Shown: positions 1 to 64,000 of the stretch, piece after piece | Numbering within the stretch: position 1 is the stretch's first letter | Layout: the number at the start of each line of letters is the position of its first letter | DNA from: Solirubrobacterales bacterium 67-14 | GTDB taxonomy: Bacteria; Actinomycetota; Thermoleophilia; Solirubrobacterales; 70-9 | Reading direction: 5' to 3' | Assembly: GCA_001897355.1 (NCBI GenBank) | Contig: MKST01000003.1 | Span: 110,686-174,685, forward strand | Length of the DNA stretch: 64,000 bases | Notes under the pieces: generated by a model | What the model was told of the DNA's origin: nothing | The model's input: the letters and a program-made list of their open reading frames with translations, nothing else | Database searches by the model: none | Position numbers and translations under genes: made by a program

Positions 1-61
1 TCGGGGGTTCTGGTTTTTCCGACTGCGTAGTCCCGCACCAAGGAAAAAGCAGAACCCCCGA
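1..61. terminator. Long imperfect hairpin downstream of ftsZ
   Basis: Bases 1-20 and 42-61 are inverted copies that match at 19 of 20 positions, with a 21-base loop. The stem contains a run of five T or A. It lies about 100 bases beyond the ftsZ stop on the minus strand, so a terminator for the dcw operon is likely, possibly shared with a gene left of the window. No clean U tract is visible inside the window. Confidence 0.4.
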
Positions 62-123
62 GACCCAAAGCAACAGGCAAATACGTCAACCACCAAACCA
101 AGAACAACAGCCAAACAGACTAC

Positions 124-148
124 GGGCGGGTTGGACCCCGCCCGACTT
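124..148 (-). repeat. Palindromic intergenic repeat, copy 1
   Basis: This is the minus-strand copy of an element also found at 11482-11507 and 48971-48996. It differs at one loop base from those two, which are identical to each other. The core is a G-rich arm and C-rich arm forming an 8-9 bp hairpin. It begins ten bases after the ftsZ stop codon and is followed by a second, larger hairpin (1-61), as at the other sites. Confidence 0.65.
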
Positions 149-157
149 ACAGCTAGG

Positions 158-1240
158 TCAGTCTCGGAGGAAGGGGGGTACTTCGATGTCGCTGTCGCCG
201 ACGCGGAGGTTGCTGATGTCCGTGTCTTCCGAGGAGACGCGCTTGCGGGACTCGTAGCGGCGGCGGACTCGCTGCGGGGTGCGGGCGAGCAACTCGAAGC
301 CCTCGAAGCCGGTCGCGATCACGGTCACCCGGACCTCGTCGACCAGGGACTGGTCGACGACGGAGCCGAAGATGATGTTCGCGTTCGGGTCGGCCTCAGA
401 CTGGACCAGCTGCGCCGCCTCGTTGACTTCGAAGAGGCCAAGCTCCTCGGGGCCGGTGATGTTCAGCAGCATGCCGGTCGCACCCTTGATCGACTCCTCG
501 ATCAGCGGCGAGGTGATCGCTGCCTTGGCGGCGTCGATCGCCCGGTTCTCGCCCTGGCCGGCTCCGACGCCCATCAGGGCCGAGCCGGCATCGCGCATGA
601 TCGTGCGGACGTCGGCGAAGTCGAGGTTGATCAGGCCGGGAATGGTGATCAGGTCGGTGATGCCCTGGACGCCCTGGCGCAGGATGTCATCAGCCATCTT
701 GAACGCGTCGAGGACGCTGGTCCGGCGCTCTACCGCCTGGAGCAGCTTCTCGTTCGGAACGATGATCAGCGTGTCGACATGGTTGCGCAGCTTCTCGATG
801 CCTTCCATCGCCTGCTGCATGCGCTTCTTGCCTTCGAACTCGAAGGGCTTGGTCACCGCGCCGACGGTGAGGGCGCCGATCTCTTCCTTGGCGATCTCGG
901 CGATCACCGGGGCCGAGCCGGTACCCGTGCCGCCACCTTCGCCGGCGGTGACGAAGACCATGTCGGCGCCCTTGAGCGCCTCCTTGATTTCGTCGCGAGT
1001 TTCGGCCGCCGCGCCGGCACCGATTTCGGGCCGCCCGCCGGCACCGAGACCGCGGGTCAGCTCTTGACCGATCGAGATCTTGATGTCGGCATCACAGGCC
1101 TGCAGTGCCTGGGCATCGGTGTTGACCGCGATGAACTCGACGCCGCGCACTCCCGCGTCGACCATCCGGCTCACCGCGTTGGTACCGCCGCCGCCGCAGC
1201 CGACGACCTTGATTACCGCCAGGTATGTGGTCTCCATCAT
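158..1240 (-). CDS. ftsZ: Cell division protein FtsZ
   Basis: Tubulin-like GTPase that polymerises into the cytokinetic Z ring at midcell. The 360-residue product has the glycine-rich nucleotide-binding start [12 protein letters not shown], the tubulin signature [10 protein letters not shown], the synergy-loop region ([11 protein letters not shown]) and an intact C-terminal partner-binding peptide ending EVPPFLRD. I start at the ATG at 1240 (a second ATG follows directly) because homologues begin just before [10 protein letters not shown]; the longer frame to 1294 adds unconserved residues. It is the last gene of the dcw run and is separated from ftsQ by 288 bases with no gene, so it may also have its own promoter. 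No ftsA lies next to it, as is usual in actinobacteria. Confidence 0.97.
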
Positions 1241-1528
1241 TCCGTTCCAAATCTTTGCTTTGAGTTGAAGCCTCCGGAAACCGCCAGTCTGCACATCCGC
1301 TTCAGGGTTGCCAAGACTTTCCGGGCTCCGGAATTTCGCTCAACGTAGGGCATTATGACGTAACTGTCAACGTGCCGCATGGCATCCTGCAGGCCCGATT
1401 CCTTGACTATTACTTGAGGGTTTGACGACCCTGAAGCTTTGATCGAGGGTTAGGTATGGGATCTACGCCCTTTCGGAGGGCGGGCGGTTCAAGCCCTGAC
1501 TGAATGCGGCTTTGAGCGGCCTCGCCCC

Positions 1529-2455
1529 TCAGCCCGAAACGGGATCAGTCGAGACCGCCTCCGACCCGTCTTCCGGGACCGATTCAGTCGTGGCTCCGGC
1601 ACTCACCGCCGGCCGGCGGGGAACGCTCAAGTCGACATAACTGCTGGTATCGAAGCTCGGGTCGGCAATCAACGCCGCCGCCGTCCGCCACTTCTCGTCC
1701 GCGTGGGTCGGCTCGCCGAAGAGCAGCGTCAGCCCGTCGTCGAGCTCGACTTCCACCCCCTCCGCGGTCGAGCGGCTGTCGGTCACGTACTGGCGGAACT
1801 GCTCCGGCGTGGCGCCCAGGACCAGGGCCTGGTTGAGCGCCCGTCCGGTGAGTTTCTGCCCGGCGACCGCCTCAGACGAGGCTGGTGGACTGCCCTTTCC
1901 GTCTTTGGCATCGGCCTGGGTGGTCCCGCTGGACGATTCGCCGAGGTTGATCTGCGGCAGGCTCCCCTCCTGCCCATCGGCCGGCCCAAGGACGGTTCCG
2001 TCGGTGGCGATCAACATGGCGTTCGAACCGTCCCCGTAGATCGACCCGTTCTCCCGGACCTGGACCGTGACCGACGCCGAGTCGGGGAAGGTGGTCTTGA
2101 TCTCCGCTCCGGCGACCCGCGGGAATCGGGCCAGCTCCTGGTCGAGGATTTCCGGTTGGACATGCAGGGTGGTCATCTCGCCCATCGCGGTCCGAACCGC
2201 TTGGTCGATCTGCTGGCCCTCTTTGCTCTTCGTGTCGACCCCGACTACCTTGAGCTTGTTGATCGCAACGAAGGAAGAATCGCGCAGCCAGAACATGTAC
2301 GCGGCGCCAAGGACCAGCACCAGGATCAATCCGACGAAGGCGAAGAGGCGGAAGCGGAAGCTGCGGCGCTCGCGCTTCCTGGCCAGCTCGCTGGTCCGCG
2401 AGACCGGGCTGCGCCGGGTCGCCGCCCTACCGCGGCTGGAGGCGCTGGCGCTCAC
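1529..2455 (-). CDS. ftsQ: Cell division protein FtsQ/DivIB
   Basis: Bitopic membrane protein of the divisome, normally in complex with FtsL and the FtsB-type protein. The 308-residue product has a basic cytoplasmic tail (about 1-33), one membrane segment (about 34-54), a POTRA-type domain starting near INKLKVVGVD and an extended extracytoplasmic domain. The C-terminal 40 residues are low in complexity and Ser/Thr/Glu rich. The GTG start overlaps the murC stop by four bases (GTGA), which indicates translational coupling. Identification rests on architecture and position, since FtsQ sequences diverge strongly. Confidence 0.9.
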   Translation of the reverse strand: MSASASSRGRAATRRSPVSRTSELARKRERRSFRFRLFAFVGLILVLVLGAAYMFWLRDSSFVAINKLKVVGVDTKSKEGQQIDQAVRTAMGEMTTLHVQPEILDQELARFPRVAGAEIKTTFPDSASVTVQVRENGSIYGDGSNAMLIATDGTVLGPADGQEGSLPQINLGESSSGTTQADAKDGKGSPPASSEAVAGQKLTGRALNQALVLGATPEQFRQYVTDSRSTAEGVEVELDDGLTLLFGEPTHADEKWRTAAALIADPSFDTSSYVDLSVPRRPAVSAGATTESVPEDGSEAVSTDPVSG

Positions 2456-3759
2456 GAGGCCACCAGCCGATCGGAGAGCCGGGTGATGTCGCCGGCCCCG
2501 AGGGTGGAGATGATCGTTCCGTCAGTGGCGCGGCCGCGGACGATCCGTTCGGCCGCGTCGAGGTCCGGCGCCCAGTAGCAGGGCTTGCCGTGGGCGCGGT
2601 CCGCCGCGGCCCGCAGCACATCGAGCCCGCTCACTCCGGCCAGCGGCCCGACCGGTTCCTCGCGGGCCGGATAGACGTCGAGCACCACGACCTCGTCGGC
2701 CCCGGCCAGGGCGGCGCCGAACTGCTGGCTGAAGATCTTGGTCCGGGAGTAGAGATGAGGCTGGAAGACGGCGACCAGCCGATCCGGACCGAACTCGCGG
2801 AGCGCCTCGAGTGCCGCTTCCACTTCGGTCGGATGGTGGGCGTAGTCGTCATATACCCGGGCTCCGCGGATCTCGCCCTTGAACTCCTGCCGGCGCTTGA
2901 CTCCGGTGAAGCCGCGCAGCGCCTCGGCTGCCTCGTCCTCCCCGAACCCGGCCGCGACCAGAGCACCGATCGCCGCCCGGGCGTTGAGTCGGTTGTGGGC
3001 GCCCGGAACCGAAAGTCCGAGCTCGACCGGGCCTGGGCGGGACAGGTCGAAGGGCGCGACCTCCCGGTCGGCCGACTCCAGCCCGGCCGCCAGTTCGGTG
3101 TCGGCGGCAGGCAGCACAACGGCCCTTGCCTTGGCCGCGAAGTCGTGGAACGCGCCTCGCAGTTGGGCGAGGTTGTCCCAGCGGGCGTGATGGTCCATCT
3201 CGATGTTGGTGATCACCGCGACTTCGGGGTCGAGGGTGAGGAAGCTGCCGTCCGATTCGTCGGCTTCGACCACCACCCACTCGCCGTCGCTCCAACCGCT
3301 GTTGGCCGCGCCGCCTTCCGGACCAAGCCCGGGCAGTTCGCCACCGATGAAGAAGGACGGTTCCTGGCCGAGCTCACGCAGCGCCCAGGTCAGCATGCCG
3401 GTCGTCGTGGTCTTGCCATGGGTCCCCGCGACAGCGATCTGCCGGCGGGCCGAGCAGAGTTCGGCCAGCAGCTCGGAGCGGTGTTTGACGGTCAGTCCCC
3501 GTTCACGGGCGGTGACCAGCTCGGGATTGTCCTCGCCGATCGCGGTGGAGACGATCACTTCGGCGCCCTCCGGCAGGTTGGCCGGGTCGTGGCCGACCGT
3601 CACCCCGATCCCGGCGGCCCGCAGCCGCTCCATATAAGTGGAGTCGGAACGGTCGCTGCCGGTGACCGAGGCACCGAGCTGATGCGCCGCCCAGGCCAGG
3701 CCGGACATCCCGGCCCCGCCGGCCCCGATCAGATGTATCCGGCGTCCATCCCAGCTCAT
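2452..3759 (-). CDS. murC: UDP-N-acetylmuramate--L-alanine ligase
   Basis: Cytoplasmic Mur ligase that adds the first residue, L-alanine, to UDP-MurNAc using ATP. The 435-residue product has the N-terminal UDP-binding motif HLIGAGGAGMSG, the ATP loop GTHGKTTTT (residues 112-120), the metal-site region EADESDGSF and the NIEMDHH motif, all typical of MurC. It overlaps murG upstream and ftsQ downstream by four bases each. murB, which often sits between murC and ftsQ, is absent here. Confidence 0.96.
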   Translation of the reverse strand: MSWDGRRIHLIGAGGAGMSGLAWAAHQLGASVTGSDRSDSTYMERLRAAGIGVTVGHDPANLPEGAEVIVSTAIGEDNPELVTARERGLTVKHRSELLAELCSARRQIAVAGTHGKTTTTGMLTWALRELGQEPSFFIGGELPGLGPEGGAANSGWSDGEWVVVEADESDGSFLTLDPEVAVITNIEMDHHARWDNLAQLRGAFHDFAAKARAVVLPAADTELAAGLESADREVAPFDLSRPGPVELGLSVPGAHNRLNARAAIGALVAAGFGEDEAAEALRGFTGVKRRQEFKGEIRGARVYDDYAHHPTEVEAALEALREFGPDRLVAVFQPHLYSRTKIFSQQFGAALAGADEVVVLDVYPAREEPVGPLAGVSGLDVLRAAADRAHGKPCYWAPDLDAAERIVRGRATDGTIISTLGAGDITRLSDRLVAS

Positions 3760-4844
3760 GCTGCGGCTCCGATCAGCTTCATCACTTCGTCGGCGACGTC
3801 GGCGGCCGCGTTCGGGCGAGCCAAGGATTTCGACGCGGCCGACATCTCACCGAGCCGGGCCGGATCACCGAGGATTTCACCCACTTCCGCCAGCAGGCGG
3901 TCGGCGTCGAGCTCGGAGTCGGGCACCACTACCGCTGCCCCGGCCGAGGCCATCCACTCGGCGTTGGCGCTCTGGTGGTCGCCGGTCGCGTACGGGTAGG
4001 GCACCAGTACAGCGGCCCGGCCCAGCGCGGCGAGTTCGAAGACCGAAGCGCCGGAGCGGGCCAGGGCGAGGTCGCTGGCAGCGATCCCGTCGCCCATGTC
4101 GGGTTCGTACTCGAGCAGGGTGTAGCGATCGGCATGCTCGGCCGCAGAAAGGCGTTCGGCCAGGGCGGCATGATCCCGGGAACCGGAGACGTGGATCACG
4201 TCGAAGTCCCGGCCGGGCCGCTCGGCCAATGCCTCGATGGAGGCGAAATTGATGGTCCGGGCACCCTGGCTGCCGCCCATGACCAGCAGGCAGCTCGCTT
4301 CCGCATCGATTCCGAACCGAGCGCGGGCCCGGACACGGTCGGCGTTCAGCACCGCGCGACCGACCGGGCGGCCGGTCAGCTTGACGTTGGCCCCGTCGAT
4401 ACCCTCGATCTCGAAGGCGAGGCAGACCCGGTCGGCCCGCCTGGCCAGCAAGCGGTTGGCCAGGCCCAGGTGACGGTCGGCCTCGGTCAGGACCAGCGGA
4501 AGTTTGAGACGTCGGGCCGCCACCCCGGCCGGACCGGCCACGAACCCGCCGCCACCGACCACCGCGTCGGCCCCGCGCGACTTGATCAGCTTGCGGGCCT
4601 TGGGGATCGCCGCCGCAGCCTGAAGCGCCGCCCGGGCCGCCTTGAGCGGGTTCTTCCGGTCGATGCCCGAGAGGTCGAGCAGGTCGACCTCGTACCCGGC
4701 TTTCGGCACCAGCTCTGCCTCGAGCTTTCCGCGGGCGCCGAGGAAGGACACGGTCACGCCTTTATCTCGTAGCTCGTCGGCTATGGCGAGGGCGGGCACC
4801 ACGTGCCCCGCCGTACCGCCGGCCGCTATCACGACGCTCGGCAT
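3756..4844 (-). CDS. murG: UDP-GlcNAc--undecaprenyl-PP-MurNAc-pentapeptide GlcNAc transferase
   Basis: Membrane-associated GT28 glycosyltransferase that converts lipid I to lipid II. The donor/lipid loop GGTAGHV lies at residues 8-14, and the C-terminal half carries the GGSQGA and RSGASVFELA motifs that bind UDP-GlcNAc in MurG. I chose the ATG at 4844, preceded by an AAAAGGA ribosome-binding site, rather than the in-frame start at 4883; this gives 362 residues, the usual length. Its start lies inside the last 83 bases of ftsW, an unusually long overlap for this operon. Confidence 0.96.
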   Translation of the reverse strand: MPSVVIAAGGTAGHVVPALAIADELRDKGVTVSFLGARGKLEAELVPKAGYEVDLLDLSGIDRKNPLKAARAALQAAAAIPKARKLIKSRGADAVVGGGGFVAGPAGVAARRLKLPLVLTEADRHLGLANRLLARRADRVCLAFEIEGIDGANVKLTGRPVGRAVLNADRVRARARFGIDAEASCLLVMGGSQGARTINFASIEALAERPGRDFDVIHVSGSRDHAALAERLSAAEHADRYTLLEYEPDMGDGIAASDLALARSGASVFELAALGRAAVLVPYPYATGDHQSANAEWMASAGAAVVVPDSELDADRLLAEVGEILGDPARLGEMSAASKSLARPNAAADVADEVMKLIGAAA

Positions 4845-6135
4845 CGGATGTCCTTTTCTTTGTGCTTCTGCCGCCATCTCCATCGATCAGGCGCAGTCTC
4901 GCATTCCGTCCCGGCCCCCTGCGGCCGACCGGTTTGCGCACGGTTGCCGCCCTGCCGCCACGCCCGACGTTGAGGATCAGGCCGATCGAGATCAGGCTGA
5001 CGATCAAGCTGTTGTTGCCGTAGGAGACGAGCGGCAGCGGCACGCCGGTCAGCGGGGCCATGCCCATCACCGCGTAGAGGTTGATGCAGGCTTGGATCAG
5101 GATCAGGCCGGTCAGGCCTCCGGCCAGGATCCGGCCGTAGTCGTCCTTCGCCTTGCGGGCGATCTGGAAACCGGCGTAGCCGAGCAGCCCGTAGACGAGG
5201 ATCAGCGCGACCATGCCGAGGAAGCCGAACTCCTCGCCGATCACCGCCGAGATCATGTCGGTGTGCGCTTCCGGCAGGTAGAAGGCTTTCTGCACGCCGT
5301 TCCCGATCCCGACCCCGTCGATGCCGCCGGAGCCGATCGCGATCTTCGCCTGGATGATCTGGAACCCATTGCCAGCCACGTCACCGTCCGGGTTGAGGAA
5401 GGTGAGCAGGCGGTCACGCCGGTAGGGCGCGGCCAGGGCGAACATGAAGGCGAACGTCCCGACCCCACCGGCCAGCAGGCCGAGGTCGCGTGGCCGGGCA
5501 CCGGCCGCGAACAGGGTCACGAAGACGGCGAAGACGGCGACCATGGCCGACCCCATGTCGGGCTGGGCGAGGACCAGCAGCAGCGCGACGCCGGTCATGC
5601 CGAGGTACGGGCCCATCTCCCGGATCGAGTGCAGCCGGTCGGGCCGGTCGGCCAGCAGGTTGGCCCCGTAGAGGACCAGCCCGAGCTTGACGAACTCGGC
5701 CGGCTGGATCTGGATCGGGCCGAACATGAACCAGCCCTTGGTGCCGTTGACGGCGGTACCCACGAAGAGCACCGCGACCAGCGCGATCAGGGTGCCGACC
5801 ATGAACTTCGGCGTCATTTCGCGGAACCGGGTGAGGCTTCCCCGCATCACGAACCACATGCAGATCAGACCGATCAGCACCGCGATCAGGGTTTTCTTGA
5901 GGTAGAAGGTGCTGTCGGCGAGGCTGCCGTCGCTGAGGATCCGGCTGGTCGAGCTGGCCGAGAAGACCATCACCACGCCGAAGGCGAGCAGGATCATGGT
6001 CGCGGTCAGCAACAGGCTGTACTCGGTCGAGAACCCCTTCTCCGCGACCCGGGCCGGCCGGAGGGCGCTGCCGCGGGTCGAGGGCTTGCTCTTGCGCGAA
6101 GCCTTGCCCCGCTTCTTGCCGGACCGCTCAGACAT
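4762..6135 (-). CDS. ftsW: Lipid II polymerase FtsW (SEDS family)
   Basis: Polytopic SEDS glycosyltransferase that polymerises septal peptidoglycan with its partner PBP FtsI. From the ATG at 6135 the product is 457 residues: a basic cytoplasmic start, about ten membrane segments, and the conserved region PLTGVPLPLVSYGNNSL, where most relatives have SYGGSS. The C-terminal 60 residues are highly basic and overlap the start of murG in another frame. The start codon overlaps the end of murD by eight bases. Longer N-terminal extensions of this frame up to 6348 are only murD read in another frame. Confidence 0.95.
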   Translation of the reverse strand: MSERSGKKRGKASRKSKPSTRGSALRPARVAEKGFSTEYSLLLTATMILLAFGVVMVFSASSTSRILSDGSLADSTFYLKKTLIAVLIGLICMWFVMRGSLTRFREMTPKFMVGTLIALVAVLFVGTAVNGTKGWFMFGPIQIQPAEFVKLGLVLYGANLLADRPDRLHSIREMGPYLGMTGVALLLVLAQPDMGSAMVAVFAVFVTLFAAGARPRDLGLLAGGVGTFAFMFALAAPYRRDRLLTFLNPDGDVAGNGFQIIQAKIAIGSGGIDGVGIGNGVQKAFYLPEAHTDMISAVIGEEFGFLGMVALILVYGLLGYAGFQIARKAKDDYGRILAGGLTGLILIQACINLYAVMGMAPLTGVPLPLVSYGNNSLIVSLISIGLILNVGRGGRAATVRKPVGRRGPGRNARLRLIDGDGGRSTKKRTSDAERRDSGRRYGGARGARPRHSRRATR

Positions 6136-7495
6136 CGAGCTCCTCCACGAGCCGCCGGAAGCTGTCGCCCCGGTCCTCGTAGTTCTTGAACTGGTCGAAA
6201 CTCGCGCAGGCAGGCGAGAGCAGGACCGCCTCGCCCGGCACCGCGGCGCCGGCCGCCTCGGAGACGGCCGCTTCCAGGTCTTCGCAGTAACGCACGATCT
6301 CGATTCCGGCCGGCTCCAGGGCCCGGCCGATCTCATCCGCGGTCTCACCGATCAGGTAGACGCCGCGGCAGTGTTCGGCGACCGGACCGGCCAGCCCGTC
6401 GAAGGGCTCGCCCTTGACGCTGCCGCCGAGGATCAGGTGAAGGGGCCGGTCTGAGGAACCGAGCGCGGCCAGGGTGGCGTCGACGTTGGTCGCCTTCGAG
6501 TCGTTGATGAAGACGACACCTTCGATCTCCGCCACCGGTTCGTAGCGGTGTGCCACCGGGGGGAAGCTCCGCAGCCCGGCAGCGACCTCTTCCAGCCCGA
6601 GTCCGAGGGCGAGTGCCGAGGCGGCGCCGGCCATCGCGTTCGCGACGTTGTGGCGGCCGATCACCTGCATCTCAGAAGTTTCGATCAGCGCCTCGCCGTC
6701 GACCATGATCCGCTCGCCTTCGAGCGTGATCTGCGCCCGATCCGAACCGGCGGTCGAGAAGCGGATCTGGGCGGCGGCCGTCTCGATCGTGGCGACCGCC
6801 GGGTCGTCGACGTTGAGCACGGCCACGTCTCCGTCGCCCTGGTTGGCGAACACCTTCAGCTTCGCCTCGCGGTAGGAGTCGAGGTTGCCGTGCCGGTCGA
6901 GATGATCCGGCCCGAGGTTGAGGAAGACGGCAACTTCGGGCGAGAATTCGGTCGAGTCCTCGAGCTGGAAGCTGGAGCATTCACAGACCACGGTGCCGAC
7001 CTCGTGGCCGGCGGCCGCTTCCATCGCGACTTCGCAGACCGGATGACCGACGTTGCCGGCGGCGGAGACGGGCCGGCCGGCCGAGCGGAAAAGATGGGCG
7101 GTGAGCTCGGTGGTGGTCGTCTTGCCGTTGGTGCCGGTGATCGCGACGACCGGGGCTTCGAACATCCGCCAGCCGAGTTCGAGTTCACCGATCACCGTGA
7201 CGCCGCGACGGGACGCCTCGGCGATCACTTCGGCCGACTCCGGCACCCCGGGGCTCTTGATCACGGTGGCGACGCCTTCGAGCCGGTCGGTGCCGCTGAC
7301 CGAGGTCTCGAACCCGATGCCCGACTCACGCAGAACGTCAAGCCCTTCCGGCTCCCCGGAGTCAACCCCGAAAACCGCTTGGTCAAGCGCTTTGAGCGCC
7401 TTGGCGGCAGCTACTCCCGAGCGCGCCAGCCCGACTACGAGAAAAGGCCCTTCGGGAAGCGGCGGCCGGGCCTTCGATGAGCGGACATACTCCAC
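6128..7495 (-). CDS. murD: UDP-N-acetylmuramoyl-L-alanine--D-glutamate ligase
   Basis: Cytoplasmic Mur ligase adding D-glutamate, the second residue of the stem peptide. The 455-residue product has the N-terminal UDP-binding fold (VVGLARSGVAA), the SPGVP motif, the ATP loop GTNGKTTTT (121-129) and NLGPDHLDRHG. A GTG start at 7495 follows a GGGGAAG site and gives a short N-terminal extension; an exact start cannot be proven. The 167-base gap to mraY upstream contains hairpins, so this is one of the few breaks in the operon. Confidence 0.95.
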   Translation of the reverse strand: MEYVRSSKARPPLPEGPFLVVGLARSGVAAAKALKALDQAVFGVDSGEPEGLDVLRESGIGFETSVSGTDRLEGVATVIKSPGVPESAEVIAEASRRGVTVIGELELGWRMFEAPVVAITGTNGKTTTTELTAHLFRSAGRPVSAAGNVGHPVCEVAMEAAAGHEVGTVVCECSSFQLEDSTEFSPEVAVFLNLGPDHLDRHGNLDSYREAKLKVFANQGDGDVAVLNVDDPAVATIETAAAQIRFSTAGSDRAQITLEGERIMVDGEALIETSEMQVIGRHNVANAMAGAASALALGLGLEEVAAGLRSFPPVAHRYEPVAEIEGVVFINDSKATNVDATLAALGSSDRPLHLILGGSVKGEPFDGLAGPVAEHCRGVYLIGETADEIGRALEPAGIEIVRYCEDLEAAVSEAAGAAVPGEAVLLSPACASFDQFKNYEDRGDSFRRLVEELDV

Positions 7496-7569
7496 TCAAG
7501 AGTCTTCCCCACCAGGGCCGAAATACCTGCCCCAGAACCGAAATCTTGCGGTTCCGCAGTCAGGCGCGC

Positions 7570-7614
7570 TGAGGTTGAAATTTCGAGCGCTATGTGGCGA
7601 GAATCTCAACCTCA
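7570..7614. terminator. Hairpin in the mraY-murD gap
   Basis: A perfect 9-bp inverted repeat (7570-7578 with 7606-7614) closes a 27-base loop in the only sizeable gap inside the first half of the dcw operon. A second small hairpin (GAACCG...CGGTTC) lies near 7538-7557. No U tract follows, so partial attenuation or RNA processing is as likely as termination. Confidence 0.35.
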
Positions 7615-7662
7615 CCGGACGCGGCGCAGCGGGCGTCCGGTGGTTCCTGGCGCCGCCCGGGC

Positions 7663-8637
7663 CTATCGGCCGATCGAGTGTTGGTAGATGGCGAACCCGA
7701 TCCCGCTGCAGACGGCGGCGATTATCCAGAAGCGGAGCATGATCTTGGTTTCGGACCAGGCCATCATCTCGAAGTGATGGTGGAGCGGGGCCATCATCAG
7801 CACTCGGCGGCCGAAGGTCTTGAAGGAGAAGACCTGGATCAGGACCGAGAGGGCCTCGATCACGAAGATCCCGCCGATCACGATCAGCAGCACCTCGGTC
7901 TGGGTCATGACCGCGAGCGCACCTATGGCGCCGCCTAAGCCGAGCGAGCCGGTATCGCCCATGAAGATCGTCGCCGGGAAGGCGTTGAACCAGAGGAAGC
8001 CGATGCAGCCGCCGACCAGGCAGACCGCGAAAAGGGCGAGGTCGTGCTGGCCGACCGTGATGTAGGAGATCGCCGTGTAGGCGAGCAAGACGATCGCGCT
8101 GGACCCGGCGGCAAGGCCGTCGAGGCCGTCGGTCAGATTGACCCCGTTGGTCGCCCCGGCCAGGACCAGGAAAACGAGGATGAAATAGGCGACCGGGCCG
8201 ATGTGCCAGGTCAGGTCGCCGATCCGGAAATGGATCACCGGTTCGAGGCCGACCTCATGGCGGGCGACCCACCAGAGGATCAGTGCCAGCACGACCTGGC
8301 CGAGCAGCTTGTAGCGGCCCGGAAGGCCGAGCGAGCGGCGTTTGATGATCTTGATGTAGTCGTCGGCGAAACCGAGCGCGGCGCAGCCGAGCGCCACCCC
8401 GAACACGGTCATCGCAGCGGCATCCCGCTCGGAGAGGACCAGGAACGGCACGATGATCGCGGTGAAGATGATCAGGCCGCCCATGGTCGGGGTGCCGGCC
8501 TTAGTCTGATGACCGGCCGGGCCTTCCTCCCGGATGTGCTGGCCGAACTCACGAGCCCGCAGGAACTCGATGAACCGCGGCGAGAGGAAAAGGCAGATGA
8601 GCATCGAGGCCATTGCCCCGATCACGATCTCGCCCAT
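7663..8637 (-). CDS. mraY: Phospho-MurNAc-pentapeptide transferase
   Basis: Polytopic membrane enzyme making lipid I from UDP-MurNAc-pentapeptide and undecaprenyl phosphate. The 324-residue product has about ten membrane segments and the family motifs TPTMGG, FADDYIK (catalytic aspartates), NLTDGLDGLA, GDTGSLGLGG and PLHHHFE. Its ATG shares one base with the murF stop (TGATG), so the two are coupled. Confidence 0.97.
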   Translation of the reverse strand: MGEIVIGAMASMLICLFLSPRFIEFLRAREFGQHIREEGPAGHQTKAGTPTMGGLIIFTAIIVPFLVLSERDAAAMTVFGVALGCAALGFADDYIKIIKRRSLGLPGRYKLLGQVVLALILWWVARHEVGLEPVIHFRIGDLTWHIGPVAYFILVFLVLAGATNGVNLTDGLDGLAAGSSAIVLLAYTAISYITVGQHDLALFAVCLVGGCIGFLWFNAFPATIFMGDTGSLGLGGAIGALAVMTQTEVLLIVIGGIFVIEALSVLIQVFSFKTFGRRVLMMAPLHHHFEMMAWSETKIMLRFWIIAAVCSGIGFAIYQHSIGR

Positions 8638-10016
8638 CAGGCGGCGCTCCCCCGGCCGGCGGAACCCGACAGGTCGGACTCTGAGGCGGCGGCCGTGACC
8701 AGTTCGGTGACCCGTTCGAGCCCGGCCGCGCGGGATCCCTTGATCAGCACGGCCACGTCCGGGCCGAGCCGCTCGCCGAGCAGCCGGGCGGCTTCTTCCG
8801 GGCTGCCGGCCTTGAGGTCGGGGTCATACGCGCGGGCCAGGTCACCGACCGAGATCACCTCGATCCCGAGATCCCGCGCAACCCGGCCGATCTCCTCGTG
8901 GAAACCCACCTCACCCGGCCCGAGTTCAGCCATCAGGCCGAGCACCGCGAGCTTTCGGTCGCGGTCGATCTGGGCGAGGTATTCGAGAGCGGCGCGCATC
9001 GAGACAGGGTTTGCGTTGTAGCAGTCGTTGACGATGAGACCACGGTCACCGAGATCGATGTGTTCGTTGCGGAAGCGGGAGAAAGCGATGCCGTCGGTCC
9101 TCGCGGCGAGTTCGGCCGGGGTGAATCCGGCCGCCACCCCGGCGGCGATCGCCGCCTGGGCGTTGATCAGGTTATGCGGCTCGGCAAAGGGAAATTCGAA
9201 GGCCTGTGAGCCCTGGAGGGTTTCGATCCGGGCCCTGGTCGCACCGGCGACCACTTCCTGCTCGACGACCCGCACGTCGCCCGCGCCGCCGAAGCGGATC
9301 AATCCGGGCACCCCGTCCAGCAGCGGCTCCAGATGGCCTGCTTCCCACGGCACCACCATTGCCCCGCCTTCCCTCAGGCCACCGATCAGCTCGGCCTTGG
9401 CGGCTGCCACCGCCTCGATCGACCCGAGCAGCTCCACATGGACGGGACCGACGTTGGTGATCACCCCGATGTCCGGCTCGGCGATCATCGCCAGCTCGGC
9501 GATCTGCCCTCGGCCCCGCATCGCCATCTCCAGCACCAGGGTCTCCGTTTCGGCCGGCGCTTCGAGGATGGTCATGGGCAGGCCGATCTCGGTGTTGAAG
9601 TTCTCCGCCGAGGCGTGGACGGAGCCCGGCAGCAGCGCCCGGGTGATGTCCTTGACCGAGGTCTTGCCGACCGAGCCGGTGATCCCGATCACGGTGGCGC
9701 CGAGCTCTCGGCGCCAGGCTCGGGCCAGCATCTGCAGGGCGAGCAATGGATCCTCGGCTGCGAAGACGAAAGCCCCGGTTTCGGCCAGCCCGGCCGCCCT
9801 TTCGGGTGTGACTACGACCCCCCAGGCGCCGGCCTCCAGTGCCGCCCGCGCATGCTCGCCGCCGTCGCTCTGGCCGCCGGTCAGCCCGAAGAAGAGCTCG
9901 CCGCCCGTGATCTTGCGCGAATCGATCTCGGCCCGGCCCGGCACCCCGCCCGGTCCGCGCGAGATGACCTCGGCGCCCATTGCCGCCGCCATGTTCTCGG
10001 TGGTCAGTTCGATCAC
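8637..10016 (-). CDS. murF: UDP-MurNAc-tripeptide--D-alanyl-D-alanine ligase
   Basis: Mur ligase that adds the D-Ala-D-Ala dipeptide and completes the UDP-linked pentapeptide. The 459-residue product has the ATP loop ITGSVGKTSVKD, the ITNVGPVHVE region and NDCYNANPVSM, which is diagnostic for MurF. It overlaps murE by four bases upstream and mraY by one base downstream. Confidence 0.96.
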   Translation of the reverse strand: MIELTTENMAAAMGAEVISRGPGGVPGRAEIDSRKITGGELFFGLTGGQSDGGEHARAALEAGAWGVVVTPERAAGLAETGAFVFAAEDPLLALQMLARAWRRELGATVIGITGSVGKTSVKDITRALLPGSVHASAENFNTEIGLPMTILEAPAETETLVLEMAMRGRGQIAELAMIAEPDIGVITNVGPVHVELLGSIEAVAAAKAELIGGLREGGAMVVPWEAGHLEPLLDGVPGLIRFGGAGDVRVVEQEVVAGATRARIETLQGSQAFEFPFAEPHNLINAQAAIAAGVAAGFTPAELAARTDGIAFSRFRNEHIDLGDRGLIVNDCYNANPVSMRAALEYLAQIDRDRKLAVLGLMAELGPGEVGFHEEIGRVARDLGIEVISVGDLARAYDPDLKAGSPEEAARLLGERLGPDVAVLIKGSRAAGLERVTELVTAAASESDLSGSAGRGSAA

Positions 10017-11467
10017 GCCGGCTTCCCGTTCAATTCGCGGAGATGACGACGGGCCACGTCACGATCGTCGAAGGGAATCTTCCGCCCGTTCTCGAATTCC
10101 TGGCCCTGCTCGTGGCCCTTGCCGGCGATCACCACGGTGTCGCCCGCCCCGGCCTCGCGGATCGCCAGGCCGATCGCCTGGTCGCGGTCCTCTTCGACCA
10201 CGACCGACTCACGGTCTTCGATCCCAGCCAGCACGTCCTCGATGATCCGGGCCGGATCCTCGGAGCGGGGGTTGTCGGAGGTGATCACGGTGAGGTCGGC
10301 CAACTCGGCCCCGGCCTTCCCCATCAACGGCCGCTTGGCCCGGTCCCGGTCGCCCCCGGCCCCGACGATCGCGATCAATCGGCCTTCGGTCAGGCCGCGG
10401 GCTGCCCGCAGTACGTTCTCGACCGAGTCGGGCGTATGCGCATAGTCGACCAATACCGCGAAACTCTGGCCCTCGTCGATCGGCTCGAAGCGCCCGGGCA
10501 CCCGGCCGGCCTCGGCCAGTCCGGCCGCTGCTTCGTGCGGGTCGACGCCGAGCGCGATCGCCCCGGCCAGTGCGGCCAGCGCGTTGGCCACGTTGAAGCT
10601 GCCCGGCAGGCCGGTCCTGACCGCCAGTTCACCATGCTCGGACTGGACCGTGAAAGCCGCGCCGCCGGCGTCGAAGCCCACGTCCACCGCCGCATAGTCG
10701 GCGGCCGACCCGCTGGCCGAGTAGGTCAGGCAGTCGAACTCTGTGGCCAGCCGGCGACCGTACTCGTCGTCGACGTTGACCACTGCCGCACCCGGCCCGG
10801 CCGCGAAGAGCAGCCGCTTGGCCTGGAAGTAATCCTCCATGTCGGCGTGGAAATCGAGATGGTCCTGGGTCAGGTTGGTGAAGACAGCGAGGTCGAAATC
10901 GATCGCGTCGGCCCGGTGCATCACCATCGCATGCGAAGAAACCTCCATCACGCAAGCCTCGTCGCCGGCTTCCGACATCCGGCGGAAGGAGGCCTGGAGG
11001 TCGATCGCCTCGGGCGTGGTCCTGACCACCTCTTCCTCCACCCCCCCGACCACCTGCTTGACGGTGCCCATCAGGCCGCTCGGCACCCCAGCGTATTCGA
11101 GCATGTCGCGCAGCAGGAAAGCGGTGGTCGTCTTGCCGTTCGTGCCGGTGATGCCGGCCACTTTCATCTCCTGGGTCGGATAGCCATTGAAGCAGGCGGC
11201 GATCGGTGCCATCGCGGCCCGGGAGTCGTCAACGACGAGCTGCGGCACTTCGAGTTCGAGCCTCCGCTCGCAGACCAGGGCCGCGGCCCCGGCCTCGACC
11301 GCGGCCGGCGCGAAGTCATGCCCGTCGCTCTTTTCCCCGCGGACGCAGAAGAAAAGCGCTCCCGGAGTGACTTTCCGGTTGTCGAAGGCAAGCGAAGCTA
11401 TGTCGGTTCCCGGGTCGCCGACTAACTCGGACGAGGCCAGATCCCGGGCAAGTTGGTCCAGCCGCAT
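10013..11467 (-). CDS. murE: UDP-MurNAc-L-alanyl-D-glutamate--2,6-diaminopimelate ligase
   Basis: Mur ligase adding the third stem residue. The ATP loop GTNGKTTTAF and the C-terminal DNPRSEDP motif are visible; DNPR is the signature of meso-diaminopimelate-specific MurE, so the wall is predicted to be mDAP type. I use the ATG at 11467 (484 residues); another ATG two codons earlier (11473) is equally possible, and the frame up to 11671 runs through non-coding repeats. No good ribosome-binding site is visible, and a TAGAAT hexamer lies directly upstream of the ATGs, so a leaderless internal promoter is conceivable. Confidence 0.95.
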   Translation of the reverse strand: MRLDQLARDLASSELVGDPGTDIASLAFDNRKVTPGALFFCVRGEKSDGHDFAPAAVEAGAAALVCERRLELEVPQLVVDDSRAAMAPIAACFNGYPTQEMKVAGITGTNGKTTTAFLLRDMLEYAGVPSGLMGTVKQVVGGVEEEVVRTTPEAIDLQASFRRMSEAGDEACVMEVSSHAMVMHRADAIDFDLAVFTNLTQDHLDFHADMEDYFQAKRLLFAAGPGAAVVNVDDEYGRRLATEFDCLTYSASGSAADYAAVDVGFDAGGAAFTVQSEHGELAVRTGLPGSFNVANALAALAGAIALGVDPHEAAAGLAEAGRVPGRFEPIDEGQSFAVLVDYAHTPDSVENVLRAARGLTEGRLIAIVGAGGDRDRAKRPLMGKAGAELADLTVITSDNPRSEDPARIIEDVLAGIEDRESVVVEEDRDQAIGLAIREAGAGDTVVIAGKGHEQGQEFENGRKIPFDDRDVARRHLRELNGKPA

Positions 11468-11481
11468 GACCATGATTCTAG

Positions 11482-11507
11482 AAGTCGGGCGGGGTCCGAC
11501 CCGCCCT
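11482..11507 (+). repeat. Palindromic intergenic repeat, copy 2
   Basis: These 26 bases are identical to 48971-48996 and match 124-148 (minus strand) with one change. A second perfect 10-bp hairpin follows (11533-11542 with 11561-11570), as in copy 3. The pair fills most of the 121-base gap between the ftsI stop and the murE start, inside an otherwise tightly overlapped operon. Confidence 0.7.
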
Positions 11508-11594
11508 GGGTGGGCGGGACTACCCTTGACCCGCCCCTTCCTCTCACATTCACGGACAGAAGGAAGGGGCTCCGGCTGGGGTGTTATCACGGCC

Positions 11595-13250
11595 TCACTG
11601 ATCGGTCGGGACGCCCAGATACGGCAGCGTGAAGGCTGCCAGCTCGCCGAATCCCGGGGCGGCCACTTCACCGCCAGTGTGGGCTCCCTCGGGCTGGTTG
11701 ACCATGATCGAGACCACGATCCGCGGGTCGTCGGCCGGGGCCACGCCGACGAAGGAAGCTACGTACTTGGTGTCCGAGTAGCCGTCCTTGGTCGCGACCT
11801 GGGCCGTGCCGGTCTTGCCGGCCAGGCTGTAGCCGGGCACCGAAACCTCAGAGGCGGTGCCGCCCGCGGCGAGCACGCCCTTCAGCATGTTCCTGACTTC
11901 GGAAGCGACTTGCGGCTTGATGATCCGGCGTCCCTTCTCTTCCGGCACCGGCTGGCCCCCGATCTTCTCGATCAGGCGCGGCGTGCGGAGGATGCCGCCG
12001 TTGGCCAGGGCGCCGTAGGCCTGGACCATCTGGATCGGCGTGACGGCCAGCCCCTGGCCCATCGGCACGTTGCCGATGGTCGAGCCGGACCAGTCGCTGT
12101 AGGGCAGCACGATGCCCTGTTCCTCGTTCGGGTATTCGATCCCGGTCGGCTGCCCGAACCCGAAGCGGTTGATCCACTTGCTGAACTTGCGCCCGCCCAT
12201 CTCGAGGCCGATGGTCACCGCGCCGACGTTCGAGGACTGGGCCAGAATGTCCCCCACGCTGAGGTCCACGGTCCCGCGGGGGTGGCTTTCCTCGATCGTC
12301 CGGTCGTAGACCTGGATCGAAGGGGCGAGGGTGAAGGTGCTGCTCGGGGTGACCGTCCCGGTTTCCAGCGCTGAAGCCACGGTGATCGCCTTGAAGGTCG
12401 AGCCGGGCTCATAGGTGTACCCGGTGCCAACGTTGAGCAGATCCTCGGGATCCTTGACCTCGTCGAGGTTCACGCCCGGCCAGTTTGCCATCGCCAGGAG
12501 GTCCGAGTTGCGGGCGTCCATGACGATCGCCGAGGCGTTGATCGGGTTGCTCTGCTCGCCGATCTCGGACAGCACGTTTTCCGCCTCCGCCTGGATCGTC
12601 GAGTCGATGGTCAGCTGGACCGAGTCGCCGTTCTTGGTGTCACGCAGGTTCTCGAACCGGAGCGGGTCGCCGTTCGACCCCTTGACTATCCGCTGCTCGC
12701 CGTTGACGCCGGCCAGCACGTCGTTCTCCATCGCTTCGATGCCGGTCGTCGCCACCCCGTCGCCATCGATCTGGCCGACCACCTGGGAGGCGATGTTCCC
12801 CTGGGGCCGGATCCGCAGGGTGAGTGGTTCCTGGGTGATCCCGGCGAGGTTCAACTTCTCGACCGCGTCCGATTCCTCTGGCGTCGCCGCCTTCTTGACG
12901 TAGGAGAAGCCGCCCGGCGCGGTGATCGCCTCGAGCGCATCGGCCCGGCTCATGTGGAGTGCCTTGGCGAGTTTGCGGGCGGTTTCCGGCGGATCGACGA
13001 TCTGGTAGGGCGTGGCGACGATGTTCGCGCCCGGCTCCGAGCTGGCCAGCGGCTGGCCGTTGCGGTCGAGGATCGAGCCGCGCATGCCCGGCACCTCGAT
13101 CATGTCTTCCTGCTGGCCCCTCGCCTGGGAGGCGAGCGAGGATCCCTGGACCACCTGAAGCAGAAAAGCCCGGGCAAAGAGCCCGAGCAGGAGCGCCAGA
13201 CTGACCGCGAAGAGCAGGCCGGTCCGCTTTTCCAAGCGGGGAACCCTCAT
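11595..13250 (-). CDS. ftsI: Septal peptidoglycan transpeptidase FtsI (PBP3)
   Basis: Class B penicillin-binding protein that cross-links septal peptidoglycan and partners FtsW. The 551-residue product has one membrane anchor (about 11-35), a pedestal region beginning GSILDRNG, and a transpeptidase domain with STFK (284-287, catalytic serine), SSN (339-341) and KTGT (478-481). No PASTA domains follow; the protein ends shortly after the transpeptidase domain. It overlaps ftsL by four bases. Confidence 0.96.
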   Translation of the reverse strand: MRVPRLEKRTGLLFAVSLALLLGLFARAFLLQVVQGSSLASQARGQQEDMIEVPGMRGSILDRNGQPLASSEPGANIVATPYQIVDPPETARKLAKALHMSRADALEAITAPGGFSYVKKAATPEESDAVEKLNLAGITQEPLTLRIRPQGNIASQVVGQIDGDGVATTGIEAMENDVLAGVNGEQRIVKGSNGDPLRFENLRDTKNGDSVQLTIDSTIQAEAENVLSEIGEQSNPINASAIVMDARNSDLLAMANWPGVNLDEVKDPEDLLNVGTGYTYEPGSTFKAITVASALETGTVTPSSTFTLAPSIQVYDRTIEESHPRGTVDLSVGDILAQSSNVGAVTIGLEMGGRKFSKWINRFGFGQPTGIEYPNEEQGIVLPYSDWSGSTIGNVPMGQGLAVTPIQMVQAYGALANGGILRTPRLIEKIGGQPVPEEKGRRIIKPQVASEVRNMLKGVLAAGGTASEVSVPGYSLAGKTGTAQVATKDGYSDTKYVASFVGVAPADDPRIVVSIMVNQPEGAHTGGEVAAPGFGELAAFTLPYLGVPTDQ

Positions 13251-13732
13251 CCTCCGGCCGCCAGTCGTTCCGCCGCCGCCGCGTAGTCACCCGGTTGGAA
13301 GGAGCGGTAGTGGATCTCATCGGGCTCCGGCAGGTACATGCCCTCGGACTCGGCCTGCGCCTGGACCCGCGGCATGGCCAGGGCTGCGGTCTCCGATGAC
13401 TTGAGGATCGCGTTCTGCCGTTCGATCGATTCGATCTGGGTTTCGATCTTGCTGGCCATCGAGCCGTAGCTGACCGTGACCACGTTGATCGCGACGATCG
13501 CCAGCAGCAGCGCACCGATCACGAAGATCCAGCGACGGCCGGTGGCCGCGGTCCGGACCAGGCCGGATTCAGGGAAGTGAGTTACCGCATGGGCGCTCTT
13601 GCCGATCAGGCGCAGACCAGAGTGCTGCCGAGTGCCCGGGCGGCGACGGGTGGCCGGCCGGCGCCGGGGCATGGTCCGGCGGGCCGGGACCCGGGCGGGC
13701 AGGACGGGAACGGCGCGGGCAGGGGCGGCCAT
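13247..13732 (-). CDS. ftsL: FtsL-like divisome protein
   Basis: Small bitopic protein of 161 residues with a long Arg/Pro-rich cytoplasmic tail (1-66), one membrane segment (about 68-88) and a short coiled coil (about 92-115) followed by a Glu/Pro-rich end. This is the FtsL plan, and the gene sits exactly where ftsL belongs, between rsmH and ftsI with one- and four-base overlaps. Sequence alone would not identify it; the call rests on architecture and position. Confidence 0.85.
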   Translation of the reverse strand: MAAPARAVPVLPARVPARRTMPRRRPATRRRPGTRQHSGLRLIGKSAHAVTHFPESGLVRTAATGRRWIFVIGALLLAIVAINVVTVSYGSMASKIETQIESIERQNAILKSSETAALAMPRVQAQAESEGMYLPEPDEIHYRSFQPGDYAAAAERLAAGG

Positions 13733-14784
13733 CAGCGGACCTCCCCTCTCCGGCCCGGATTCGCGCCGGCCGGCTCGCTCTCACGCAGCTTCAGCGCGCC
13801 GCGCAACCGGGCCGAACGGGCCCGCGGATTGGCCGCAACCTCGTCCTCGTCGGCTGAGATCGGCCGGCGGGTCAGCACCTCGGCCTCGGGTTCGTGGCCG
13901 CAGACGCAGACCGGCAGCTCGGGCGGGCAGATGCAGCCGGTGGCGAGGTCGTTGAAGAAGCGCTTGATCCGGCGGTCTTCCAGCGAGTGGAAGGAGATCA
14001 CCGCCATGCGGCCGCCGATGTCGAGCGTGTCCCAGGCGATCGGCAGGGCGGCGTCCACCGCCTCGAGTTCACCGTTGACGGCGATCCGGAGCGCCTGGAA
14101 GCTACGACGGGCCGGGTGGCCGGAGCCGAACCGGGCCGCGGCCGGCATCCCGGCCTTGATCGCTTCGACCAGTTCCGCGGTCGTGTGAAGGGGGCGCCGG
14201 GCGACGATCTGGCGGCTGATGCCGCCGGCGTAGCGCTCTTCCCCGAGTTCGCGCAGCATGTGGCTGAGCTGCTGCTCGGACCAGGTATTGAGAATCTCTT
14301 CGGCGGTGAGGCTCTGCCGCGGATCCATCCGCATATCGAGGGGCGCGTCATGTGAGTAGGAGAAGCCGCGCTCGGCAGCGTCCACCTGGAGTGAAGACAT
14401 CCCAAGGTCCATGTACAGCGCGGAGGCCCGAATACCTTCATTTTGCAGGGATTTCAAGGCCAGGCTGAACTCGGATGCGACGAACCTGGTGCGACAGCCG
14501 GCCTCGGTCGCAAACTCCTGGAAGCGGGCCTGGGCGATCGGGTCACGGTCGATCGCGATCAGGGTGCCTTCCGGGCCGATCCGTTCGGCGACCAGCCGGG
14601 CGTGTCCGCCGGCGCCGAAGGTGCAGTCGATGACGGTCTCACCGGGCTGGGGGCCGATCAGGTCGACCAGCTCCGGTGCCAGGACGGGAAGGTGGCCGCG
14701 CGGTCCCTGGTCGGGGCGGGGTCGGATGTCACGCGAGTCGCTCACCTTGGCTCCGGTCGGGGCGAGCCGCGCGAGCGCGGTCAC
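13732..14784 (-). CDS. rsmH: 16S rRNA (cytosine1402-N4)-methyltransferase RsmH
   Basis: SAM-dependent methyltransferase acting on C1402 of 16S rRNA. The 350-residue product shows HLPVLAPELVDLI, the SAM-binding DCTFGAGGHA motif, the MDLGMSSLQVD motif and ISFHSLEDRRIKRF near the C terminus, all characteristic of MraW/RsmH. The GTG start overlaps the mraZ stop (GTGA). About 25 extra N-terminal residues precede the conserved start, so a later start is possible. Confidence 0.96.
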   Translation of the reverse strand: MTALARLAPTGAKVSDSRDIRPRPDQGPRGHLPVLAPELVDLIGPQPGETVIDCTFGAGGHARLVAERIGPEGTLIAIDRDPIAQARFQEFATEAGCRTRFVASEFSLALKSLQNEGIRASALYMDLGMSSLQVDAAERGFSYSHDAPLDMRMDPRQSLTAEEILNTWSEQQLSHMLRELGEERYAGGISRQIVARRPLHTTAELVEAIKAGMPAAARFGSGHPARRSFQALRIAVNGELEAVDAALPIAWDTLDIGGRMAVISFHSLEDRRIKRFFNDLATGCICPPELPVCVCGHEPEAEVLTRRPISADEDEVAANPRARSARLRGALKLRESEPAGANPGRRGEVR

Positions 14785-15218
14785 TCTCCGCCCCCTGCGA
14801 GGTTCTCGGCCACTTCGGGGAACTGGCCGAGCAGTTCCGCGTTGACCTTCGCCCAGGCTTCCGTGTCCCAGATCTCGATGTAGTTGCCGGTGCCGACCAC
14901 GGTACAGGCGGTGTCGATTCCGACCATCGCCTTGAGTTCGGCGGGGATACGGATCCGACCGGCCGCGTCGAGGTCGCCTTCGTCGGCACTGGCGTTGATC
15001 ATCCGGCGCAGGTTGCGGGCGTCGGCACCGAAGGGGCTGTGGGGAGCTACGTAGCGCTCCTCCATCGCGTCGAAGTCTTTGGTCGCGTAGAGCCAGAGGC
15101 AGGCATCAGGCCCCTTGGCGAGAACGTATCCATCGTCGAGTGCGGCACGGAACTTGCGGGGCACCGTGAGGCGGTCCTTGGAATCGAGGCTGTGTTCGTG
15201 CTGGCCTCTGAACGCCAC
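14781..15218 (-). CDS. mraZ: Transcriptional regulator MraZ
   Basis: AbrB-fold DNA-binding protein, first gene of the dcw operon and usually an autorepressor of it. The 145-residue product has two SpoVT/AbrB-like halves, each with a DxxGRhxhP-type motif (SKDRLTVPRKF, DAAGRIRIPAEL). The start is GTG with an AAAGGA site nine bases upstream. Three GTGGG boxes sit in the promoter at 15336-15370, fitting autoregulation. Confidence 0.96.
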   Translation of the reverse strand: MAFRGQHEHSLDSKDRLTVPRKFRAALDDGYVLAKGPDACLWLYATKDFDAMEERYVAPHSPFGADARNLRRMINASADEGDLDAAGRIRIPAELKAMVGIDTACTVVGTGNYIEIWDTEAWAKVNAELLGQFPEVAENLAGGGE

Positions 15219-15264
15219 CGCTCCTCGTCCTTTCTTGCCGCCGTTGGTTGACCGGGAAAGAGTT

Positions 15265-15308
15265 GGGCCGGGGTGGTGAGAGCGGGAGGAGCCCCATCAC
15301 CCCGGCCC
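15265..15308 (-). promoter_or_regulatory. Leader hairpin of the dcw transcript
   Basis: A perfect 11-bp inverted repeat (15265-15275 with 15298-15308) lies in the predicted 5' leader between the mraZ promoter and start codon. It has a 22-base loop and a pyrimidine-rich 3' flank on the minus strand. It could attenuate the long dcw transcript or protect its 5' end; function is inferred only from position. Confidence 0.4.
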
Positions 15309-15328
15309 TTGGCTTCAACTCGATTGGC

Positions 15329-15370
15329 AACATAACCCACTTCGCCCCACTTTGCAACACAACCCCCCAC
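15329..15370 (-). promoter_or_regulatory. mraZ promoter with three MraZ boxes
   Basis: On the minus strand TTGCAA (15352-15357) and TATGTT (15329-15334) are separated by exactly 17 bases, a good sigma-A-type promoter. GTGGG boxes occur at 15366-15370, 15346-15350 and 15336-15340, spaced 20 and 10 bases apart, i.e. on one face of the helix. Two lie between the -35 and -10 elements. Known MraZ operators are GTGG-type direct repeats with about 10-base phasing, so repression by MraZ is likely. Confidence 0.7.
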
Positions 15371-15520
15371 TTTCTTCCAAAAGTTGCAACGGCCTTTGCA
15401 CCGCCCAGTGTCCGAATCACCTGCCGAGGGAGCGGGCTCATCCATTCCCGTGCCTTGTGAGCCCGCAGGTTTCAGTGGTCGTCCGGCAAAGACCGAATGA
15501 CGAGCAGATAATCTGCCGCC

Positions 15521-16381
15521 ATGAGCGAGATCGCCGATGCGAACTCCCTTCGGGGAGCGAAATTCAAGGAGCTCATGGGCAAGCCCAAGACCTGGGTATT
15601 CCTGGCCCTCGGCAGCCTCGCCATGGCCGGCCTCGGCGCGATCGGGGGAGCGATCCTCGCCCTGATCTTTTACGTCGTCGCTTTCCTGCTCGGGATCGGG
15701 ATCGTGTTCTGGATCGCCGACCACCGTGCCGCCCAGGCCTTCTACGAGGCCTACGCCAAAGCCCGCGGCCTGATCAAGCGGCAGAGCAAGTCGCTCGATG
15801 GCTCGACCCCGCTTTTGCGCAAGGGCGACAAGCAACGGGTCGACGTGCTCTTCGAGGGTGAGCTCGTGCCCGGCGTCGAGGGTCAGCTCGCGCTCTGGAC
15901 CTACATCGTCGAGACCCGGGACAGCAAGGGCAACAAGCAGGAGGTGGACTGCCCCTTCACCCTGATCCTGGTCAGCCTGCCCGAAACCCTGCCGGTGATT
16001 CGCGACCTCCGGGTCCAGCGCAAGGCCGGCCTCAAAGCGCTGGAGAAGTTCGAGGACGCCTTCCGCCGTAGCCACGAGCGCGTCACCCTGGAAAGCGAAG
16101 CGTTGCGGGACAGGTACGAGATATTCCGCGGCAAGGACGAGGACGAGGTGTGGATCCGGCGGCTCTTCTCCCCCGGTTTCATCGTCTGGATGTCCGAGAC
16201 GCCGCCGGAGAAGTTCGCCTTCGAACTCGAGAACGGCTGGCTTTGCGCCTATGTGCCGAAGCACCGGGACAGTGTCGACGGACTCGATGAGATGACCGCA
16301 GTAGGCACCGCAGTGGCCGCCCGGATCAGGGAAGAGGCCGCACAGACCTCACCGGCAACCGAAAGGGAGAGCACCGCATGA
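15521..16381 (+). CDS. Membrane protein of unknown function (tandem paralogue 1)
   Basis: The 286-residue product starts with a short cytoplasmic segment, then two closely spaced membrane segments (about 25-68), then a soluble domain of about 200 residues. The family is not recognised. It shares most of its soluble domain with the next gene: LLRKGDK, GVEG, CPFTL/YPFTL, ERVTLESEA, RRLFSPxFIVW and FAFELENG occur in both in the same order. It is transcribed away from the dcw operon, and its last codons overlap the next gene (ATGA), so both are co-translated. Confidence 0.85.
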   Translation: MSEIADANSLRGAKFKELMGKPKTWVFLALGSLAMAGLGAIGGAILALIFYVVAFLLGIGIVFWIADHRAAQAFYEAYAKARGLIKRQSKSLDGSTPLLRKGDKQRVDVLFEGELVPGVEGQLALWTYIVETRDSKGNKQEVDCPFTLILVSLPETLPVIRDLRVQRKAGLKALEKFEDAFRRSHERVTLESEALRDRYEIFRGKDEDEVWIRRLFSPGFIVWMSETPPEKFAFELENGWLCAYVPKHRDSVDGLDEMTAVGTAVAARIREEAAQTSPATERESTA

Positions 16382-17268
16382 GCGAAGAAACGAACGACGA
16401 AACGACCGGCACCGTCGCGGTCACCCACGCCAACCAGCTGCGCTCGGCCAAGTTCAAAGAGCTGATGCGAAAGAAGTCCACCTGGGCCTGGCTGCTCGGG
16501 CTTTCGATCCTCGGCGGCATCCTCGGCGCGCTCGTTTCCCCGGTGATCGGCTTGGTCGCCTTCGTCGTCGTCTTCCTGATCGTGCTCGCGGTCGTCTTCG
16601 GGATCGCCGACAACCGGGCCGAAGATGCCTTCTACGACTACTACTGCCAATCACATGGCCTGACCCGCAGCGAGTCGCCGGCGATCGCCGAGCTGACCCC
16701 GTTGCTGCGCAAGGGCGACAAGTCGAACACCGACGAGGTCTTCACCGGGCAGCTCATCGAAGGGGTCGAGGGCGACGTCGTGCTCTACACATACACCGAG
16801 GTGCACCGCGATTCGGACGGCGACGAAACCGAGACCAACTACCCGTTCACCTTGATCCACGTCGAGATGCCGGAGATCGTCCAGCACATGGCTTCGCTCC
16901 AGGTCGAGCTCTCCGGGTTCCGTTTCCTCGACGGCCTCGAGGACAAGTTCCGCGGCAGCCTCGAGCGCGTCACCCTGGAAAGCGAGGCTTTCGACAAGCG
17001 CTTCGAGGTCTTCGTCGACAAGGGGCAGGATCCCGTCTGGGTCCGCCGCCTCTTCTCGCCCAGCTTCATCGTCTGGCTGGCCGAGAACCCGCCGAAGAGC
17101 TTCGCCTTCGAACTCGAGAACGGCCATCTGGTCGCCTATGTCTCGAAGCACATGGATGACACGGCCGGCCTGGAGCGGGTGACCGAAGTCGGTGCTTACG
17201 TGGCTGCCCGGCTGCTCGAAGAGGTGGCGCAGAGCTCGCCTCGGGCCGAGCGCGAGCTGAACCAGTGA
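16378..17268 (+). CDS. Membrane protein of unknown function (tandem paralogue 2)
   Basis: Second copy of the preceding gene, 296 residues, with a slightly longer acidic start, the shared AKFKELM motif, two membrane segments (about 37-80) and the same soluble domain (LLRKGDKSN, ERVTLESEAF, RRLFSPSFIVW). The two products have clearly diverged, so the duplication is not recent. The ATG overlaps the upstream stop. Two paralogues made together may form a hetero-oligomer; this is inference. Confidence 0.85.
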   Translation: MSEETNDETTGTVAVTHANQLRSAKFKELMRKKSTWAWLLGLSILGGILGALVSPVIGLVAFVVVFLIVLAVVFGIADNRAEDAFYDYYCQSHGLTRSESPAIAELTPLLRKGDKSNTDEVFTGQLIEGVEGDVVLYTYTEVHRDSDGDETETNYPFTLIHVEMPEIVQHMASLQVELSGFRFLDGLEDKFRGSLERVTLESEAFDKRFEVFVDKGQDPVWVRRLFSPSFIVWLAENPPKSFAFELENGHLVAYVSKHMDDTAGLERVTEVGAYVAARLLEEVAQSSPRAERELNQ

Positions 17269-17314
17269 GCGAGGCCGCAACCCCGGCCGGCGAAACCGCG
17301 GGCCGGTTGCCCCT

Positions 17315-18988
17315 TTGAACCGGACCCGGAGAATCGGGCCGCAGTTCATCCTGGCTCTGGCTTCCGCCGCCAGCGTCCTGCTCAACATGTGGATCGGCCG
17401 GGGGCTGACTTTCAGCACCGACGAGCTGGTCTGGTTCATGCTCAGTCCGGACCTCGACCTGACCGAGGCTTTCCGGAAGTACGTCGGCCATCTGGTCCTC
17501 AGTTCGAAGCTGCTTTACAAGCTGCTCTTCGAGATGGTCGGGCCGGAGTACTGGCTGATCCGGCTGCTCGCCGCCCTTGTCCTAGTCGGCGTCGTCTGGA
17601 TCCTCTTCCGGTTGTTGCGCCGCTGGTGCGGAGAGTGGCCCGCCCTGGCTCTCGCCCTGATCGTCCTGTTCTTCAGCGGCGACCCTGCCCACGTCTTCCA
17701 CGGCAACGGAATCACGGTGCTGGGCTCGGTCGGCTGCGGCCTGTTCGCCTTGCTGATGTTGAGCGAGCGTCAGACCTCGCGCTCGGTGCTGGCCTGCCTG
17801 GCCCTCTGCCTCGGCCTGGCCACCTACTCCCAGGCGCTGCCTTTCCTGGTCGGCGCGACCGTCTTCCTCGTGGCCGCCCGGCGCCGGCGGGATCTCTGGG
17901 TGCCGGCCGTCCCGTTCCTGCTCTATCTCACCTGGTGGATCTGGGCCCGGGGCTATCCCAGCGCCTCCGAACACGGCGTGGAACCGGAACGGATCTACAT
18001 GCTGCCGGTCTGGGGCTTCCGGGCGACCGGGGCGGTGGTCGAGAACGTGCTTCGCCTGCCCCATGCCATCGGCACCGGCGCCGAGACCGCGGTCGGCCTG
18101 CTGGTCGCGGCCGCCCTCTTCGTCCTGCTGGCCTGGCTGCTTCGCCAGGGTCGGGCCAATCCGCTCTTCTTCGCCGGCGCGAGCGCCCTCATCACGATGT
18201 GGGCGCTGGTCATCGTGGTGCCGACCGACGGCCGCGACTTCGACAGCAGCCGCTACATGTACCCGTTCCTGATCGCTTCCGCGGTCACCTGGGGCAGCCT
18301 GATCAAGGTCGAAAAGCCGAGCCGGCCCCTCGCCTGGGTGACGTCCGTCGCCGTCGCCGTGCTCTGCCTGGTCGGCGTCTACCGGCAGGAGGAGCACAAC
18401 GACTCGCAGCGCTCCGGGATCACGGTCGCGCTTCGCTCCGGCCTGGCCGGGGTCGAGGCGGTGCGGCCGACCGACCCGCGACTGAACGCGGACGATCTCG
18501 CCACCCAGGACGAGGATTTCTTCCTCAACCTGCCCTTCCGGGCGATGGACGACCTGTACGTCCCCTCCCTCGCTGCCTATACCCGGGCGATCGACCGGTA
18601 CGGCGACATCGGGTTCACCGCGTCCGAGATCCACGAGAAGGGACGCAGGGCCGAGTACCTGGCCGACCGCTCCGCTTACCGGATCTCCGGGGTCGGCCCC
18701 GTCCGCCACCTGCCCGAGGGGGCGAAGGATCTCCGCTGCGTGAAGCCGGCCTACCTCTTCCCCGGCCCGCGCGGCGTCCCGGTGCCCCCGGGCCTCTTCG
18801 AGGTTCGCAACCCGACCGGTCAGGCGGCCCGGGTCTTCGTCGCCCGTTTCAGCCGCCAGGGCATACCTGCCGGCCAGGTACCACCCCGCTCGGCGACCCT
18901 GATGGGAGGCCCCGACAACAAGGGAAACGCCGGCCTTCGCCTCAGAAGCGGCGACGTCACCCTCACTGTCTGCCGGCTCGCCCGCTAG
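17315..18988 (+). CDS. Polytopic membrane protein, possible GT-C glycosyltransferase
   Basis: The 557-residue product has roughly ten hydrophobic segments in the first 360 residues and a soluble C-terminal domain of about 170 residues. An acidic pair directly after the first membrane segment (STDELVWF) is the position of the catalytic acidic residue in GT-C lipid-linked sugar transferases, but no further diagnostic motif is evident. The start is uncertain: the first in-frame codon after a stop is TTG at 17315, and the next ATG would remove the first membrane segment. It ends eight bases from the convergent tadC gene, with a 7-bp hairpin at the junction (18972-18993). Confidence 0.75.
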   Translation: MNRTRRIGPQFILALASAASVLLNMWIGRGLTFSTDELVWFMLSPDLDLTEAFRKYVGHLVLSSKLLYKLLFEMVGPEYWLIRLLAALVLVGVVWILFRLLRRWCGEWPALALALIVLFFSGDPAHVFHGNGITVLGSVGCGLFALLMLSERQTSRSVLACLALCLGLATYSQALPFLVGATVFLVAARRRRDLWVPAVPFLLYLTWWIWARGYPSASEHGVEPERIYMLPVWGFRATGAVVENVLRLPHAIGTGAETAVGLLVAAALFVLLAWLLRQGRANPLFFAGASALITMWALVIVVPTDGRDFDSSRYMYPFLIASAVTWGSLIKVEKPSRPLAWVTSVAVAVLCLVGVYRQEEHNDSQRSGITVALRSGLAGVEAVRPTDPRLNADDLATQDEDFFLNLPFRAMDDLYVPSLAAYTRAIDRYGDIGFTASEIHEKGRRAEYLADRSAYRISGVGPVRHLPEGAKDLRCVKPAYLFPGPRGVPVPPGLFEVRNPTGQAARVFVARFSRQGIPAGQVPPRSATLMGGPDNKGNAGLRLRSGDVTLTVCRLAR

Positions 18989-18996
18989 CCGGCGGC

Positions 18997-19836
18997 TCAG
19001 TAGCCGACGTTGACCAGGCTGTCGGCGTTGGCGGCGAGCGAGGCGACGATCAGCAGCAGGACCGAGGGGACCAGCACCAGGGCGATCACCAGCTGGATCT
19101 TCGGTGCGGCCCGGGCCGCCTGCTCCTCGATCGCCCGACGCTGGCCCTGACGGAGGGTCGCCGACTGGCGACGGAGCTGGTCGGCCAGGGGCGAGCCGAG
19201 CCGGCGCGAACGCTCCAGGGTCGAGACGAACGAAGTGATCTCCGGGCCGCCGATCCTGCTCCGCAGACCTTCCAGGGCCGCAGCCTGACCGCTTCCCCAG
19301 GCCATGTCGTCGCCGGCCCGGGCCATCTCCTCGATCAGCGGTCCCCGGCCGGAGGTGGCCAGATCGAGCAGGCAGCCGCCCAATCCCCGGCCGGTCTGGA
19401 CCGACACGGCCAGCAGGTCGAGCACATCGGGCAGGGCGGCGACCATGCTGCGATGCCGCCGACGAGCGGTCCTCTCCAGCAGGAAGTCGGGCAGGATGAA
19501 GCCGCCTGCCGCCAGCGCGACCAGGACCACGGGCGCCAGCCGGCCCGGCAAGAGATTCGTGAACAGGGAGCCGAAGAGCATCCCGAAGGCCGCCGCGACC
19601 GCTTTGCCCAGGAGCACGGCGCGCGGAGCCAGAACGTCCTCGAGGCCGGCCCGCCGGACCCGATCCACGACCCCGAGCAGGTCGGTCTCCTCGATCTCAC
19701 GTCGCCCGAACCTCTTGCCTTGGCGGCGGGATTTCGCTTCCGCTTCATGCCTTTCGCTTTCGCGCAGCACCTCCCGCAGCCCGCGGGCACCCAGCAGCAG
19801 GGCGACCATCGCAAGCAGGGCGGGCAGCAGGCTCAT
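18997..19836 (-). CDS. tadC: Tad pilus inner-membrane protein TadC
   Basis: Type II secretion F-domain protein forming part of the Flp/Tad pilus platform in the membrane. The 279 residues show an N-terminal membrane segment, a basic loop, two further membrane segments (about 79-120), a cytoplasmic helical F domain with LPDVLDLLAVSVQTGRGL, and a last segment near 245-265. It overlaps tadB by four bases. The TadC rather than TadB call rests on gene order. Confidence 0.85.
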   Translation of the reverse strand: MSLLPALLAMVALLLGARGLREVLRESERHEAEAKSRRQGKRFGRREIEETDLLGVVDRVRRAGLEDVLAPRAVLLGKAVAAAFGMLFGSLFTNLLPGRLAPVVLVALAAGGFILPDFLLERTARRRHRSMVAALPDVLDLLAVSVQTGRGLGGCLLDLATSGRGPLIEEMARAGDDMAWGSGQAAALEGLRSRIGGPEITSFVSTLERSRRLGSPLADQLRRQSATLRQGQRRAIEEQAARAAPKIQLVIALVLVPSVLLLIVASLAANADSLVNVGY

Positions 19837-20708
19837 GTCACGCCGATCCGGGCCAGTTTCGAGATCAGGATGAAGCCGGTGACCTGGAGGACGAGAGAGA
19901 TGCCGACCAGGATCAGGGCCGGGACCGAGTCGACGATCGAAGCGAAAAACCCGGGTTGCAGCAGCTCGGTGAACAGTGCCGCTCCGACCGGCATCGCGAC
20001 CACCAGATATCCGGTGAACCGGGCCTGGGCGGTGGCTGACCGGGCGTCTTCCGCGACCCGGTCTCGCTCGGCTGCGCCTTCGGCGAAGCGACGCAGCAGC
20101 GCGGCGAGGTCACCACCGGCCAGCCGCTGGCTGAGTAGCGCGGTGGCGAAAGCGTCGACCCGGGGCGAGCCGAACCGCGTGGCCAGGTTCCTGACCGCAT
20201 CGGTGGTCGGCGCCCCGGCCTCCAGTTCGTGGCGCATCGTTTGGAACTCGCTTCGCGCCGGGCCTTCGAGCGAGGCGATGGCCGCGCCTAGGGCGCCCCG
20301 GGGAGAATGGCCGGCGCTGAGGCAGTCGGCGATCGCCCGCGCTACTTCGGGCAGCGACTTCTCGACCGCTCGCCGGTAGCGGCGCCGGCCGCGGGAGATC
20401 AGCCATCCAGCCAGCAACGGCGCCGCGACCGCCAGCATCAGGCCGGCCACCGGCCCTGCCAACCACCAGCCACCGGCAACCGCGCCGAGGCTGAACAGCA
20501 GGGCTAGTCGGAAGCGCTCGTCCGAGGTCGGCAGATAGCCCTCTCGGCGGGCCCGGCGCAAGGGTTCGATCGTCGCCGCCAGCCAAGCCCGGGCACCACC
20601 CGCCGACTCTTCCGTATTCGCCTTGCCCACGGCCAGCGCCTCTCCGGCGGCGGCCACCGCCAACATGGCAGCAATTCCGGCCAGCAGCGCCGGAAGGAGA
20701 CCGTTCAC
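19833..20708 (-). CDS. tadB: Tad pilus inner-membrane protein TadB
   Basis: Second F-domain platform protein, 291 residues, with an N-terminal membrane segment, two segments around 72-105, an F domain with LPEVARAIADCLSAGHSPRGAL, and two C-terminal segments. It overlaps both neighbours by four bases, so tadA, tadB and tadC are translationally coupled. It probably pairs with TadC around the TadA ATPase. Confidence 0.85.
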   Translation of the reverse strand: MNGLLPALLAGIAAMLAVAAAGEALAVGKANTEESAGGARAWLAATIEPLRRARREGYLPTSDERFRLALLFSLGAVAGGWWLAGPVAGLMLAVAAPLLAGWLISRGRRRYRRAVEKSLPEVARAIADCLSAGHSPRGALGAAIASLEGPARSEFQTMRHELEAGAPTTDAVRNLATRFGSPRVDAFATALLSQRLAGGDLAALLRRFAEGAAERDRVAEDARSATAQARFTGYLVVAMPVGAALFTELLQPGFFASIVDSVPALILVGISLVLQVTGFILISKLARIGVT

Positions 20709-21778
20709 CGGCCCACCTCCTCGATCCCGGTCACCCTGCGACCACCGTCGGCGGTGCGGCTGATGTGCACGACCAGATCGATGCCGCGGCGCAGCTGCGC
20801 TCCGATCACGTCGAGTGGCAGGCCGACATCGGCCATCAGGGCGAGCACCTCGATCCGGGCCAGCGCATCGGTGGCCGAACTGGCGTGCACGGTCGAAAGC
20901 GCCCCATCGTGACCGGTGTTGAGCGCGGTCAGCAGGTCGAGCGCTTCCGGTCCGCGCACCTCACCGATCAGGATCCGGTCCGGCCGCATCCGCAGGGCGT
21001 TGCGAAGCAGGTCGCGGATCGTCACTTCGCCCCGGCCCTCGATGCTGGGCGGCCTCGATTCGAGCCGCACCACATGGGGCTGGGCGAGGCTGAGCTCGGC
21101 CGCGTCCTCGATCGTGACGATCCGCTCGCCGCTTTCGATGAAGCCGGAAAGCGCGTTGAGCAGGGTCGTCTTGCCGGAGCCCGTGCCACCGCTGATCAGG
21201 ATGCTGCGCCGGGCCGCCACCTCGCTTCCGAGTCGCTCGGCCTGTGCCCTCGTCAAGGTTCCCCATCCGACCAGATCGTCCACGGTCGGCCGTTCGCCGG
21301 GGAACCGCCGGATCGAGATGGCCGGCCCATCCACGGCGAGAGGCGGAATCACCACGTTGACCCGGGAGCCGTCCGGCAGCCGCGCGTCGGCCATCGGACT
21401 CAGTTCGTCGACCCGCCGGCCGAGCGGGGCGAGGATCCGCTCGATCGTGTTCCGCAACTGCTCCTCGTCCTCGAACCTCACCCCGGCCGGTTCGATCCGG
21501 CCGGCCCGCTCGACGTAGACCAGGTCCGGGCCGTTGACCATCACTTCCTCGACCGTGGCGTCGTCAAGCAGGACTTCCAGCGGGCCGAGGCCAGAGGCCT
21601 CGCGGAGGATGCGTTCGACCAGATCCTCGCGGGCTCCCTGAGAGAGCATCGCCGCCCGCTGGTCAACCGCCCGCCGAACCGCCTGCTCGATCCCTTCTTC
21701 AGTCTGGCCCGCCCGGGTTCGCCGCTGCTCGATCAGCCCGGCCCTGATCTCTGTCGCCAGCCTCCCTCGCGGGTCCAT
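20705..21778 (-). CDS. tadA: Tad/Flp pilus assembly ATPase TadA (CpaF)
   Basis: Secretion-superfamily hexameric ATPase powering pilus assembly at the cytoplasmic face. The 357-residue product has the N-terminal VEEVMVNGPD region, the Arg-rich ISIRRFPGERP motif, Walker A GGTGSGKTT (197-205), the RLESRPP loop, Walker B-like LIGEVRGPEALDLL and HDGALSTVHASS. It is on the short side for CpaF, with little N-terminal extension. One base separates it from cpaB. Confidence 0.93.
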   Translation of the reverse strand: MDPRGRLATEIRAGLIEQRRTRAGQTEEGIEQAVRRAVDQRAAMLSQGAREDLVERILREASGLGPLEVLLDDATVEEVMVNGPDLVYVERAGRIEPAGVRFEDEEQLRNTIERILAPLGRRVDELSPMADARLPDGSRVNVVIPPLAVDGPAISIRRFPGERPTVDDLVGWGTLTRAQAERLGSEVAARRSILISGGTGSGKTTLLNALSGFIESGERIVTIEDAAELSLAQPHVVRLESRPPSIEGRGEVTIRDLLRNALRMRPDRILIGEVRGPEALDLLTALNTGHDGALSTVHASSATDALARIEVLALMADVGLPLDVIGAQLRRGIDLVVHISRTADGGRRVTGIEEVGR

Positions 21779-21779
21779 C

Positions 21780-22421
21780 TCAACCCCCGGCCGGTGGCAG
21801 CACGGTTATCCGGCGGGCGAATGTCTGAGCGTCGACCAGCCGGATCGCCTGCTGGTTGGTCAGCCCGAGCGTGACCTCGGTCAGGCCTGGCCCTGCCTCG
21901 CTCTGACCGGCGCGGCCGATCGAGATCAGCTGCACCCGACGAGCCGCGACCACCGTCTTGCCACCACCGTGGTCGTCGTCAGTGGTGATCAGGACATCGA
22001 CCCGGCCCAGACCGCTCAGGGCGCCCGCCCCGGCAACCGCCAGTTCGACCGCATGGCGGCCCTTCCCCGCGGCTGGCCGCTTCGGCTTGTCGTTTCCCGG
22101 CGCCTTCAGCCCGGGCCCGGTCAAGTAGCTGCCGGCCGGGAGCGGCGCGACGGTCTCCATGCCCACCGCCTGGCCTGGTTCACTGAGCGCGGCGGCCGGC
22201 AGGAACCGGGCCGGCACCTGCCTGATCTCGAAGCTGCCGGCGGCGACCCGCGGAGAGATCACCTGCCCGGGGGCCAGGCTCCGGGTCAGCACCACGACCG
22301 GGCGCAGTTCGCCGTAGCTCTCCGCGACCGAGGACGAGTAGCCGCCGACCAGGGTCACCGCCAAGAGCGCGGCACCGGCCGCGGCGAGGAGCATGACCAG
22401 GGCACGGCGCCGGCGACTCAT
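21780..22421 (-). CDS. cpaB: CpaB/RcpC-like pilus assembly protein
   Basis: Bitopic or secreted protein of 213 residues with a basic start, one membrane segment (about 8-25) and a SAF-like domain beginning VVVLTRSLAPGQVI, followed by a LITTDDDHGGGKT...AARRVQLISI region. This is the CpaB plan. I start at the ATG at 22421, four bases after the kinase stop codon, rather than at the 54-residue upstream extension, which is the kinase gene in another frame. Confidence 0.85.
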   Translation of the reverse strand: MSRRRRALVMLLAAAGAALLAVTLVGGYSSSVAESYGELRPVVVLTRSLAPGQVISPRVAAGSFEIRQVPARFLPAAALSEPGQAVGMETVAPLPAGSYLTGPGLKAPGNDKPKRPAAGKGRHAVELAVAGAGALSGLGRVDVLITTDDDHGGGKTVVAARRVQLISIGRAGQSEAGPGLTEVTLGLTNQQAIRLVDAQTFARRITVLPPAGG

Positions 22422-22425
22422 CGGG

Positions 22426-23166
22426 TCAGGCCTCGATCCCGACCAGACCAGGTGCCGACACCGCGACCCGGGTCGAGCAGGGCAGGACCAGGGTCGCGGT
22501 AGAGCCCTGCTCGTCGAGGTCGAGCTCCAGCCGGCCGTCGTGCTCGCGGGCGGCGTCGCGGACGACGGCCAAGCCGTGGCCATGCCTCTCCTTGCCCCGC
22601 AGCCTGGCCATGACCTCGGCTGGACAGTCCGAACGCTCGGCCGGCCGGTGGCACTTGCCGTTGTCGCTGACCTCGATCCGCAGCCGTCTGCCGACCACCA
22701 GCGCTCGCACCACGATCCGCGGTCCGCCGTGCTCGATCGCGTTGACGATCAGGTTCTCGACTGCCGCCGAGAGCATGGCCGGATCACCGGTGACCAGGGC
22801 CTCCGGCCCGGTCCAGCGCATCTCGATCCCACTCCCGGCCATGCGGGCCCGCGACTGCCATCGCCGTACGCAGGCCTCGGTCATCAGCCGGCAGGCGATC
22901 GGCTCGGGTCTGGACTGGTCCGGGGCGCCACCGTTGACCTGCCGGTCGAGCTCCCCCAGCGCCCGGATCGCTTGCCAGACCGGCAGGGCCGGAGTCAATC
23001 GGCCCGGCCCGGCGGGTAACGAAAGGGCGATCGCCTGCAGCGGCCGCCGGGCCTCATGCAATGCTCGGTTGACCAGGTTGCGACGATGAGCCAGCCATAC
23101 CTCGCGGGCGAGGATCACCAGCACGGCGGCCAGCAGCGGCAGCAGGTCGACCAGATGCGCCCTCAC
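22426..23166 (-). CDS. Membrane-anchored sensor histidine kinase
   Basis: The 246-residue product has one N-terminal membrane segment, a phospho-acceptor H-box HEARRPLQAI, an N-box NLIVNAIEHGG, a G1 aspartate (VSDNGK) and a G2 glycine motif (GHGLAVV). There is no sizeable extracytoplasmic sensor domain. A GTG start overlaps the downstream end of the regulator gene by four bases (GTGA). It lies directly before cpaB, so it should control pilus genes; its partner regulator is the one split by the transposon. Confidence 0.88.
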   Translation of the reverse strand: MRAHLVDLLPLLAAVLVILAREVWLAHRRNLVNRALHEARRPLQAIALSLPAGPGRLTPALPVWQAIRALGELDRQVNGGAPDQSRPEPIACRLMTEACVRRWQSRARMAGSGIEMRWTGPEALVTGDPAMLSAAVENLIVNAIEHGGPRIVVRALVVGRRLRIEVSDNGKCHRPAERSDCPAEVMARLRGKERHGHGLAVVRDAAREHDGRLELDLDEQGSTATLVLPCSTRVAVSAPGLVGIEA

Positions 23167-23506
23167 GGCCCCACCAATCTGTAACCGACTCCCCAGCAGT
23201 TGACGACGTAGCGGCCGTGCGTCGGGTCGAGTTTCTTGCGCAGCCGGCTGCAATGAGCCTCGAGGGTCCGGGTGTGGCCGTTTGACTGGTAGCCCCAGAC
23301 CTCCTGGAGCAGCTCTTCTTTCGAGAAGACCCGGGTCGGTTCCTTGGCCAGGATCTTGAGCAGCGCGTACTCCTTCATCGAGAGCCGCAGGTATCGGTCG
23401 TTCACCTTGACCGTGTGCTCGACGTCGTTGATCTCGATGTCACCGATCCGCAGCAGCGAGTGGGTCCGCCGCCGGCGACGTAGCACGGCGTTGATTCGTG
23501 CCAGCA
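23163..23506 (-). pseudogene. OmpR-type response regulator, C-terminal (DNA-binding) fragment
   Basis: From the transposon junction the frame reads LLARINAVLRRRRR, the usual end of a receiver plus linker, then a complete winged-helix domain (SMKEYALLKILA, RTLEAHCSRLRKKL, GVGYRLVG). The receiver is missing here and is found at 46151-46524. Removing the element and one AGCA joins KPFSYGELL to ARINAVL in frame, giving 237 residues, the normal OmpR length. A GTG at 23486 could still allow expression of a receiver-less 107-residue DNA-binding protein. Confidence 0.93.
23503..23506. repeat. Target-site duplication AGCA, left copy
   Basis: AGCA directly precedes the left end (GGGT) of the transposon. 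The same four bases directly follow the right end at 46151-46154. The duplication lies in the LL-A codons of the response regulator. Confidence 0.85.
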
Positions 23507-23611
23507 GGGTGCGATTTCAGATTGGAACCCGTGTGTTGGAGCCGTTTCCGGGGATGCGAGAACGCTTATCCGCTGTTTTCTTGGCTTTCGCGGATTGTTA
23601 ACCGCTGAACG
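23507..23611 (+). repeat. Transposon left end (copy A)
   Basis: Terminal bases GGGTGCGATTTCA are followed by about 90 bases that align without gaps to the internal copy at 29612. Shared blocks include GAGCCGTTTC at offset 33, CTGTTTTCT near 68 and GTTAACC near 91. The right end, read inward, carries a related AGCCGTTT and TTAACCGCT pair, so these blocks are probably transposase-binding sites. Confidence 0.8.
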
Positions 23612-23680
23612 TTTCGTGTTCTAGCTTCAGTAATGGTTTTCCGCGACCCAGGTGGACTGCCCGCCCGGTCGGGTCGTAAA

Positions 23681-24166
23681 TCACCCAGGTACGACGTGTT
23701 CTATCACCTTGAACTTGACGCCTAGTCGTGCTGAGACGGCGGTGAGGTATTGCTTGACGAGCTCGTACTGCCAGCGGCTGAAGTCACGGTCGCCCTCGGT
23801 CTGGAGGATCCTCGCGAGTTCGGTTCCTCCTCGAAGACCCGAGGTCGTTTCGAGCAGAGTCAGGTCTTGGTTGGCGGAGATCTTGTTCGCGATCTCCCTG
23901 AACTCGTCACCCATCTCGTTGTCCAGGCATCGGCGCAACTCGGCAAAAGCGAGCTCGGTACAGAACGCTTCGACTTCTTCCCGACCAGCGTCCCTACGGT
24001 CGATCCGATCCAAGATCAGGTACGGCTGGTCTTCCTCGATCACCCCCGCCCCCAGGTCAGCGAAGACTGCATCGAAATCGTTCGGCTTGCGCGCATCCCA
24101 CTCTGACCGCATCGGACGGCGCCGGGCAGGTCCACCGCAGGTCAGGCTCTGTTCGGTCTTGCTCAC
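23681..24166 (-). CDS. Hypothetical protein (island)
   Basis: The 161-residue product is acidic and probably mostly helical, with no membrane segment, signal peptide or recognised motif. It is the first gene inside the left end and points outward. It is divergent from the sigma-like gene across a 294-base regulatory gap. Function unknown. Confidence 0.6.
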   Translation of the reverse strand: MSKTEQSLTCGGPARRRPMRSEWDARKPNDFDAVFADLGAGVIEEDQPYLILDRIDRRDAGREEVEAFCTELAFAELRRCLDNEMGDEFREIANKISANQDLTLLETTSGLRGGTELARILQTEGDRDFSRWQYELVKQYLTAVSARLGVKFKVIEHVVPG

Positions 24167-24250
24167 TCCCTGATAGTGGGAGCGTTTGGGGTCGATCGTT
24201 GGAATCTCGCGAAGCCCACGCGAGGGCGTGCGCGGTTGGCCCTTTTTGAC

Positions 24251-24282
24251 CTTGAATCGACCCTTTATACCTCTTTATACCT
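24251..24282 (+). promoter_or_regulatory. Promoter and tandem 10-bp repeat before the sigma-like gene
   Basis: TTGAAT (24252-24257) and TTATAC (24275-24280) are spaced by 17 bases, facing the sigma-like gene. The 10-mer CTTTATACCT occurs twice in direct tandem (24263-24272 and 24273-24282), covering the -10 region, and looks like an operator. The remainder of the 24167-24460 gap holds a perfect 8-bp hairpin at 24418-24438 just before the ribosome-binding site. Confidence 0.5.
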
Positions 24283-24417
24283 TCACCGCTTCCGCGTCTG
24301 TGACGCTAGGCCGATCCGAGATCGCTTGGTGCGTGAGCCTCCAATAGTGCCGCTGATCCTACTCACGATCACGGCAGATCTTGTGGGCGTAGAGATGGCT
24401 CCTGCTCTGTGCAGTGA

Positions 24418-24438
24418 GGGCGGACATCCGGTCCGCCC
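24418..24438 (+). promoter_or_regulatory. Leader hairpin before the sigma-like gene
   Basis: GGGCGGAC and GTCCGCCC pair perfectly around a 5-base loop. The hairpin ends about ten bases before the AAAGGG ribosome-binding site of the next gene, so it may affect translation start. Confidence 0.4.
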
Positions 24439-24460
24439 GCTAAAACAGAAAGGGATTCTC

Positions 24461-25582
24461 ATGACCAAGTTCGATGGAACGATCGACAACAGGTACCGGC
24501 CGGATCTCGAATCCAGCCAGCGGCGGGTGCGTGAAGAAGAGGCTGAGGAGGCGGTGCCGGTGGTCCAGTCGCGCGAGCTTTCGTTCGTGCCGACCCGGTA
24601 CAAGAAGGACGAGTCGGCGTACGACCCTCAGACCCGAGCCCTCATCGAGGAGCACAAGCGCCTTGAGCTGCTTCGCCACGGCTCGAAGATCACGAACCTG
24701 ATGGAGCGGTGGAATTGGCTGGAGGCCATGGCCACCCCCGATCAGAAGCAGCTCTTTCTGGAGGAGCACATCCACGCCGTGCACCAGGACCCCGTCAAGA
24801 ACGAGTTCCGACTGATCTTTCTCCTCCTGGTTCTGGAGCCGATCAGGCGGGGAATCAGCAAGAAGTACATCGACGCCCGAGGCGGATACAACACGGTCAA
24901 GGATTTCAGTGGATCCGGCGCTGACCTGCGACTGATCCAGCATCTTGATCGTCAGGATCTGTTCGACGTTACGAGACGCGCTGCCCTAGAGGCGATCTTC
25001 CGCTACCCCACCCCTCACCCGGACAGGATCTTCTCCTGGTTCAAGGCCACGGTCGCGTACCGTGCGCTCGACGAACTCAAGGAGGAGCTGCCCGATTTGG
25101 AAACGGCAGGTCTGGGGGATGCCGAGTCGGTTGCCGTGAGTCGGGCCGTTTCCGGCCTCATGGATCTCGACCCTCCGGATATGAGGAGCGACCTCAATAT
25201 GGGTGCGTGGATGCGTCGGGTCAAGTTCCGTGACGTTTTCGACACCGTCGAAAATTTCTACGACTTCTCAGCGGTCAGGAAGATCTGCGATCAGGCCATC
25301 GGGCGGCTTTCCCCCGGCCAGAGCGTGGTGATACGTCAGCTGTACCTGGAGGAGAAGCCTGCCGAGGCTATCGCCGAAGAAGGAGGCGTGACCCGCAGCA
25401 CGATTGACAACCATGCTTCGAAGGGACGCAAGAAGATGGCAGACGACGATGTCTTCTTCTGCGGGCTTCACGAACTCGGCCACGTCAAGGACGAAGCCCG
25501 GGCGAAAGACCTCGCTGAGAAATACCCGGACGGGAAACTGCCCGACGGACGCCGCGTCGTCCACATCGGGATGGCCGCTTAG
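24461..25582 (+). CDS. Sigma-70-like / HTH DNA-binding protein (island)
   Basis: The 373-residue product begins at an ATG preceded by AAAGGG. Residues about 310-355 form a sigma region 4-type helix-turn-helix (LSPGQSVVIRQLYLEEK, EEGGVTRSTIDNHASKGRKKM). The middle is helical and may correspond to region 2, but the match is weak. A C-terminal tail of about 30 residues follows. It could be a dedicated sigma factor or activator for island genes. An upstream in-frame extension to 24176 covers the regulatory gap and is unlikely to be coding. Confidence 0.7.
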   Translation: MTKFDGTIDNRYRPDLESSQRRVREEEAEEAVPVVQSRELSFVPTRYKKDESAYDPQTRALIEEHKRLELLRHGSKITNLMERWNWLEAMATPDQKQLFLEEHIHAVHQDPVKNEFRLIFLLLVLEPIRRGISKKYIDARGGYNTVKDFSGSGADLRLIQHLDRQDLFDVTRRAALEAIFRYPTPHPDRIFSWFKATVAYRALDELKEELPDLETAGLGDAESVAVSRAVSGLMDLDPPDMRSDLNMGAWMRRVKFRDVFDTVENFYDFSAVRKICDQAIGRLSPGQSVVIRQLYLEEKPAEAIAEEGGVTRSTIDNHASKGRKKMADDDVFFCGLHELGHVKDEARAKDLAEKYPDGKLPDGRRVVHIGMAA

Positions 25583-25608
25583 ACTCTGACCGAGCGGAGG
25601 GCGTGACC

Positions 25609-25767
25609 ATGGCTGATCCCCAAAGCCGAAACGAACCTCCGATCAGCTCGATTGGGTCGCTGACGAGCCGCGAGTTCATCTTCGCCATGTGGAACTCAGG
25701 GACGACCAGAACCTTGCTCTGCGTCGCGGGCCTCCATCAGGCATGGACTCACGTTCCGTTCTTCTAG
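25609..25767 (+). CDS. Small ORF, 52 residues (island)
   Basis: Not a long ORF, but it has an ATG preceded by a strong GGAGG site eight bases away and lies 27 bases after the sigma-like gene on the same strand. The product begins MADPQSRNEPP and ends WTHVPFF, without a membrane segment. Family unknown. Confidence 0.5.
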   Translation: MADPQSRNEPPISSIGSLTSREFIFAMWNSGTTRTLLCVAGLHQAWTHVPFF

Positions 25768-25814
25768 GAAACGAGATCGATCCCGGACCGCTGTGCTCCG
25801 CAAAAAATTAAACG

Positions 25815-26372
25815 TCAGATCTCCCCTGACGGCTTGTAGACGAGGTCAACTCTTTGCCCGAACTCTCCCCTGATGAAGAGGTAGACAGATATCGCCTTGG
25901 CGACGAGATCCGAGAACGATGCAATCGCAACTCCCCAGAAGATCCCGATCAATACGTTCGCATCGAGGAACAAGAAATCACGTTTATCACTCGGGGTCCA
26001 ATCGTTGATCACAGCAACAATCGCGAGGATCTCAACTGTCGTCAGAAACAGAAACCATGGGAGGCCTCTCTCCGGCGCTCCGATTCTTCGAAGGCTTCCG
26101 GGCATCATCAGCATTGCGGAGAACGCCAACACAGCCCACCCGAAGGCGAGCGGATCCCCGTACTGGGTAGTGCCGACCAATGGTAAGAGGAGCGGCAAAG
26201 TGAGTATGGAGAGCGACCCCGAAGTCAGTAGCAGGCGGGGCCACCACCCGGAATGTTTGCTCCAGGCCATCATCAGATCAACGCTCGTAGCGATCGACCC
26301 GTTCGAATAGGGCGCAAATACCAGATAGTGGCCTCCGAGGTAGTTCCAAGAACGCGAAATCGCCAAGCGCAT
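25815..26372 (-). CDS. Integral membrane protein of unknown function (island)
   Basis: The 185-residue product has about four hydrophobic segments (around 47-66, 76-92, 105-122 and 138-168) and short soluble ends. No family motif is recognised. It is divergent from a 49-residue single-span ORF starting 17 bases away. Confidence 0.6.
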   Translation of the reverse strand: MRLAISRSWNYLGGHYLVFAPYSNGSIATSVDLMMAWSKHSGWWPRLLLTSGSLSILTLPLLLPLVGTTQYGDPLAFGWAVLAFSAMLMMPGSLRRIGAPERGLPWFLFLTTVEILAIVAVINDWTPSDKRDFLFLDANVLIGIFWGVAIASFSDLVAKAISVYLFIRGEFGQRVDLVYKPSGEI

Positions 26373-26388
26373 GGACTACAGTCGAACC

Positions 26389-26538
26389 ATGTCGGTGGCA
26401 GAACTACTCTTCAATCTTGTCTTGGTCGTTATCGCGGTTGCGTTCATCGCGGGTGCCTATGCGTCTCACGTTCTGTGGAAAGCCGATATGCAAGATCAGA
26501 AGTCGGACGTTCCGGCGGACCTTGACGCCCGAGCTTGA
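26389..26538 (+). CDS. Single-span membrane peptide, 49 residues (island)
   Basis: The ORF encodes an N-terminal membrane helix (about residues 5-28, ELLFNLVLVVIAVAFIAG) and a short polar tail. No clear ribosome-binding site precedes the ATG, so translation is uncertain. A similar architecture occurs in the 30-residue peptide at 42874. Confidence 0.4.
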   Translation: MSVAELLFNLVLVVIAVAFIAGAYASHVLWKADMQDQKSDVPADLDARA

Positions 26539-26581
26539 GCATCGCGACTCTTGCTGGCAATCCAGGTGGCGACTGTGACTT

Positions 26582-26800
26582 CTAATCCCGAGGTTCGATT
26601 GTCGTAAGGGAACGGCCGCTGCTGTTCGGCTCAATCGCGATCACGTGGTTCGCCCTGACCAAGACCTCATGCCCTCCGGGCGCTGTCAAATGAATGAAAC
26701 CCTCCCTTCCTGTGAGAGTCCGGTCTTCCACCTCATTTGCTTCCTCTTCCACTCGGGCCCGGTTACCGCTTGAAAGCAGCACAATCGTATTTCCAGCCAT
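26582..26800 (-). CDS. Small hypothetical protein (island)
   Basis: From the ATG at 26800, preceded by AAGGG, the product is 72 residues with alternating hydrophobic strands and HVIAIEP near the end, resembling a small beta-barrel. The frame can be extended to 26851 (89 residues), but that start lacks a good site. Function unknown. Confidence 0.55.
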   Translation of the reverse strand: MAGNTIVLLSSGNRARVEEEANEVEDRTLTGREGFIHLTAPGGHEVLVRANHVIAIEPNSSGRSLTTIEPRD

Positions 26801-26917
26801 GTTGAATCCCTTCAATCGCCATTCCCCACCCGCATAAAGCCTAATGGACATCGACAGATACCGCCAGTCGCGCAGACTTCCAAACGTAGAGCGGGAATTC
26901 TCTATTAGCTTGTCCAG

Positions 26918-27922
26918 CTAGGCCGGGCCAGGGACTCCAGGTATGTCCACTTCAAGCACTGTGAGCTTGTCAGAGTGGTCAGACACTTCGTTCGCGACTG
27001 TCTCTGCGTTGGCCTTCCACCCTTTGGGGACAGCCAACCGCAGAGCCAGACCTTCTGTTTCGCTTGCAACGAGCAGAAAATCCTCGATCTGCTCTTTCGA
27101 GTGATCGGAGGTCAGATCAGGTCCAGTCTTCGCTTCCCCAATCACCGTGCCCCTCAATTCATGGACGGCGATCACGTCCGGGCGATGCCTTCCGATCTTG
27201 GGAGGTAAGGGCAACGTCCCTACGTTGTCGCCGTGCGTCACCTCTCCGAACTTCATCGCAAGATCACTAACAAGAACGTCAACAAGTGTCTTGTGCGTGT
27301 CGCTTTCCGTTGAAGTCTTCTCGATACCCGGCGTGCCTTCGACAAGCGTCAGGTCAGGGTCCATACGGTCAAGCGCGTTAACGATGGTCCTGACTTCCAC
27401 AGGCAAGTCGGAGACCACTCCGATGCCCACCAAACTCAGCAGAGCATCAACGGCTGGTGACATCATCTTCTCGGCTGCTTTCGCTGGAAATGCTGGGTCA
27501 CATCCAGCAAGCTCATCGAGTGCCGAAGCAATGTGGACCAACGAATCTCGAACGGTGTTGAGGTCACTGGCCACCGGAGATTCGGGTTCAAGAGTGATTG
27601 AGTCTGCGATCATTCTTGCCTTTTCAGCTGCCGGTCCCGCGTCCTCCCGGATCTCAATAGGACGCACCTGAGACGAGCTAACGAAAACCGAGCTACCTGC
27701 CGCGAAACTCCTGACGCGCTCGATCCACCTTGTCGCGATCATCTCTCCGAAGAGGATGAGCCGCTCATACTCGGCTTCAAGATCTGCCGCCCTGTCAGAC
27801 GGTTCGAAGATTTCAGCGGACTTAGCAACCGACACCGCCGCGCCGTCCCATTCGATCGCCCTCAGATGATCGATCACCTCATTAAGGAACAAGCGAATCA
27901 CCGTTGGCGGCAGCGAACTCAC
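26918..27922 (-). CDS. PD-(D/E)XK nuclease-domain protein (putative defence effector)
   Basis: The 334-residue product has a helical N-terminal region of about 200 residues and a C-terminal domain with D249 in RPDVIAV and E263-A-K265 in VIGEAKTG. This is the D...ExK arrangement of restriction-type nucleases. It is the third gene of an operon with the DUF4062 gene, overlapping the middle gene by four bases (ATGA). A nuclease effector coupled to a DUF4062 sensor would suit anti-phage defence; the function is inferred. Confidence 0.7.
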   Translation of the reverse strand: MSSLPPTVIRLFLNEVIDHLRAIEWDGAAVSVAKSAEIFEPSDRAADLEAEYERLILFGEMIATRWIERVRSFAAGSSVFVSSSQVRPIEIREDAGPAAEKARMIADSITLEPESPVASDLNTVRDSLVHIASALDELAGCDPAFPAKAAEKMMSPAVDALLSLVGIGVVSDLPVEVRTIVNALDRMDPDLTLVEGTPGIEKTSTESDTHKTLVDVLVSDLAMKFGEVTHGDNVGTLPLPPKIGRHRPDVIAVHELRGTVIGEAKTGPDLTSDHSKEQIEDFLLVASETEGLALRLAVPKGWKANAETVANEVSDHSDKLTVLEVDIPGVPGPA

Positions 27923-28395
27923 GACTGCAGGGCTCCACTATCGGTGAACTCCCGTTTCATCTCAGCCACGAGCATTGCTGTGATCTCGCTGGTGCCGATC
28001 TGATCGCGGTCCACGGTAAGCGGCGGATCAGGAACCACCACAAGGTTGGGGAGACTCATTGCCATCGACATCGAAGAACCGATCTCGATCTCGCTGTAGC
28101 TCTTGTACTGCGCGTCCGGGATCGCCACTACGACTTGCAGTGTTCGAATGTCGTGGGATCTATCGACTAGTCCCCAGACCCGGGAAGCGAATTCTTGTGC
28201 CGAGCCGATGAACGCTTCAAGGCGCGGAGCCATCACAACGCTTTCTGAAAAATGGCCGCTTGAGGGTCCGCCAACCATTCCCTCCGCGACCACGGATCCA
28301 TCGGAAGCTACGAGAAACCTCAGTTCTCCCCAGGTTCCTTCCCCCTTGGCCGTGAACTCGATCCCATCCCTGGTAACCGTTTCACTAAGCGACAT
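27919..28395 (-). CDS. Hypothetical protein, middle gene of the DUF4062 operon
   Basis: The 158-residue product appears mainly beta in its first half and has no recognised motif, signal peptide or membrane segment. I start at the ATG at 28395, which overlaps the DUF4062 gene by 11 bases; its stop overlaps the nuclease gene. Tight coupling on both sides suggests all three proteins act in one complex or pathway. Confidence 0.65.
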   Translation of the reverse strand: MSLSETVTRDGIEFTAKGEGTWGELRFLVASDGSVVAEGMVGGPSSGHFSESVVMAPRLEAFIGSAQEFASRVWGLVDRSHDIRTLQVVVAIPDAQYKSYSEIEIGSSMSMAMSLPNLVVVPDPPLTVDRDQIGTSEITAMLVAEMKREFTDSGALQS

Positions 28396-29047
28396 CGAAT
28401 TCGAAACTAATCGCGACGCGCGCTTCACCAAGGATCTGATCGACTATTGCCGGGTCGTCCAGCTCGGTGGCGCCAAGGACGATCGTGGACTTGGCTGGGG
28501 TAATTCCGATCCTTGCGATTGAAGCCGAGGATCCGCCCATGCTCCTCGATTCGGAGACCAATTCGAGAACGCGAGCCGAAGCTCCGTCGATCTGCTCCTG
28601 CGAGGCTGGCCTGTTGGGACCGTCAAGGGTTCGGAGAGCACGTATCACGGCCGTCCCGACATCTTCCGCGGAGGTGAATGTTCCGGTCAGCTTTCCCTGC
28701 TCCCAAGTGCCTCGAATCCGGGCAAGGAACTCTTCCTGAGTCTGCTCCAGGTCCACGTCCTGCTTCAGAACCAAGATTGGTTTCCCAAGACGAACTGCTT
28801 CGTTGTACTCGTCCTCCGTTGGACTGAAACCGGAATCCCCCGCTTCGCCGTAGACCTCGCCAAGGATTAGCAAGAAGACGTCGGAATCTCGCACCAGGTC
28901 CAGTAGAGCTCGCTGCGCACTGTCGCTGGAAGCACCCGCAGTCTCCGCCATCGTCGGATGAAATCCATAAGCCCCGATCGCTTCCGCCGCTGCCTGCCTG
29001 ACATCGGAGAAACCGCGTTGAATGGAGCTAACGAAAACTGAGTCCAT
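28385..29047 (-). CDS. DUF4062 (TIR-like) domain protein
   Basis: The 220-residue product starts with the DUF4062 signature: DSVFVSSIQRGFSDVR, then SDVFLLILGEVYGE, and EYNEAVRLGKPILVLKQDV. These domains resemble TIR folds and are often sensor or effector domains in NTPase-linked immunity proteins. The C-terminal 80 residues are of unknown type. It leads a three-gene operon with an unknown protein and a PD-(D/E)XK protein. About 840 bases without an intact gene lie upstream. Confidence 0.8.
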   Translation of the reverse strand: MDSVFVSSIQRGFSDVRQAAAEAIGAYGFHPTMAETAGASSDSAQRALLDLVRDSDVFLLILGEVYGEAGDSGFSPTEDEYNEAVRLGKPILVLKQDVDLEQTQEEFLARIRGTWEQGKLTGTFTSAEDVGTAVIRALRTLDGPNRPASQEQIDGASARVLELVSESRSMGGSSASIARIGITPAKSTIVLGATELDDPAIVDQILGEARVAISFEFDVA

Positions 29048-29116
29048 GCGTAGACGGTATCGACTCTCTAAGCCACTTTCTCGACCTGATCTGTTTCAGG
29101 TGCCGTTGAGAATTCA

Positions 29117-29275
29117 TCAAGACAGGGAAGGTACGCCAAGCTGATTCGCCGCCCGCTCAGAGTTCTTCAGCGACTCTTCGGTCAAGAGTTCACCCTCGAT
29201 CTGCTCAAGCCGGAACCTGAGCCATCTCGCCTCGGCTGGTCCGACTATGGTCAGCGCCGTGGCCTGTGCCGAACC
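29117..29275 (-). pseudogene. Possible gene remnant
   Basis: The minus strand is open for about 52 codons and reads like coding sequence (GPAEARWLRFRLEQIEGE near the middle), but there is no start codon after the upstream stop. It may be the tail of a decayed gene. It lies in the 29048-29886 stretch, which otherwise holds only transposon end B. Confidence 0.25.
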
Positions 29276-29611
29276 TCAGCACTCACGCAACACGGTTGAC
29301 CAAGCCGGACGAACGAAACTAGTAAAAGTGGCCGTCAGCCCCCTGAATCGCTTCCTGAAAGAAGCTGGTTCGACAGGGAAAGCGAGTAGGACTAGCCTGG
29401 CTGGGAGCCGCGAGCCGTCGAGCCGTCTGGGGTAACTTCGCGACCTGAACCGCAGTCGCCCTCATCCTCAAAAGGCGTCAGTCCTTCCAATCGAATCTCG
29501 GACGCGTTGACGCTTGCTGATGCGCTTCGGGCCGAGTATCGATCTAGACCACTCCGTTGAGGAAACGCAGCCACAATTCGCGAAACTCGATAGCTCATAC
29601 GGTCACCCTAA

Positions 29612-29716
29612 GGGTACGTTTTCATTTCTGAAACCCATATCTAGAGCCGTTTCTCGCTTGGCTCGACGTCTTTTCCCCTGTTTTCTGCTCTTTCGCGCGG
29701 CGTTAACCACTAAATG
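29612..29716 (+). repeat. Internal transposon left-end copy (copy B)
   Basis: About 105 bases align without gaps to the left end at 23507, in the same orientation. They keep GGGT, TTTCA, GAGCCGTTTC, CTGTTTTCT, TTTCGCG and GTTAACC at identical offsets. CTAA precedes the GGGT, and the reverse-complementary ACCC lies three bases before it, as if a second element end once abutted this one. It divides the DUF4062 module from the OLD nuclease module. Confidence 0.75.
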
Positions 29717-29886
29717 TGGGTGGAATGCGGTATTGGGGCTGGGATACTGAGATGCGGCAGGGCCGTTGCTCGGTAGGCTCGTTAGTCACGCATTTCACGA
29801 CTGTGGTCCGACGGGTCGAGGAGTTCGGCGCACCAACTACTGTCGAGTCGGCCGGGCCTGTTTAGGTCTCTGCCTTGTCGATTTGC

Positions 29887-31563
29887 TCAGACACCTGCCG
29901 TGTTTGAATCCGACACCCAGGCAGCGATCTGGTCGATGAAAGCCCATATGTCGTCCTGACCGGGGCCGACCCATGACTCAGATTCAGGAGTTGTCCCCAT
30001 TCGGTCGAAGAGTTCGTGTACCCATGAGGACTTGGATGCTTCGATGTCCAGGTACTTGAGCCAGCTTTCCAGTTCACCTACTGGAACGACGAAGACGCCG
30101 TACCGCGACACGTCTTCTAGGAACCTTGCCACGACGGTTCTACGTTCGTCCGACAAAGCGTCGAGGCCTTCGGCTTTCAAGCGAGCTGACTCGTACTCCG
30201 TGAGGATCAGGCGACAATCGTTTCTTGCCTTGTTGAAGCTGTCCCTTGTTTCCACGTCCATCCCCACGGCCTCGAACAAGCTGACCCACCGATGATCTGA
30301 CCAGATCGTGTCCAGGTCTACGATCGCCGCGGCCGGAATTCCGAGTTCCCTGAGCGGACGAAGGAGTTTCGCGATCGTCTGCCAATTCTGCGCATTCACG
30401 AACAAGCAGTCGTCTACGCCCCTTCCGTCCAACCCGAGCCGCCGGTTGACCTCGTCGTACACAACTCGATCACTGTCTCCTTCCGTAACCACAACGGCTC
30501 GGTGAAACAGTCCTGAAAGCGCTCCGGTCGATCGGAGCATCGGGTCTCGCATTAGCTCCGCGAGCACGGACGCGCCGAGCGATCGGGCTGTGGCTAACCC
30601 TCCCTCATAGGTGAGCCGGACGATCGTGGAGGAATCGGATTCCTCGATACACCCCATGAGGAAGTCAGGACTGTGCGTCGAGACAACCAAGGTGCCTTCC
30701 CTGCGTCCAACCAAGCGAGTGAGGTCACGACCCAAGCGACGGCTGAGGATCGGATGCAAGAACGCCTCCGGCTCATCAATCAGAATAATCCTGCTTGGGA
30801 TGCCAACGATCGCGGAAACCAAGCCCGTGTACGCCTGAACCCCATCACCGAGTTCCGTCAATTGCGGGGAAGCATTGGCGAAATCCAAGCTCTCTTGGCG
30901 CACTGAAAGCTCGTCTACTCCGTCCGGCGGAGGAACCTCGGACATCCTAATCCGCAAGTCCGTAAGACCGGTCATGTCTACAAAGAAGTAACGCCCAAAA
31001 GCGTCCCAAACTAGCTGCCTGACCTCAGATCTAGCTTCCTCAGACTGGAGAAGGCGCACCAAGTGATTCTTGGCGGGCTCATGCAAGTGGCCGGACGACT
31101 GAGGATCCGCGAGGCCGAAACGGCCACGCCCATCGAGCCGTAACGTGAATGGCTGGAGATAGAAGTGGCGGACCGGACCGAAGTCTCCGCGGTCCATGAG
31201 CTGCCGAATCTCATCAACATCCACTTGGAACTCGACCGGGCGCTCGGCACCAGGTCTGTCCACGGAGATGTACAGACGCCCGGGTGGGATCGGGGATGGT
31301 GGATCGGCCTCGAACTGCCTGATCATTTCGAAACCTTCCTCTGCGCTCGGCCAGGAAACGTCCGCCCCTTGGATGACCTTCATGCCAGTCTCGTTCCCCG
31401 AAGACCAAATTTCCAGCTCCCGAAGCGCCGTGCTCTTCCCCGAGTTGTTGGGACCCACGAGGATGACTACCTGGCTTCCGTCAACGTCGAGCCCGGACTC
31501 TCCCGGAGTTGGTCCGGCAACGAAAGAGATCTTTTCCAACGAGAGTGGTTTCGGCATGATCAC
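29887..31563 (-). CDS. OLD-family ATPase-TOPRIM nuclease
   Basis: The 558-residue product combines an ABC/AAA-type ATPase with a TOPRIM nuclease. Walker A is GPNNSGKST (37-45), Walker B IILIDEP (259-265) with the following EAFLHP, and the switch histidine is in STHSPD. The TOPRIM domain has E361 in VVTEGDSD and D416-x-D418 in IVDLD. OLD proteins are anti-phage nucleases, alone or with a UvrD-like helicase as in Gabija. No helicase lies next to it, so a stand-alone class is likely. It sits directly inside internal left end B. Confidence 0.88.
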   Translation of the reverse strand: MIMPKPLSLEKISFVAGPTPGESGLDVDGSQVVILVGPNNSGKSTALRELEIWSSGNETGMKVIQGADVSWPSAEEGFEMIRQFEADPPSPIPPGRLYISVDRPGAERPVEFQVDVDEIRQLMDRGDFGPVRHFYLQPFTLRLDGRGRFGLADPQSSGHLHEPAKNHLVRLLQSEEARSEVRQLVWDAFGRYFFVDMTGLTDLRIRMSEVPPPDGVDELSVRQESLDFANASPQLTELGDGVQAYTGLVSAIVGIPSRIILIDEPEAFLHPILSRRLGRDLTRLVGRREGTLVVSTHSPDFLMGCIEESDSSTIVRLTYEGGLATARSLGASVLAELMRDPMLRSTGALSGLFHRAVVVTEGDSDRVVYDEVNRRLGLDGRGVDDCLFVNAQNWQTIAKLLRPLRELGIPAAAIVDLDTIWSDHRWVSLFEAVGMDVETRDSFNKARNDCRLILTEYESARLKAEGLDALSDERRTVVARFLEDVSRYGVFVVPVGELESWLKYLDIEASKSSWVHELFDRMGTTPESESWVGPGQDDIWAFIDQIAAWVSDSNTAGV

Positions 31564-31776
31564 CGGAGTATTCGATCTTGGTCGGATGACATCACTTTGT
31601 GGGAACTGGGCACGAGATTAAAAACGCAGCTAGTTGCCCGTGATTCCTTCGGGTACGACTTCGGCCGACACCCAACTTTCCCGCAGGAGCAAGCCTTCAC
31701 TTCAAGTGCCGACTAGTCTCAACAGACCCAAGTGTCTAAGATTCCGGCCGAATCCCTTTGGACACAGGAGTCCCTT

Positions 31777-32278
31777 GACGCGTTTCGTCTTGTTCTGCTT
31801 GCTAGCTACACTCGTGGTGTCCGGCTGCTCCACCGAGACCGAGCGCTATAGCCAGGCGGATCGGGCCAGTCTGGCCAAGTTGACGAATCGTTTCGAGCTC
31901 GCCAACCGGCAACAAGTGAAGATCCGCACTGCGTTCCAGATGAGAGACTTTTCGACTGCCAGGGCCGCACTCATCAATGCCGGTTACCAGTATGAGAGAG
32001 CGCGCGATCAAGCCGAAAGGCTTGAAGATGAGCCAGCACAGGATTTCTTCCTAGATCTCGTGCAGCTTCGAGCTAGTGAGACCGACTTGCTGAGTGATCT
32101 CGTCGATGCCGCCGATGACGGAGATCAAGCCAAGGTAGCTTCGATTGAAGAAAGGGGAAGGGAGATGCAGGACAGAAACGTCGAGCTTTTCCAAAGCCAA
32201 GATCTCAAGGATCTTGAACTCGGAGAACTATCGGACGAGGAAATCGATTCGCTCACCTATGAAGGAGAGCAACCTTGA
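31777..32278 (+). CDS. Predicted lipoprotein (island)
   Basis: From a TTG start with an AGGAG site four bases upstream, the product is 166 residues: a short hydrophobic signal segment, a lipobox VVSGC, then a long helical, charged domain rich in coiled-coil heptads. It is expected on the outer face of the membrane. The frame extends upstream to 31634, but that part does not look coding. Function unknown. Confidence 0.65.
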
Positions 32279-32405
32279 AGTATCTCTCTACTGCCAGGAG
32301 AAATACTTGGTGATCGCCTTCGCCGCGACGGGGATTCCCGCGTTCCCAATCGAGGTCCAGAGCATGGCGTGGAGCAGGGCTTATTCCAGTTCGCAAATCG
32401 TGCTC

Positions 32406-32481
32406 TGCCGAAAAACCATACTTCTTCGGCAATCAAGTGCCGAAAAACCGCACTTCTTCGGCATTTCAATGCCGAAATGAT
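32406..32481. repeat. Tandem 32-bp repeat with hairpin units
   Basis: Two 32-base units (32406-32437 and 32438-32469) and the start of a third are in direct tandem. Each holds TGCCGAA and TTCGGCA, able to form a 7-bp hairpin. The units differ at a few positions. They lie in the 32279-32716 stretch, which has no gene; the rest of that stretch is end copy C and flanking sequence. Confidence 0.7.
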
Positions 32482-32513
32482 GGCCTTCGCGACCCAAGAT
32501 CCGAACAACTGGT

Positions 32514-32538
32514 GGGTGCGATTTCATTTCTGAAACCA
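32514..32538 (+). repeat. Internal transposon left-end copy (copy C)
   Basis: Twenty-five bases starting GGGTGCGATTTCATTTCTGA match the tips of copies A and B, in the same orientation, after which the similarity stops. A CTAG-CCGTTT block like the inner block of the other ends appears about 125 bases inward (near 32641) and again near 33651, on either side of the next gene. Confidence 0.6.
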
Positions 32539-32716
32539 ATGCGCTCTTCGGAACCGCGTGCTGGAGTTCCAACCTCCGAAGGCTCGCGTTGACGTCGCCG
32601 CTGGATGAGATCCTTGCTGAGTGAGCGAAGCGTTCTGGTCCTAGTCCGTTTCGAGCGACACTTTGAGGGGACCGAGAGCCACGGCGAACCTGTCGGCAGA
32701 TCGTAAAACTGCGCTT

Positions 32717-33523
32717 TTACCGAGCAACGAAATAGCCCCAATCGTCCCAGTAGTAAGGTCCGCTCGTCGGTAGCCCGTCGCCGTAGATGTCCCAGTACTT
32801 CGCCTTGATTCGGACTGTGTAGTTTCGGCCGCTTCTCTTTACCCAACCGCGAATCTTGAACGAAAGCAGCATCGCGCCGCCATCGTAGTAGCCGACCTGC
32901 TCCCACTTGCCCCTGCAGCGAAACCGAAGCCTTGCCGCTCGATGACAGCGCAGATACTTGCGCTCGCTGCGCTTGCCCTTATATGGCAGGTTAGATTTGA
33001 CCGTCCTGTTGAAGAGGCTCTTGGCAATGACGCGCTTGAGTCGTGGCTTTGGCTTCGGCCTCGGCTTGATGTAGAAGGTTCCGTTACAGAGAATCTTCGG
33101 GTACCGAACCCCGACGCCATCCACGACCGTCCCGACTCTCATGTATCGCCGTTGGCCGCAATGGCTCTGGATCTTCCTTAGGTAAACCGACGCTTTCTTG
33201 TATGGGTAGCTGCATCCCTGAGGTGGGTAGCCGCATGTGCCAGGGCCGCCCATCGGGACGGCGTTGCCAGTACCGACCGCTACCGAACCTCCCCAGTTCT
33301 CCCACTCTAGATTGACCAACCTCCACCCGCATCCCGAGCAGACTTGCCCCGCTGAGTTCGGCTTGTAGACGATCATCTGACCTGGCTGCTTCACCAACTG
33401 TCCTGCCGACGGAAGAGTCGTGTCTGACAACTGCTTCCAGTAAACCGGCTCATCGGCACCCGCAGACGGAGAGAAGGCCAAGACTCCGATAGCCACGGCC
33501 AGTAGTGCTGCTGTGCGCTTCAT
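32717..33523 (-). CDS. Secreted cysteine-containing protein (island)
   Basis: The 268-residue product has a Sec signal peptide (about 1-23, ending AGADE) and a mature region with a CxxC-type pair (CSGCGW), further cysteines, and a Lys/Arg/Pro-rich linker (KPRPKPKPRLKR) near the middle. The C terminus is Tyr/Trp-rich. A basic linker and aromatic residues suggest binding to the wall or to another cell, but no family is recognised. Blocks related to the transposon ends lie on both sides. Confidence 0.75.
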   Translation of the reverse strand: MKRTAALLAVAIGVLAFSPSAGADEPVYWKQLSDTTLPSAGQLVKQPGQMIVYKPNSAGQVCSGCGWRLVNLEWENWGGSVAVGTGNAVPMGGPGTCGYPPQGCSYPYKKASVYLRKIQSHCGQRRYMRVGTVVDGVGVRYPKILCNGTFYIKPRPKPKPRLKRVIAKSLFNRTVKSNLPYKGKRSERKYLRCHRAARLRFRCRGKWEQVGYYDGGAMLLSFKIRGWVKRSGRNYTVRIKAKYWDIYGDGLPTSGPYYWDDWGYFVAR

Positions 33524-33759
33524 GCTTCCCCCTTGGTTGGAACAGACCCAACATTACTCGTCTCCGTAAGACGGCTCAAGCTGACAAGCCGATCTCTCCC
33601 TCATCGCTCTGACCTCACCTTTTTGACTCTTTCAAATGGTGGTCCTAGACCGTTTTGAGAGACATTTCTTCTAGCGGTGAGGTTCGAGTAGGGAAGGCGA
33701 CCTCGGGGCCCTTCATTCCGAGTCAACGGGGCCGGGGCCGCGAAGCTTTCCCAGAGAGA

Positions 33760-34965
33760 TCACGCGTCCGGATCGAAGAGCCGACCGTCTGGGGCTGCGC
33801 CGGGCATCTCGGCTTCTCCTTTTCGTAGCGAATCGACTTGTTCGCTGGTCACGATGCCTTCCCGGATGGACTGCATGAGTACATAAGGTTTGAGCATTGG
33901 ATCGGAGAACCGGTACGAGTACGAGTTCGATGCCCCGACTCGCACCAGGATGCCTCCTCTTTCGTCGCCCTGAAACTCGCTGAGGTGCCGTGTGAAATCG
34001 GGAAGAGTTACTTCCCGTCTCAAGATGAGCGAGAGTGGCGTCCGCACGTCGGATGATGTGAAGTAGCCCAAGTGATTCGTCGGGGCCAAGGCGCATGCCA
34101 GCAAGACCTGCTTGAAGAGATTCGTGATCTGCGAACTCCGGACAGCCGTGTGGTACAGCGCTTCAAGTGCGTGCCCAGTGGCGGCGTCCGTGATTGATTT
34201 CTCAACATCGTCCAACGTCACCACGCTTCGGTCCTCTTGGATTGCGTTGCGGAACGCACCTCGGCCAAGAAGGTGCGTGTAGTGCGGTAGCCCCTCAGAC
34301 AGAGAGATCACGCGGTCCTTCGCGTCCTGCTCGATTGCCGTCTTCGTGAGGGGCACCCCGTTGTCAAGAATCGAGCCCAGTTCCTCGTAAGACATCCGGG
34401 GCATCTCGATTTGTTGGAGGTTCCGAATGATGGACTCGTGCTCGCCAATCAGCTCTCCGATCGAGTGGGCCACGCCGACGAGGATCAGAGTCACGGGTAC
34501 TGCATGGTCCGAGAGGTTCTTGATCGTGTCAGCCATCAGCGTTAGCGCATCATCATCTTCGAAGCGGTCAAGCTCGTCAATGACGATCACCGCTGGTCCG
34601 TCAAGCGCTTGCAACTCAAATCGGATGTCTTCGGGCGTCTGAAGAGACCCGGAGGAGTCGATCTTCAGGTAGCGAAACACGTTCATCCAAATCGAACCGA
34701 ACGTATCGTCCGTCTGGCAGTTGACCAGCGCTTTCCTGTAGGGATCCAAGCGTCCACTGATCACTTTGACCAACGATGTCTTACCGACACCTCGCTCACC
34801 GTAGAGGGCCACATGAAGGCCGGTCTCCGATATCGCCGCGACTACGTCACCGCGCTGCGCCACTCGTCCGGCGAACAGCTCTTCGTCATCGATAGGGCTG
34901 GCAGGACGGAAGGCACGCCCCACACCGGCAAGCCTCTCCTCCTTGGACAGCTCGTCCTCGGTCAT
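33760..34965 (-). CDS. AAA ATPase (Cdc6/ORC-like or TnsC-like)
   Basis: The 401-residue product has Walker A GERGVGKTS (56-64), Walker B VIVIDELDRF with D130 and E131, and a C-terminal winged-helix-like region. The layout, an N-terminal FAGR motif before Walker A, is shared by Cdc6-type ATPases common on mobile elements. It could regulate transposition as TnsC does, or act as a stand-alone sensor; no TnsA, TnsB or TniQ partner is visible. A TTTACA-palindrome operator covers its promoter region. Confidence 0.78.
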   Translation of the reverse strand: MTEDELSKEERLAGVGRAFRPASPIDDEELFAGRVAQRGDVVAAISETGLHVALYGERGVGKTSLVKVISGRLDPYRKALVNCQTDDTFGSIWMNVFRYLKIDSSGSLQTPEDIRFELQALDGPAVIVIDELDRFEDDDALTLMADTIKNLSDHAVPVTLILVGVAHSIGELIGEHESIIRNLQQIEMPRMSYEELGSILDNGVPLTKTAIEQDAKDRVISLSEGLPHYTHLLGRGAFRNAIQEDRSVVTLDDVEKSITDAATGHALEALYHTAVRSSQITNLFKQVLLACALAPTNHLGYFTSSDVRTPLSLILRREVTLPDFTRHLSEFQGDERGGILVRVGASNSYSYRFSDPMLKPYVLMQSIREGIVTSEQVDSLRKGEAEMPGAAPDGRLFDPDA

Positions 34966-34978
34966 GGTGGCTTTCGAC

Positions 34979-35017
34979 TTTACACGGCTGTAAATCGGCC
35001 GTCAAAAGGTGTAAATC
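34979..35017 (-). promoter_or_regulatory. Operator-like palindrome before the AAA ATPase gene
   Basis: TTTACA-CGGC-TGTAAA is a perfect inverted repeat at 34979-34994, only 14 bases before the ATG at 34965. TGTAAATCGG occurs twice, at 34989 and again from about 35010, giving a third half site. It is likely the binding site of an unidentified repressor. Confidence 0.5.
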
Positions 35018-35159
35018 GGGTCCAAATCGAGGCTAAACCGTTCTAATCCCCGCCAATCTCTCGGTCCGGACGGATTGCTCGGTGATCGTTAGGCCCGACC
35101 GACCGTCTGGTCATCAAGCTCTTCCGCTTTCGCTGCATGAACGGACTGCTGGCTCAACG

Positions 35160-35546
35160 TCAATCCTGAACCTCGTCTAGTCCTATGTGCCCGCGGTACT
35201 GAACTTTGAGCAGTCCGGCGTCGCGCTTGTTGAAGATCCACCGTTGCTGGTGGACGTGGCCCGCCAGGATCTCGTTTCCGGCTCGCCACTCGTCGCGAAG
35301 CCACGCGCGAAAGACCTTCGGCTCAACCTTCAACTCGCGGGCCAGTTCCGGTGCTGTCACCGTGTCCAATGCCGATTCATCCACTCTTCCCATCCTTCTG
35401 TTCCAGCTCCTGGCCAGGTCATTCATCGAGACGAACTTTCCGTTGTCCCAGAAACCTTCGTCTTCCTCGTAAGCGTTCTCGGCTGCCGGACCCTCCATCC
35501 AAGCGTCTTTGTGATCGGGAGTCAATTCTCGCTTTTCACCACTCAT
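35160..35546 (-). CDS. HTH-like hypothetical protein (island)
   Basis: The 128-residue product has an acidic start and a helix-turn-helix-like segment near 65-90 (APELARELKVEPKVFRAWLRDEW), followed by a short C-terminal part (HQQRWIFNKRD). It is divergent from the PD-(D/E)XK gene with a 55-base gap, a typical regulator-next-to-target arrangement. Function inferred. Confidence 0.6.
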   Translation of the reverse strand: MSGEKRELTPDHKDAWMEGPAAENAYEEDEGFWDNGKFVSMNDLARSWNRRMGRVDESALDTVTAPELARELKVEPKVFRAWLRDEWRAGNEILAGHVHQQRWIFNKRDAGLLKVQYRGHIGLDEVQD

Positions 35547-35601
35547 CCGATTGAAGTGTCGAGCTTCCCCGTGAAATCTGACCGCTTTCAGGTACGTTCT
35601 C

Positions 35602-36630
35602 GTGGTGACCTCGCTGAAGCTTCATGGACGGGATGTCGGCACGGTTTTTGATCTTCTCGGGAGGAAGGAGAACGACATCACGTACTCGTTCGGCTGGGGT
35701 CTCTCGCAGTCCGATGCTCTGGCACGCGCGCTCCTTAACGATCTGACGACGGATCTGAAACTCGGTGACATCGGGGAGCTAACTCAGATCAGCCTCCAGA
35801 ACCACATACCTGAAACCGGGTATACGGACATCGAAATCGAGACTGATCACGCTCACGTGATCGTGGAAGCGAAACGTGGCTGGATCGTCCCCGGCGAGGA
35901 CCAGCTTTCGAAGTACGGGCTTTCGATGGGTCGCGAGGACCAGACTGGATCCAGAGACCGGCGTAAAGCCGGAATCCTGATCGCGGCCGAGGGCCGTCAG
36001 GAGTTCGCCAAGGGGAAGTACCCGAAGTTCGTGAAGGGATCCGATGGCCGACGCATCCCCGTCGCCTATCGCTCCTGGACCGACCTTGTGAGGTTCACCG
36101 AGAACACGATGGCCCAGGTCAGATCGACTAACGAGAAGCGACTCCTCGGAGAACTTGTCCAATACCTGAAAGGACTCATGAGCAGCAGATCCATCCGCGA
36201 CAACATGGTCTACGTGGTGCCGCTTTCCAGGAAGCCGAGTGAGGACTGGACGCCGATCCCGCCTCTGGACATCGTGCTCAAGCACGGTCATTACTTCCAC
36301 CCCGTGGGGCACTCTTTTCCGAAAGAGCCCAAGAACTATCTCGGATTCCGCTTCGACGCGAAGCTCCAGCAAATCAACTTCGTCGAACACGTCGAGGTGA
36401 CTCAACGTCCCCGCGACTTCATCCCTGGATTCACCAAGAAGTACGACTTCGACATCCCGCACTACATGTACAAGCTCGGACCCGCGATCGTTCCATCCCA
36501 CGACGTGAAGAGCGGCAAGATGTGGCCCGGTCAAAAGCTTGAAGCCGCGTTAGACCTATTGCTGACTTGCGACACGTTGAAAGAGGCTCGCGACCGGACA
36601 AACGAGCGTTTCGAAGTCTTGGGAGACTGA
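35602..36630 (+). CDS. PD-(D/E)XK nuclease-like protein (island)
   Basis: The 342-residue product has an acidic residue at D76 (GYTDIEIE) and E89-A-K91 (VIVEAKRGW), the catalytic set of PD-(D/E)XK enzymes. The C-terminal two thirds carry HPVGHSFPKEPKNYLGFRFD and DFDIPHYMYKLGPAI but no recognised domain. GTG starts at 35602 and 35605 are both possible. It may be a restriction-like defence nuclease regulated by the divergent HTH gene; no methyltransferase is nearby. Confidence 0.7.
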   Translation: MVTSLKLHGRDVGTVFDLLGRKENDITYSFGWGLSQSDALARALLNDLTTDLKLGDIGELTQISLQNHIPETGYTDIEIETDHAHVIVEAKRGWIVPGEDQLSKYGLSMGREDQTGSRDRRKAGILIAAEGRQEFAKGKYPKFVKGSDGRRIPVAYRSWTDLVRFTENTMAQVRSTNEKRLLGELVQYLKGLMSSRSIRDNMVYVVPLSRKPSEDWTPIPPLDIVLKHGHYFHPVGHSFPKEPKNYLGFRFDAKLQQINFVEHVEVTQRPRDFIPGFTKKYDFDIPHYMYKLGPAIVPSHDVKSGKMWPGQKLEAALDLLLTCDTLKEARDRTNERFEVLGD

Positions 36631-36712
36631 CGAAGATGGAGCAGCTACGGTTCGCGCACATTGCGTCGCTATTTCAGTAGCGCAGCGAGAGCGGCAGTAG
36701 ACTCACGGGGTC

Positions 36713-37456
36713 ATGGGAGCGACGATCACGAGGATCACCGCACGGTTCGGATCTCGTCGTGCATGTTTGACCGCTCTGGCGGTGACTCTGGTCGCCTTTT
36801 CTGTTGGGTTGTTGGTGTTGCCTGGATCGTCGATCGCCGGGCAAAAATGCTCCAGTGTCAATGTCGCTGATTCCGTGATGAAGGTTGGGGTCGGGGGCGG
36901 TGTCAGCTGCGAGGAAGCCCATGATGTGATCACGCGCTTTTTCGACTGGTACGAGAGCCAGCCAGGGATCGCGCAGAGCCGGTACATCGATGATTTCCGG
37001 TGCGTCCGGGCGAGTGGTTCCCTAGCTTGCCAGGCCAAGCCGAGATGGATCTACGCGGACAGTCACGTCGGCTCGAAGCCTTGGGAGTGGCCCGCCCCGT
37101 GGGTGAAGCCGAAGCCAGCGAAACCACCGAAAGGCCGACCGTTCCTCGGACGAAACGAAGCAAGATCGTGGATGCGGGTGGCACTCACCCGTCACTTCGG
37201 CGCTAACTGGCGATATGCCGTAAACCGAGAACTCAAGTGCACGAAACGCATCCGCAAGAACCGGGTCAGGTGCCAGAGGATCGCCTGGGCAAACGGTGAT
37301 CTCGTCTACTGGGGTCAGGGGACTATCTGGTACCTCCGAAAGGGATGGAGCGTCGAGTGGTACTACTCGTTCCGCGTCCGGAGGCTCAATGAGTACTGCG
37401 CGTTCGTGCTCAAACGTCCGGTCCGCAAGTGCCTGAAGAAGTATGTCGTCCGATAG
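36713..37456 (+). CDS. Secreted cysteine-containing protein (island)
   Basis: The 247-residue product has a basic N terminus, a signal peptide or anchor (about 19-42) and a mature part with cysteine motifs (CEEAHDV, FRCVRA, ACQAK), a Pro/Lys-rich linker (WVKPKPAKPPKGRP) and a basic C-terminal domain. Its plan, cysteine-rich module, basic linker and Tyr/Trp-rich domain, resembles the secreted protein at 32717 in reverse order. Function unknown. Confidence 0.72.
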   Translation: MGATITRITARFGSRRACLTALAVTLVAFSVGLLVLPGSSIAGQKCSSVNVADSVMKVGVGGGVSCEEAHDVITRFFDWYESQPGIAQSRYIDDFRCVRASGSLACQAKPRWIYADSHVGSKPWEWPAPWVKPKPAKPPKGRPFLGRNEARSWMRVALTRHFGANWRYAVNRELKCTKRIRKNRVRCQRIAWANGDLVYWGQGTIWYLRKGWSVEWYYSFRVRRLNEYCAFVLKRPVRKCLKKYVVR

Positions 37457-37787
37457 GCGTTACCGGAAGGAAGAGATTCTGGAGCAGCTCGACGACCTGG
37501 GCGCGTTTCGCCGCGAAACCGAAGCAGAACGCATCAAGGCGGAGAAAGCGCTCGCGGAAGCCGAAGAGACCGTTCGTGACTCGATCAACGACGCGAACGC
37601 GCTCGCCGAAAAGTTCGCGGAGCTTGAAAGAGAGATCGACGCGCGACTCGACGGCATTTACAGGTCAACCGCAAAGTGGTCTCACCGGGCCGCGCAGGCT
37701 GGAATCAGCGAAGGGGAAGTCCTCGAACGAATCGAGATTGCCAAAGGACCAGCCAGCCCACCTGAGGACTGGGAGTACGAGGCTTAG
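37443..37787 (+). CDS. Coiled-coil protein (island)
   Basis: The 114-residue product is almost entirely charged helix (about 8-68, Glu/Ala/Lys heptads) followed by a short segment with QAGISEGEVLERIE. It overlaps the secreted protein gene by 14 bases and would be co-translated. No family recognised. Confidence 0.6.
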   Translation: MSSDRRYRKEEILEQLDDLGAFRRETEAERIKAEKALAEAEETVRDSINDANALAEKFAELEREIDARLDGIYRSTAKWSHRAAQAGISEGEVLERIEIAKGPASPPEDWEYEA

Positions 37788-37794
37788 TCGCAGG

Positions 37795-38781
37795 TCAGTA
37801 GAGGCGGTCCGACGAAACGTGGAAGTAGCCATTTTCAGCCAACCATCCGCTCACCCACCATGCGTACAAGGTGATCGTGAATGCCAGGCTGATGTCCTGG
37901 GGCAGGACGAAACTCACAGCATCTTGCCCCACCGTGGTGAATAGGGCAAGCAACAAACGTGGGTTGCTGATGAGCTGCTGGGAGAGCTCTGTTGCCCCTG
38001 GTCGCTCGATCTTGTCGGCGAGTTCCAAGGCCAACTCTTCGATACGAGATTCGTATTCCGCCTGACTGCCGGAACCTTGGTCCGATATGGGGAGCTGCGC
38101 CCTGTTGACCTCATGCAGAATTCGCTCCGCGGCTCGCGCGGTTGCGTTCGACCAGACAGGTTTGCCGCCCAATGAATCGAGCAGATATCGTTCGGCGGGC
38201 CGCCATGGCGCTGGTGTGACTCGCCAGTTAGGCATGGCCGCGACATGCTTGCCCATCGCGGAAGCTATCCCGAGAGTCGCCGGATCGAACGCTGGGCCAG
38301 CCAATGCCGCCCCAGAAGACGCCATCTTGGGGAAGTTCGCGCTCAACAGACCAGTCTTAGTCAGCTCCCGCAAAGTCGGACGCAGCGCATCCATCTGCTC
38401 GAACGTGCCTTTGACCCCGCGAATTTGCCCGAATGAACTGGCGATGTCAAGAGTTCTTCCAAGCGCCGGTGCGAGTTGCGACTGAACTGTTGTTGCGGAT
38501 GCGACCGCGGGCCGAACCTCACGCGAAAAATCTGCTGCGAATCCAGCCTTACCTGCTTGCTTGAAGTAGCTGGGGATGGAGATGCCGAAGTCCGAAACTT
38601 TCAGATCTGGCAAGCCATTCGCGAAACCGTCAAGCGATTTGAGTTTTCCTTCAAACGAAGTCAACGCCGCTAGCTGTTTCTGGGTTGGTTCGGACAATGA
38701 CACCTGGCCTACGCGATTCCTTTGCTCTCGAAGACGCTTCTGAATCTCCGGGTTTGATGCGTTTGAAGTTGCGGCAGACAC
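37795..38781 (-). CDS. Hypothetical protein with C-terminal hydrophobic segment (island)
   Basis: The 328-residue product begins with a charged helix (1-45), continues with Ala/Gly/Ser-rich low-complexity segments and ends with a hydrophobic stretch (about 288-318, VSFVLPQDISLAFTITLYAWW). The C-terminal half resembles abortive-infection-like proteins in general layout only. It converges with the coiled-coil gene (7-base gap). Function unknown. Confidence 0.6.
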   Translation of the reverse strand: MSAATSNASNPEIQKRLREQRNRVGQVSLSEPTQKQLAALTSFEGKLKSLDGFANGLPDLKVSDFGISIPSYFKQAGKAGFAADFSREVRPAVASATTVQSQLAPALGRTLDIASSFGQIRGVKGTFEQMDALRPTLRELTKTGLLSANFPKMASSGAALAGPAFDPATLGIASAMGKHVAAMPNWRVTPAPWRPAERYLLDSLGGKPVWSNATARAAERILHEVNRAQLPISDQGSGSQAEYESRIEELALELADKIERPGATELSQQLISNPRLLLALFTTVGQDAVSFVLPQDISLAFTITLYAWWVSGWLAENGYFHVSSDRLY

Positions 38782-39096
38782 AACCTAATTCTCGCATCTC
38801 GCCATGACGCGATGGAAAATCTCCAGCACGGCTCCCGGTAGAGCGCTTCACGGCTCGACGCGTCTGGAACGAGATCGACGTCAACGCGAGACGGAGCAGA
38901 AGTGAGCGAGACAGAGACACTCGATGATTGGATCCGGACGAAGCAACTTCTGAGAATTGCCGGGGAGCGGGCGGCGCTATGGCAAATATTCGGCCGCTGG
39001 ACGCGGAGGGGTGAAGGCGAACAGGGCATTCCCTTCTAGGTCATCCGGTCCATGGGAATCGACTCAAGATCTGAAATCCCAGAATCTCACGATGCG

Positions 39097-39120
39097 ACTT
39101 ATAGTCCGTGGACTTATAAG
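39097..39120 (+). promoter_or_regulatory. Operator before the XRE regulator gene
   Basis: ACTTATAGTC at 39097-39106 is followed by a second GGACTTATAAG at 39110-39120. Together they form an imperfect inverted and direct repeat 24-47 bases before the regulator start. The same ACTTATAGTC lies at the centre of the palindrome at 39802-39840, suggesting one regulator binds both. The 38782-39096 stretch otherwise shows no gene. Confidence 0.55.
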
Positions 39121-39143
39121 CGGCGAAGCTCGACGCTCAGTGG

Positions 39144-39380
39144 GTGCCTCCCGCCTCTTCCGCCCATCTAGGTCTCGGCAAAGCGATACGCGAGATCCGA
39201 ACGACCAGGAACCTTTCGCAGGAATCCCTCGGACTCGAAGCCGGGCTGGACAGAACCTACATCGGTGGTGTCGAGAGAGGTGAGCGCAACCCGTCCTATT
39301 CGAGCTTGGCGAAGATCGCGGGAGCGCTCGATGTGGATGTATCTGAGATCGTCGCGCTCGGCGAAAAACTGACGGAGTAG
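39144..39380 (+). CDS. XRE-family HTH regulator
   Basis: The 78-residue product is a single Cro/C1-type helix-turn-helix domain (LGKAIREIRTTRNLSQESLGLEAGLDR start, then TYIGGVERGERNPSYSSLAKIAGAL). A GTG at 39144 starts the frame; a later start closer to LGLGKAIR is possible. It probably represses itself and the neighbouring secreted-protein gene through shared ACTTATAGTC sites. Confidence 0.82.
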   Translation: MPPASSAHLGLGKAIREIRTTRNLSQESLGLEAGLDRTYIGGVERGERNPSYSSLAKIAGALDVDVSEIVALGEKLTE

Positions 39381-39382
39381 CA

Positions 39383-39405
39383 GGGCCCGGGACGAACCCG
39401 GGCCC
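39383..39405. terminator. Bidirectional terminator
   Basis: A perfect 9-bp GC-rich stem (39383-39391 with 39397-39405) with a 5-base loop lies between the convergent XRE gene and the secreted-protein gene. No long U tract is visible. Confidence 0.55.
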
Positions 39406-39413
39406 CGTCTCCT

Positions 39414-39764
39414 CTAGTTCAGGCAGTGACCCATGCCCGGAGGTGCGGCTCCGGCGAGCTGAACGTTGATTTTCGCGTGGCGACGCTTGAAGACGACTTT
39501 TCCTCCGACGTATCGGACTTTCCAGCCGCTGGGTTTCTTACCATTCTTCAAGCATTTCTTCGCGACACGTCTTGCCCCCTTACACCGGACGCCGCGGGCG
39601 GTAATGAGGCCGCCAGCCCCGTAGGGGTCCGGCTTGAACTCCATGTGCCCGCAAGAACGGGCCCGTAGAGCGGTCGCATCGTTTGCTTCCGACTGGGTCG
39701 TAGCCACCCCCAGCAGCAGCGCGCCAACGATCGCTGCCGTCGCGAACTTTCCTCTCACCAACAT
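39414..39764 (-). CDS. Small secreted cysteine-containing protein (island)
   Basis: The 116-residue product has a signal peptide (about 1-28, ending SEAND) and a mature part with CGHMEF, PYGAGGL, ARGVRCKGAR, KKCLKN and GHC. This arrangement, an ARGVxC motif then a second cysteine and a GW motif, recurs in small secreted proteins of this lineage, here as cargo. An ACTTATAGTC-centred palindrome upstream links it to the XRE regulator. Confidence 0.72.
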   Translation of the reverse strand: MLVRGKFATAAIVGALLLGVATTQSEANDATALRARSCGHMEFKPDPYGAGGLITARGVRCKGARRVAKKCLKNGKKPSGWKVRYVGGKVVFKRRHAKINVQLAGAAPPGMGHCLN

Positions 39765-39801
39765 GGACTCCTTTCATCGATGTTCTCCCGAGTAAGAGTC
39801 G

Positions 39802-39840
39802 GGTCACACTCGATGATACTTATAGTCATCAAGTGTGACC
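39802..39840 (-). promoter_or_regulatory. Long palindrome centred on ACTTATAGTC
   Basis: Arms of 15 bases (39802-39816 with 39826-39840) match at 14 positions, with a loop containing the operator core (39818-39827). It lies 38 bases before the secreted-protein start and is likely an operator for the neighbouring XRE regulator, although a hairpin role is possible. Confidence 0.55.
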
Positions 39841-39935
39841 GCTCAGCTTCCGGAGCCGCTCGCGACCGGCTCGCGCGGCATGCTCGGGGTGCTTGTCATC
39901 GAAACTGGCGCGCCCGTGACGACTGGTCCTTGATG

Positions 39936-40232
39936 TCACCTTGGCGATTCGAGCATCTCGACTGGCGCCGTCGGAATCTCTATGGCGGGCCCGTTGCGTT
40001 CTAGCCACAGCTCTGCTTGTCGCCGGTCGAGCCCAGCGAGCATTGCCTCCAAATGAGCGGCAATGTGTTTCTGGGGGTCGCGTCCGGCGAACTCAACCGC
40101 TCGGTCGTACGAGGCGATCCCCCACAAGTCAACAGACCTGATTCTGAACCGCCGGTAACGCCTCACCGTGTGCCGACCGCTCCTGGATTTCGTCTCGATG
40201 TCTGACGGCCTGACCCGGATCCCCTCGTACAC
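39936..40232 (-). CDS. Hypothetical protein next to a LexA-type box (island)
   Basis: The C-terminal 98 residues read like a real, basic then helical protein (SGRHTVRRYRRFRIRSVDLW, DPQKHIAAHLEAMLAGLDRR). The start is uncertain: GTG at 40232 or ATG at 40256, the latter inside the palindrome. Function unknown; SOS control is suggested by the box at 40242-40267. Confidence 0.45.
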   Translation of the reverse strand: MYEGIRVRPSDIETKSRSGRHTVRRYRRFRIRSVDLWGIASYDRAVEFAGRDPQKHIAAHLEAMLAGLDRRQAELWLERNGPAIEIPTAPVEMLESPR

Positions 40233-40241
40233 CGGGCCGAT

Positions 40242-40267
40242 CGTACACGAACACATGTTCGTGTACG
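40242..40267. promoter_or_regulatory. LexA/SOS-box-like palindrome
   Basis: CGAAC-ACAT-GTTCG at 40248-40261 matches the Gram-positive/actinobacterial SOS box CGAAC-N4-GTTCG and is embedded in a perfect 12-bp inverted repeat with a 2-base centre. It lies between a minus-strand ORF (39936-40232) and the plus-strand SNase gene 97 bases away, so either or both may be induced by DNA damage. Confidence 0.6.
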
Positions 40268-40363
40268 TGGTAGTCGAAGCTTCCTCCCGCCAGTAGGGCT
40301 TCGAGCAGTCCGAACCCACGGCAACCTGGCTAGGATCCCTCGTGTCCAACGGAAGGGAGATAC

Positions 40364-41023
40364 ATGAGGTACCTGCTCGGACTACTGGCACTCATTGGAG
40401 GTTTGCTGTTCGCCTCTTCGACTCCGGCTCAGGCAAGGGATTACGACTGCTCGGACTTCTCGACTCAGGCGCAAGCGCAGAAGTACTTGCTGCCCGGGGA
40501 CCCGTACCGGCTTGATGCTGACGGTGACGGGAAAGCCTGCGACTCCCTCCCCTGCCCTTGCTCATCCGCCACTGGCGGAGGTGGAAGTAAAAAGCCGAAA
40601 CGGCCGAAAGCACTTGTCTTCCGTGCATGGGTTGTTAATGTGGTGGACGGTGACACGATCGATGTGCGCCGTGCCGGTAACCGGAAGATGTACCGCGTGC
40701 GACTCGTCGGGATCGACACTCCCGAGGTTTACGGCGGCAAAGAATGCGGAGGCGAAGAAGCAAGCAACCGCATGAAGACCATGGCCAAAGGCTGGGTGCG
40801 GGTCAAGACCGATCCGAAGCAGCCGAAACGAGACCGCTACAACCGGCTGCTCGCTTACGTGTCCAAGGGACACAAGGACCTGAACAAGCGCATGATCAGC
40901 CTCGGACTCGCCAAGGTCTACGTCGTCGGCAAACGCTTCTCCGCTTACCACTCATACAAGCGAGCGCAAGTCCAGGCTAGATCCGCCGGTCGTGGGTCGT
41001 GGGGTCGCTGCGGACACATATAG
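40364..41023 (+). CDS. Secreted SNase-like nuclease with excalibur domain
   Basis: The 219-residue product has a signal peptide (1-24, ending AQARD), an excalibur calcium-binding motif (DADGDGKACD, with flanking cysteines) and a staphylococcal-nuclease-type OB domain (VVDGDTIDV, RLVGIDTPE, KGWVRVKTDP, RDRYNRLLAYV, ARSAGRGSWG). It would degrade nucleic acid outside the cell or at the wall. In SNase the catalytic arginines and Asp/Glu lie in these motifs. The start has a GGAAGGGAG site. Confidence 0.85.
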   Translation: MRYLLGLLALIGGLLFASSTPAQARDYDCSDFSTQAQAQKYLLPGDPYRLDADGDGKACDSLPCPCSSATGGGGSKKPKRPKALVFRAWVVNVVDGDTIDVRRAGNRKMYRVRLVGIDTPEVYGGKECGGEEASNRMKTMAKGWVRVKTDPKQPKRDRYNRLLAYVSKGHKDLNKRMISLGLAKVYVVGKRFSAYHSYKRAQVQARSAGRGSWGRCGHI

Positions 41024-41036
41024 GAAATGGAGTGAG

Positions 41037-41831
41037 ATGAGCACGAGCGATTATCTGCCTGAGGTAGCACCCACGGCAAAGGAAAAGGTTGCCTCCCACG
41101 CCAACAAGCTCGCAGGAGCACTGGTAGGAGTCGGTGCCTCAGTCCTCGGTACTCCCGTCGCTGGTCCTCCGGCCGCGATGGCTGCGACCAAGAGCGGCGA
41201 AGTCCTACTTGGAATGCTCTTCGGGAAGCGACAGAGCCAAGCCGAGATTGCTTTCGAGCGCGCCGCCCAGCGTATTTCGGATCGGCAGAAAGATGGCGAA
41301 GAGCCACATGCCCGCTCAGAAGACGACTATCTGGCGACCCTTGAAGTGATGATCCGCGTGGCCGTAAACGGACTAAATGACAAGAAGGCTGCGCTGGTCG
41401 GAAATCTCTATGCGGCGTCAGTGTTTGATCCAACTTTGAAATACACCGACGATGTCATCGCCTACATCGACGACCTCGACTCCCTAACGTGGCGCCAGAT
41501 CTGCATTCTCGCCTACTTGGACGACGAATCCAGGTCAGAAGAACAGAATCTCTTTGCCGCCGCAGCTTCCGAAGGAACTCGGCGCCTCAACCCCGAATGC
41601 GAGAGGGCACTATCCCAACTCGGACGGGTCCACGAACTAATTGGACTCAAAGATTCAAACGGTGCCGTGAACAACCCTTCGAACACGTTCGGAGGTGGTG
41701 CCATTACCGGGTCCAACTTCGAAAAGGTCGCATTGTCGGGTCGGGGTGCGACTCTCTGCCGAATCACCGAGATCCGCGACGTGGTGACTTCAGAAGACCT
41801 AGACCGTTTCGTTGAAGAGAATCTATGGTGA
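41037..41831 (+). CDS. Hypothetical protein with Gly/Ala-rich hydrophobic segment (island)
   Basis: From the ATG at 41037 (site GGAGTGAG) the product is 264 residues. Residues about 22-60 form a Gly/Ala-rich hydrophobic region (LAGALVGVGASVLGTPVAG), and the rest is soluble and mostly helical, ending in a short beta section. A small hydrophobic segment plus a soluble domain is seen in some membrane-acting immunity effectors, but no family is recognised. It overlaps the next membrane gene by 20 bases. Confidence 0.6.
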   Translation: MSTSDYLPEVAPTAKEKVASHANKLAGALVGVGASVLGTPVAGPPAAMAATKSGEVLLGMLFGKRQSQAEIAFERAAQRISDRQKDGEEPHARSEDDYLATLEVMIRVAVNGLNDKKAALVGNLYAASVFDPTLKYTDDVIAYIDDLDSLTWRQICILAYLDDESRSEEQNLFAAAASEGTRRLNPECERALSQLGRVHELIGLKDSNGAVNNPSNTFGGGAITGSNFEKVALSGRGATLCRITEIRDVVTSEDLDRFVEENLW

Positions 41832-42819
41832 GAACGTATCGAGGCCAACTTTGAGTGCCGAGCGGAACGAACCTCAATCGACGAGTGCGGGCGACACCGA
41901 CTCCGGAGGTACAGACGCTGATCGGGATGGCACGCCTTCGATCGGACTTGCCCGTGCCGACACCAACCTGCTGAAGTTCTTGATCCAGATATTGGTTCTG
42001 CTGCCTTCTCTCGGGACGATTCTGCTCCTAATTGGGGCTCTCTCTTGGGCCGTGAAACTCTCGAACGCGGGACTCCCCTGGAGAATCTTGACCGAGAACC
42101 TGAGCGTTCGGATGCTTGTTGGAGAAGGTCTGACGGTAGTTGCGTTTCCGCTGCTTGTTCTCGCGGCGCTGTGCTTGGCCATCCTGGCCTTTGATCCTTC
42201 ACTGGCTTTAGGAGATAAGCCAGAAAAGGATTCAGGGGAGGCCAAGGACGATGGGCGTATCAGACGCTGGCTGAAGACGACCTGGAAGTTTGTTTTGCGT
42301 CCTTTCCGATGGATCAACCAGAAGCTTGGCGAGATCCGCTTCACGCTTTTCCCGAGGCTCTTGGCCTTGGTTCTGGTACTCCTCGGAGTCTTACTGGCTC
42401 CCGTCGCAGTACTCGTCGGAAGCGCTTTCCTTGGCTTGGCAGCGGCTATCGTCTTTCTGAAGGTCAAGAGCGCAGACAGGCCTGTTTCAGATCACGGAGT
42501 CCCCTGGACGATGTTGTGTGCGTATCTGTTTCTCGCGTCGGTAGGCCTGGGGATCATATTCTCGAACTTCACGCCACTGAAAACTCCAACTGGCGAACCG
42601 GTTCCTAACAGCGGAGCGTCATTACCTCCGTCGTTCGGAATTCTCACGACCACGAATGACAAGGTCGTCATCCTTTATCCATGTGGATGCGAGAGTGCCA
42701 ACTCATCATTCACTCGGAGCGTGCAAGCAGAGCAAGTTGCAGCTTCCGGAAAGGAGTGCTCAATGGGGATTCGATCCGGCACGAACCTTTGGAACTGGGT
42801 TGTGGATTCACTGAACTGA
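41812..42819 (+). CDS. Polytopic membrane protein (island)
   Basis: The 335-residue product has four to five membrane segments (around 52-80, 100-122, 180-220, 236-254) separated by a charged cytoplasmic loop, and an extracytoplasmic C terminus with two cysteine motifs (YPCGCES, GKECSM). A TTG at 41812 starts the frame and overlaps the upstream gene; TTG at 41851 is an alternative. Coupling to the 41037 gene suggests they form one membrane system. Confidence 0.6.
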   Translation: MKRIYGENVSRPTLSAERNEPQSTSAGDTDSGGTDADRDGTPSIGLARADTNLLKFLIQILVLLPSLGTILLLIGALSWAVKLSNAGLPWRILTENLSVRMLVGEGLTVVAFPLLVLAALCLAILAFDPSLALGDKPEKDSGEAKDDGRIRRWLKTTWKFVLRPFRWINQKLGEIRFTLFPRLLALVLVLLGVLLAPVAVLVGSAFLGLAAAIVFLKVKSADRPVSDHGVPWTMLCAYLFLASVGLGIIFSNFTPLKTPTGEPVPNSGASLPPSFGILTTTNDKVVILYPCGCESANSSFTRSVQAEQVAASGKECSMGIRSGTNLWNWVVDSLN

Positions 42820-42873
42820 GAATCACACGGCGAAAATCGAGCGAACCGCGGAACCAACGCGGAGAATGTGAAG

Positions 42874-42966
42874 ATGGAACCAATAGTGGACATTTTCGTA
42901 GCTATCGCGATTGTGATCCTGACTTTCATCGTTGTAGTTGCAATCTCAAACTCGAAGAATTCCTAA
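42874..42966 (+). CDS. 30-residue single-span membrane peptide
   Basis: ATG with a GGAG site about nine bases upstream; the peptide is one membrane helix (VDIFVAIAIVILTFIVVVAI) with a short polar end. It follows the polytopic membrane protein by 54 bases on the same strand and may be its subunit, or a small toxin-like peptide. Confidence 0.5.
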   Translation: MEPIVDIFVAIAIVILTFIVVVAISNSKNS

Positions 42967-43033
42967 CCCGAGCCATCGCCGCGGACAGCTCTGCGGAGCA
43001 CAGTGCGCCCGACGTCCGCGGACTCTGTTAGGG

Positions 43034-43678
43034 ATGAGGACTATGAGTATCGTCAAAGCGGAGCGGACGTCGGGAGTGGACTTGCTCGTGTCCGCGTTCG
43101 TCACGTTGAACGAGGTCGAGCAGCAAGCGGCGCTCGCGGCTTGCCAGGCGAAGTGGCTGGAGTCATGCGAGGCCGGGAACAGCGAAGCGTCCCTCGTGTT
43201 CGCGTCGCTCAGGCGCTCGGTTGAAGAGTGCGGAGAGTTCCCGGGAGTTGAGCAGTATCGGGACCTGCGGAAATCGCTCGGTGAGGAGATCTTGCCGTTC
43301 TCCAGGGTTCTCCGGTTCTTCAACGGCTCTTGGCATCAAGCACGGGAAGCCATGGACCTTCTGGAAGTCACAACGGAACGTCGTATCCAGTCCCGCTTCG
43401 AGTCGAGGCAACTCGGCAAGATCTGGAAATACACGGATGAGACACTCCGTCACTGCATTCTTGAAGCCGGGAACGCGATCGGTCGGGCCCCGCAGGTCAG
43501 CGAGTACTTGTGGTGGCGGGAGGAGCGGCGCGAACTCGCGAAAGCCAAGGGTGAAACGCTTTTCCTTCCGACGGCTACCCCGTACCGAAACCGTTTCGGT
43601 TCCTGGGAAGGTGCTCTCCTCCACTACGGCTACACGCAGGAAGAGATCGACAAGCGGCTGGAGAGAACCGGACCATGA
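43034..43678 (+). CDS. HNR (homing-endonuclease-associated repeat) protein
   Basis: The 214-residue product contains two copies of a DNA-binding-like repeat: residues about 48-105 (LRRSVEECGEFPGVEQYRDL, ending NGSWHQARE) and about 138-205 (LRHCILEAGNAIGRAPQVSEY, ending FGSWEGALLHYGY). The Gxx-P-xxY and FGSW pattern is typical of HNR repeats. ATG at 43034 and 43043 are both possible. Lying just upstream of the transposase region, it may assist element maintenance or DNA recognition. Confidence 0.65.
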   Translation: MRTMSIVKAERTSGVDLLVSAFVTLNEVEQQAALAACQAKWLESCEAGNSEASLVFASLRRSVEECGEFPGVEQYRDLRKSLGEEILPFSRVLRFFNGSWHQAREAMDLLEVTTERRIQSRFESRQLGKIWKYTDETLRHCILEAGNAIGRAPQVSEYLWWREERRELAKAKGETLFLPTATPYRNRFGSWEGALLHYGYTQEEIDKRLERTGP

Positions 43679-43682
43679 TTCG

Positions 43683-44000
43683 TCACAAGTCCCTTCCCTC
43701 AGCCAGCCTGGCGATCTCCAGCCACCATCTCCCCTTCTCGGTGATTGCGAACTCGCCTCTCACTTGGGATTCGAGCAGGCCGTCGTTGACTGCCTTTCGG
43801 AGATGGTGGGATGTGAGTGTGAGAGATTCGTCGATCCGTTCGGCGAGTTGGGTCACACTCCTGTGCTGGTGCCGGGTCTCGAAGAGAAACAAGAGCTTCA
43901 AGCGAACGGGCGACGACATCGCTTTGAACTCATCCGATATTCGGACTAGCTCATCCCATTCCGGAAACGCCGGATCTCTTCTTGATCTTGACTGGGTCAT
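43683..44000 (-). CDS. ArsR-type HTH regulator
   Basis: From the ATG at 44000 the 105-residue product is a winged-helix domain of ArsR type (SSPVRLKLLFLFETR, SVTQLAERIDESLTLTSHHLRKAVNDGLL). No metal-binding cysteine pair is seen. It diverges from the transposase gene, and a perfect 10-bp palindrome lies between them, so it probably controls transposase expression and its own. The frame to 44273 overlaps the transposase and is not likely coding. Confidence 0.75.
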   Translation of the reverse strand: MTQSRSRRDPAFPEWDELVRISDEFKAMSSPVRLKLLFLFETRHQHRSVTQLAERIDESLTLTSHHLRKAVNDGLLESQVRGEFAITEKGRWWLEIARLAEGRDL

Positions 44001-44058
44001 CTCGCGACTTGCCCACTCTGGGAGCACGCTGAGTAAGGGTAAGACTTTTTGTGACATT

Positions 44059-44080
44059 GAATCCAAAGTGCTTTGGATTC
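44059..44080. promoter_or_regulatory. Operator palindrome between arsR-type gene and transposase
   Basis: GAATCCAAAG-TG-CTTTGGATTC is a perfect 10-bp inverted repeat, 26 bases before the transposase ATG and 59 bases before the regulator ATG. It is the best candidate operator for the divergent ArsR-type protein. Confidence 0.6.
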
Positions 44081-44105
44081 GCAGGGAACTCCCTAAGAAA
44101 AAGAC

Positions 44106-45767
44106 ATGGTCAAGCCCATGGCACGACCGCGCACTTATTACATGCCTTCGGAGGCTGAGATGAGCCGGTTCAAGCGACCTGAGCACAAGCGTCGTGCGCG
44201 CTTCGGCAAGCAACTCCCGAAGCCTGCTGAGAGAGCAACTCTCAGGTGGGGACTCGATGAGACCCCGATCCAAAGGATCCGTGACGCGCGACTCGTCCAG
44301 CTACTCATGGCTGACCATGACTTCCAAGCGACGGTTGGTAGCTACATCGACAATGTCGATCGCAGAAATCAGACTGCGCGCGGCCGGACGCTTGGCCGGA
44401 AGGCGACCTGGACGGCGATGCAGCTTGAAACGATTTTGCTTTATCGCCGTTTGAGCGGCAAGAGCACGATCAAGCGGGCGTTGATCGAGCTTCGCGCTGA
44501 TCCAGGAGAGCGAGCGATCCTCGGGCTACCGGATGTTCTCCCGTCCGAACCGACAATCAGTAGATATCTGACCAACCATTCAGATCCTGACGCCCGCGAG
44601 ACCGCATACCTTGAACTGGACCGTCGTCTTCGCGACCGAGTGACTGATCTACCTAATTTTGATGAGGAAGCGCGGATCCTCGCGATGGACGGCAGCTCCC
44701 ACGAAACCCACTACGCCCCGCCACCTTCGACTCAGAAGCACGCGGAGAAATTCAAAGGCAAGATCACCGCGGTAGATGGCGGCTACCTCGGCGGCCGGAA
44801 AGCAGGGAAAGGCTGGCAGCTCATCACCATGGTCACCGAGCGCGGAACCCCGGTCGCGTGGTCGCTCACAGACCTCAACAAGGGCGAAAAACCAGTAGGT
44901 GCTGCCGTAGTCGAATCGTACGCTGAGCACGTACTACCCAAACGCAACCAGCAAACACTGACCGTGTGCTCGTGCGACGGTGGTTTCCAATCCCCGCGAG
45001 TTCACCGGGCGATGATTGACGCTCGGATCGTCCCGAACATCCACAAGGGATCTCACGCTGACTCGACCACGTCAAAGAACTCGAACAAGAAGAAAGAGCG
45101 GAACTGGACGGCTTTCTACAACCCCAATGAACCGCACTACTCGAACTGGGCGATCAACGGCCTCGAAGAGATCACCTGCAACTGCGGAGACGGCAGAACC
45201 GAACGCTACTTCGAGATCAGCCCAACAGGGAAACTCACCATCGGCACCAAAGGCTCATGCAAGAACTGCGGAGCGATCTCAATCATGGTCGGCAAATGGC
45301 GCCGCGCCCAAAACCCGAAGCGCGCCTCGTACATGACCGCGCAAGACCAGGCCCGGTACACGGCCGCCCCCACGATCGGCAACCCACTCCACTTCCATGA
45401 CCCGGTCGCGCACGAGTACGGGCTTGACCGGTTCGGCTGGAACGAGTCATTTCACGCTGTCCTTCAGAAACGATTCGACCTTCTCGGCAAGAGCTGGATG
45501 CGATCAGCCCAGGAAGCCAGAACCGAGTTCGCCGTGGCCTTCAGCGCGATCTCGATCCTCCTCCTTGAACGCCACAAACGCGAGACGAACAACGACTTCA
45601 AACTGCTCACACCAAGTCCGTCCCGTGGAGTGCGAGTGATCGCATCGACGAAGAATCGATCACTCGGCGGAACCATGAAGCCCCACGGAACAAGACCGGC
45701 CGCGAAGACCCTTGCGAGCTCAACCCGAGGTTGGACTCGACTGACCGGCAAGCTCCACCCCCGATAG
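44106..45767 (+). CDS. DDE transposase with zinc-ribbon insertion
   Basis: The 553-residue product has an RNase H-like DDE core: D195 (ILAMDGSS), D291 (VCSCDGGF) and E447 (GWNESF). Between the second D and E is an insert with four cysteines (358, 360, 385, 388) that looks like a zinc ribbon. An N-terminal helical domain (about 55-160) includes a likely DNA-binding helix-turn-helix. Family is uncertain (IS1182/ISNCY-like). It is the only transposase seen, lies 380 bases from the right end, and so is the best candidate to move the 22.6-kb element. ATG at 44106 or 44118. Confidence 0.85.
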   Translation: MVKPMARPRTYYMPSEAEMSRFKRPEHKRRARFGKQLPKPAERATLRWGLDETPIQRIRDARLVQLLMADHDFQATVGSYIDNVDRRNQTARGRTLGRKATWTAMQLETILLYRRLSGKSTIKRALIELRADPGERAILGLPDVLPSEPTISRYLTNHSDPDARETAYLELDRRLRDRVTDLPNFDEEARILAMDGSSHETHYAPPPSTQKHAEKFKGKITAVDGGYLGGRKAGKGWQLITMVTERGTPVAWSLTDLNKGEKPVGAAVVESYAEHVLPKRNQQTLTVCSCDGGFQSPRVHRAMIDARIVPNIHKGSHADSTTSKNSNKKKERNWTAFYNPNEPHYSNWAINGLEEITCNCGDGRTERYFEISPTGKLTIGTKGSCKNCGAISIMVGKWRRAQNPKRASYMTAQDQARYTAAPTIGNPLHFHDPVAHEYGLDRFGWNESFHAVLQKRFDLLGKSWMRSAQEARTEFAVAFSAISILLLERHKRETNNDFKLLTPSPSRGVRVIASTKNRSLGGTMKPHGTRPAAKTLASSTRGWTRLTGKLHPR

Positions 45768-45906
45768 GACAACCGTCCCCCGGCTTCCCAGCGGACGCCA
45801 CCCCCTACACGCCTTACCTTCAGCCCCGAACTCCGGGGCTCGAAGTCGTTCCAAAAGAACCCGTGAGACCCGCCCGCCACCCGCGACCATCATCACCCAA
45901 CCAGCA

Positions 45907-45926
45907 ATAGCTCAGTACTGAGCTAT
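45907..45926. repeat. Perfect 20-bp palindrome
   Basis: ATAGCTCAGTACTGAGCTAT is fully self-complementary without a loop and lies 140 bases after the transposase stop in a gene-free stretch (45768-46150). It could be a protein-binding or recombination site of the element. The rest of that stretch belongs to the right end. Confidence 0.6.
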
Positions 45927-46030
45927 CACGCCGAGAAGAATCAACTCGCCAAAACCCGGCAAGAACCCGTGTCCAGACCGCAAGGTTTCTCGTACATAGG
46001 GAACGCACGACCAACCCGTCACGATCCCAA

Positions 46031-46150
46031 CTTATGAAAGCGGTTAAGCCCTACCGCACCGATCCCAAAACGGCTACCAAGACGAAAAACATGCCGATTT
46101 GCAGGGATTCATTGTGAAACCGGTAAACCTCGACTTATGAAATTGGACCC
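46031..46150 (-). repeat. Transposon right end
   Basis: Read inward on the minus strand it begins GGGTCCAATTTCATAAGT. The TTTCATAAGT segment recurs about 105 bases inward (46030-46043), and AGCCGTTT and TTAACCGCT blocks shared with the left ends lie between. The end is followed directly by AGCA. Confidence 0.8.
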
Positions 46151-46154
46151 AGCA
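46151..46154. repeat. Target-site duplication AGCA, right copy
   Basis: Directly follows the terminal ACCC (plus strand) of the transposon and matches the AGCA at 23503-23506. Confidence 0.85.
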
Positions 46155-46524
46155 ACTCGCCGTACGAAAACGGTTTCTGGACGTAGTCGTCGGCTCCCTC
46201 GCCCAGCCCTCTGACCCGGTCGCGTTCGGTGCCGCGGCCACTGACGATGATCACCGCGAGGCCGGGGTCGATCCGGTTGACGGTGCGGTCCTGGTTGCGG
46301 ATCTCGCGCAGGAGGTCGAGCCCCGCCGCGTCGGGCAGGTTCAGGTCGAGCAGGAGCAGGTCCGGTTCGTTGTAGAGACAGAGGCGCATCGCGTCGGCAG
46401 CGGTTGGCGCAGCCATCACGCCGAACCGATCGGCGGTCAGGTGCTCGCAGAGCAGCTCGAGCGTCGCCTGGTCGTCTTCACAGACCACGATCCGAGCGAC
46501 CTCCTCCCGGTCGGGCAGCATCAC
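46151..46524 (-). pseudogene. OmpR-type response regulator, N-terminal (receiver) fragment
   Basis: A nearly complete receiver domain: acidic pocket ED at 16-18 (VVCEDDQA), phospho-acceptor D60 (LLLLDLNLP), S95 (IIVSGRG) and K117 (YVQKPF). After GELL the frame enters the transposon and stops at 46135 (TAA), giving a 129-residue product that may still be made and phosphorylated but cannot bind DNA. The gene starts at GTG 46524 or ATG 46521, overlapping the DUF192 stop. The DNA-binding half lies 22.6 kb away at 23163-23506. Confidence 0.93.
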
Positions 46525-46904
46525 GCCAGCCCTTCCGATGGTTCGGCTTCACACGTCGCCCGCTCCCACCTGTCGACGTCCCAGTCGGAAGGCAGCTCCA
46601 GCACCGCCTCGGCTTCCGGCACCCGGACCCGATGCCCCGGCCCGACCTCCCGCACCGCGATCAGTGGCTCGCCCGCCGGCCCGAGGAAGAGCAGGTCGAG
46701 CGGGAAGCGCATGCCGAAGGTGTGGACCGAGCGGCAGCGGGGAATCAGCAGGCCCTGCGGCGCCCGGTGCCGGTCCAGCAAGGCCAGGCCCAGCAGCCTT
46801 GAAAGCGGATCGTCCGCCACCGGCACCTCGAAACCATGGACCTGACGTCGCTGAAGTCGCCTGAAACGTCTGGCCGGACGGGTGTTGTCTGCTCCGATCG
46901 CCAT
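46521..46904 (-). CDS. DUF192 protein, first gene of the split tad operon
   Basis: The 127-residue product has the DUF192 core: DPLSRLLGLALLDR, LLIPRCRSVHTFGMRFPLD (CxxVHTxGM) and PLIAVREVGPGHRV. DUF192 genes are often found with tad/pilus clusters; the role is unknown. The start at 46904 follows GGGGAC, and the conserved RNA-like motif at 46917-46966 lies immediately upstream. The stop overlaps the regulator start, so before insertion DUF192, regulator, kinase and tad genes formed one operon. Confidence 0.82.
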   Translation of the reverse strand: MAIGADNTRPARRFRRLQRRQVHGFEVPVADDPLSRLLGLALLDRHRAPQGLLIPRCRSVHTFGMRFPLDLLFLGPAGEPLIAVREVGPGHRVRVPEAEAVLELPSDWDVDRWERATCEAEPSEGLA

Positions 46905-46916
46905 GTCCCCATAAGG

Positions 46917-46966
46917 CCCGGGCACAGGAAACTCTCCCCCCGCTCGGGCCCGGCCCTGCAACGAGC
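46917..46966 (-). ncRNA. Conserved structured leader motif, copy 1
   Basis: On the minus strand CTCGTTGCAGGG starts a motif that ends GAGAGTTTCCTGTGCCCGGG. The second copy is at 48329-48379. A small internal hairpin changes by compensation: GGGC/GCCC here, GGTC/GACC in copy 2. CAGG and CCTG can form an outer stem. It ends 13 bases before the DUF192 start, so a riboswitch-like or protein-binding leader is plausible. It does not fit any riboswitch class I know. Confidence 0.5.
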
Positions 46967-46991
46967 CCCTTGGCGACTGGCCCTAGACATG

Positions 46992-47031
46992 AAAATCGGC
47001 CCTCACCGACCGGGCGGTCGACAAGGGCCGA
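46992..47031 (-). terminator. Rho-independent terminator
   Basis: On the minus strand TCGGCCCT (47031-47024) pairs with AGGGCCGA (47003-46996), an inner CGACC/GGTCG stem sits in the loop, and TTTTC follows. It lies just downstream of the 47055-47741 gene and upstream of the DUF192 leader, isolating the two operons. Confidence 0.8.
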
Positions 47032-47054
47032 ATCTACAGCTACGTACTCTGGTG

Positions 47055-47741
47055 CTACTTACCGGCGTACATTCCGATTGGGATCGATTGCTTGATCACA
47101 GCCTCTCCGGACTCTGACCTGCCGACAACATTCAGATCCTCTGGACCCACGACGGCTTCATAGATGTTCCCATATAGCTGGATGTCGCTGGCTTTCTCCC
47201 GGCCCGTATCGACCGCTTCAACATCATCTGGAACAAGCCCGAGCAAATAGAAATCACCTGAGCCGAAGTTTTCTCCGGTCACGTACGCGCCATGCGAAAT
47301 CGTCGAATCCATTGGCACACAGGTTCCGAGATTCTGGCCGCTGCTCTTCGTCGAGTAGAAGCAGATCTTGTCTGACGAAGTGAAGACGAGGACGCTGCTT
47401 CCGAGTGTGGTCTGAACTCGCCCAACCGATGAAAGTGCACCTGGCTGCTTGCCGTCCGTCTGTTTGAGCCCGTACACAATCAAGTCGCGCTCAGTTTTCG
47501 ACAGCTCCGCCAGGCTTTCCTGTGTTGGTTCTTCGAGCATAGAGAAACGACCGATTTTTCGGACCTCCTCTGCCGAGGGAGACTTATCAACAGCTAGACC
47601 CGCATCTTCGCTGACTGGAACGGGGTTGTCCGTGCCTCCTTGACTCACGGCGAAGGCGGCACCCCCCAAACAAAGGAGCGCCAAGATTGAACTGGCGACA
47701 GCAATTCTGATTCTGTCGCCTCGTCTATTTATCGGCTTCAT
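47055..47741 (-). CDS. Membrane-anchored exported protein of unknown function
   Basis: From the ATG at 47741, which overlaps the upstream stop (ATGA), the product is 228 residues with a membrane anchor (about 12-33, IAVASSILALLCLGGAAFAV) and an extracytoplasmic domain containing VGRVQTTLGSSVLVF and GNIYEAVVGPEDL. An ATG at 47753 is an alternative. It is the second gene of a two-gene operon ending at the terminator. Confidence 0.7.
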   Translation of the reverse strand: MKPINRRGDRIRIAVASSILALLCLGGAAFAVSQGGTDNPVPVSEDAGLAVDKSPSAEEVRKIGRFSMLEEPTQESLAELSKTERDLIVYGLKQTDGKQPGALSSVGRVQTTLGSSVLVFTSSDKICFYSTKSSGQNLGTCVPMDSTISHGAYVTGENFGSGDFYLLGLVPDDVEAVDTGREKASDIQLYGNIYEAVVGPEDLNVVGRSESGEAVIKQSIPIGMYAGK

Positions 47742-48160
47742 GAGGTGTGCCATCCCCTTCCAAATATGTTCCGGTATCCACCGGAGAACTGGCGGATATA
47801 TGCCCAGCCGGGCCTCCATGAAGAAGGTATGTTGCTTCCAATTGAGCCGCCACCGCATATGAGCGAATGAATCTCTCCCCCGAAGTCCTTGTATCCCAAA
47901 CACTTTTTCTGTACGGGACTCTGGTAGTCGTAGTCTTCATGCATGTCTAACCAGTACCAGGGACGCTTGTTGGTGCCACTGGCAGCGTCGAAGTAGATGC
48001 GTACGCCGGTGGGAGCAGGATTGTCCTGCCACTTGCAAAACCATCCCGAGCCCGAATAAAAGTTGCAGCTACCGTTGGAAGCTTCTGCTTTGTCTTGCCT
48101 CAAACCTACCCCCAAAAATGCCAGAGTAAGTAGGAGACAAGCAATCCCTAATTTATTCAA
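47738..48160 (-). CDS. Small secreted protein
   Basis: The 140-residue product starts at a TTG preceded by GGAGGAG and has a signal peptide (about 1-27, ending KAEAS). The mature part holds four cysteines and is rich in Tyr/Trp/Gly (SGSGWFCKWQ, RPWYWLDMHEDYDY). It leads the operon with the 47055 gene. Motif copy 2 lies about 170 bases upstream. Confidence 0.7.
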   Translation of the reverse strand: MNKLGIACLLLTLAFLGVGLRQDKAEASNGSCNFYSGSGWFCKWQDNPAPTGVRIYFDAASGTNKRPWYWLDMHEDYDYQSPVQKKCLGYKDFGGEIHSLICGGGSIGSNIPSSWRPGWAYIRQFSGGYRNIFGRGWHTS

Positions 48161-48328
48161 AGATCACTCCTCCGTGGTGGTTCCCGATTGCCTGACCTTC
48201 GCAGGCGCTGCCGGAGGTTAGCAGTCGAATTGCTCGTGCTCCGTCGCCGATAGACCTGTCAAGCAGCGGACAGATCCGGCCAGCCGTCCGACCCAAGAGC
48301 CGATTGCGATTGATCCAGAATCGGGGAA

Positions 48329-48379
48329 CCCGGGCACAGGAAACTCTCCCCCGCTGGTCCGGCCTGACCCTGCAACGAG
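48329..48379 (-). ncRNA. Conserved structured leader motif, copy 2
   Basis: Second copy of the 46917 motif, with CTCGTTGCAGGGTC at its start and GAGAGTTTCCTGTGCCCGGG at its end. The inner hairpin reads GGTC/GACC where copy 1 has GGGC/GCCC. It lies upstream of the secreted-protein operon on the minus strand. Conservation of the same eight encoded residues in one frame is a consequence of the nucleotide identity, not of a protein. Confidence 0.5.
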
Positions 48380-48444
48380 ACTTTCGGGGTGCAACCGCCC
48401 GTTCAGGTCGCGCGGCGCGAAGTCCATAAACGGAACCTCAAGGC

Positions 48445-48963
48445 ATGATGCCCGGGTACCCAAGGACCATGCCGCGGGTGCTCAAGGCTTCAACCGTGGA
48501 AAGAAAAAAGACCCGCAGAGGAAACTACGAGTCGGGCACTGACTATGTGCTCGAGTACGGCAATCTCCGATTCTCGTTCAACGAACGGGACTTCAGCCAG
48601 AGAGTCGAACAGGCCGCGGTGCGGCTCGGTTTCGTGACCCCCGGGCTGACCTTCGCCGAACTCAACGACCTGCTCCACCTCGCCGTCTCCGGCGAGATCG
48701 AGGAGCCCAGCTCGGAGCTCGGGGTCCACGTCACCCATCACTGGGAGGACCTGACCGGGCCCGGCAACCAGAGCTTCGTCCACTGGCTGCGCCGTCTGGT
48801 GTTCCGCGGCGCCTGGCTCGACCAGCGGGTCAAGGAAGGCGAACTGGACATCGTCTTCGACGAAGCCCGCCAGACCTTCGGCTACATCCAGCCCGACCGC
48901 GGCCCCGAGACGATCGAGCTCGCCAAAGAGCCGAGCTGGCGCCGCGTCGCCTTCCGTCGGTAA
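48445..48963 (+). CDS. Hypothetical protein
   Basis: The 172-residue product is soluble, with GTDYVLEYGNLRFSFNERDF near the start, acidic patches and several Trp/Phe/Arg residues. No family is recognised. ATG at 48445 or 48469 could be the start. Codon use is GC-rich like the host, unlike the island. It converges with rho across the copy 3 repeat and hairpin. Confidence 0.65.
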   Translation: MMPGYPRTMPRVLKASTVERKKTRRGNYESGTDYVLEYGNLRFSFNERDFSQRVEQAAVRLGFVTPGLTFAELNDLLHLAVSGEIEEPSSELGVHVTHHWEDLTGPGNQSFVHWLRRLVFRGAWLDQRVKEGELDIVFDEARQTFGYIQPDRGPETIELAKEPSWRRVAFRR

Positions 48964-48970
48964 CACCTGC

Positions 48971-49047
48971 AAGTCGGGCGGGGTCCGACCCGCCCTCCAC
49001 GAGAAACCCGCCCCTCCCATTTGAATCAACTAATGGTTGGGAGGGGC
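48971..49047 (+). repeat. Palindromic intergenic repeat, copy 3, plus hairpin
   Basis: Bases 48971-48996 are identical to 11482-11507. A perfect 10-bp hairpin (49010-49019 with 49038-49047) follows, with an 18-base loop. The pair fills the convergent gap between the hypothetical gene and rho, fitting a bidirectional terminator role. Confidence 0.7.
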
Positions 49048-49076
49048 TCTGTATGAGGCGGGACAGACAGCCCGGC

Positions 49077-50447
49077 TCAGAGGTTCTTCAGGAGTTCTTC
49101 GTTGTTGGCGGTGCCCTTGATCAGCTCGGCCATGCGGTTGGCGGCCGGCACCGGCTCCATGTCCTTGAGCTCGGCCCGCAGGCGACGCACCGCGTCCACC
49201 TGGTCCTGATCGAGCACCGACTCCTGGCCGGAGACCGCACAGGCGGTCACGTCCAGCGACGGCTTCACCCCGGCGGCGGCGAGGCCGGCGTCGAGGCGGA
49301 TCGTCGAGTTCTCGGTGGTGTGGACCGCGTCCATCACATCCTGGTCGCCGGGCGAGCCCCAGAGGGCGGTGGCGATCACGGTGACCGAACCGGCACCTTC
49401 TTCCTCGAGTTCGCGACCGGCACCGAAGAAGGGCTTGATCGCGCCCGGGTCGCCGTAGGCGTTGCCGAGGCGGGTCAGCGAATCGACGATGATCACCACG
49501 TCCACCCCGGCCTCGGCCTGGCGCTTGACCTTGGCCAGGATCCGTTCGGCGGTCCGCACCTGCTCGTGCGCGCCGAGGTCGGCGGGCGCGGCGGCGATCT
49601 CGACCTCCGGCACCTCGCGGCTCCAGGCGGTCACCTCCTCCGGGCGCTCGTCGATCAGCAGCACGATGATCTCGGCTTCGTCACCGGCGCCACGGGCGAT
49701 CGCCTTGGCCAGCGAACGCAGGAAGCTGGTCCGGCCCGAGCGGGGCTGGGCCTCGACCAGCACCCGCTGCCCGAAGGCGAGCGGGGCGAGCAGGTCGACC
49801 GAGCGGGCGAGGACGTCGTCGGCGTCGCCGCTCAGCGGCATCTGCCGGTGCGGGGCGATCGGAGTCAGGCTTTCGAAACGCGGCGCGCGCTCATCGACCG
49901 GCGGTTCGCCGTTGACCGTCTCGACCCGTACCAGCGAGGGCCGGCGCTCGCCACGGCGGGCCGGGCGCACCGGGCCGCTGACCTCGTCGCCTGAACGCAG
50001 TTCGCAGCGACGGATCTGGGCGGGCGAAACGTAGATCCCGGCGGCGGGCGCGCCTTCGGCCCGGATGATCCCGCTGCCACGCGGCAGCACGTCGAGCACG
50101 CCCGTGACCTCGTTCAGCTCCGGTTCGGGCTCGACATCCGCCTCTTCGGTTTCGCGATCGGGTTGCTCCCGATCCTGCTTCTCGCTGTCCCGATCGCGGT
50201 CCCGGCCCCCGCGACGCTCGCGGTCACCGCGTCGGCCGCGGTCGCGATCGCCCCGCCGACGGCGTGAACCGCTGCCCGAGCCGCCCCGCTCGCCGTCCGA
50301 TTCGCCCTCGGCGCCGTCACCGGCACCGTCCGAATTGCCGAGCCGGTCGATCAACTCTTCCTTGCGTAGCAGCCGGAACTTCTCGATCCCGGCCTTCCCG
50401 GCGAGCTCGTGGAGCTCGGCCAGGGACTTCGATTTCAGATCTGACAT
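49077..50447 (-). CDS. rho: Divergent Rho-type transcription termination factor
   Basis: The 456-residue product has the Rho N-terminal SAP-like helix region (LAELHELAGKAGIEKFR), a long Arg/Asp-rich insertion (about 50-105), the RNA-binding cold-shock-like domain (LDVLPRGSGIIRA) and the ATPase domain (LLIDERPEEVTAWSREV, DSLTRLGNAYG, FFGAGRELEEEGAGSVTVIATAL). Walker A reads AQPRSGRTS, so the usual GK-T lysine is Arg239, and the stretch between NAYG and KPFFGA is much shorter than in canonical Rho. It may be a specialised or ATPase-weak Rho. It is downstream of transaldolase by one base. Confidence 0.85.
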   Translation of the reverse strand: MSDLKSKSLAELHELAGKAGIEKFRLLRKEELIDRLGNSDGAGDGAEGESDGERGGSGSGSRRRRGDRDRGRRGDRERRGGRDRDRDSEKQDREQPDRETEEADVEPEPELNEVTGVLDVLPRGSGIIRAEGAPAAGIYVSPAQIRRCELRSGDEVSGPVRPARRGERRPSLVRVETVNGEPPVDERAPRFESLTPIAPHRQMPLSGDADDVLARSVDLLAPLAFGQRVLVEAQPRSGRTSFLRSLAKAIARGAGDEAEIIVLLIDERPEEVTAWSREVPEVEIAAAPADLGAHEQVRTAERILAKVKRQAEAGVDVVIIVDSLTRLGNAYGDPGAIKPFFGAGRELEEEGAGSVTVIATALWGSPGDQDVMDAVHTTENSTIRLDAGLAAAGVKPSLDVTACAVSGQESVLDQDQVDAVRRLRAELKDMEPVPAANRMAELIKGTANNEELLKNL

Positions 50448-50448
50448 G

Positions 50449-51135
50449 TCAGCCTTTGTCGGCGGCCACCAGGCCGCTCAGCCACTCGCCGAACTCCGGG
50501 CGGCTCTTCCAGTCCGATTCGAACTTGGCGGCACCCTCGGTGGTCAGCGGGTGGTTCAGCATCTGATGGAAGACCTTGGCCGGAACGGTCGCGATGTCGC
50601 AGCCCAGCGAGGCGGCGGTCACCATGTGCTCCGGGTGGCGGATCGAGGCGGCGAGCACCTTCGACTCGTAGCTGCCGGCGCGCAGGACGTCGCAGATCTC
50701 CTCGACGACCTTGGCCGAATCGATCGAGATGTCGTCGAGCCGGCCCATGAAGCAGGAAATGAAGGTCGCCCCGGCCGCCGCGGAAAGCAGCGCCTGGTTC
50801 GGCGAGAAGACGAGGGTCATGTTGACCATCGCCCCGTCATCGGTGAGCACCCGGGTCGCCTTCAGGCCTTCGGGGCCGAAGGGAACCTTGACGGTCACGT
50901 GTTCGTGGAGTTTGCGCAGGGCCTGGCCCTCGGCGATCATGCCCTCGGCGTCGGCGGAGACGACTTCGGCAGAAGTCGGGCCGCCGACCAAGTCAGCGAT
51001 CTTGCGGATGATGTCACCGGGTTCACCGTCTTCCTTGGCGAGCAGGGAGGGATTGGTGGTCGCGCCACTCAGCACGCCCCAGCTTGCAATCTCCTCGACC
51101 TCGGAAACGGCGCCGGTGTCAATGAAAAGTTCCAT
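50449..51135 (-). CDS. Small-type transaldolase / fructose-6-phosphate aldolase
   Basis: The 228-residue product is the compact TalC/Fsa type: MELFIDTGAVSEVEEIASWG, GATTNPSLLAKE, the Schiff-base lysine in VTVKVPFGPEGLKA, and NMTLVFSPNQALLSAAAGATFIS. It would act in the non-oxidative pentose phosphate pathway or as an aldolase on fructose 6-phosphate; the sequence alone does not decide. It lies between glpD and rho on the same strand. Confidence 0.92.
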   Translation of the reverse strand: MELFIDTGAVSEVEEIASWGVLSGATTNPSLLAKEDGEPGDIIRKIADLVGGPTSAEVVSADAEGMIAEGQALRKLHEHVTVKVPFGPEGLKATRVLTDDGAMVNMTLVFSPNQALLSAAAGATFISCFMGRLDDISIDSAKVVEEICDVLRAGSYESKVLAASIRHPEHMVTAASLGCDIATVPAKVFHQMLNHPLTTEGAAKFESDWKSRPEFGEWLSGLVAADKG

Positions 51136-51160
51136 GCCCCAATCGTAGTGGAGCGGACGG

Positions 51161-52837
51161 TCAAGCTCCGGCCGGGTTCAGCCCTTCGGCCTTGAGCGTC
51201 TCGAACCAGTCGTCGACCTGGCGTTTCTTTTCGATGTCGCCCCAGCCAAGCCCGCGGGCCATCACGGTGGCCAGCGGTTCGACCGATTCGGCGGTCGCCA
51301 GGCTCGATGCGGCGGTCAGGCCGAGCCTGGTCCGCCGCAAGAGGACATCGGCCAGCGACCGGGCCTGCTCGAACTCGATCGCGATCTGGGCTTCGGCCAT
51401 CAGGTCCGGCATGCCTTCGACGATCGGCTTGGCCAGCTCGGGGTCGGCCTGGGCGAGCCGGATCACGCCGCGGGCCGCGTGGCCGTAGCGGAAGGTGAGC
51501 TGGGCCAGCGATTCCTTGCCCACTCCTTCCGGGGCGTCCAGTTCGGCCGGGTCGATCTCCATCCCGAGCGGGATCTCGGCGGTCTGGCAGCGGGCCTCAC
51601 GGCCGGCCCTTTCGACGATCCGGTCGACCGTCTGTTTCGCCATCCGTCGCCAGGTGGTGAGTTTGCCGCCGGTGATGGTCAGCATCCCCGACGAGGTCTC
51701 GTAGAGCTCGGCCTGGCGGGAGATGTCGACCGACTTGCGCGGGTCGCCGGTGCTGATCAGCGGCCGCACGCCGGCATAGGCCCCGACGATGTCGCTCTCG
51801 GTCAGCGAAAGGTCCATGAACTCGTTGGTCGCGTTGATCAGGTACTCGATGTCGTCCTCGGTCGCGGCGACTTCCTCGATCCCGCCGTCGTGATCGACGT
51901 CGGTCGTGCCGACCAGGGTGCGGCCGTACCAGGGCAAAGCGAAAATCCTTCGTCCCTCTCCGGCCGGGACGACGCAGGCGGCCTTGCCCATGTCGACGTC
52001 ATCGGTGGAGAAGAGCAGGTGGGCGCCGCGGCTCGGTGCGATCCTCGGGATGTCTTCCTCCCTCTCGATCTCGCCGGGGCGGATCTGATCGGCCCAGACG
52101 CCGGTCGCGTTGACGATGTTGTCGGCCTCGACCATCACGGTCTCGCCGGAGGCGGCCTCGGTGAACTCGACCTGCCGGGCCTTGCCGTTCTTCTCCAGCA
52201 CGCGGGTCACCTTCGCCCCGTTCAGGCAGACGGCGCCGAAGCGCTGGGCCTCGCCGAGCACGGTCAGCACCAGGCGGACGTCGTCGGTCTGGCAGTCATA
52301 GAAGAGATAGGCGGATTCCGGATCCCGCTTGTCCAGCGAGGGAATCAGCTCGACCACCTCGTCCCGGTCGATCGTCCGATGCCGGTCCGGTGACCACGAC
52401 TCCTCGGCTTCGGCCGGCCTCCGGCGCCAGCGGCGTTCACGCCGGTTGCGACCACCCGTGGCGCCGGCCAGTACGTCGTGGGCGTTCAAACCGAGGCCGA
52501 TCATCCGGTCCGGCTTTTCCTCGCCGAAGGTCGGGACCAGGAAGGGGGTCGGGTAGACCAGATGCGGCGCCAGCTCGACCATCAGCTGCCGTTCCAGCAG
52601 CGCTTCCCGGACCAGCCCGACGTCGAAGTTCTCGAGGTACCTGAGCCCGCCGTGGACCATCTTCGACGAGCGGGACGAGGTGCCGATCGCGTAGTCGCGA
52701 CCTTCCAGCAGGGCGACCGAGTAGCCGCGCGAGGCGGCATCCAGCGCCACCCCGGCTCCGGTGATCCCACCGCCGATCACCACGACCTCGAAATGGGCGC
52801 CGGCGATCGCTTCGAGCGACTCGCTGCGGCCTACCAA
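51161..52837 (-). CDS. glpD: FAD-dependent glycerol-3-phosphate dehydrogenase
   Basis: The 558-residue product oxidises glycerol-3-phosphate to dihydroxyacetone phosphate at the membrane. It has the FAD-binding VVVIGGGITGAG, the family motifs SSRSSKMVHGGLRYLE, the substrate loop PSRGAHLLF, TDVDHDGG and TGGKLTTWR, and the C-terminal alpha-helical domain of GlpD. Its start overlaps the end of the ECF S-component gene by seven bases, so it is in the same transcription unit. Confidence 0.95.
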   Translation of the reverse strand: MVGRSESLEAIAGAHFEVVVIGGGITGAGVALDAASRGYSVALLEGRDYAIGTSSRSSKMVHGGLRYLENFDVGLVREALLERQLMVELAPHLVYPTPFLVPTFGEEKPDRMIGLGLNAHDVLAGATGGRNRRERRWRRRPAEAEESWSPDRHRTIDRDEVVELIPSLDKRDPESAYLFYDCQTDDVRLVLTVLGEAQRFGAVCLNGAKVTRVLEKNGKARQVEFTEAASGETVMVEADNIVNATGVWADQIRPGEIEREEDIPRIAPSRGAHLLFSTDDVDMGKAACVVPAGEGRRIFALPWYGRTLVGTTDVDHDGGIEEVAATEDDIEYLINATNEFMDLSLTESDIVGAYAGVRPLISTGDPRKSVDISRQAELYETSSGMLTITGGKLTTWRRMAKQTVDRIVERAGREARCQTAEIPLGMEIDPAELDAPEGVGKESLAQLTFRYGHAARGVIRLAQADPELAKPIVEGMPDLMAEAQIAIEFEQARSLADVLLRRTRLGLTAASSLATAESVEPLATVMARGLGWGDIEKKRQVDDWFETLKAEGLNPAGA

Positions 52838-54834
52838 TTGAACCGCCGGGCGAGCAGGATGGTGCCGCCGCAGAGCCCGCCGGTGACGAAGAGCGCGATC
52901 AGGGTTGCGATCAGCGGCGACGGCTGCGGCCCGGCCTCGGAGGCAGCGAGCACCGCGTTGCTCGGGGCCACCGGCACCAGCGGGATCGAGGTGTCGGCCG
53001 GTGGTTCGGTCGTGGTCGGATCCACGGTCGGGTCGTCCCCGTTGTTGCCGGTACCGGAGTTGTTGCCGCTGTTGCGGTTCCCGTTGCCCGTGTTGCCGGG
53101 GTTGCCGGTGTTTCCGGTATTGGGCGAGGTGTCGGTCGGGGTCGCCAACGAACCCGGCGGGGGCGTGTAGGTCGGGGTCGAGGTGCCGTTGTTGCTCGAA
53201 GAGTTGTCGTTGTCCCCCGGGGTGACGCCGCCGTTGTTGTTGGAGTTATTGGCGTCGTCGTCCTTTTCCCGGGCCGGTGCGGCGATCGGCAGCGCCTTGC
53301 CGGCCAGGGCGGTGGTGCTGTCCGCGGTCACCCAGATCCTGGTCGCGTCGTTGTTCTTCGCGTAGAAGATGCTGCCGTCCGACTGCTGCAGCGAAAGCAG
53401 GTAGTCGGCCGGCGTGTTGCCGTTCTTCTTCAGGTAGTTGACGCCGCGACCCTGGGCGACCAGCCCCTGCATGACCAGCCCGGTCGATTGGGCATTCGCG
53501 GTACCGCTGTTGCCGAAACCACCGGAGCTTTTCTGTATGCCGTCGAGGAACCCGATCGCGCGGTTCGCCTGTTTCTTGCCGGTGATCGCCATCAGAGCCG
53601 CGCCGGTCGAATCGGAGTCGCTGGTCGCGCCCTTGGCGATGCCCCAGCCCCCGTTCTTGTTCTGGGCCTTGTAGAGCCACTTGAGCGAGTACTGGGCGTC
53701 CTTGCTCGCGGCCACGGAGCGGAAGGCGAGCACCGCGAAAGCGGTCACATTGACGTCGTTGCCGAAGGATCCGTTGCCGCGGCGGTTGCGCAGGGCCTCG
53801 ATCAGGTTCCTGCCTTTGAAGTCACGCGGATCCTGCCCGACCGTTTTCATCGCGAGGATGGTCAAGGCGATGTCGCTGGCCTTGGTTATGTACTGGCGGT
53901 TGTTGACCAGATAGCCGTAGGGCGTCGCGTTGATCTTCACGTCGAGCGGATTGATCCCGGTCGCGGCCAGGGCGAACATGACCCTGGCGGTGATGTTCAC
54001 CGACGAGCTGCCCCCGGGCATCGAGGCGAACCCGCCGTCCGAGTTCTGCTGGCCTCGGAGCCAGGTCGCCGCCGAGCTGGCCTGGCCGGTGTAAGCCGCC
54101 TCCGCCTTCTGAGTCGTCTCGCCGCCGAAGGTGAAGAGCAGCGCTCCGAGTACGAGCAACGTCACCCCGGTCGCGGTCCGGTTCCGACCGGCCGAACCAC
54201 CCTCCGGGGCGCCGACCGGGGTCACTTCGGCCTGACGCCACTGGAAGCGCTCGCGGAAGCGGACCAGGGCAGCGATCATCGCCGGCCCCGCGGCCAGGGC
54301 GAAGATGATGTTGCCAGTCATATGTGCGACGTCGAAGGGAATTGCTCTTACCTCAAGTGCAAGGTACCGGTCGAGGGACATTTCCCCCCCGAAGCTGACC
54401 ATCGTCTCAAGATTCATCCAGGCACCGAAGAGAACACCCGCGAGGCCGCAGAAGACCGCCAGCGTCCAGCGATCTATCCGGCCCCGGGTCAGATGCCAGA
54501 GCAGGCCACCCGCCACCCCGCACATCCCCCAGGCGACCATCTGCCATGGCGTCCACACACCCTGGCCGAGCCAGAAGTTGGAGACCAAGCCGCCCAGCGC
54601 CCCGACCGCGAACCCCGGGGCCGGGCCGAGCACGTAGCCGGCGATGATCACGATGTCGGTGGTCGCGACAACGTTCGGGATCGGCGCGAGCACGATCCGG
54701 CCCGCCACCGCCAGCGCGGCCAGCACCGCGACCAGAGCGACGATCTGCGAGGGCGGCCGAGACCGTTCGTACCAGAGCATCCCGGCCCCCAGGGCGAACA
54801 TCAGCACCACGACGCTGACCAGTTGCCAGCTCAC
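52831..54834 (-). CDS. ECF transporter S component fused to a transcobalamin-like alpha/alpha-barrel domain
   Basis: The 667-residue product begins with a six-span ECF S component (about 1-200; NVVATTDIVIIAGYVLGPAPG). A further membrane segment (about 218-236) precedes an extracytoplasmic domain of squalene-cyclase-like helical repeats (about 248-520), each marked by a QNSDGGF, RGNGSFG, NKNGGWG, SSGGFG or QSDGSI turn. An Asn/Ser/Thr/Pro-rich linker (about 530-625) and a C-terminal membrane segment (about 640-662) follow. The N-terminal half of human intrinsic factor/transcobalamin has the same alpha6/alpha6 barrel type. It follows ecfA in a cobalamin-riboswitch operon, so cobalamin is the likely substrate. 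Confidence 0.85.
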   Translation of the reverse strand: MSWQLVSVVVLMFALGAGMLWYERSRPPSQIVALVAVLAALAVAGRIVLAPIPNVVATTDIVIIAGYVLGPAPGFAVGALGGLVSNFWLGQGVWTPWQMVAWGMCGVAGGLLWHLTRGRIDRWTLAVFCGLAGVLFGAWMNLETMVSFGGEMSLDRYLALEVRAIPFDVAHMTGNIIFALAAGPAMIAALVRFRERFQWRQAEVTPVGAPEGGSAGRNRTATGVTLLVLGALLFTFGGETTQKAEAAYTGQASSAATWLRGQQNSDGGFASMPGGSSSVNITARVMFALAATGINPLDVKINATPYGYLVNNRQYITKASDIALTILAMKTVGQDPRDFKGRNLIEALRNRRGNGSFGNDVNVTAFAVLAFRSVAASKDAQYSLKWLYKAQNKNGGWGIAKGATSDSDSTGAALMAITGKKQANRAIGFLDGIQKSSGGFGNSGTANAQSTGLVMQGLVAQGRGVNYLKKNGNTPADYLLSLQQSDGSIFYAKNNDATRIWVTADSTTALAGKALPIAAPAREKDDDANNSNNNGGVTPGDNDNSSSNNGTSTPTYTPPPGSLATPTDTSPNTGNTGNPGNTGNGNRNSGNNSGTGNNGDDPTVDPTTTEPPADTSIPLVPVAPSNAVLAASEAGPQPSPLIATLIALFVTGGLCGGTILLARRFNW

Positions 54835-56540
54835 GGCCCGCTACCTTCCGTGGCGAGCAGTCCGATCCCCTGTCCGATCGAGACCAGGCCGGGCCGATCG
54901 AATACGCGCGCCACTTCGGAGGCGAAGTACCAGCCGCCGCTGAGCACGGTCGGCATGTCGGCATCGGCGACCACCTCACCGTCGCCCAGCAGGACCACCC
55001 GGTCGGCGAAGGCCACCGCGAACTCGACGTCGTGGGTGGAGATCACCACCGCCGCGCCACGGGCCGCCAGCCGGCCGGCCAGTTCGGTCAGGTGTTCCTT
55101 CAGGCCGCGGTCCATGCCGCGGGTCGGCTCGTCCAGGCAGACCAGTCCCGGCAGTTCGTCTCCCTCCATGCGACCGGCCAGGGCGATGGCCAGGGCCAGT
55201 CGCTGCCGCTCTCCACCGGAGAGATCGCGCGGATCGCGTTCCGGCGAAAGGTCCAGGCCTACCGCCCTTAGAGCGGCTTCGCCGGCTGGCCCGGAGAGCT
55301 CGTCCCCGATCCGTTCGCGGACCAGGAAGTCACCGGGGTTCTGGGTCAGCAGCGCGATCCCGGCCGGAACCTCGACGCTGCCCGAGACCGGTTCGACCAG
55401 CCCGGCCGCGGTCCGCAGCAAGGTCGACTTGCCGGCCCCGTTGCGGCCCATCAAGGCGACCTTCTCCCCCGCCCTGACCTCCAGGTCGATCCCCCGCAGC
55501 ACGTCGACCGGCCCGTCACCCGGGTCAAGCTCGACCCAGAGCCGCTTCGCCTTCAACACCGGCTCCCGCGCCGGCTCCACCCCACCCGCCTGGCCGCTCC
55601 GAAACGCCGTCGCCCTTCTGGGGGCGTTTGCCCACCGATTCGGCGGCTGATCGCCCCCAGTTGTGGAGGGTTTGGTCGATCGGGCGCGGTCGCGGAGGAT
55701 CTGGCGGGCGTCGCGGACTCCGACCGGCAACGGTTCGATGCCGGCGCCGGCGAAAACCAGGGCCGATGGCGTCGCCAGTTCCGGCTTCTCGGTCACCGCC
55801 CAGGCGAGGAAGTCGCGCGGGCTGCCGTCAAAGCCGATCCGGCCGGCATCCATCGCGATCACCCGGTCGGCGGCGGCGAGACAGCGTTCCAGCCGGTGCT
55901 CGGCCAGCACCACGGCCACCCCCCACTCCTCGTTCAGGCGCCTGAGCAGCCAGATCAGCTCGTCTCCGGAAACCGGGTCGAGCTGGGAGGTCGGTTCGTC
56001 CAGCAGGATGAGCGGCGGCCGGGTGACCAAGGCGACGGCCAGTGCGACCCGCTGCAACTCTCCACCCGAGAGGGTGGTCACGGTGCGGGGCAGCAAGTGG
56101 GGAATGCCCAACGCGAGCGCCACCTCTTCGACCGCCCGGGCCCGCTCGGCCGGATGGTCGCCGCGAAAGCGGAGCGGCAAGTCGAGCTCGGCCGCGACCG
56201 TGGTCGAAACGATCTGAGTCTCCGGATCCTGGGCGACGTAGCCGACCACGTCGGCCAACTCGCCCGGCCCGCTTTCGGTGGTCGGGCGGCCGGCGACCCG
56301 CGCCGTGCCGGAAATCTCGCCACCGTGGAAATGCGGGATCAGGCCACAACCGGCCCGCAACAGCGAGGTCTTGCCGGAGCCGGAGCCACCGGCGAGGACC
56401 ACGAACTCACCCGGCTCGATCGCCAGCGAAACTCCCTGAAGGGCCGCCGCTTCTGCCCCGGCATAGCGATAGCCGAGGTTCTCGAACTCGAGCGCGAGCC
56501 CGGCCCCACGGGTCGCCTCCCGGCTGGCCACCGGGTTCAC
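54831..56540 (-). CDS. ecfA: ECF transporter ATPase, two fused NBDs
   Basis: The 569-residue product has two ABC ATPase domains in one chain: domain 1 with GGSGSGKTS, LSGGELQR and LLDEPTSQLDP, domain 2 (from about 330) with GRNGAGKST, LSGGERQR and CLDEPTRGMD. This replaces the EcfA1/EcfA2 pair. It overlaps the EcfT gene upstream and the S-component gene downstream by four bases, so the transporter subunits are translationally coupled. Confidence 0.93.
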   Translation of the reverse strand: MNPVASREATRGAGLALEFENLGYRYAGAEAAALQGVSLAIEPGEFVVLAGGSGSGKTSLLRAGCGLIPHFHGGEISGTARVAGRPTTESGPGELADVVGYVAQDPETQIVSTTVAAELDLPLRFRGDHPAERARAVEEVALALGIPHLLPRTVTTLSGGELQRVALAVALVTRPPLILLDEPTSQLDPVSGDELIWLLRRLNEEWGVAVVLAEHRLERCLAAADRVIAMDAGRIGFDGSPRDFLAWAVTEKPELATPSALVFAGAGIEPLPVGVRDARQILRDRARSTKPSTTGGDQPPNRWANAPRRATAFRSGQAGGVEPAREPVLKAKRLWVELDPGDGPVDVLRGIDLEVRAGEKVALMGRNGAGKSTLLRTAAGLVEPVSGSVEVPAGIALLTQNPGDFLVRERIGDELSGPAGEAALRAVGLDLSPERDPRDLSGGERQRLALAIALAGRMEGDELPGLVCLDEPTRGMDRGLKEHLTELAGRLAARGAAVVISTHDVEFAVAFADRVVLLGDGEVVADADMPTVLSGGWYFASEVARVFDRPGLVSIGQGIGLLATEGSGP

Positions 56541-57427
56541 GGTCGTCCCTTCCGGTTGCCGGGACGCCAGGTGACGAAACCTCCGATCAGAAACGCGATA
56601 GCGGCCACGGGGCCTTCAAGGCCGAACTCCCAGCTGATCTCCGGGTAGGCCTCGAAGCGTCCCGAGCCGAAGGCCAGTTCGGCCAGGGCGACCACCATCA
56701 AGAGGGAGCCGGCAAGCAAGAAACGGCGGTCATAGCGGGACGGGACCGGCCGGAAGCGGGCCGTGCTACCGGAGCTGCCGTAGCCGCGAAGCTCGAGCGT
56801 CGCCGCCACGTCCACCGCCCGGTCGAGGGAGCCGGCCAGCAGCCGATGGGCCATCGCGCCCCGGCCGACCGGGCTGGCGGCAGGCCCTCGCAGGGTGGCC
56901 GCCTCGCCGATCCGGGCGTAGTCGGTGGCGGCCAAAGGCACCAGGCGGGAAATAAGGGTCGCGGTCAGGGCGGAGCGCCGAGCCACGCCGTGCACCGCTT
57001 GCAAGATCCGGTCAGGGTCGACACAGGCGGACCAGACGCCGATCACGACCATAGTCCCCATCGCCCGCAGGCCGATCACGGCGCCGGCGGCGATCGCCTC
57101 GGCGGTCACGTCGACCCGGCCCAGGAGCGGCCAGTCGCCGAGCCGGGCCAGCACGGTGGCGCCACGGCCGGTGACCAGTGCGTTGACGACCACCATGGTC
57201 AGGGCCAGGAAGCCGCCTAGTTTCAGCGAGAAATTTACGGCCCGCTTCGCTCCCGATCCGTACCCGGCGATCACCACCCCGACGGTCGCCGCAATCAGTA
57301 CCAGCGGATCGGAGGAGAAAAAGCAGACCAAGAGATACGCCCCCAGGTAGAGCGCAACCGGCGCCAGCGAGGCGGTCTGGACCGTTTCCCGCCGGGGCAC
57401 GTAGGCGATTGGCGAAAGCTTCTTCAT
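56537..57427 (-). CDS. ecfT: ECF transporter transmembrane subunit EcfT
   Basis: The 296-residue product has five to six membrane segments and the Ala-Arg-Gly-type coupling helices of EcfT: DRILQAVHGVARRS and RAVDVAATLELRGYG (the canonical second motif is ARG). It transmits ATP hydrolysis to the S component. It sits between the DUF4430 lipoprotein gene and ecfA. Confidence 0.9.
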   Translation of the reverse strand: MKKLSPIAYVPRRETVQTASLAPVALYLGAYLLVCFFSSDPLVLIAATVGVVIAGYGSGAKRAVNFSLKLGGFLALTMVVVNALVTGRGATVLARLGDWPLLGRVDVTAEAIAAGAVIGLRAMGTMVVIGVWSACVDPDRILQAVHGVARRSALTATLISRLVPLAATDYARIGEAATLRGPAASPVGRGAMAHRLLAGSLDRAVDVAATLELRGYGSSGSTARFRPVPSRYDRRFLLAGSLLMVVALAELAFGSGRFEAYPEISWEFGLEGPVAAIAFLIGGFVTWRPGNRKGRP

Positions 57428-57436
57428 GCCGGCCGT

Positions 57437-58420
57437 TCAGGGTACGGGCAGCGAGGAAACCCGGCCGTCGCTGACCACCGCTGCGTATCTCCGTTCAAGG
57501 TCTTCCGGGTTGAGCGCCGCCGCGGCCATCTGCACGGCATGGTCGGTGCCACCGGTGATCAGCCAAACCGGCGGATCTTCGTTCCGGCGCATCGCCGCGA
57601 CCAGGCCGGCGTCGGCCCCGTAACTCTCGCCCTCGCTGCCGTCGACCTTGATCCCTTTGATCTGCAGGGTGGGATAGGGACGACCGTTCTTCCGCAGGAC
57701 TGGCCCGACGCCGAATGTCGCGAAGACGCCGCTCGCCGCGGGCCCGCGATGGAGGCGCTTGAGTTCCGGGGTGGGCAGCAGGTCGGGAAGGGTGCCCACG
57801 ATCACTCGCATGTTCTTCCCGGTGTCTTCCAGGTTGACGCCATCGCCCTCGAGCTGTTTGGTGACCATCCGGCAAGCGGTCTTTTCGCCCATGCAGTCGA
57901 CCTCGACTCCCCAGTCGTGGTTGTCGTAGCCGGTCGAGAACGGGGCCGGATAGGCGCCGACCACGGCGCCTACCTCCATCGCATCGGTCCAGTCGCGGTA
58001 GTCCCACCAGACGATGTCGCCGCCGGTGGTCGGGAACTGGGCCGATCCACGTTCGGCGACGATCCCGTTGACGGAGAAGAACCAGTCGAAGCGACGGCCG
58101 CCCTTGCTCGTCCCGGCGAGGCCGTCGACCGACTGGACGAACTCACCGCCGTAGGCGGTTTCGAGGTCCGACTCCTCGTCGAGCATCCGCATCGCGTTGC
58201 TCGACTCGTTGACCGGCAAGTCCGGTTTGTCGACCAGAACCTCGGAGCCGTAGTCACGGGTCACCCAGAGGGTGGCGTCACCGGTGTCTTTGCCGGGCCC
58301 CAGCCCGCATCCGGTGGCCGTGAGGCCGGCCAGCGCGAGCCCGGCCAGCAGTGCAGCCGCCGTGCCGACGGCCCGGGCAGATGAGCCCTTGGACCGTCGG
58401 CTGGTGGCTGCTTGATTCAT
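57437..58420 (-). CDS. DUF4430 (transcobalamin C-domain-like) lipoprotein
   Basis: The 327-residue product has a signal peptide with lipobox LTATGC, then a beta domain with GDATLWVTRDYG, AMRMLDEESDLETAYGG, FVQSVDGLAG, WFFSVNGIVAERGSA and GDIVWWDYRDW. This matches the DUF4430 pattern found at the C terminus of transcobalamin and intrinsic factor. A second domain of about 190 residues follows. It should bind a substrate on the outer face of the membrane. Third from the riboswitch in the operon leader order, before ecfT. Confidence 0.82.
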   Translation of the reverse strand: MNQAATSRRSKGSSARAVGTAAALLAGLALAGLTATGCGLGPGKDTGDATLWVTRDYGSEVLVDKPDLPVNESSNAMRMLDEESDLETAYGGEFVQSVDGLAGTSKGGRRFDWFFSVNGIVAERGSAQFPTTGGDIVWWDYRDWTDAMEVGAVVGAYPAPFSTGYDNHDWGVEVDCMGEKTACRMVTKQLEGDGVNLEDTGKNMRVIVGTLPDLLPTPELKRLHRGPAASGVFATFGVGPVLRKNGRPYPTLQIKGIKVDGSEGESYGADAGLVAAMRRNEDPPVWLITGGTDHAVQMAAAALNPEDLERRYAAVVSDGRVSSLPVP

Positions 58421-58430
58421 CCGGTCCCGA

Positions 58431-59183
58431 CTACTTCCGGTGTTTCTTGTTCTTCTTGATCGAGACGTACACCCGGTTGGACGGAACGAGTCCGGACTGG
58501 CGAGCGACCAGTTTCGTCTTGCCGGTGATCTTCACCATGGCGTAGCCCTGGGCGTTGGTGTTCACGGCGCTGGCGCCGCCACTCACCTTGGCTTCACTCA
58601 CCGGGCTGCGCTTTCCTGCCGAGTCGTACTCGAACACCCGAACCTTGACCTTGGCGCCCTTGCGAACCTTGGCCGGAGCCTTCAGGAAGAGCAGATCCGG
58701 GTTCGGCTGCTGCCAGGTTTCCGAGAGGAAGTAGAGGACCGAGTCCCCCTTCTTCAACTTTGTCGTTTCCGCGCCGGTGGAAGTCGCCTTGTAGTTCTGG
58801 TAAAGCGACCACCACTGCTCGCCCTCAGCCATGGTCCCGCCGATGCCGCAGACGCCGAAGCCGAAATCGCTGTCGGAGACCTTGAGCGGCCGCAGCGCCT
58901 TGTACTTGAGCGATGCCTGGTAGAGCAGGCCGAGTGCGGTTGCTCCGGTGACCGTTCGGGCCGGTCCGGTACGTCCGCCCAGAGTCGGGCAGTCCGAGGT
59001 CGGTTTGATCGTCGCCGTACCGGTCTTGACCGTGCTGTCGAAGATGATCTTGCCTTGGTACGTGACCACCCGCAGGTTGACCGGGATCTTGTTCGCGGCG
59101 GCAGCCGGCTGAGCGGCGAGGCCGAGCAGCATTGCCAGCCCGAGCAGCAGCCCGAGGGCGGGTGGGGTGAATCGTTTGGTCAT
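58431..59183 (-). CDS. Secreted DUF4430-like protein, first gene of the ECF operon
   Basis: The 250-residue product has a signal peptide (about 1-31, ending AAAAN) and a domain with VNLRVVTYQGKIIFDSTV, ATALGLLYQAS, WWSLYQNYKA and KKGDSVLYFLSETW, the DUF4430 fold plan with a different loop region. A C-terminal Ig-like or carboxypeptidase-regulatory-like segment (about 168-240) ends in a very basic tail. It directly follows the cobalamin riboswitch, so its synthesis should respond to cobalamin. Confidence 0.78.
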   Translation of the reverse strand: MTKRFTPPALGLLLGLAMLLGLAAQPAAAANKIPVNLRVVTYQGKIIFDSTVKTGTATIKPTSDCPTLGGRTGPARTVTGATALGLLYQASLKYKALRPLKVSDSDFGFGVCGIGGTMAEGEQWWSLYQNYKATSTGAETTKLKKGDSVLYFLSETWQQPNPDLLFLKAPAKVRKGAKVKVRVFEYDSAGKRSPVSEAKVSGGASAVNTNAQGYAMVKITGKTKLVARQSGLVPSNRVYVSIKKNKKHRK

Positions 59184-59246
59184 GCGTTCCTTTTGTCCGG
59201 CGGCCCTACGCGAGGCCGCTTTTTCGGTGCGCCAGATGGCGCAAAG

Positions 59247-59405
59247 CCGGCAGGTCTTCGGACTCGGACGTTTTCGAGGAGGCAGCCTTCCCAGACCGTG
59301 GTCCAGTGGCCATGTGCCTTCAAGGACGTCCCTACCGCTGCGCGTCAGTTCCGGATTTCGACCGGATTCCCTGACCCCGCTGAGGGGTGCGACCGACTTC
59401 GCAGC
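59247..59405 (-). promoter_or_regulatory. Cobalamin riboswitch
   Basis: On the minus strand the order of conserved blocks is that of the AdoCbl aptamer: AGGGAATCCGGTCGAAATCCGG, then ACTGACGCGCAGCGGTAGGGAC, a GCCACTGGACCACGGTCTGGGAAGG-type helix region (read as separate short blocks) and the terminal GAGTCCGAAGACCTGCC. It lies 64 bases before the start of the DUF4430-like gene. Two hairpins follow (59228-59243, and 59200-59205 with 59214-59219), likely the expression platform. Ends are approximate. Confidence 0.88.
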
Positions 59406-59466
59406 GGATGATAAAGCGTCCTGTTCCGCCGTGACCTGTCAAGATTCCGGATTCCCTTCCTCACCT

Positions 59467-60195
59467 ATGGACTTCTTCGCCGCCGCCCTAAACAACCTGC
59501 CGCTCGCCTTTGGGCCGAGCTGGCTCGACCCGCAGACCCTGATCGAGAAGTTCTCGATGATCGGGCTCCTGATCGTGGTCTTCATGGAGTCCGGCCTGAT
59601 GGTCGGCTTTTTCCTGCCCGGCGATTCGCTGCTGTTCACGGCCGGCCTGCTCTCGGCGACCACCGACGTGCTGCCGGATCTGTGGGTGCTCCTGATCCTG
59701 ATCCCGATCGCCGCGATCGCCGGTGACCAGACCGGTTACTGGATAGGACGCAAGTTCGGGCCGCCCCTTTTCAACCGTCCCGACAGCCGCTTCTTCAAAC
59801 GCGAGTACGTCGACCAGACGGCTGCCTTTTTCGAGAAGCACGGACCCCGGGCGATCATCCTGGCCCGTTTCGTGCCGATCGTGCGGGCCTTCGTGCCGGT
59901 GATGGCCGGCACCTCGAGGATGCATTACCGGACCTTCCTCACTTTCGACATCATCGGCGGCATCCTCTGGGGCGCCGGGGTGACCACCCTGGGCTACTTC
60001 CTCGGCCAGATCGACTTCATCAAGAACAACATCGAGTTCATCCTGATCGCGGTGGTTGCCTTCTCCGTGATCCCGGTCGTACTGGAGATCCGCAAGGCCA
60101 AGCGCGAAGCCGATTCCCATCAGAAGCCGGTTCCGTTCGAGAACCCGATCGACGAAGAGGGCGAACCGGTCCATCCCGTCGAGTCCGAGGTCTGA
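59467..60195 (+). CDS. DedA-family membrane protein
   Basis: The 242-residue product starts at the ATG at 59467; the frame upstream runs through the riboswitch region and is not coding. It has about five membrane segments and the DedA motifs VVFMESGLMVGFFLPGDSLL, GDQTGYWIGRKFG, FFEKHGPRAIILARFVPIVR and GGILWGAG, the set linked to lipid-carrier or phospholipid flipping. The C-terminal tail is acidic. Confidence 0.92.
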   Translation: MDFFAAALNNLPLAFGPSWLDPQTLIEKFSMIGLLIVVFMESGLMVGFFLPGDSLLFTAGLLSATTDVLPDLWVLLILIPIAAIAGDQTGYWIGRKFGPPLFNRPDSRFFKREYVDQTAAFFEKHGPRAIILARFVPIVRAFVPVMAGTSRMHYRTFLTFDIIGGILWGAGVTTLGYFLGQIDFIKNNIEFILIAVVAFSVIPVVLEIRKAKREADSHQKPVPFENPIDEEGEPVHPVESEV

Positions 60196-60254
60196 CCTTC
60201 CTGCTTGCCGCCCACACCGGGGCCGCTACTCTTTAGTTGAAGGCAAGGGGTTCG

Positions 60255-61841
60255 ATGAGGGAGATCAAACGTTGTGTGGCAGCAGCAGTGGCGCTCGTGA
60301 TCGCGCTGTCCATCTCCCCTGCCGCGGAGGCCGACCAGAGCCCGGCCGGCTGCGCTGGCACCCCGCCGACCGTCACCTTCGGGAGCCAGACGATCGAGCA
60401 GCTCGAGACGCCGGCACGGCAGGGCGACCCGATCGTGCTCAGCGCCCGGATCACCAATCAGGGCGATTCCGCCTGCAACCTGAGTGGGCTCACGGTCCGG
60501 GTCCGTCTTCCCGGCCGGGACGGGACCCCGAGTGCCAGCTATCGCACCCTGACCAGCAACACCTTCCTGGCGGCTGGATACGGGGTCGAGGGATTCACCG
60601 AAGTGAATCCCTACGTGGTCGACTTGGACGATGGCGTCTTTGAGGCGCCGCTCGAGATCTCCTGGCACGCACAGGTCCACAATGGCGACCAGAACAGCAC
60701 GGTGAGCGGCGAGGGCGTCCCGGTCAAGTTGAGCCTGACCCGCCCCCGGACGAGCCTGGTGGTCAAGTCCTCCCCCGCGACCGGCGTCTCTCCGCTGCTC
60801 GCCACCACCACCTACGCGCTGACCAACACCAGTCCCACCCCGACCACCGGCGCCGCAGCGCCGGGCCTGGTCCCGGACGGCCCGGCCGGTCTCCGCGACT
60901 TGATTGCCGACGCCAGTTGCGGACCGGTCGTCTATCTATCGGGCGACGGTGACCTCGGCACCGAGCGTGGCCCGGTGCTGGACCCAGGCGAGACTTGGCG
61001 TTTCACCTGTACGCGGACCTACCTGTTGCCCGGCACCTATTCGAGTCAGCCGACGATCAGCGGCAACAGCGACGTCGACGGGCGTCCCTGGCCCCAGCCG
61101 GCCGCCGGCACCGACTTCGCCCAGGTGAAGGTGCTCGGCCCAGATCTCGTCGTCGACAAGAGCCATCAGGGCGACCTGCTGGCCGGCGGCACCGGCGAGT
61201 ACAAGCTGAAGGTGACCAACAGCGGCAACCAGCCGACGTCCGGCAAGGTCGTGGTATATGACCTGCTCCCCGGTGGCCTGACCGCGACCGCGATCTCCGG
61301 TAAAGGCTGGAACTGCGTCCTGGGTTCGCTTTCCTGCAACCGATCGGATCCGCTTGCCTCAGGCCTCTCCTTTCCCGACGTGACGGTCGCCGTCCGGGTT
61401 GCCACAAGCCCACCGTCCAGCGTCACCAATTCGGCAAAGGTGTCTGGCGGTGGCGAGATGGCCGGCGCGACCGGGAACAACGCCGACGATGATCCGACCA
61501 CGATCCGGAGCCCGGGCCAGCCGCAGATGCCGACCAGCAGCCGCTTCACCGTCGGCAAGCCCAAGTCCCGCAACGACGGCAGCGTGGCGATCCCGGTTAC
61601 CGTGCCAGGGCGAGGGAAGCTGAAAATCGACGACGCGTCAGGCCCGGACCTGGTCCGAAAGGCGACGAAGCAAACGGGAGCCTACGGCAGCTACACGCTG
61701 GTGGCGAAGGTCCGTTCTCGTCTCTACCGGAAACTCAAGCGGACCGGCGGCGTCCGCACGATCAAGCTGAAGGTCACCTTCAAGCCCAGAGGTGGAAAGT
61801 CCGCCTCGAAACGCCGCCAGGCCCGCTTCCGGGTCCGTTAG
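60255..61841 (+). CDS. Secreted DUF11-type repeat protein
   Basis: From the ATG at 60255 (site AAGGGG) the product is 528 residues with a Sec signal peptide (about 1-27, ending AEADQ), a beta-rich region with CARDB-like pattern, and a DUF11-type domain (YKLKVTNSGNQPTSGKVVV, LLPGGL, then SVTNSAKVSGGG). The end is a basic, Lys/Arg-rich domain with no sorting signal. It is a probable cell-surface adhesin or matrix protein. It converges with the amine oxidase gene and overlaps it by four bases. Confidence 0.85.
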   Translation: MREIKRCVAAAVALVIALSISPAAEADQSPAGCAGTPPTVTFGSQTIEQLETPARQGDPIVLSARITNQGDSACNLSGLTVRVRLPGRDGTPSASYRTLTSNTFLAAGYGVEGFTEVNPYVVDLDDGVFEAPLEISWHAQVHNGDQNSTVSGEGVPVKLSLTRPRTSLVVKSSPATGVSPLLATTTYALTNTSPTPTTGAAAPGLVPDGPAGLRDLIADASCGPVVYLSGDGDLGTERGPVLDPGETWRFTCTRTYLLPGTYSSQPTISGNSDVDGRPWPQPAAGTDFAQVKVLGPDLVVDKSHQGDLLAGGTGEYKLKVTNSGNQPTSGKVVVYDLLPGGLTATAISGKGWNCVLGSLSCNRSDPLASGLSFPDVTVAVRVATSPPSSVTNSAKVSGGGEMAGATGNNADDDPTTIRSPGQPQMPTSSRFTVGKPKSRNDGSVAIPVTVPGRGKLKIDDASGPDLVRKATKQTGAYGSYTLVAKVRSRLYRKLKRTGGVRTIKLKVTFKPRGGKSASKRRQARFRVR

Positions 61842-63250
61842 CTCTGGGCGAACATCGCCTCGAGCGACGACATGGCGCTGCCGACCACTTCCAGGTCGCT
61901 CCACCCCGCGAGCCGGTGGGCGTCGGAGCCACCTGAAAGGGTCATCAGGAACGGCCTGCCGTTGATCGGGACGAAGTTCGCCCAGCTTCCCCAGCGACCC
62001 GGCATCCGTGGATCGATCCAGTTGAAGCCTTCCCACTTCGGATCCCAGAAGGGCTTTTCGAAGGCCAGCCAGACCTTGTCGAGCAGGCCGGCCCCGAGCA
62101 GCCGGATCGCGGTCCGGGTCCGAGGCGGCAGGTCGGGTTCGAACTCGATACGTCCGGCCTTGAGCACCCCGATCGGAACCGTGACGATCGCCGCGTCCGC
62201 GGCCATCCCTTCCCCGTCGAGCACGCCGCTTCCGGACAGCACCACTTCCGAAGAAGTCTGGATGATTCGCCGCACTTGGGCTCCGAAATGGACTGGCGCC
62301 TGATCTGAGAGTCCTTTGACCACATCGACGTAGGGTCCGTCGAGCAGGGCGTCACCACCGCCGAACCACCCTCCTTCCCAGGTCGCGAGGGCGGCGAGCT
62401 GATCGGGGTCGGCTCCGTACTCCTGCTGGACCTCGGTCTGGGACGCCCAGGCCAAGCCTGGTCCCTGGCGCCGGGGAAGAAGCGACTCGAGAGTCTGTTC
62501 CCGCATGCCGGGGGCATGCGGGTCGAAGGAATCGATCGACCGCCAGATCCGGTCCTCGCCTCTCTCCCCCATGGCCTGCTGACCGGGAACCGGAAAGTCC
62601 AGCGCGTACTCGAAATGGTGGAGCCCGATCCCGGCCTGTCTGGCCAGGGTGGTGAGCGGGTTGCCCTTGATCCCGTGGATCCAGGATGCGCCCAGTTCCA
62701 CGCGCGAGCCGTCCAGTTCACCGCTCCTGACCCTGCCGCCGACCCGGTCGGATGCCTCGAGCAGTACCGGCTGGAGGCCCTGGTCCAGCAGCTCGCCGGC
62801 GCAGGCCAGTCCGGCCACCCCCGCCCCGACCACCGCCACCCGGGCACCGGCGTCTAGTCTCCGGGCGAGTGCTTTTGCGGCATCGCGCCCGGCCTGAAGC
62901 GCGCCGTGGACGGTGGCCGGGATATTCGCCGTCGCCTCCCCGGCGAAGACGATCCGCCCGACCGGCTCGGCCAGCATCCGCCGCACTTCGGACCCGTACC
63001 GGGTCGGCGCCAGATACGAGTAGGAGCAGAGGGCAAGCGGGTCCCTCGACCAGCTGGTCCGGAGGTAGTCGACCGGTCGGGGAATCCCGAGGTCGGGCAG
63101 GCGGTCGATTACTTCCTGCCGGGTTTCGCCTTTCCCCCCGGATCCGCCGGACCCGCGTCCGACCAGCCCGGCCGCACCGGCGAACCCAGCCAGCGCGGCC
63201 CCGGCCAGGGCCACCTTGCCCAGTTCACGCCTGGTCATCCGCTCGGCCAT
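61838..63250 (-). CDS. Flavin amine oxidase, apparently circularly permuted
   Basis: The 470-residue product starts with a Tat-type signal (TRRELGKVALAGAAL). Residues about 47-131 hold motifs that normally end amine oxidases: WSRDPLALCSYSYLAP, then GRIVFAGEATANIPATVHGAL. The FAD-binding Rossmann motif (VVGAGVAG, 140-147) and LLEASDRVGGRV come only after that, followed by the substrate domain, and the chain ends at SLEAMFAQS, where relatives would continue into the WxxDP...GSYS part. So the FAD-binding C-terminal piece has moved to the front. Exported oxidation of amines is likely; the substrate is unknown. Confidence 0.85.
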   Translation of the reverse strand: MAERMTRRELGKVALAGAALAGFAGAAGLVGRGSGGSGGKGETRQEVIDRLPDLGIPRPVDYLRTSWSRDPLALCSYSYLAPTRYGSEVRRMLAEPVGRIVFAGEATANIPATVHGALQAGRDAAKALARRLDAGARVAVVGAGVAGLACAGELLDQGLQPVLLEASDRVGGRVRSGELDGSRVELGASWIHGIKGNPLTTLARQAGIGLHHFEYALDFPVPGQQAMGERGEDRIWRSIDSFDPHAPGMREQTLESLLPRRQGPGLAWASQTEVQQEYGADPDQLAALATWEGGWFGGGDALLDGPYVDVVKGLSDQAPVHFGAQVRRIIQTSSEVVLSGSGVLDGEGMAADAAIVTVPIGVLKAGRIEFEPDLPPRTRTAIRLLGAGLLDKVWLAFEKPFWDPKWEGFNWIDPRMPGRWGSWANFVPINGRPFLMTLSGGSDAHRLAGWSDLEVVGSAMSSLEAMFAQS

Positions 63251-63274
63251 GCACCGATTCTCCCTTGCAACGAA

Positions 63275-63298
63275 AAAGCCCGCCAGACGGCGGGCTTT
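63275..63298 (-). terminator. Terminator of tRNA-Glu
   Basis: AAAGCCCGCC and GGCGGGCTTT form a perfect 10-bp stem with an AGAC loop. On the minus strand TTTTTC follows the stem. It lies seven bases beyond the 3' end of tRNA-Glu and so ends that transcript. Confidence 0.85.
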
Positions 63299-63304
63299 GG
63301 GCGA

Positions 63305-63377
63305 TACCGCTACGGGGATTCGAACCCCGGTTTCCGGACTGAGAATCCGGCGTCCTAGACCCCTGGACGATAGCGGC
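63305..63377 (-). tRNA. tRNA-Glu (anticodon CTC)
   Basis: A full cloverleaf of 73 bases: acceptor GCCGCTA/TAGCGGT, D stem GTCC/GGAC, anticodon stem CCGGA/TCCGG with loop TTCTCAG (anticodon CTC), T arm with GTTCGAATCC, discriminator A. CCA is not encoded. It reads GAG, the preferred Glu codon in GC-rich genomes. Confidence 0.95.
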
Positions 63378-63515
63378 GCGTGGCGCGCATTCTAACAATT
63401 AAGCGGCCGGGTCGAAGGTGAGGCGAGTCACGCAGGGCCGGATCCCTGCACCGCCCGGCCGGCCCCGGGTCGGGGCGCCTCCGGAGCCCCGGAGCCGGTA
63501 GAGTTTCGCCTCCGC

Positions 63516-63599
63516 GCGGCTGTGGCGGAACTGGTAGACGCGCAGGCTTCAGGTGCCTGTGTTCGCAAGAACGTGGAGGTTCGACTCCTCTCAGCCGCA
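63516..63599 (+). tRNA. tRNA-Leu (anticodon CAG)
   Basis: A class II tRNA of 84 bases: acceptor GCGGCTG/CAGCCGC, anticodon stem CAGGC/GCCTG with loop TTCAGGT (anticodon CAG), a long variable arm (TGTTCGCAAGAACG) and a T arm with GTTCGACTCC. Discriminator A, no encoded CCA. It reads CUG. Confidence 0.95.
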
Positions 63600-63661
63600 T
63601 CGCATGTTCTCGATACAGCCCCGGCTACGGCAGGGCTGCGCGGCTCCACTTCGGAGTCCAG

Positions 63662-64000
63662 CTAGTGCGTGATCTTGCTGCGCTCGCTCTTGATCGTGAA
63701 AGTCCACTCCCGGAACTCGTCTCTGAAGAAGACGTATTTGGCGTCGAAGTCAGTCACGGTCTTGCTGCCGTCGTATGTCACCGTCCGAGTTGAGGTCGCG
63801 TGGATCGGGAAGACCGTCGTACTTCTGTTCGGCGGCGTCCCGTCCGCACGGTGCCTGCCGAGCCGCGCTGCGCCGCGAGCGATCCGATGGACGACATAGG
63901 TGTAAGTCGCCGACGGATAGTTCACAGGGTCATCGCCGAGGTAGTGCTCCTTCAGCAGCTTGACCACGACGCCCCGACTAGGCGGAGCAGGTTTATGAGA
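63662..64000 (-). CDS. Partial ORF at the window edge
   Basis: The minus strand is open from 63662 to the end of the window; the first visible start codon is GTG at 63967 but the frame continues past 64000. The readable end has TFTIKSERSKITH and a middle with TRTVTYDGSKTVTDFDAKYV, possibly a small beta-type protein. Codon use is less GC-biased than its neighbours. Family unknown; whether it is coding is uncertain. Confidence 0.4.
   Translation of the reverse strand, partial: SHKPAPPSRGVVVKLLKEHYLGDDPVNYPSATYTYVVHRIARGAARLGRHRADGTPPNRSTTVFPIHATSTRTVTYDGSKTVTDFDAKYVFFRDEFREWTFTIKSERSKITH

What the first reader, a model, noticed from the sequence alone, without database searches (positions are those of the whole stretch)
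52831..59405. Cobalamin-riboswitch ECF operon with bacterial transcobalamin-like domains
Seen in sequence: a cobalamin aptamer, then two exported DUF4430-type proteins, EcfT, a fused double ATPase, and an S component fused to an extracytoplasmic helical-repeat domain on a long flexible linker. Known: human intrinsic factor and transcobalamin are an alpha6/alpha6 barrel plus a DUF4430-type beta domain that clamp B12 between them. Here the same two domain types are encoded separately in one B12-regulated transport operon, one tethered to the transporter itself. Inference: the exported beta domains and the tethered barrel close around B12 at the cell surface and pass it to the fused S component.
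Basis: partly seen in the sequence, partly recalled or inferred. Interest (0 to 1): 0.92.

Follow-up and report, generated by a model that had tools for sequence, protein, structure and literature searches.

The report
B12 importer with transcobalamin-like capture domains
An actinobacterium carries a vitamin-B12-controlled gene set for a B12 importer whose outward-facing parts resemble the two halves of the human B12 carriers intrinsic factor and transcobalamin; a 2007 paper predicted such bacterial B12 catchers, and here one half is built into the importer itself.

Summary
A strong cobalamin riboswitch (97.9 bits) heads five tightly packed genes: two exported DUF4430 proteins (the second a likely lipoprotein), EcfT, a double ATPase, and an S component fused to an alpha/alpha toroid. 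One correction: the long linker follows the toroid and leads to a C-terminal membrane helix. B12 is the likely substrate: the S component's best solved relative is the B12-specific CbrT (8e-27, next 0.0017); the genome has B12 enzymes and no CbiC match. Much of the layout, riboswitch included, recurs in other Actinomycetota. In Bacillota, toroid and DUF4430 often share one chain, in the order of intrinsic factor, behind the same riboswitch. Profile comparison links DUF4430 to the transcobalamin beta domain (94%) and the toroid to its toroid (89%; cyclases 0.2-0.5%). Against: the toroid is closest by sequence to squalene-hopene cyclases; the transcobalamin match falls to 5% with window-type rows alone; the window's own DUF4430 proteins are not found by an animal profile; no structure could be predicted. 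Burroughs et al. 2007 predicted B12 scavenging by such proteins, so the core idea is known. Not seen in what I read: the CbrT link, the riboswitch and the toroid fused to the transporter. The B12 clamp is inference.

The parts
59232..59412 (-). Cobalamin riboswitch aptamer (RF00174), full length; its 3' end lies 48 bases before the first start codon
   Evidence: cmscan 97.9 bits, gathering 31.5, model 1-189/189; leader sequence with AAAGGAA just before the ATG
58431..59183 (-). D1: exported DUF4430-type (transcobalamin beta-domain type) protein, 250 aa, N-terminal signal-like helix 5-23
   Evidence: PF14478 20.9 bits, below cut-off 23.8; own family profile; hydropathy
57437..58420 (-). D2: exported DUF4430 protein, 327 aa, likely lipoprotein (Gly37-Cys38 in at least 90% of 40 aligned rows), with a C-terminal part of unknown kind
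   Evidence: PF14478 32.3 bits, cut-off 23.8; conservation; hydropathy; reading of the Cys as a lipobox is general knowledge
56537..57427 (-). EcfT (CbiQ-type) transmembrane coupling protein, 296 aa
   Evidence: PF02361 38.9 bits, cut-off 25
54831..56540 (-). EcfA-EcfA' double ATPase in one chain, 569 aa
   Evidence: two ABC_tran stretches; TIGR04520/TIGR04521 at 233-234 bits, below their equivalog cut-offs of 315 and 330
52831..54834 (-). CbrT-type S component (about residues 1-200), hydrophobic helix 220-238, extracytoplasmic alpha/alpha toroid (about 250-520), low-complexity linker (about 525-635), C-terminal hydrophobic helix 641-659
   Evidence: Pfam; S-component profile to 6FNP_A 8.1e-27; hydropathy and sequence

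Best explanation
This is a B12-repressible ECF-type cobalamin importer with its own extracytoplasmic capture module. When cellular B12 is low the riboswitch lets the operon be expressed. EcfT, the double ATPase and the CbrT-type S component move cobalamin across the membrane. Outside, a toroid held at the membrane between two helices of the S-component chain, a lipoprotein (D2) and a secreted protein (D1) carrying transcobalamin-type beta-grasp domains catch cobalamin and deliver it to the S component; most likely a beta domain closes over the corrin ring seated at the mouth of the toroid, as in intrinsic factor and transcobalamin. Shown here: the riboswitch, the gene order and its recurrence, the CbrT relationship, the DUF4430-to-transcobalamin relationship by family profile, one-chain versions in other bacteria. 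Inferred from these and from general knowledge: repression by B12, cobalamin as substrate. Inferred and untested: binding by the outer domains, their closing on each other, hand-over to the S component.
For: Riboswitch 97.9 bits; upstream in 37 of 59 relatives' loci against 0.14 expected, and directly upstream of the operon in 15 of 22 named loci scanned, Bacillota included. S-component profile: CbrT of the B12 transporter ECF-CbrT 8.1e-27, next S component 0.0017; ECF-CbrT imports B12 (PMC5997447, passages). In 198 phylum genomes all 35 with DUF4430 are among the 60 with an S/toroid match, Fisher p 5e-23, relatedness of genomes not corrected for. Toroid and DUF4430 in one chain in 13 of 80 named loci, DUF4430 after the toroid in each. 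DUF4430 profile (31 rows) to transcobalamin beta domain 94.5% probability, reversed control 0.3%. An animal beta-domain profile run on 10,287 ORFs: the top 11 hits (E 9e-5 to 0.38) are 10 proteins mapped as DUF4430 plus the unmapped first gene of one more such operon. Toroid profile (46 rows) to transcobalamin toroid 89.3%; six squalene-hopene cyclases 0.2-0.5%. Own genome: MetH and two methylmalonyl-CoA mutase chains present, no CbiC match, and the one FecCD permease over cut-off lies near an HtaA haem-protein gene.
Against: The toroid is closest by sequence to squalene-hopene cyclase (7e-51). Its link to transcobalamin needs the mixed profile: the 33 window-type rows alone give 4.8%, nine Bacillota-type rows alone 31.7% over only 24 columns, 6-row samples 4.7-78.3%, and the one-chain toroids (A5) 3.3%. 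PF01122 for the window toroid is 15.9 bits, cut-off 25. The animal beta-domain profile does not find the window's D1 or D2, and the animal toroid profile reaches the window fusion only at E 11. The full D2 profile found no transcobalamin in the PDB and matched the animal beta profile at 63%; the DUF4430 profile's transcobalamin hits in the PDB are weak (best 0.03, with an unrelated SUI1 protein at 0.057). The one-chain toroids score below Pfam's toroid cut-offs in the three examples scanned and rest on my iterated profile plus a PDB match to cyclases (1.4e-23). 15 of 37 loci outside the family have no toroid nearby and 14 no DUF4430 nearby by my profiles. CbrT binds B12 unaided (Kd about 9 nM), so a capture module is not needed in principle. 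No structure, no binding data.
Confidence: 0.65

Rival explanations
1. The operon imports B12, but the outer domains do not form a clamp: each binds B12 on its own, or they serve as anchors, spacers or wall scaffolds for the transporter.
For: In the window they are on three separate chains. Of 37 loci outside the family, 15 have no detectable toroid and 14 no detectable DUF4430 gene nearby. Bacillota versions carry S-layer and Ig-type domains.
Against: The same two domain types are joined in one chain in the transcobalamin order in 13 of 80 named loci, and animal carriers use this pair to sandwich B12 (Burroughs et al. 2007, passages).
Confidence: 0.22
2. The toroid is a secreted enzyme of the terpene-cyclase type (single-domain cyclases such as MstE are known, recalled) or a binder of another hydrophobic ligand.
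For: Best solved relatives are squalene-hopene cyclases (7e-51; one-chain toroids 1.4e-23), and 14 of 46 aligned toroids keep DxDD.
Against: The window has DSDST, and 32 of the 46 rows (window included) lack full DxDD, while the third-position Asp (42) and the Thr (46) are kept. The domain sits outside the membrane in a B12-regulated transport operon. The stretch N-x-x-S-T-x4-Q-x-L (N 40, S 43, T 37, Q 38, L 40 of 46) resembles transcobalamin NVYSTPLALQFL, where six cyclases read STASQT[AG]WAL (compared by eye). No hopene-cyclase match in the window's genome.
Confidence: 0.08
3. The transporter carries another ligand: cobinamide or other corrinoid precursors, or cobalt, rather than complete cobalamin.
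For: EcfT belongs to the CbiQ 'cobalt transport' family by name; CbrT also binds cobinamide; no CbiC match, so salvage of precursors is conceivable.
Against: Cobalt S components are CbiM-type (recalled), this one is CbrT-type; cobinamide would be a side substrate rather than an alternative to B12.
Confidence: 0.05

Closest known systems
ECF-CbrT, B12-specific ECF transporter of Lactobacillus delbrueckii (PDB 6FNP; PMC5997447, passages read)
   Same: S component of the same family (8.1e-27 over positions 18-191 of 192); EcfT plus two ATPase domains.
   Different: There CbrT is predicted to share one ECF module with seven other S components, and the solved chain is 182 aa without an outer domain; here the operon has its own EcfT and ATPases, the two ATPases are one chain, and the S component carries a toroid plus a C-terminal helix, next to two DUF4430 proteins.
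Bacterial transcobalamin-like SLBB proteins (Burroughs et al. 2007, PMC1796856; abstract, passages, sections 7 and 10 read)
   Same: Secreted transcobalamin-type beta-grasp domains, toroids, often a second SLBB protein in the operon, CbiO/CbiQ genes, predicted B12 scavenging.
   Different: The words riboswitch, S-component, CbiM and lipoprotein do not occur in its main text; the toroid examples in the parts I read are fused to the SLBB domain, not to the transporter's S component.
Animal intrinsic factor, transcobalamin, haptocorrin
   Same: A toroid and a beta-grasp domain; family-profile matches of 89% and 94%.
   Different: One soluble chain there; three membrane-held or secreted chains here; PF01122 below cut-off here.
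SCO2321 family membrane protein (NF053823)
   Same: Best NCBIfam match of the fusion protein, 99 bits.
   Different: Far below its cut-off of 300 bits; the one held paper with the word SCO2321 is about a protein-delivery peptide by its listing.

Membership tests
Cobalamin riboswitch (RF00174) | Covariance-model score over the curated threshold, full-length aptamer | tested here: met
   97.9 bits, threshold 31.5, positions 1-189 of 189
ECF-CbrT transporter | CbrT-family S component | tested here: met
   Profile A1 (32 rows) to 6FNP_A 8.1e-27; next hit 0.0017
ECF-CbrT transporter | EcfT plus two ATPase domains | tested here: met
   CbiQ 38.9 bits; two ABC_tran stretches
ECF-CbrT transporter | ATP-dependent cobalamin uptake | not testable with these tools
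   needs a transport assay
Transcobalamin-like SLBB / DUF4430 (PF14478) | Pfam score over cut-off, D2 | tested here: met
   32.3 bits, cut-off 23.8
Transcobalamin-like SLBB / DUF4430 (PF14478) | Pfam score over cut-off, D1 | tested here: not met
   20.9 bits, cut-off 23.8; in several relatives, e.g. G207, G213, G223, the D1 gene does pass
Animal cobalamin carriers (intrinsic factor, transcobalamin, haptocorrin) | PF01122 toroid over cut-off | tested here: not met
   15.9 bits, E 0.0065, cut-off 25; 8 of 46 aligned toroids match at E <= 1, best 1.1e-4
Animal cobalamin carriers (intrinsic factor, transcobalamin, haptocorrin) | Toroid and beta domain in one chain | tested here: not met
   Separate genes in the window; joined in 13 of 80 named loci
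Animal cobalamin carriers (intrinsic factor, transcobalamin, haptocorrin) | Found by a profile of the animal proteins | tested here: not met
   Window D1 and D2 not found, window fusion protein E 11; some relatives' D1 proteins down to 9e-5
Animal cobalamin carriers (intrinsic factor, transcobalamin, haptocorrin) | B12 bound between the two domains | not testable with these tools
Squalene-hopene cyclase / class II terpene cyclase | Sequence similarity to solved cyclases | tested here: met
   7e-51 to 1gsz_A with the 46-row profile
Squalene-hopene cyclase / class II terpene cyclase | DxDD general-acid motif (role recalled) | tested here: not met
   DSDST in the window; DxDD in 14 of 46 rows
Squalene-hopene cyclase / class II terpene cyclase | TIGR01507 score over cut-off | tested here: not met
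   22.2 bits, cut-off 431.1

The most novel reading that the evidence does not exclude
An ECF transporter with a built-in two-part vitamin trap: the S component carries a tethered transcobalamin-type toroid, a lipoprotein lid with the beta-grasp domain closes it over B12, and the closed pair delivers to the same polypeptide's S component. It would be an ECF system with a dedicated extracytoplasmic capture step, and a living relative, split into parts, of the ancestor of human intrinsic factor.
Probability: 0.4. Interest if true: 0.82.

Novelty: new variant of a known kind. Interest (0 to 1): 0.6.

Why it matters
ECF importers are described as capturing their substrate with a membrane protein (passage in PMC2667541). 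A dedicated outer capture module would change that picture for B12 and could explain how such bacteria gather it at very low concentration. The split, transporter-tethered form makes the 2007 prediction directly testable, because each outer domain can be deleted without touching the transporter, and it bears on where the human B12 carriers came from.

Tried and rejected
Structure prediction of the toroid (A2) and of D2 (A3), and fold comparison with transcobalamin: not possible (see below); replaced by profile-profile comparison, which is weaker.

Toroid as a plain squalene cyclase: considered seriously, because one search points there; kept only as a rival for lack of full DxDD, location and context. 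One-chain Bacillota toroids as a closer match to transcobalamin: not borne out (A5 to transcobalamin 3.3%). Whole D2 profile against the PDB: no relevant match (one hit, BamD at 0.58). Animal profiles against the window's own proteins: D1 and D2 not found, fusion protein at E 11. Cobalt transport: rejected on the S component. BtuCDF as an alternative importer in the same genome: the one FecCD match over cut-off sits near an HtaA gene, so haem is likelier; BtuF itself was not searched. A promoter scan of 52500-59800 found none (0; mean 0.5 in shuffles). Published contact residues of transcobalamin: two structure papers are not held; one held paper names Cbl-binding His173 (passage), which sits just before the Val-Asp-Thr stretch aligned to the DSDST motif.
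Full report
OBSERVATION. On the minus strand of 52831-59412 lie, in order of transcription, a full-length cobalamin riboswitch (97.9 bits, threshold 31.5), an exported protein D1, an exported protein D2, EcfT, a double ATPase and a large S-component fusion. Gaps between successive genes are 10, 9, -4 and -4 bases, so they are very likely co-transcribed. The leader has AAAGGAA just before the ATG of D1. Pfam finds DUF4430 above cut-off in D2 (32.3 bits) and below it in D1 (20.9; cut-off 23.8), CbiQ in EcfT, two ABC domains, and toroid plus ECF S-component domains in the fusion. D2 has Gly37-Cys38 kept in at least 90% of 40 aligned rows, as expected for a lipoprotein (general knowledge).

SUBSTRATE. 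A profile of 32 S components (A1) finds, among all PDB sequences, CbrT of the B12 transporter ECF-CbrT at 8.1e-27, and the next S component at 0.0017. ECF-CbrT was shown to bind and import cobalamin and cobinamide (PMC5997447, passages). The window's genome (95% complete) has four B12-binding-domain matches; the genes there include MetH, two methylmalonyl-CoA mutase chains and a small B12-binding protein. It has no match to CbiC, so it probably does not make B12 from scratch; one missing gene in an incomplete genome is not proof. Its one FecCD permease over cut-off lies near an HtaA haem-protein gene; BtuF was not searched. A second, sub-threshold riboswitch match (30.6 bits) precedes class I ribonucleotide reductase genes, a familiar B12-riboswitch target from general knowledge.

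CONSERVATION. Of 50 genomes of the same family, 44 have a match to the fusion protein, and in 38 one match spans both S and toroid parts by my count of the rows. I fetched 59 relatives' stretches (without L082, which is the window's own genome). In the 22 from the same family, all have the S-toroid fusion, 21 a DUF4430 gene and 20 an upstream over-threshold riboswitch; the misses are L104 and L114, whose genomes have a riboswitch on another contig. In the 37 others, 22 have a toroid nearby (one, L065, fused to S; one, L092, without an S gene), 23 a DUF4430 gene nearby, 17 an over-threshold riboswitch and 7 one below threshold. By chance 0.14 loci would have such a riboswitch; 37 do. The loci were picked for matching the S or toroid, so only DUF4430 and the riboswitch are independent counts. 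In a draw of 198 genomes of the phylum, 60 match the S-toroid protein and 35 have DUF4430, and all 35 are among the 60 (p 5e-23, not corrected for relatedness).

ONE-CHAIN RELATIVES. Of the 80 loci, 66 have a toroid nearby, 65 a DUF4430 gene, 49 the S-toroid fusion and 13 a protein with toroid and DUF4430 in one chain; several loci are cut short by contig ends. In these 13 a DUF4430 follows the toroid, the order of intrinsic factor and transcobalamin; one L191 protein has DUF4430 on both sides. Two unnamed Actinomycetota proteins (L079, L087) show the opposite order, beta domains first, by eye and by weak Pfam matches. In Moorella thermoacetica (L185), Desulfotomaculum copahuensis (L202) and Anaerovirgula (L188) the one-chain protein carries S-layer anchors and DUF4430 at 44-57 bits, while its toroid stays below Pfam's cut-offs and is seen by my iterated profile and by a PDB profile match to cyclases (1.4e-23). 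A cobalamin riboswitch lies directly upstream of the operon in 15 of 22 named loci scanned; L183, L192, L200, L145, L186 and L191 have none in the stretch held, and L198, cut at its upstream end, only one downstream.

RELATION TO TRANSCOBALAMIN. Beta domain: a profile of 31 DUF4430 domains (A4) finds in the PDB first 3u7z (0.0017), then transcobalamin-2 (0.03), an unrelated SUI1 protein (0.057) and further transcobalamins (0.42-0.47), all weak. Profile against profile it matches the animal beta domain at 94.5% probability over 92 columns, the reversed profile at 0.3%, and the full D2 profile at 63.3%. The one invariant column, a Trp in 31 of 31 rows, aligns with Trp377 of transcobalamin. In the other direction, an animal beta-domain profile searched against 10,287 ORFs has as its top 11 hits ten proteins already mapped as DUF4430 and the unmapped first gene of one more such operon (L096, 1.2e-4); three of the 11 are below 0.01, and the window's own D1 and D2 are not found. 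Toroid: the profile of 46 toroids (A2) is closest to squalene-hopene cyclase (7e-51), with no transcobalamin in the best 60 of 114. Profile against profile it matches the animal toroid at 89.3% over 217 columns, nearly end to end; six squalene-hopene cyclases give 0.2% (C-terminal part), 0.5% (N-terminal part) and 0.3% (whole), the reversed profile 0.1%. This is not robust: six-row samples gave 4.7, 47.6, 55.5, 78.3 and 56.4%, the 33 window-type rows alone 4.8%, nine Bacillota-type rows alone 31.7% over 24 columns, and the one-chain toroids 3.3%. An animal toroid profile searched against the same ORFs gave 18 hits at E <= 10, 13 of them toroid proteins, the best at 0.033; the window's fusion protein is at 11. 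The aligned parts include DSDSTGAAL with SVDTAAMAG, next to the Cbl-binding His173 (named in PMC4947154, passage), and NAQSTGLVMQGL with NVYSTPLALQFL. The toroid therefore looks like a member of the terpene-cyclase/prenyltransferase superfamily lying between cyclases and transcobalamins, with full DxDD in 14 of 46 rows.

PRIOR WORK. Burroughs, Balaji, Iyer and Aravind 2007 (PMC1796856; abstract, passages, sections 7 and 10 read) described bacterial transcobalamin-like SLBB domains fused to toroids, often with a second SLBB protein and CbiO/CbiQ genes, in bacteria that usually lack key B12 synthesis enzymes; they predicted B12 scavenging and a transfer of the pair to animals. Their main text has no occurrence of riboswitch, S-component, CbiM or lipoprotein. 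A 2014 paper also names DUF4430 as the C-terminal domain of transcobalamins (PMC4350170, passage). In the listings of my ten paper searches I saw no experimental test of such a system and no report of an S component fused to a toroid; the library lacks most subscription journals, including the 2009 paper that predicted CbrT, which I could not check, so this is a limited statement. A 2024 survey of S-component folds has no mention of squalene, prenyltransferase or cobalamin in its main text (word search).

MECHANISM. Most likely: low B12 switches the operon on; outer domains catch cobalamin; the S component takes it over; ATP drives import. The toroid and the lipoprotein D2 are both expected at the membrane, D1 free or wall-associated, so a lid-and-bowl clamp beside the transporter is easy to picture. 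That step is inference. CbrT already binds cobalamin at about 9 nM without help, so the capture module may matter only at very low B12 or for passing the wall.

VERDICT. What I did not find in print is the transporter-tethered, split form, its riboswitch, and the CbrT link. Interest 0.6.

Noticed in passing
L066:4573-7254, L069:2776-5661, L074:2948-5494: In these three Actinomycetota loci the gene between riboswitch and D2 codes for an 848-961 aa (open frame) PQQ/BamB-type beta-propeller protein (PF13360 76-99 bits) and no D1 was mapped. From memory, the Bacteroides surface B12 binder BtuG is also a beta-propeller; whether they are related was not tested.
   Followed up: partly
L078:3-5174, L085:836-5449, L086:9907-15411: Giant proteins (1537 and 1834 aa; L078 is cut by the locus end) with two or three DUF4430 domains, first in the same ECF operon; L085 and L086 also have an Ig-type domain over cut-off and a propeller match below cut-off.
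   Followed up: partly
L096:6053-8139: An operon with a 519 aa toroid + FWGYW-type beta-like region in one chain and a 173 aa protein that Pfam does not recognise but an animal transcobalamin beta profile finds at 1.2e-4.
   Followed up: partly
G000:C1:66513-66629 (L082 6514-6630): Sub-threshold cobalamin riboswitch (30.6 bits, threshold 31.5) before class I ribonucleotide reductase NrdB/NrdA genes.
   Followed up: yes
window 51161-52837: A glycerol-3-phosphate dehydrogenase-type gene (DAO, DAO_C) overlaps the end of the fusion gene by 7 bases on the same strand; co-transcription was not examined.
   Followed up: no
window 24001-48000: G+C falls to 0.56-0.60 between flanks of 0.64-0.71, a possible foreign island close to this operon.
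   Followed up: no
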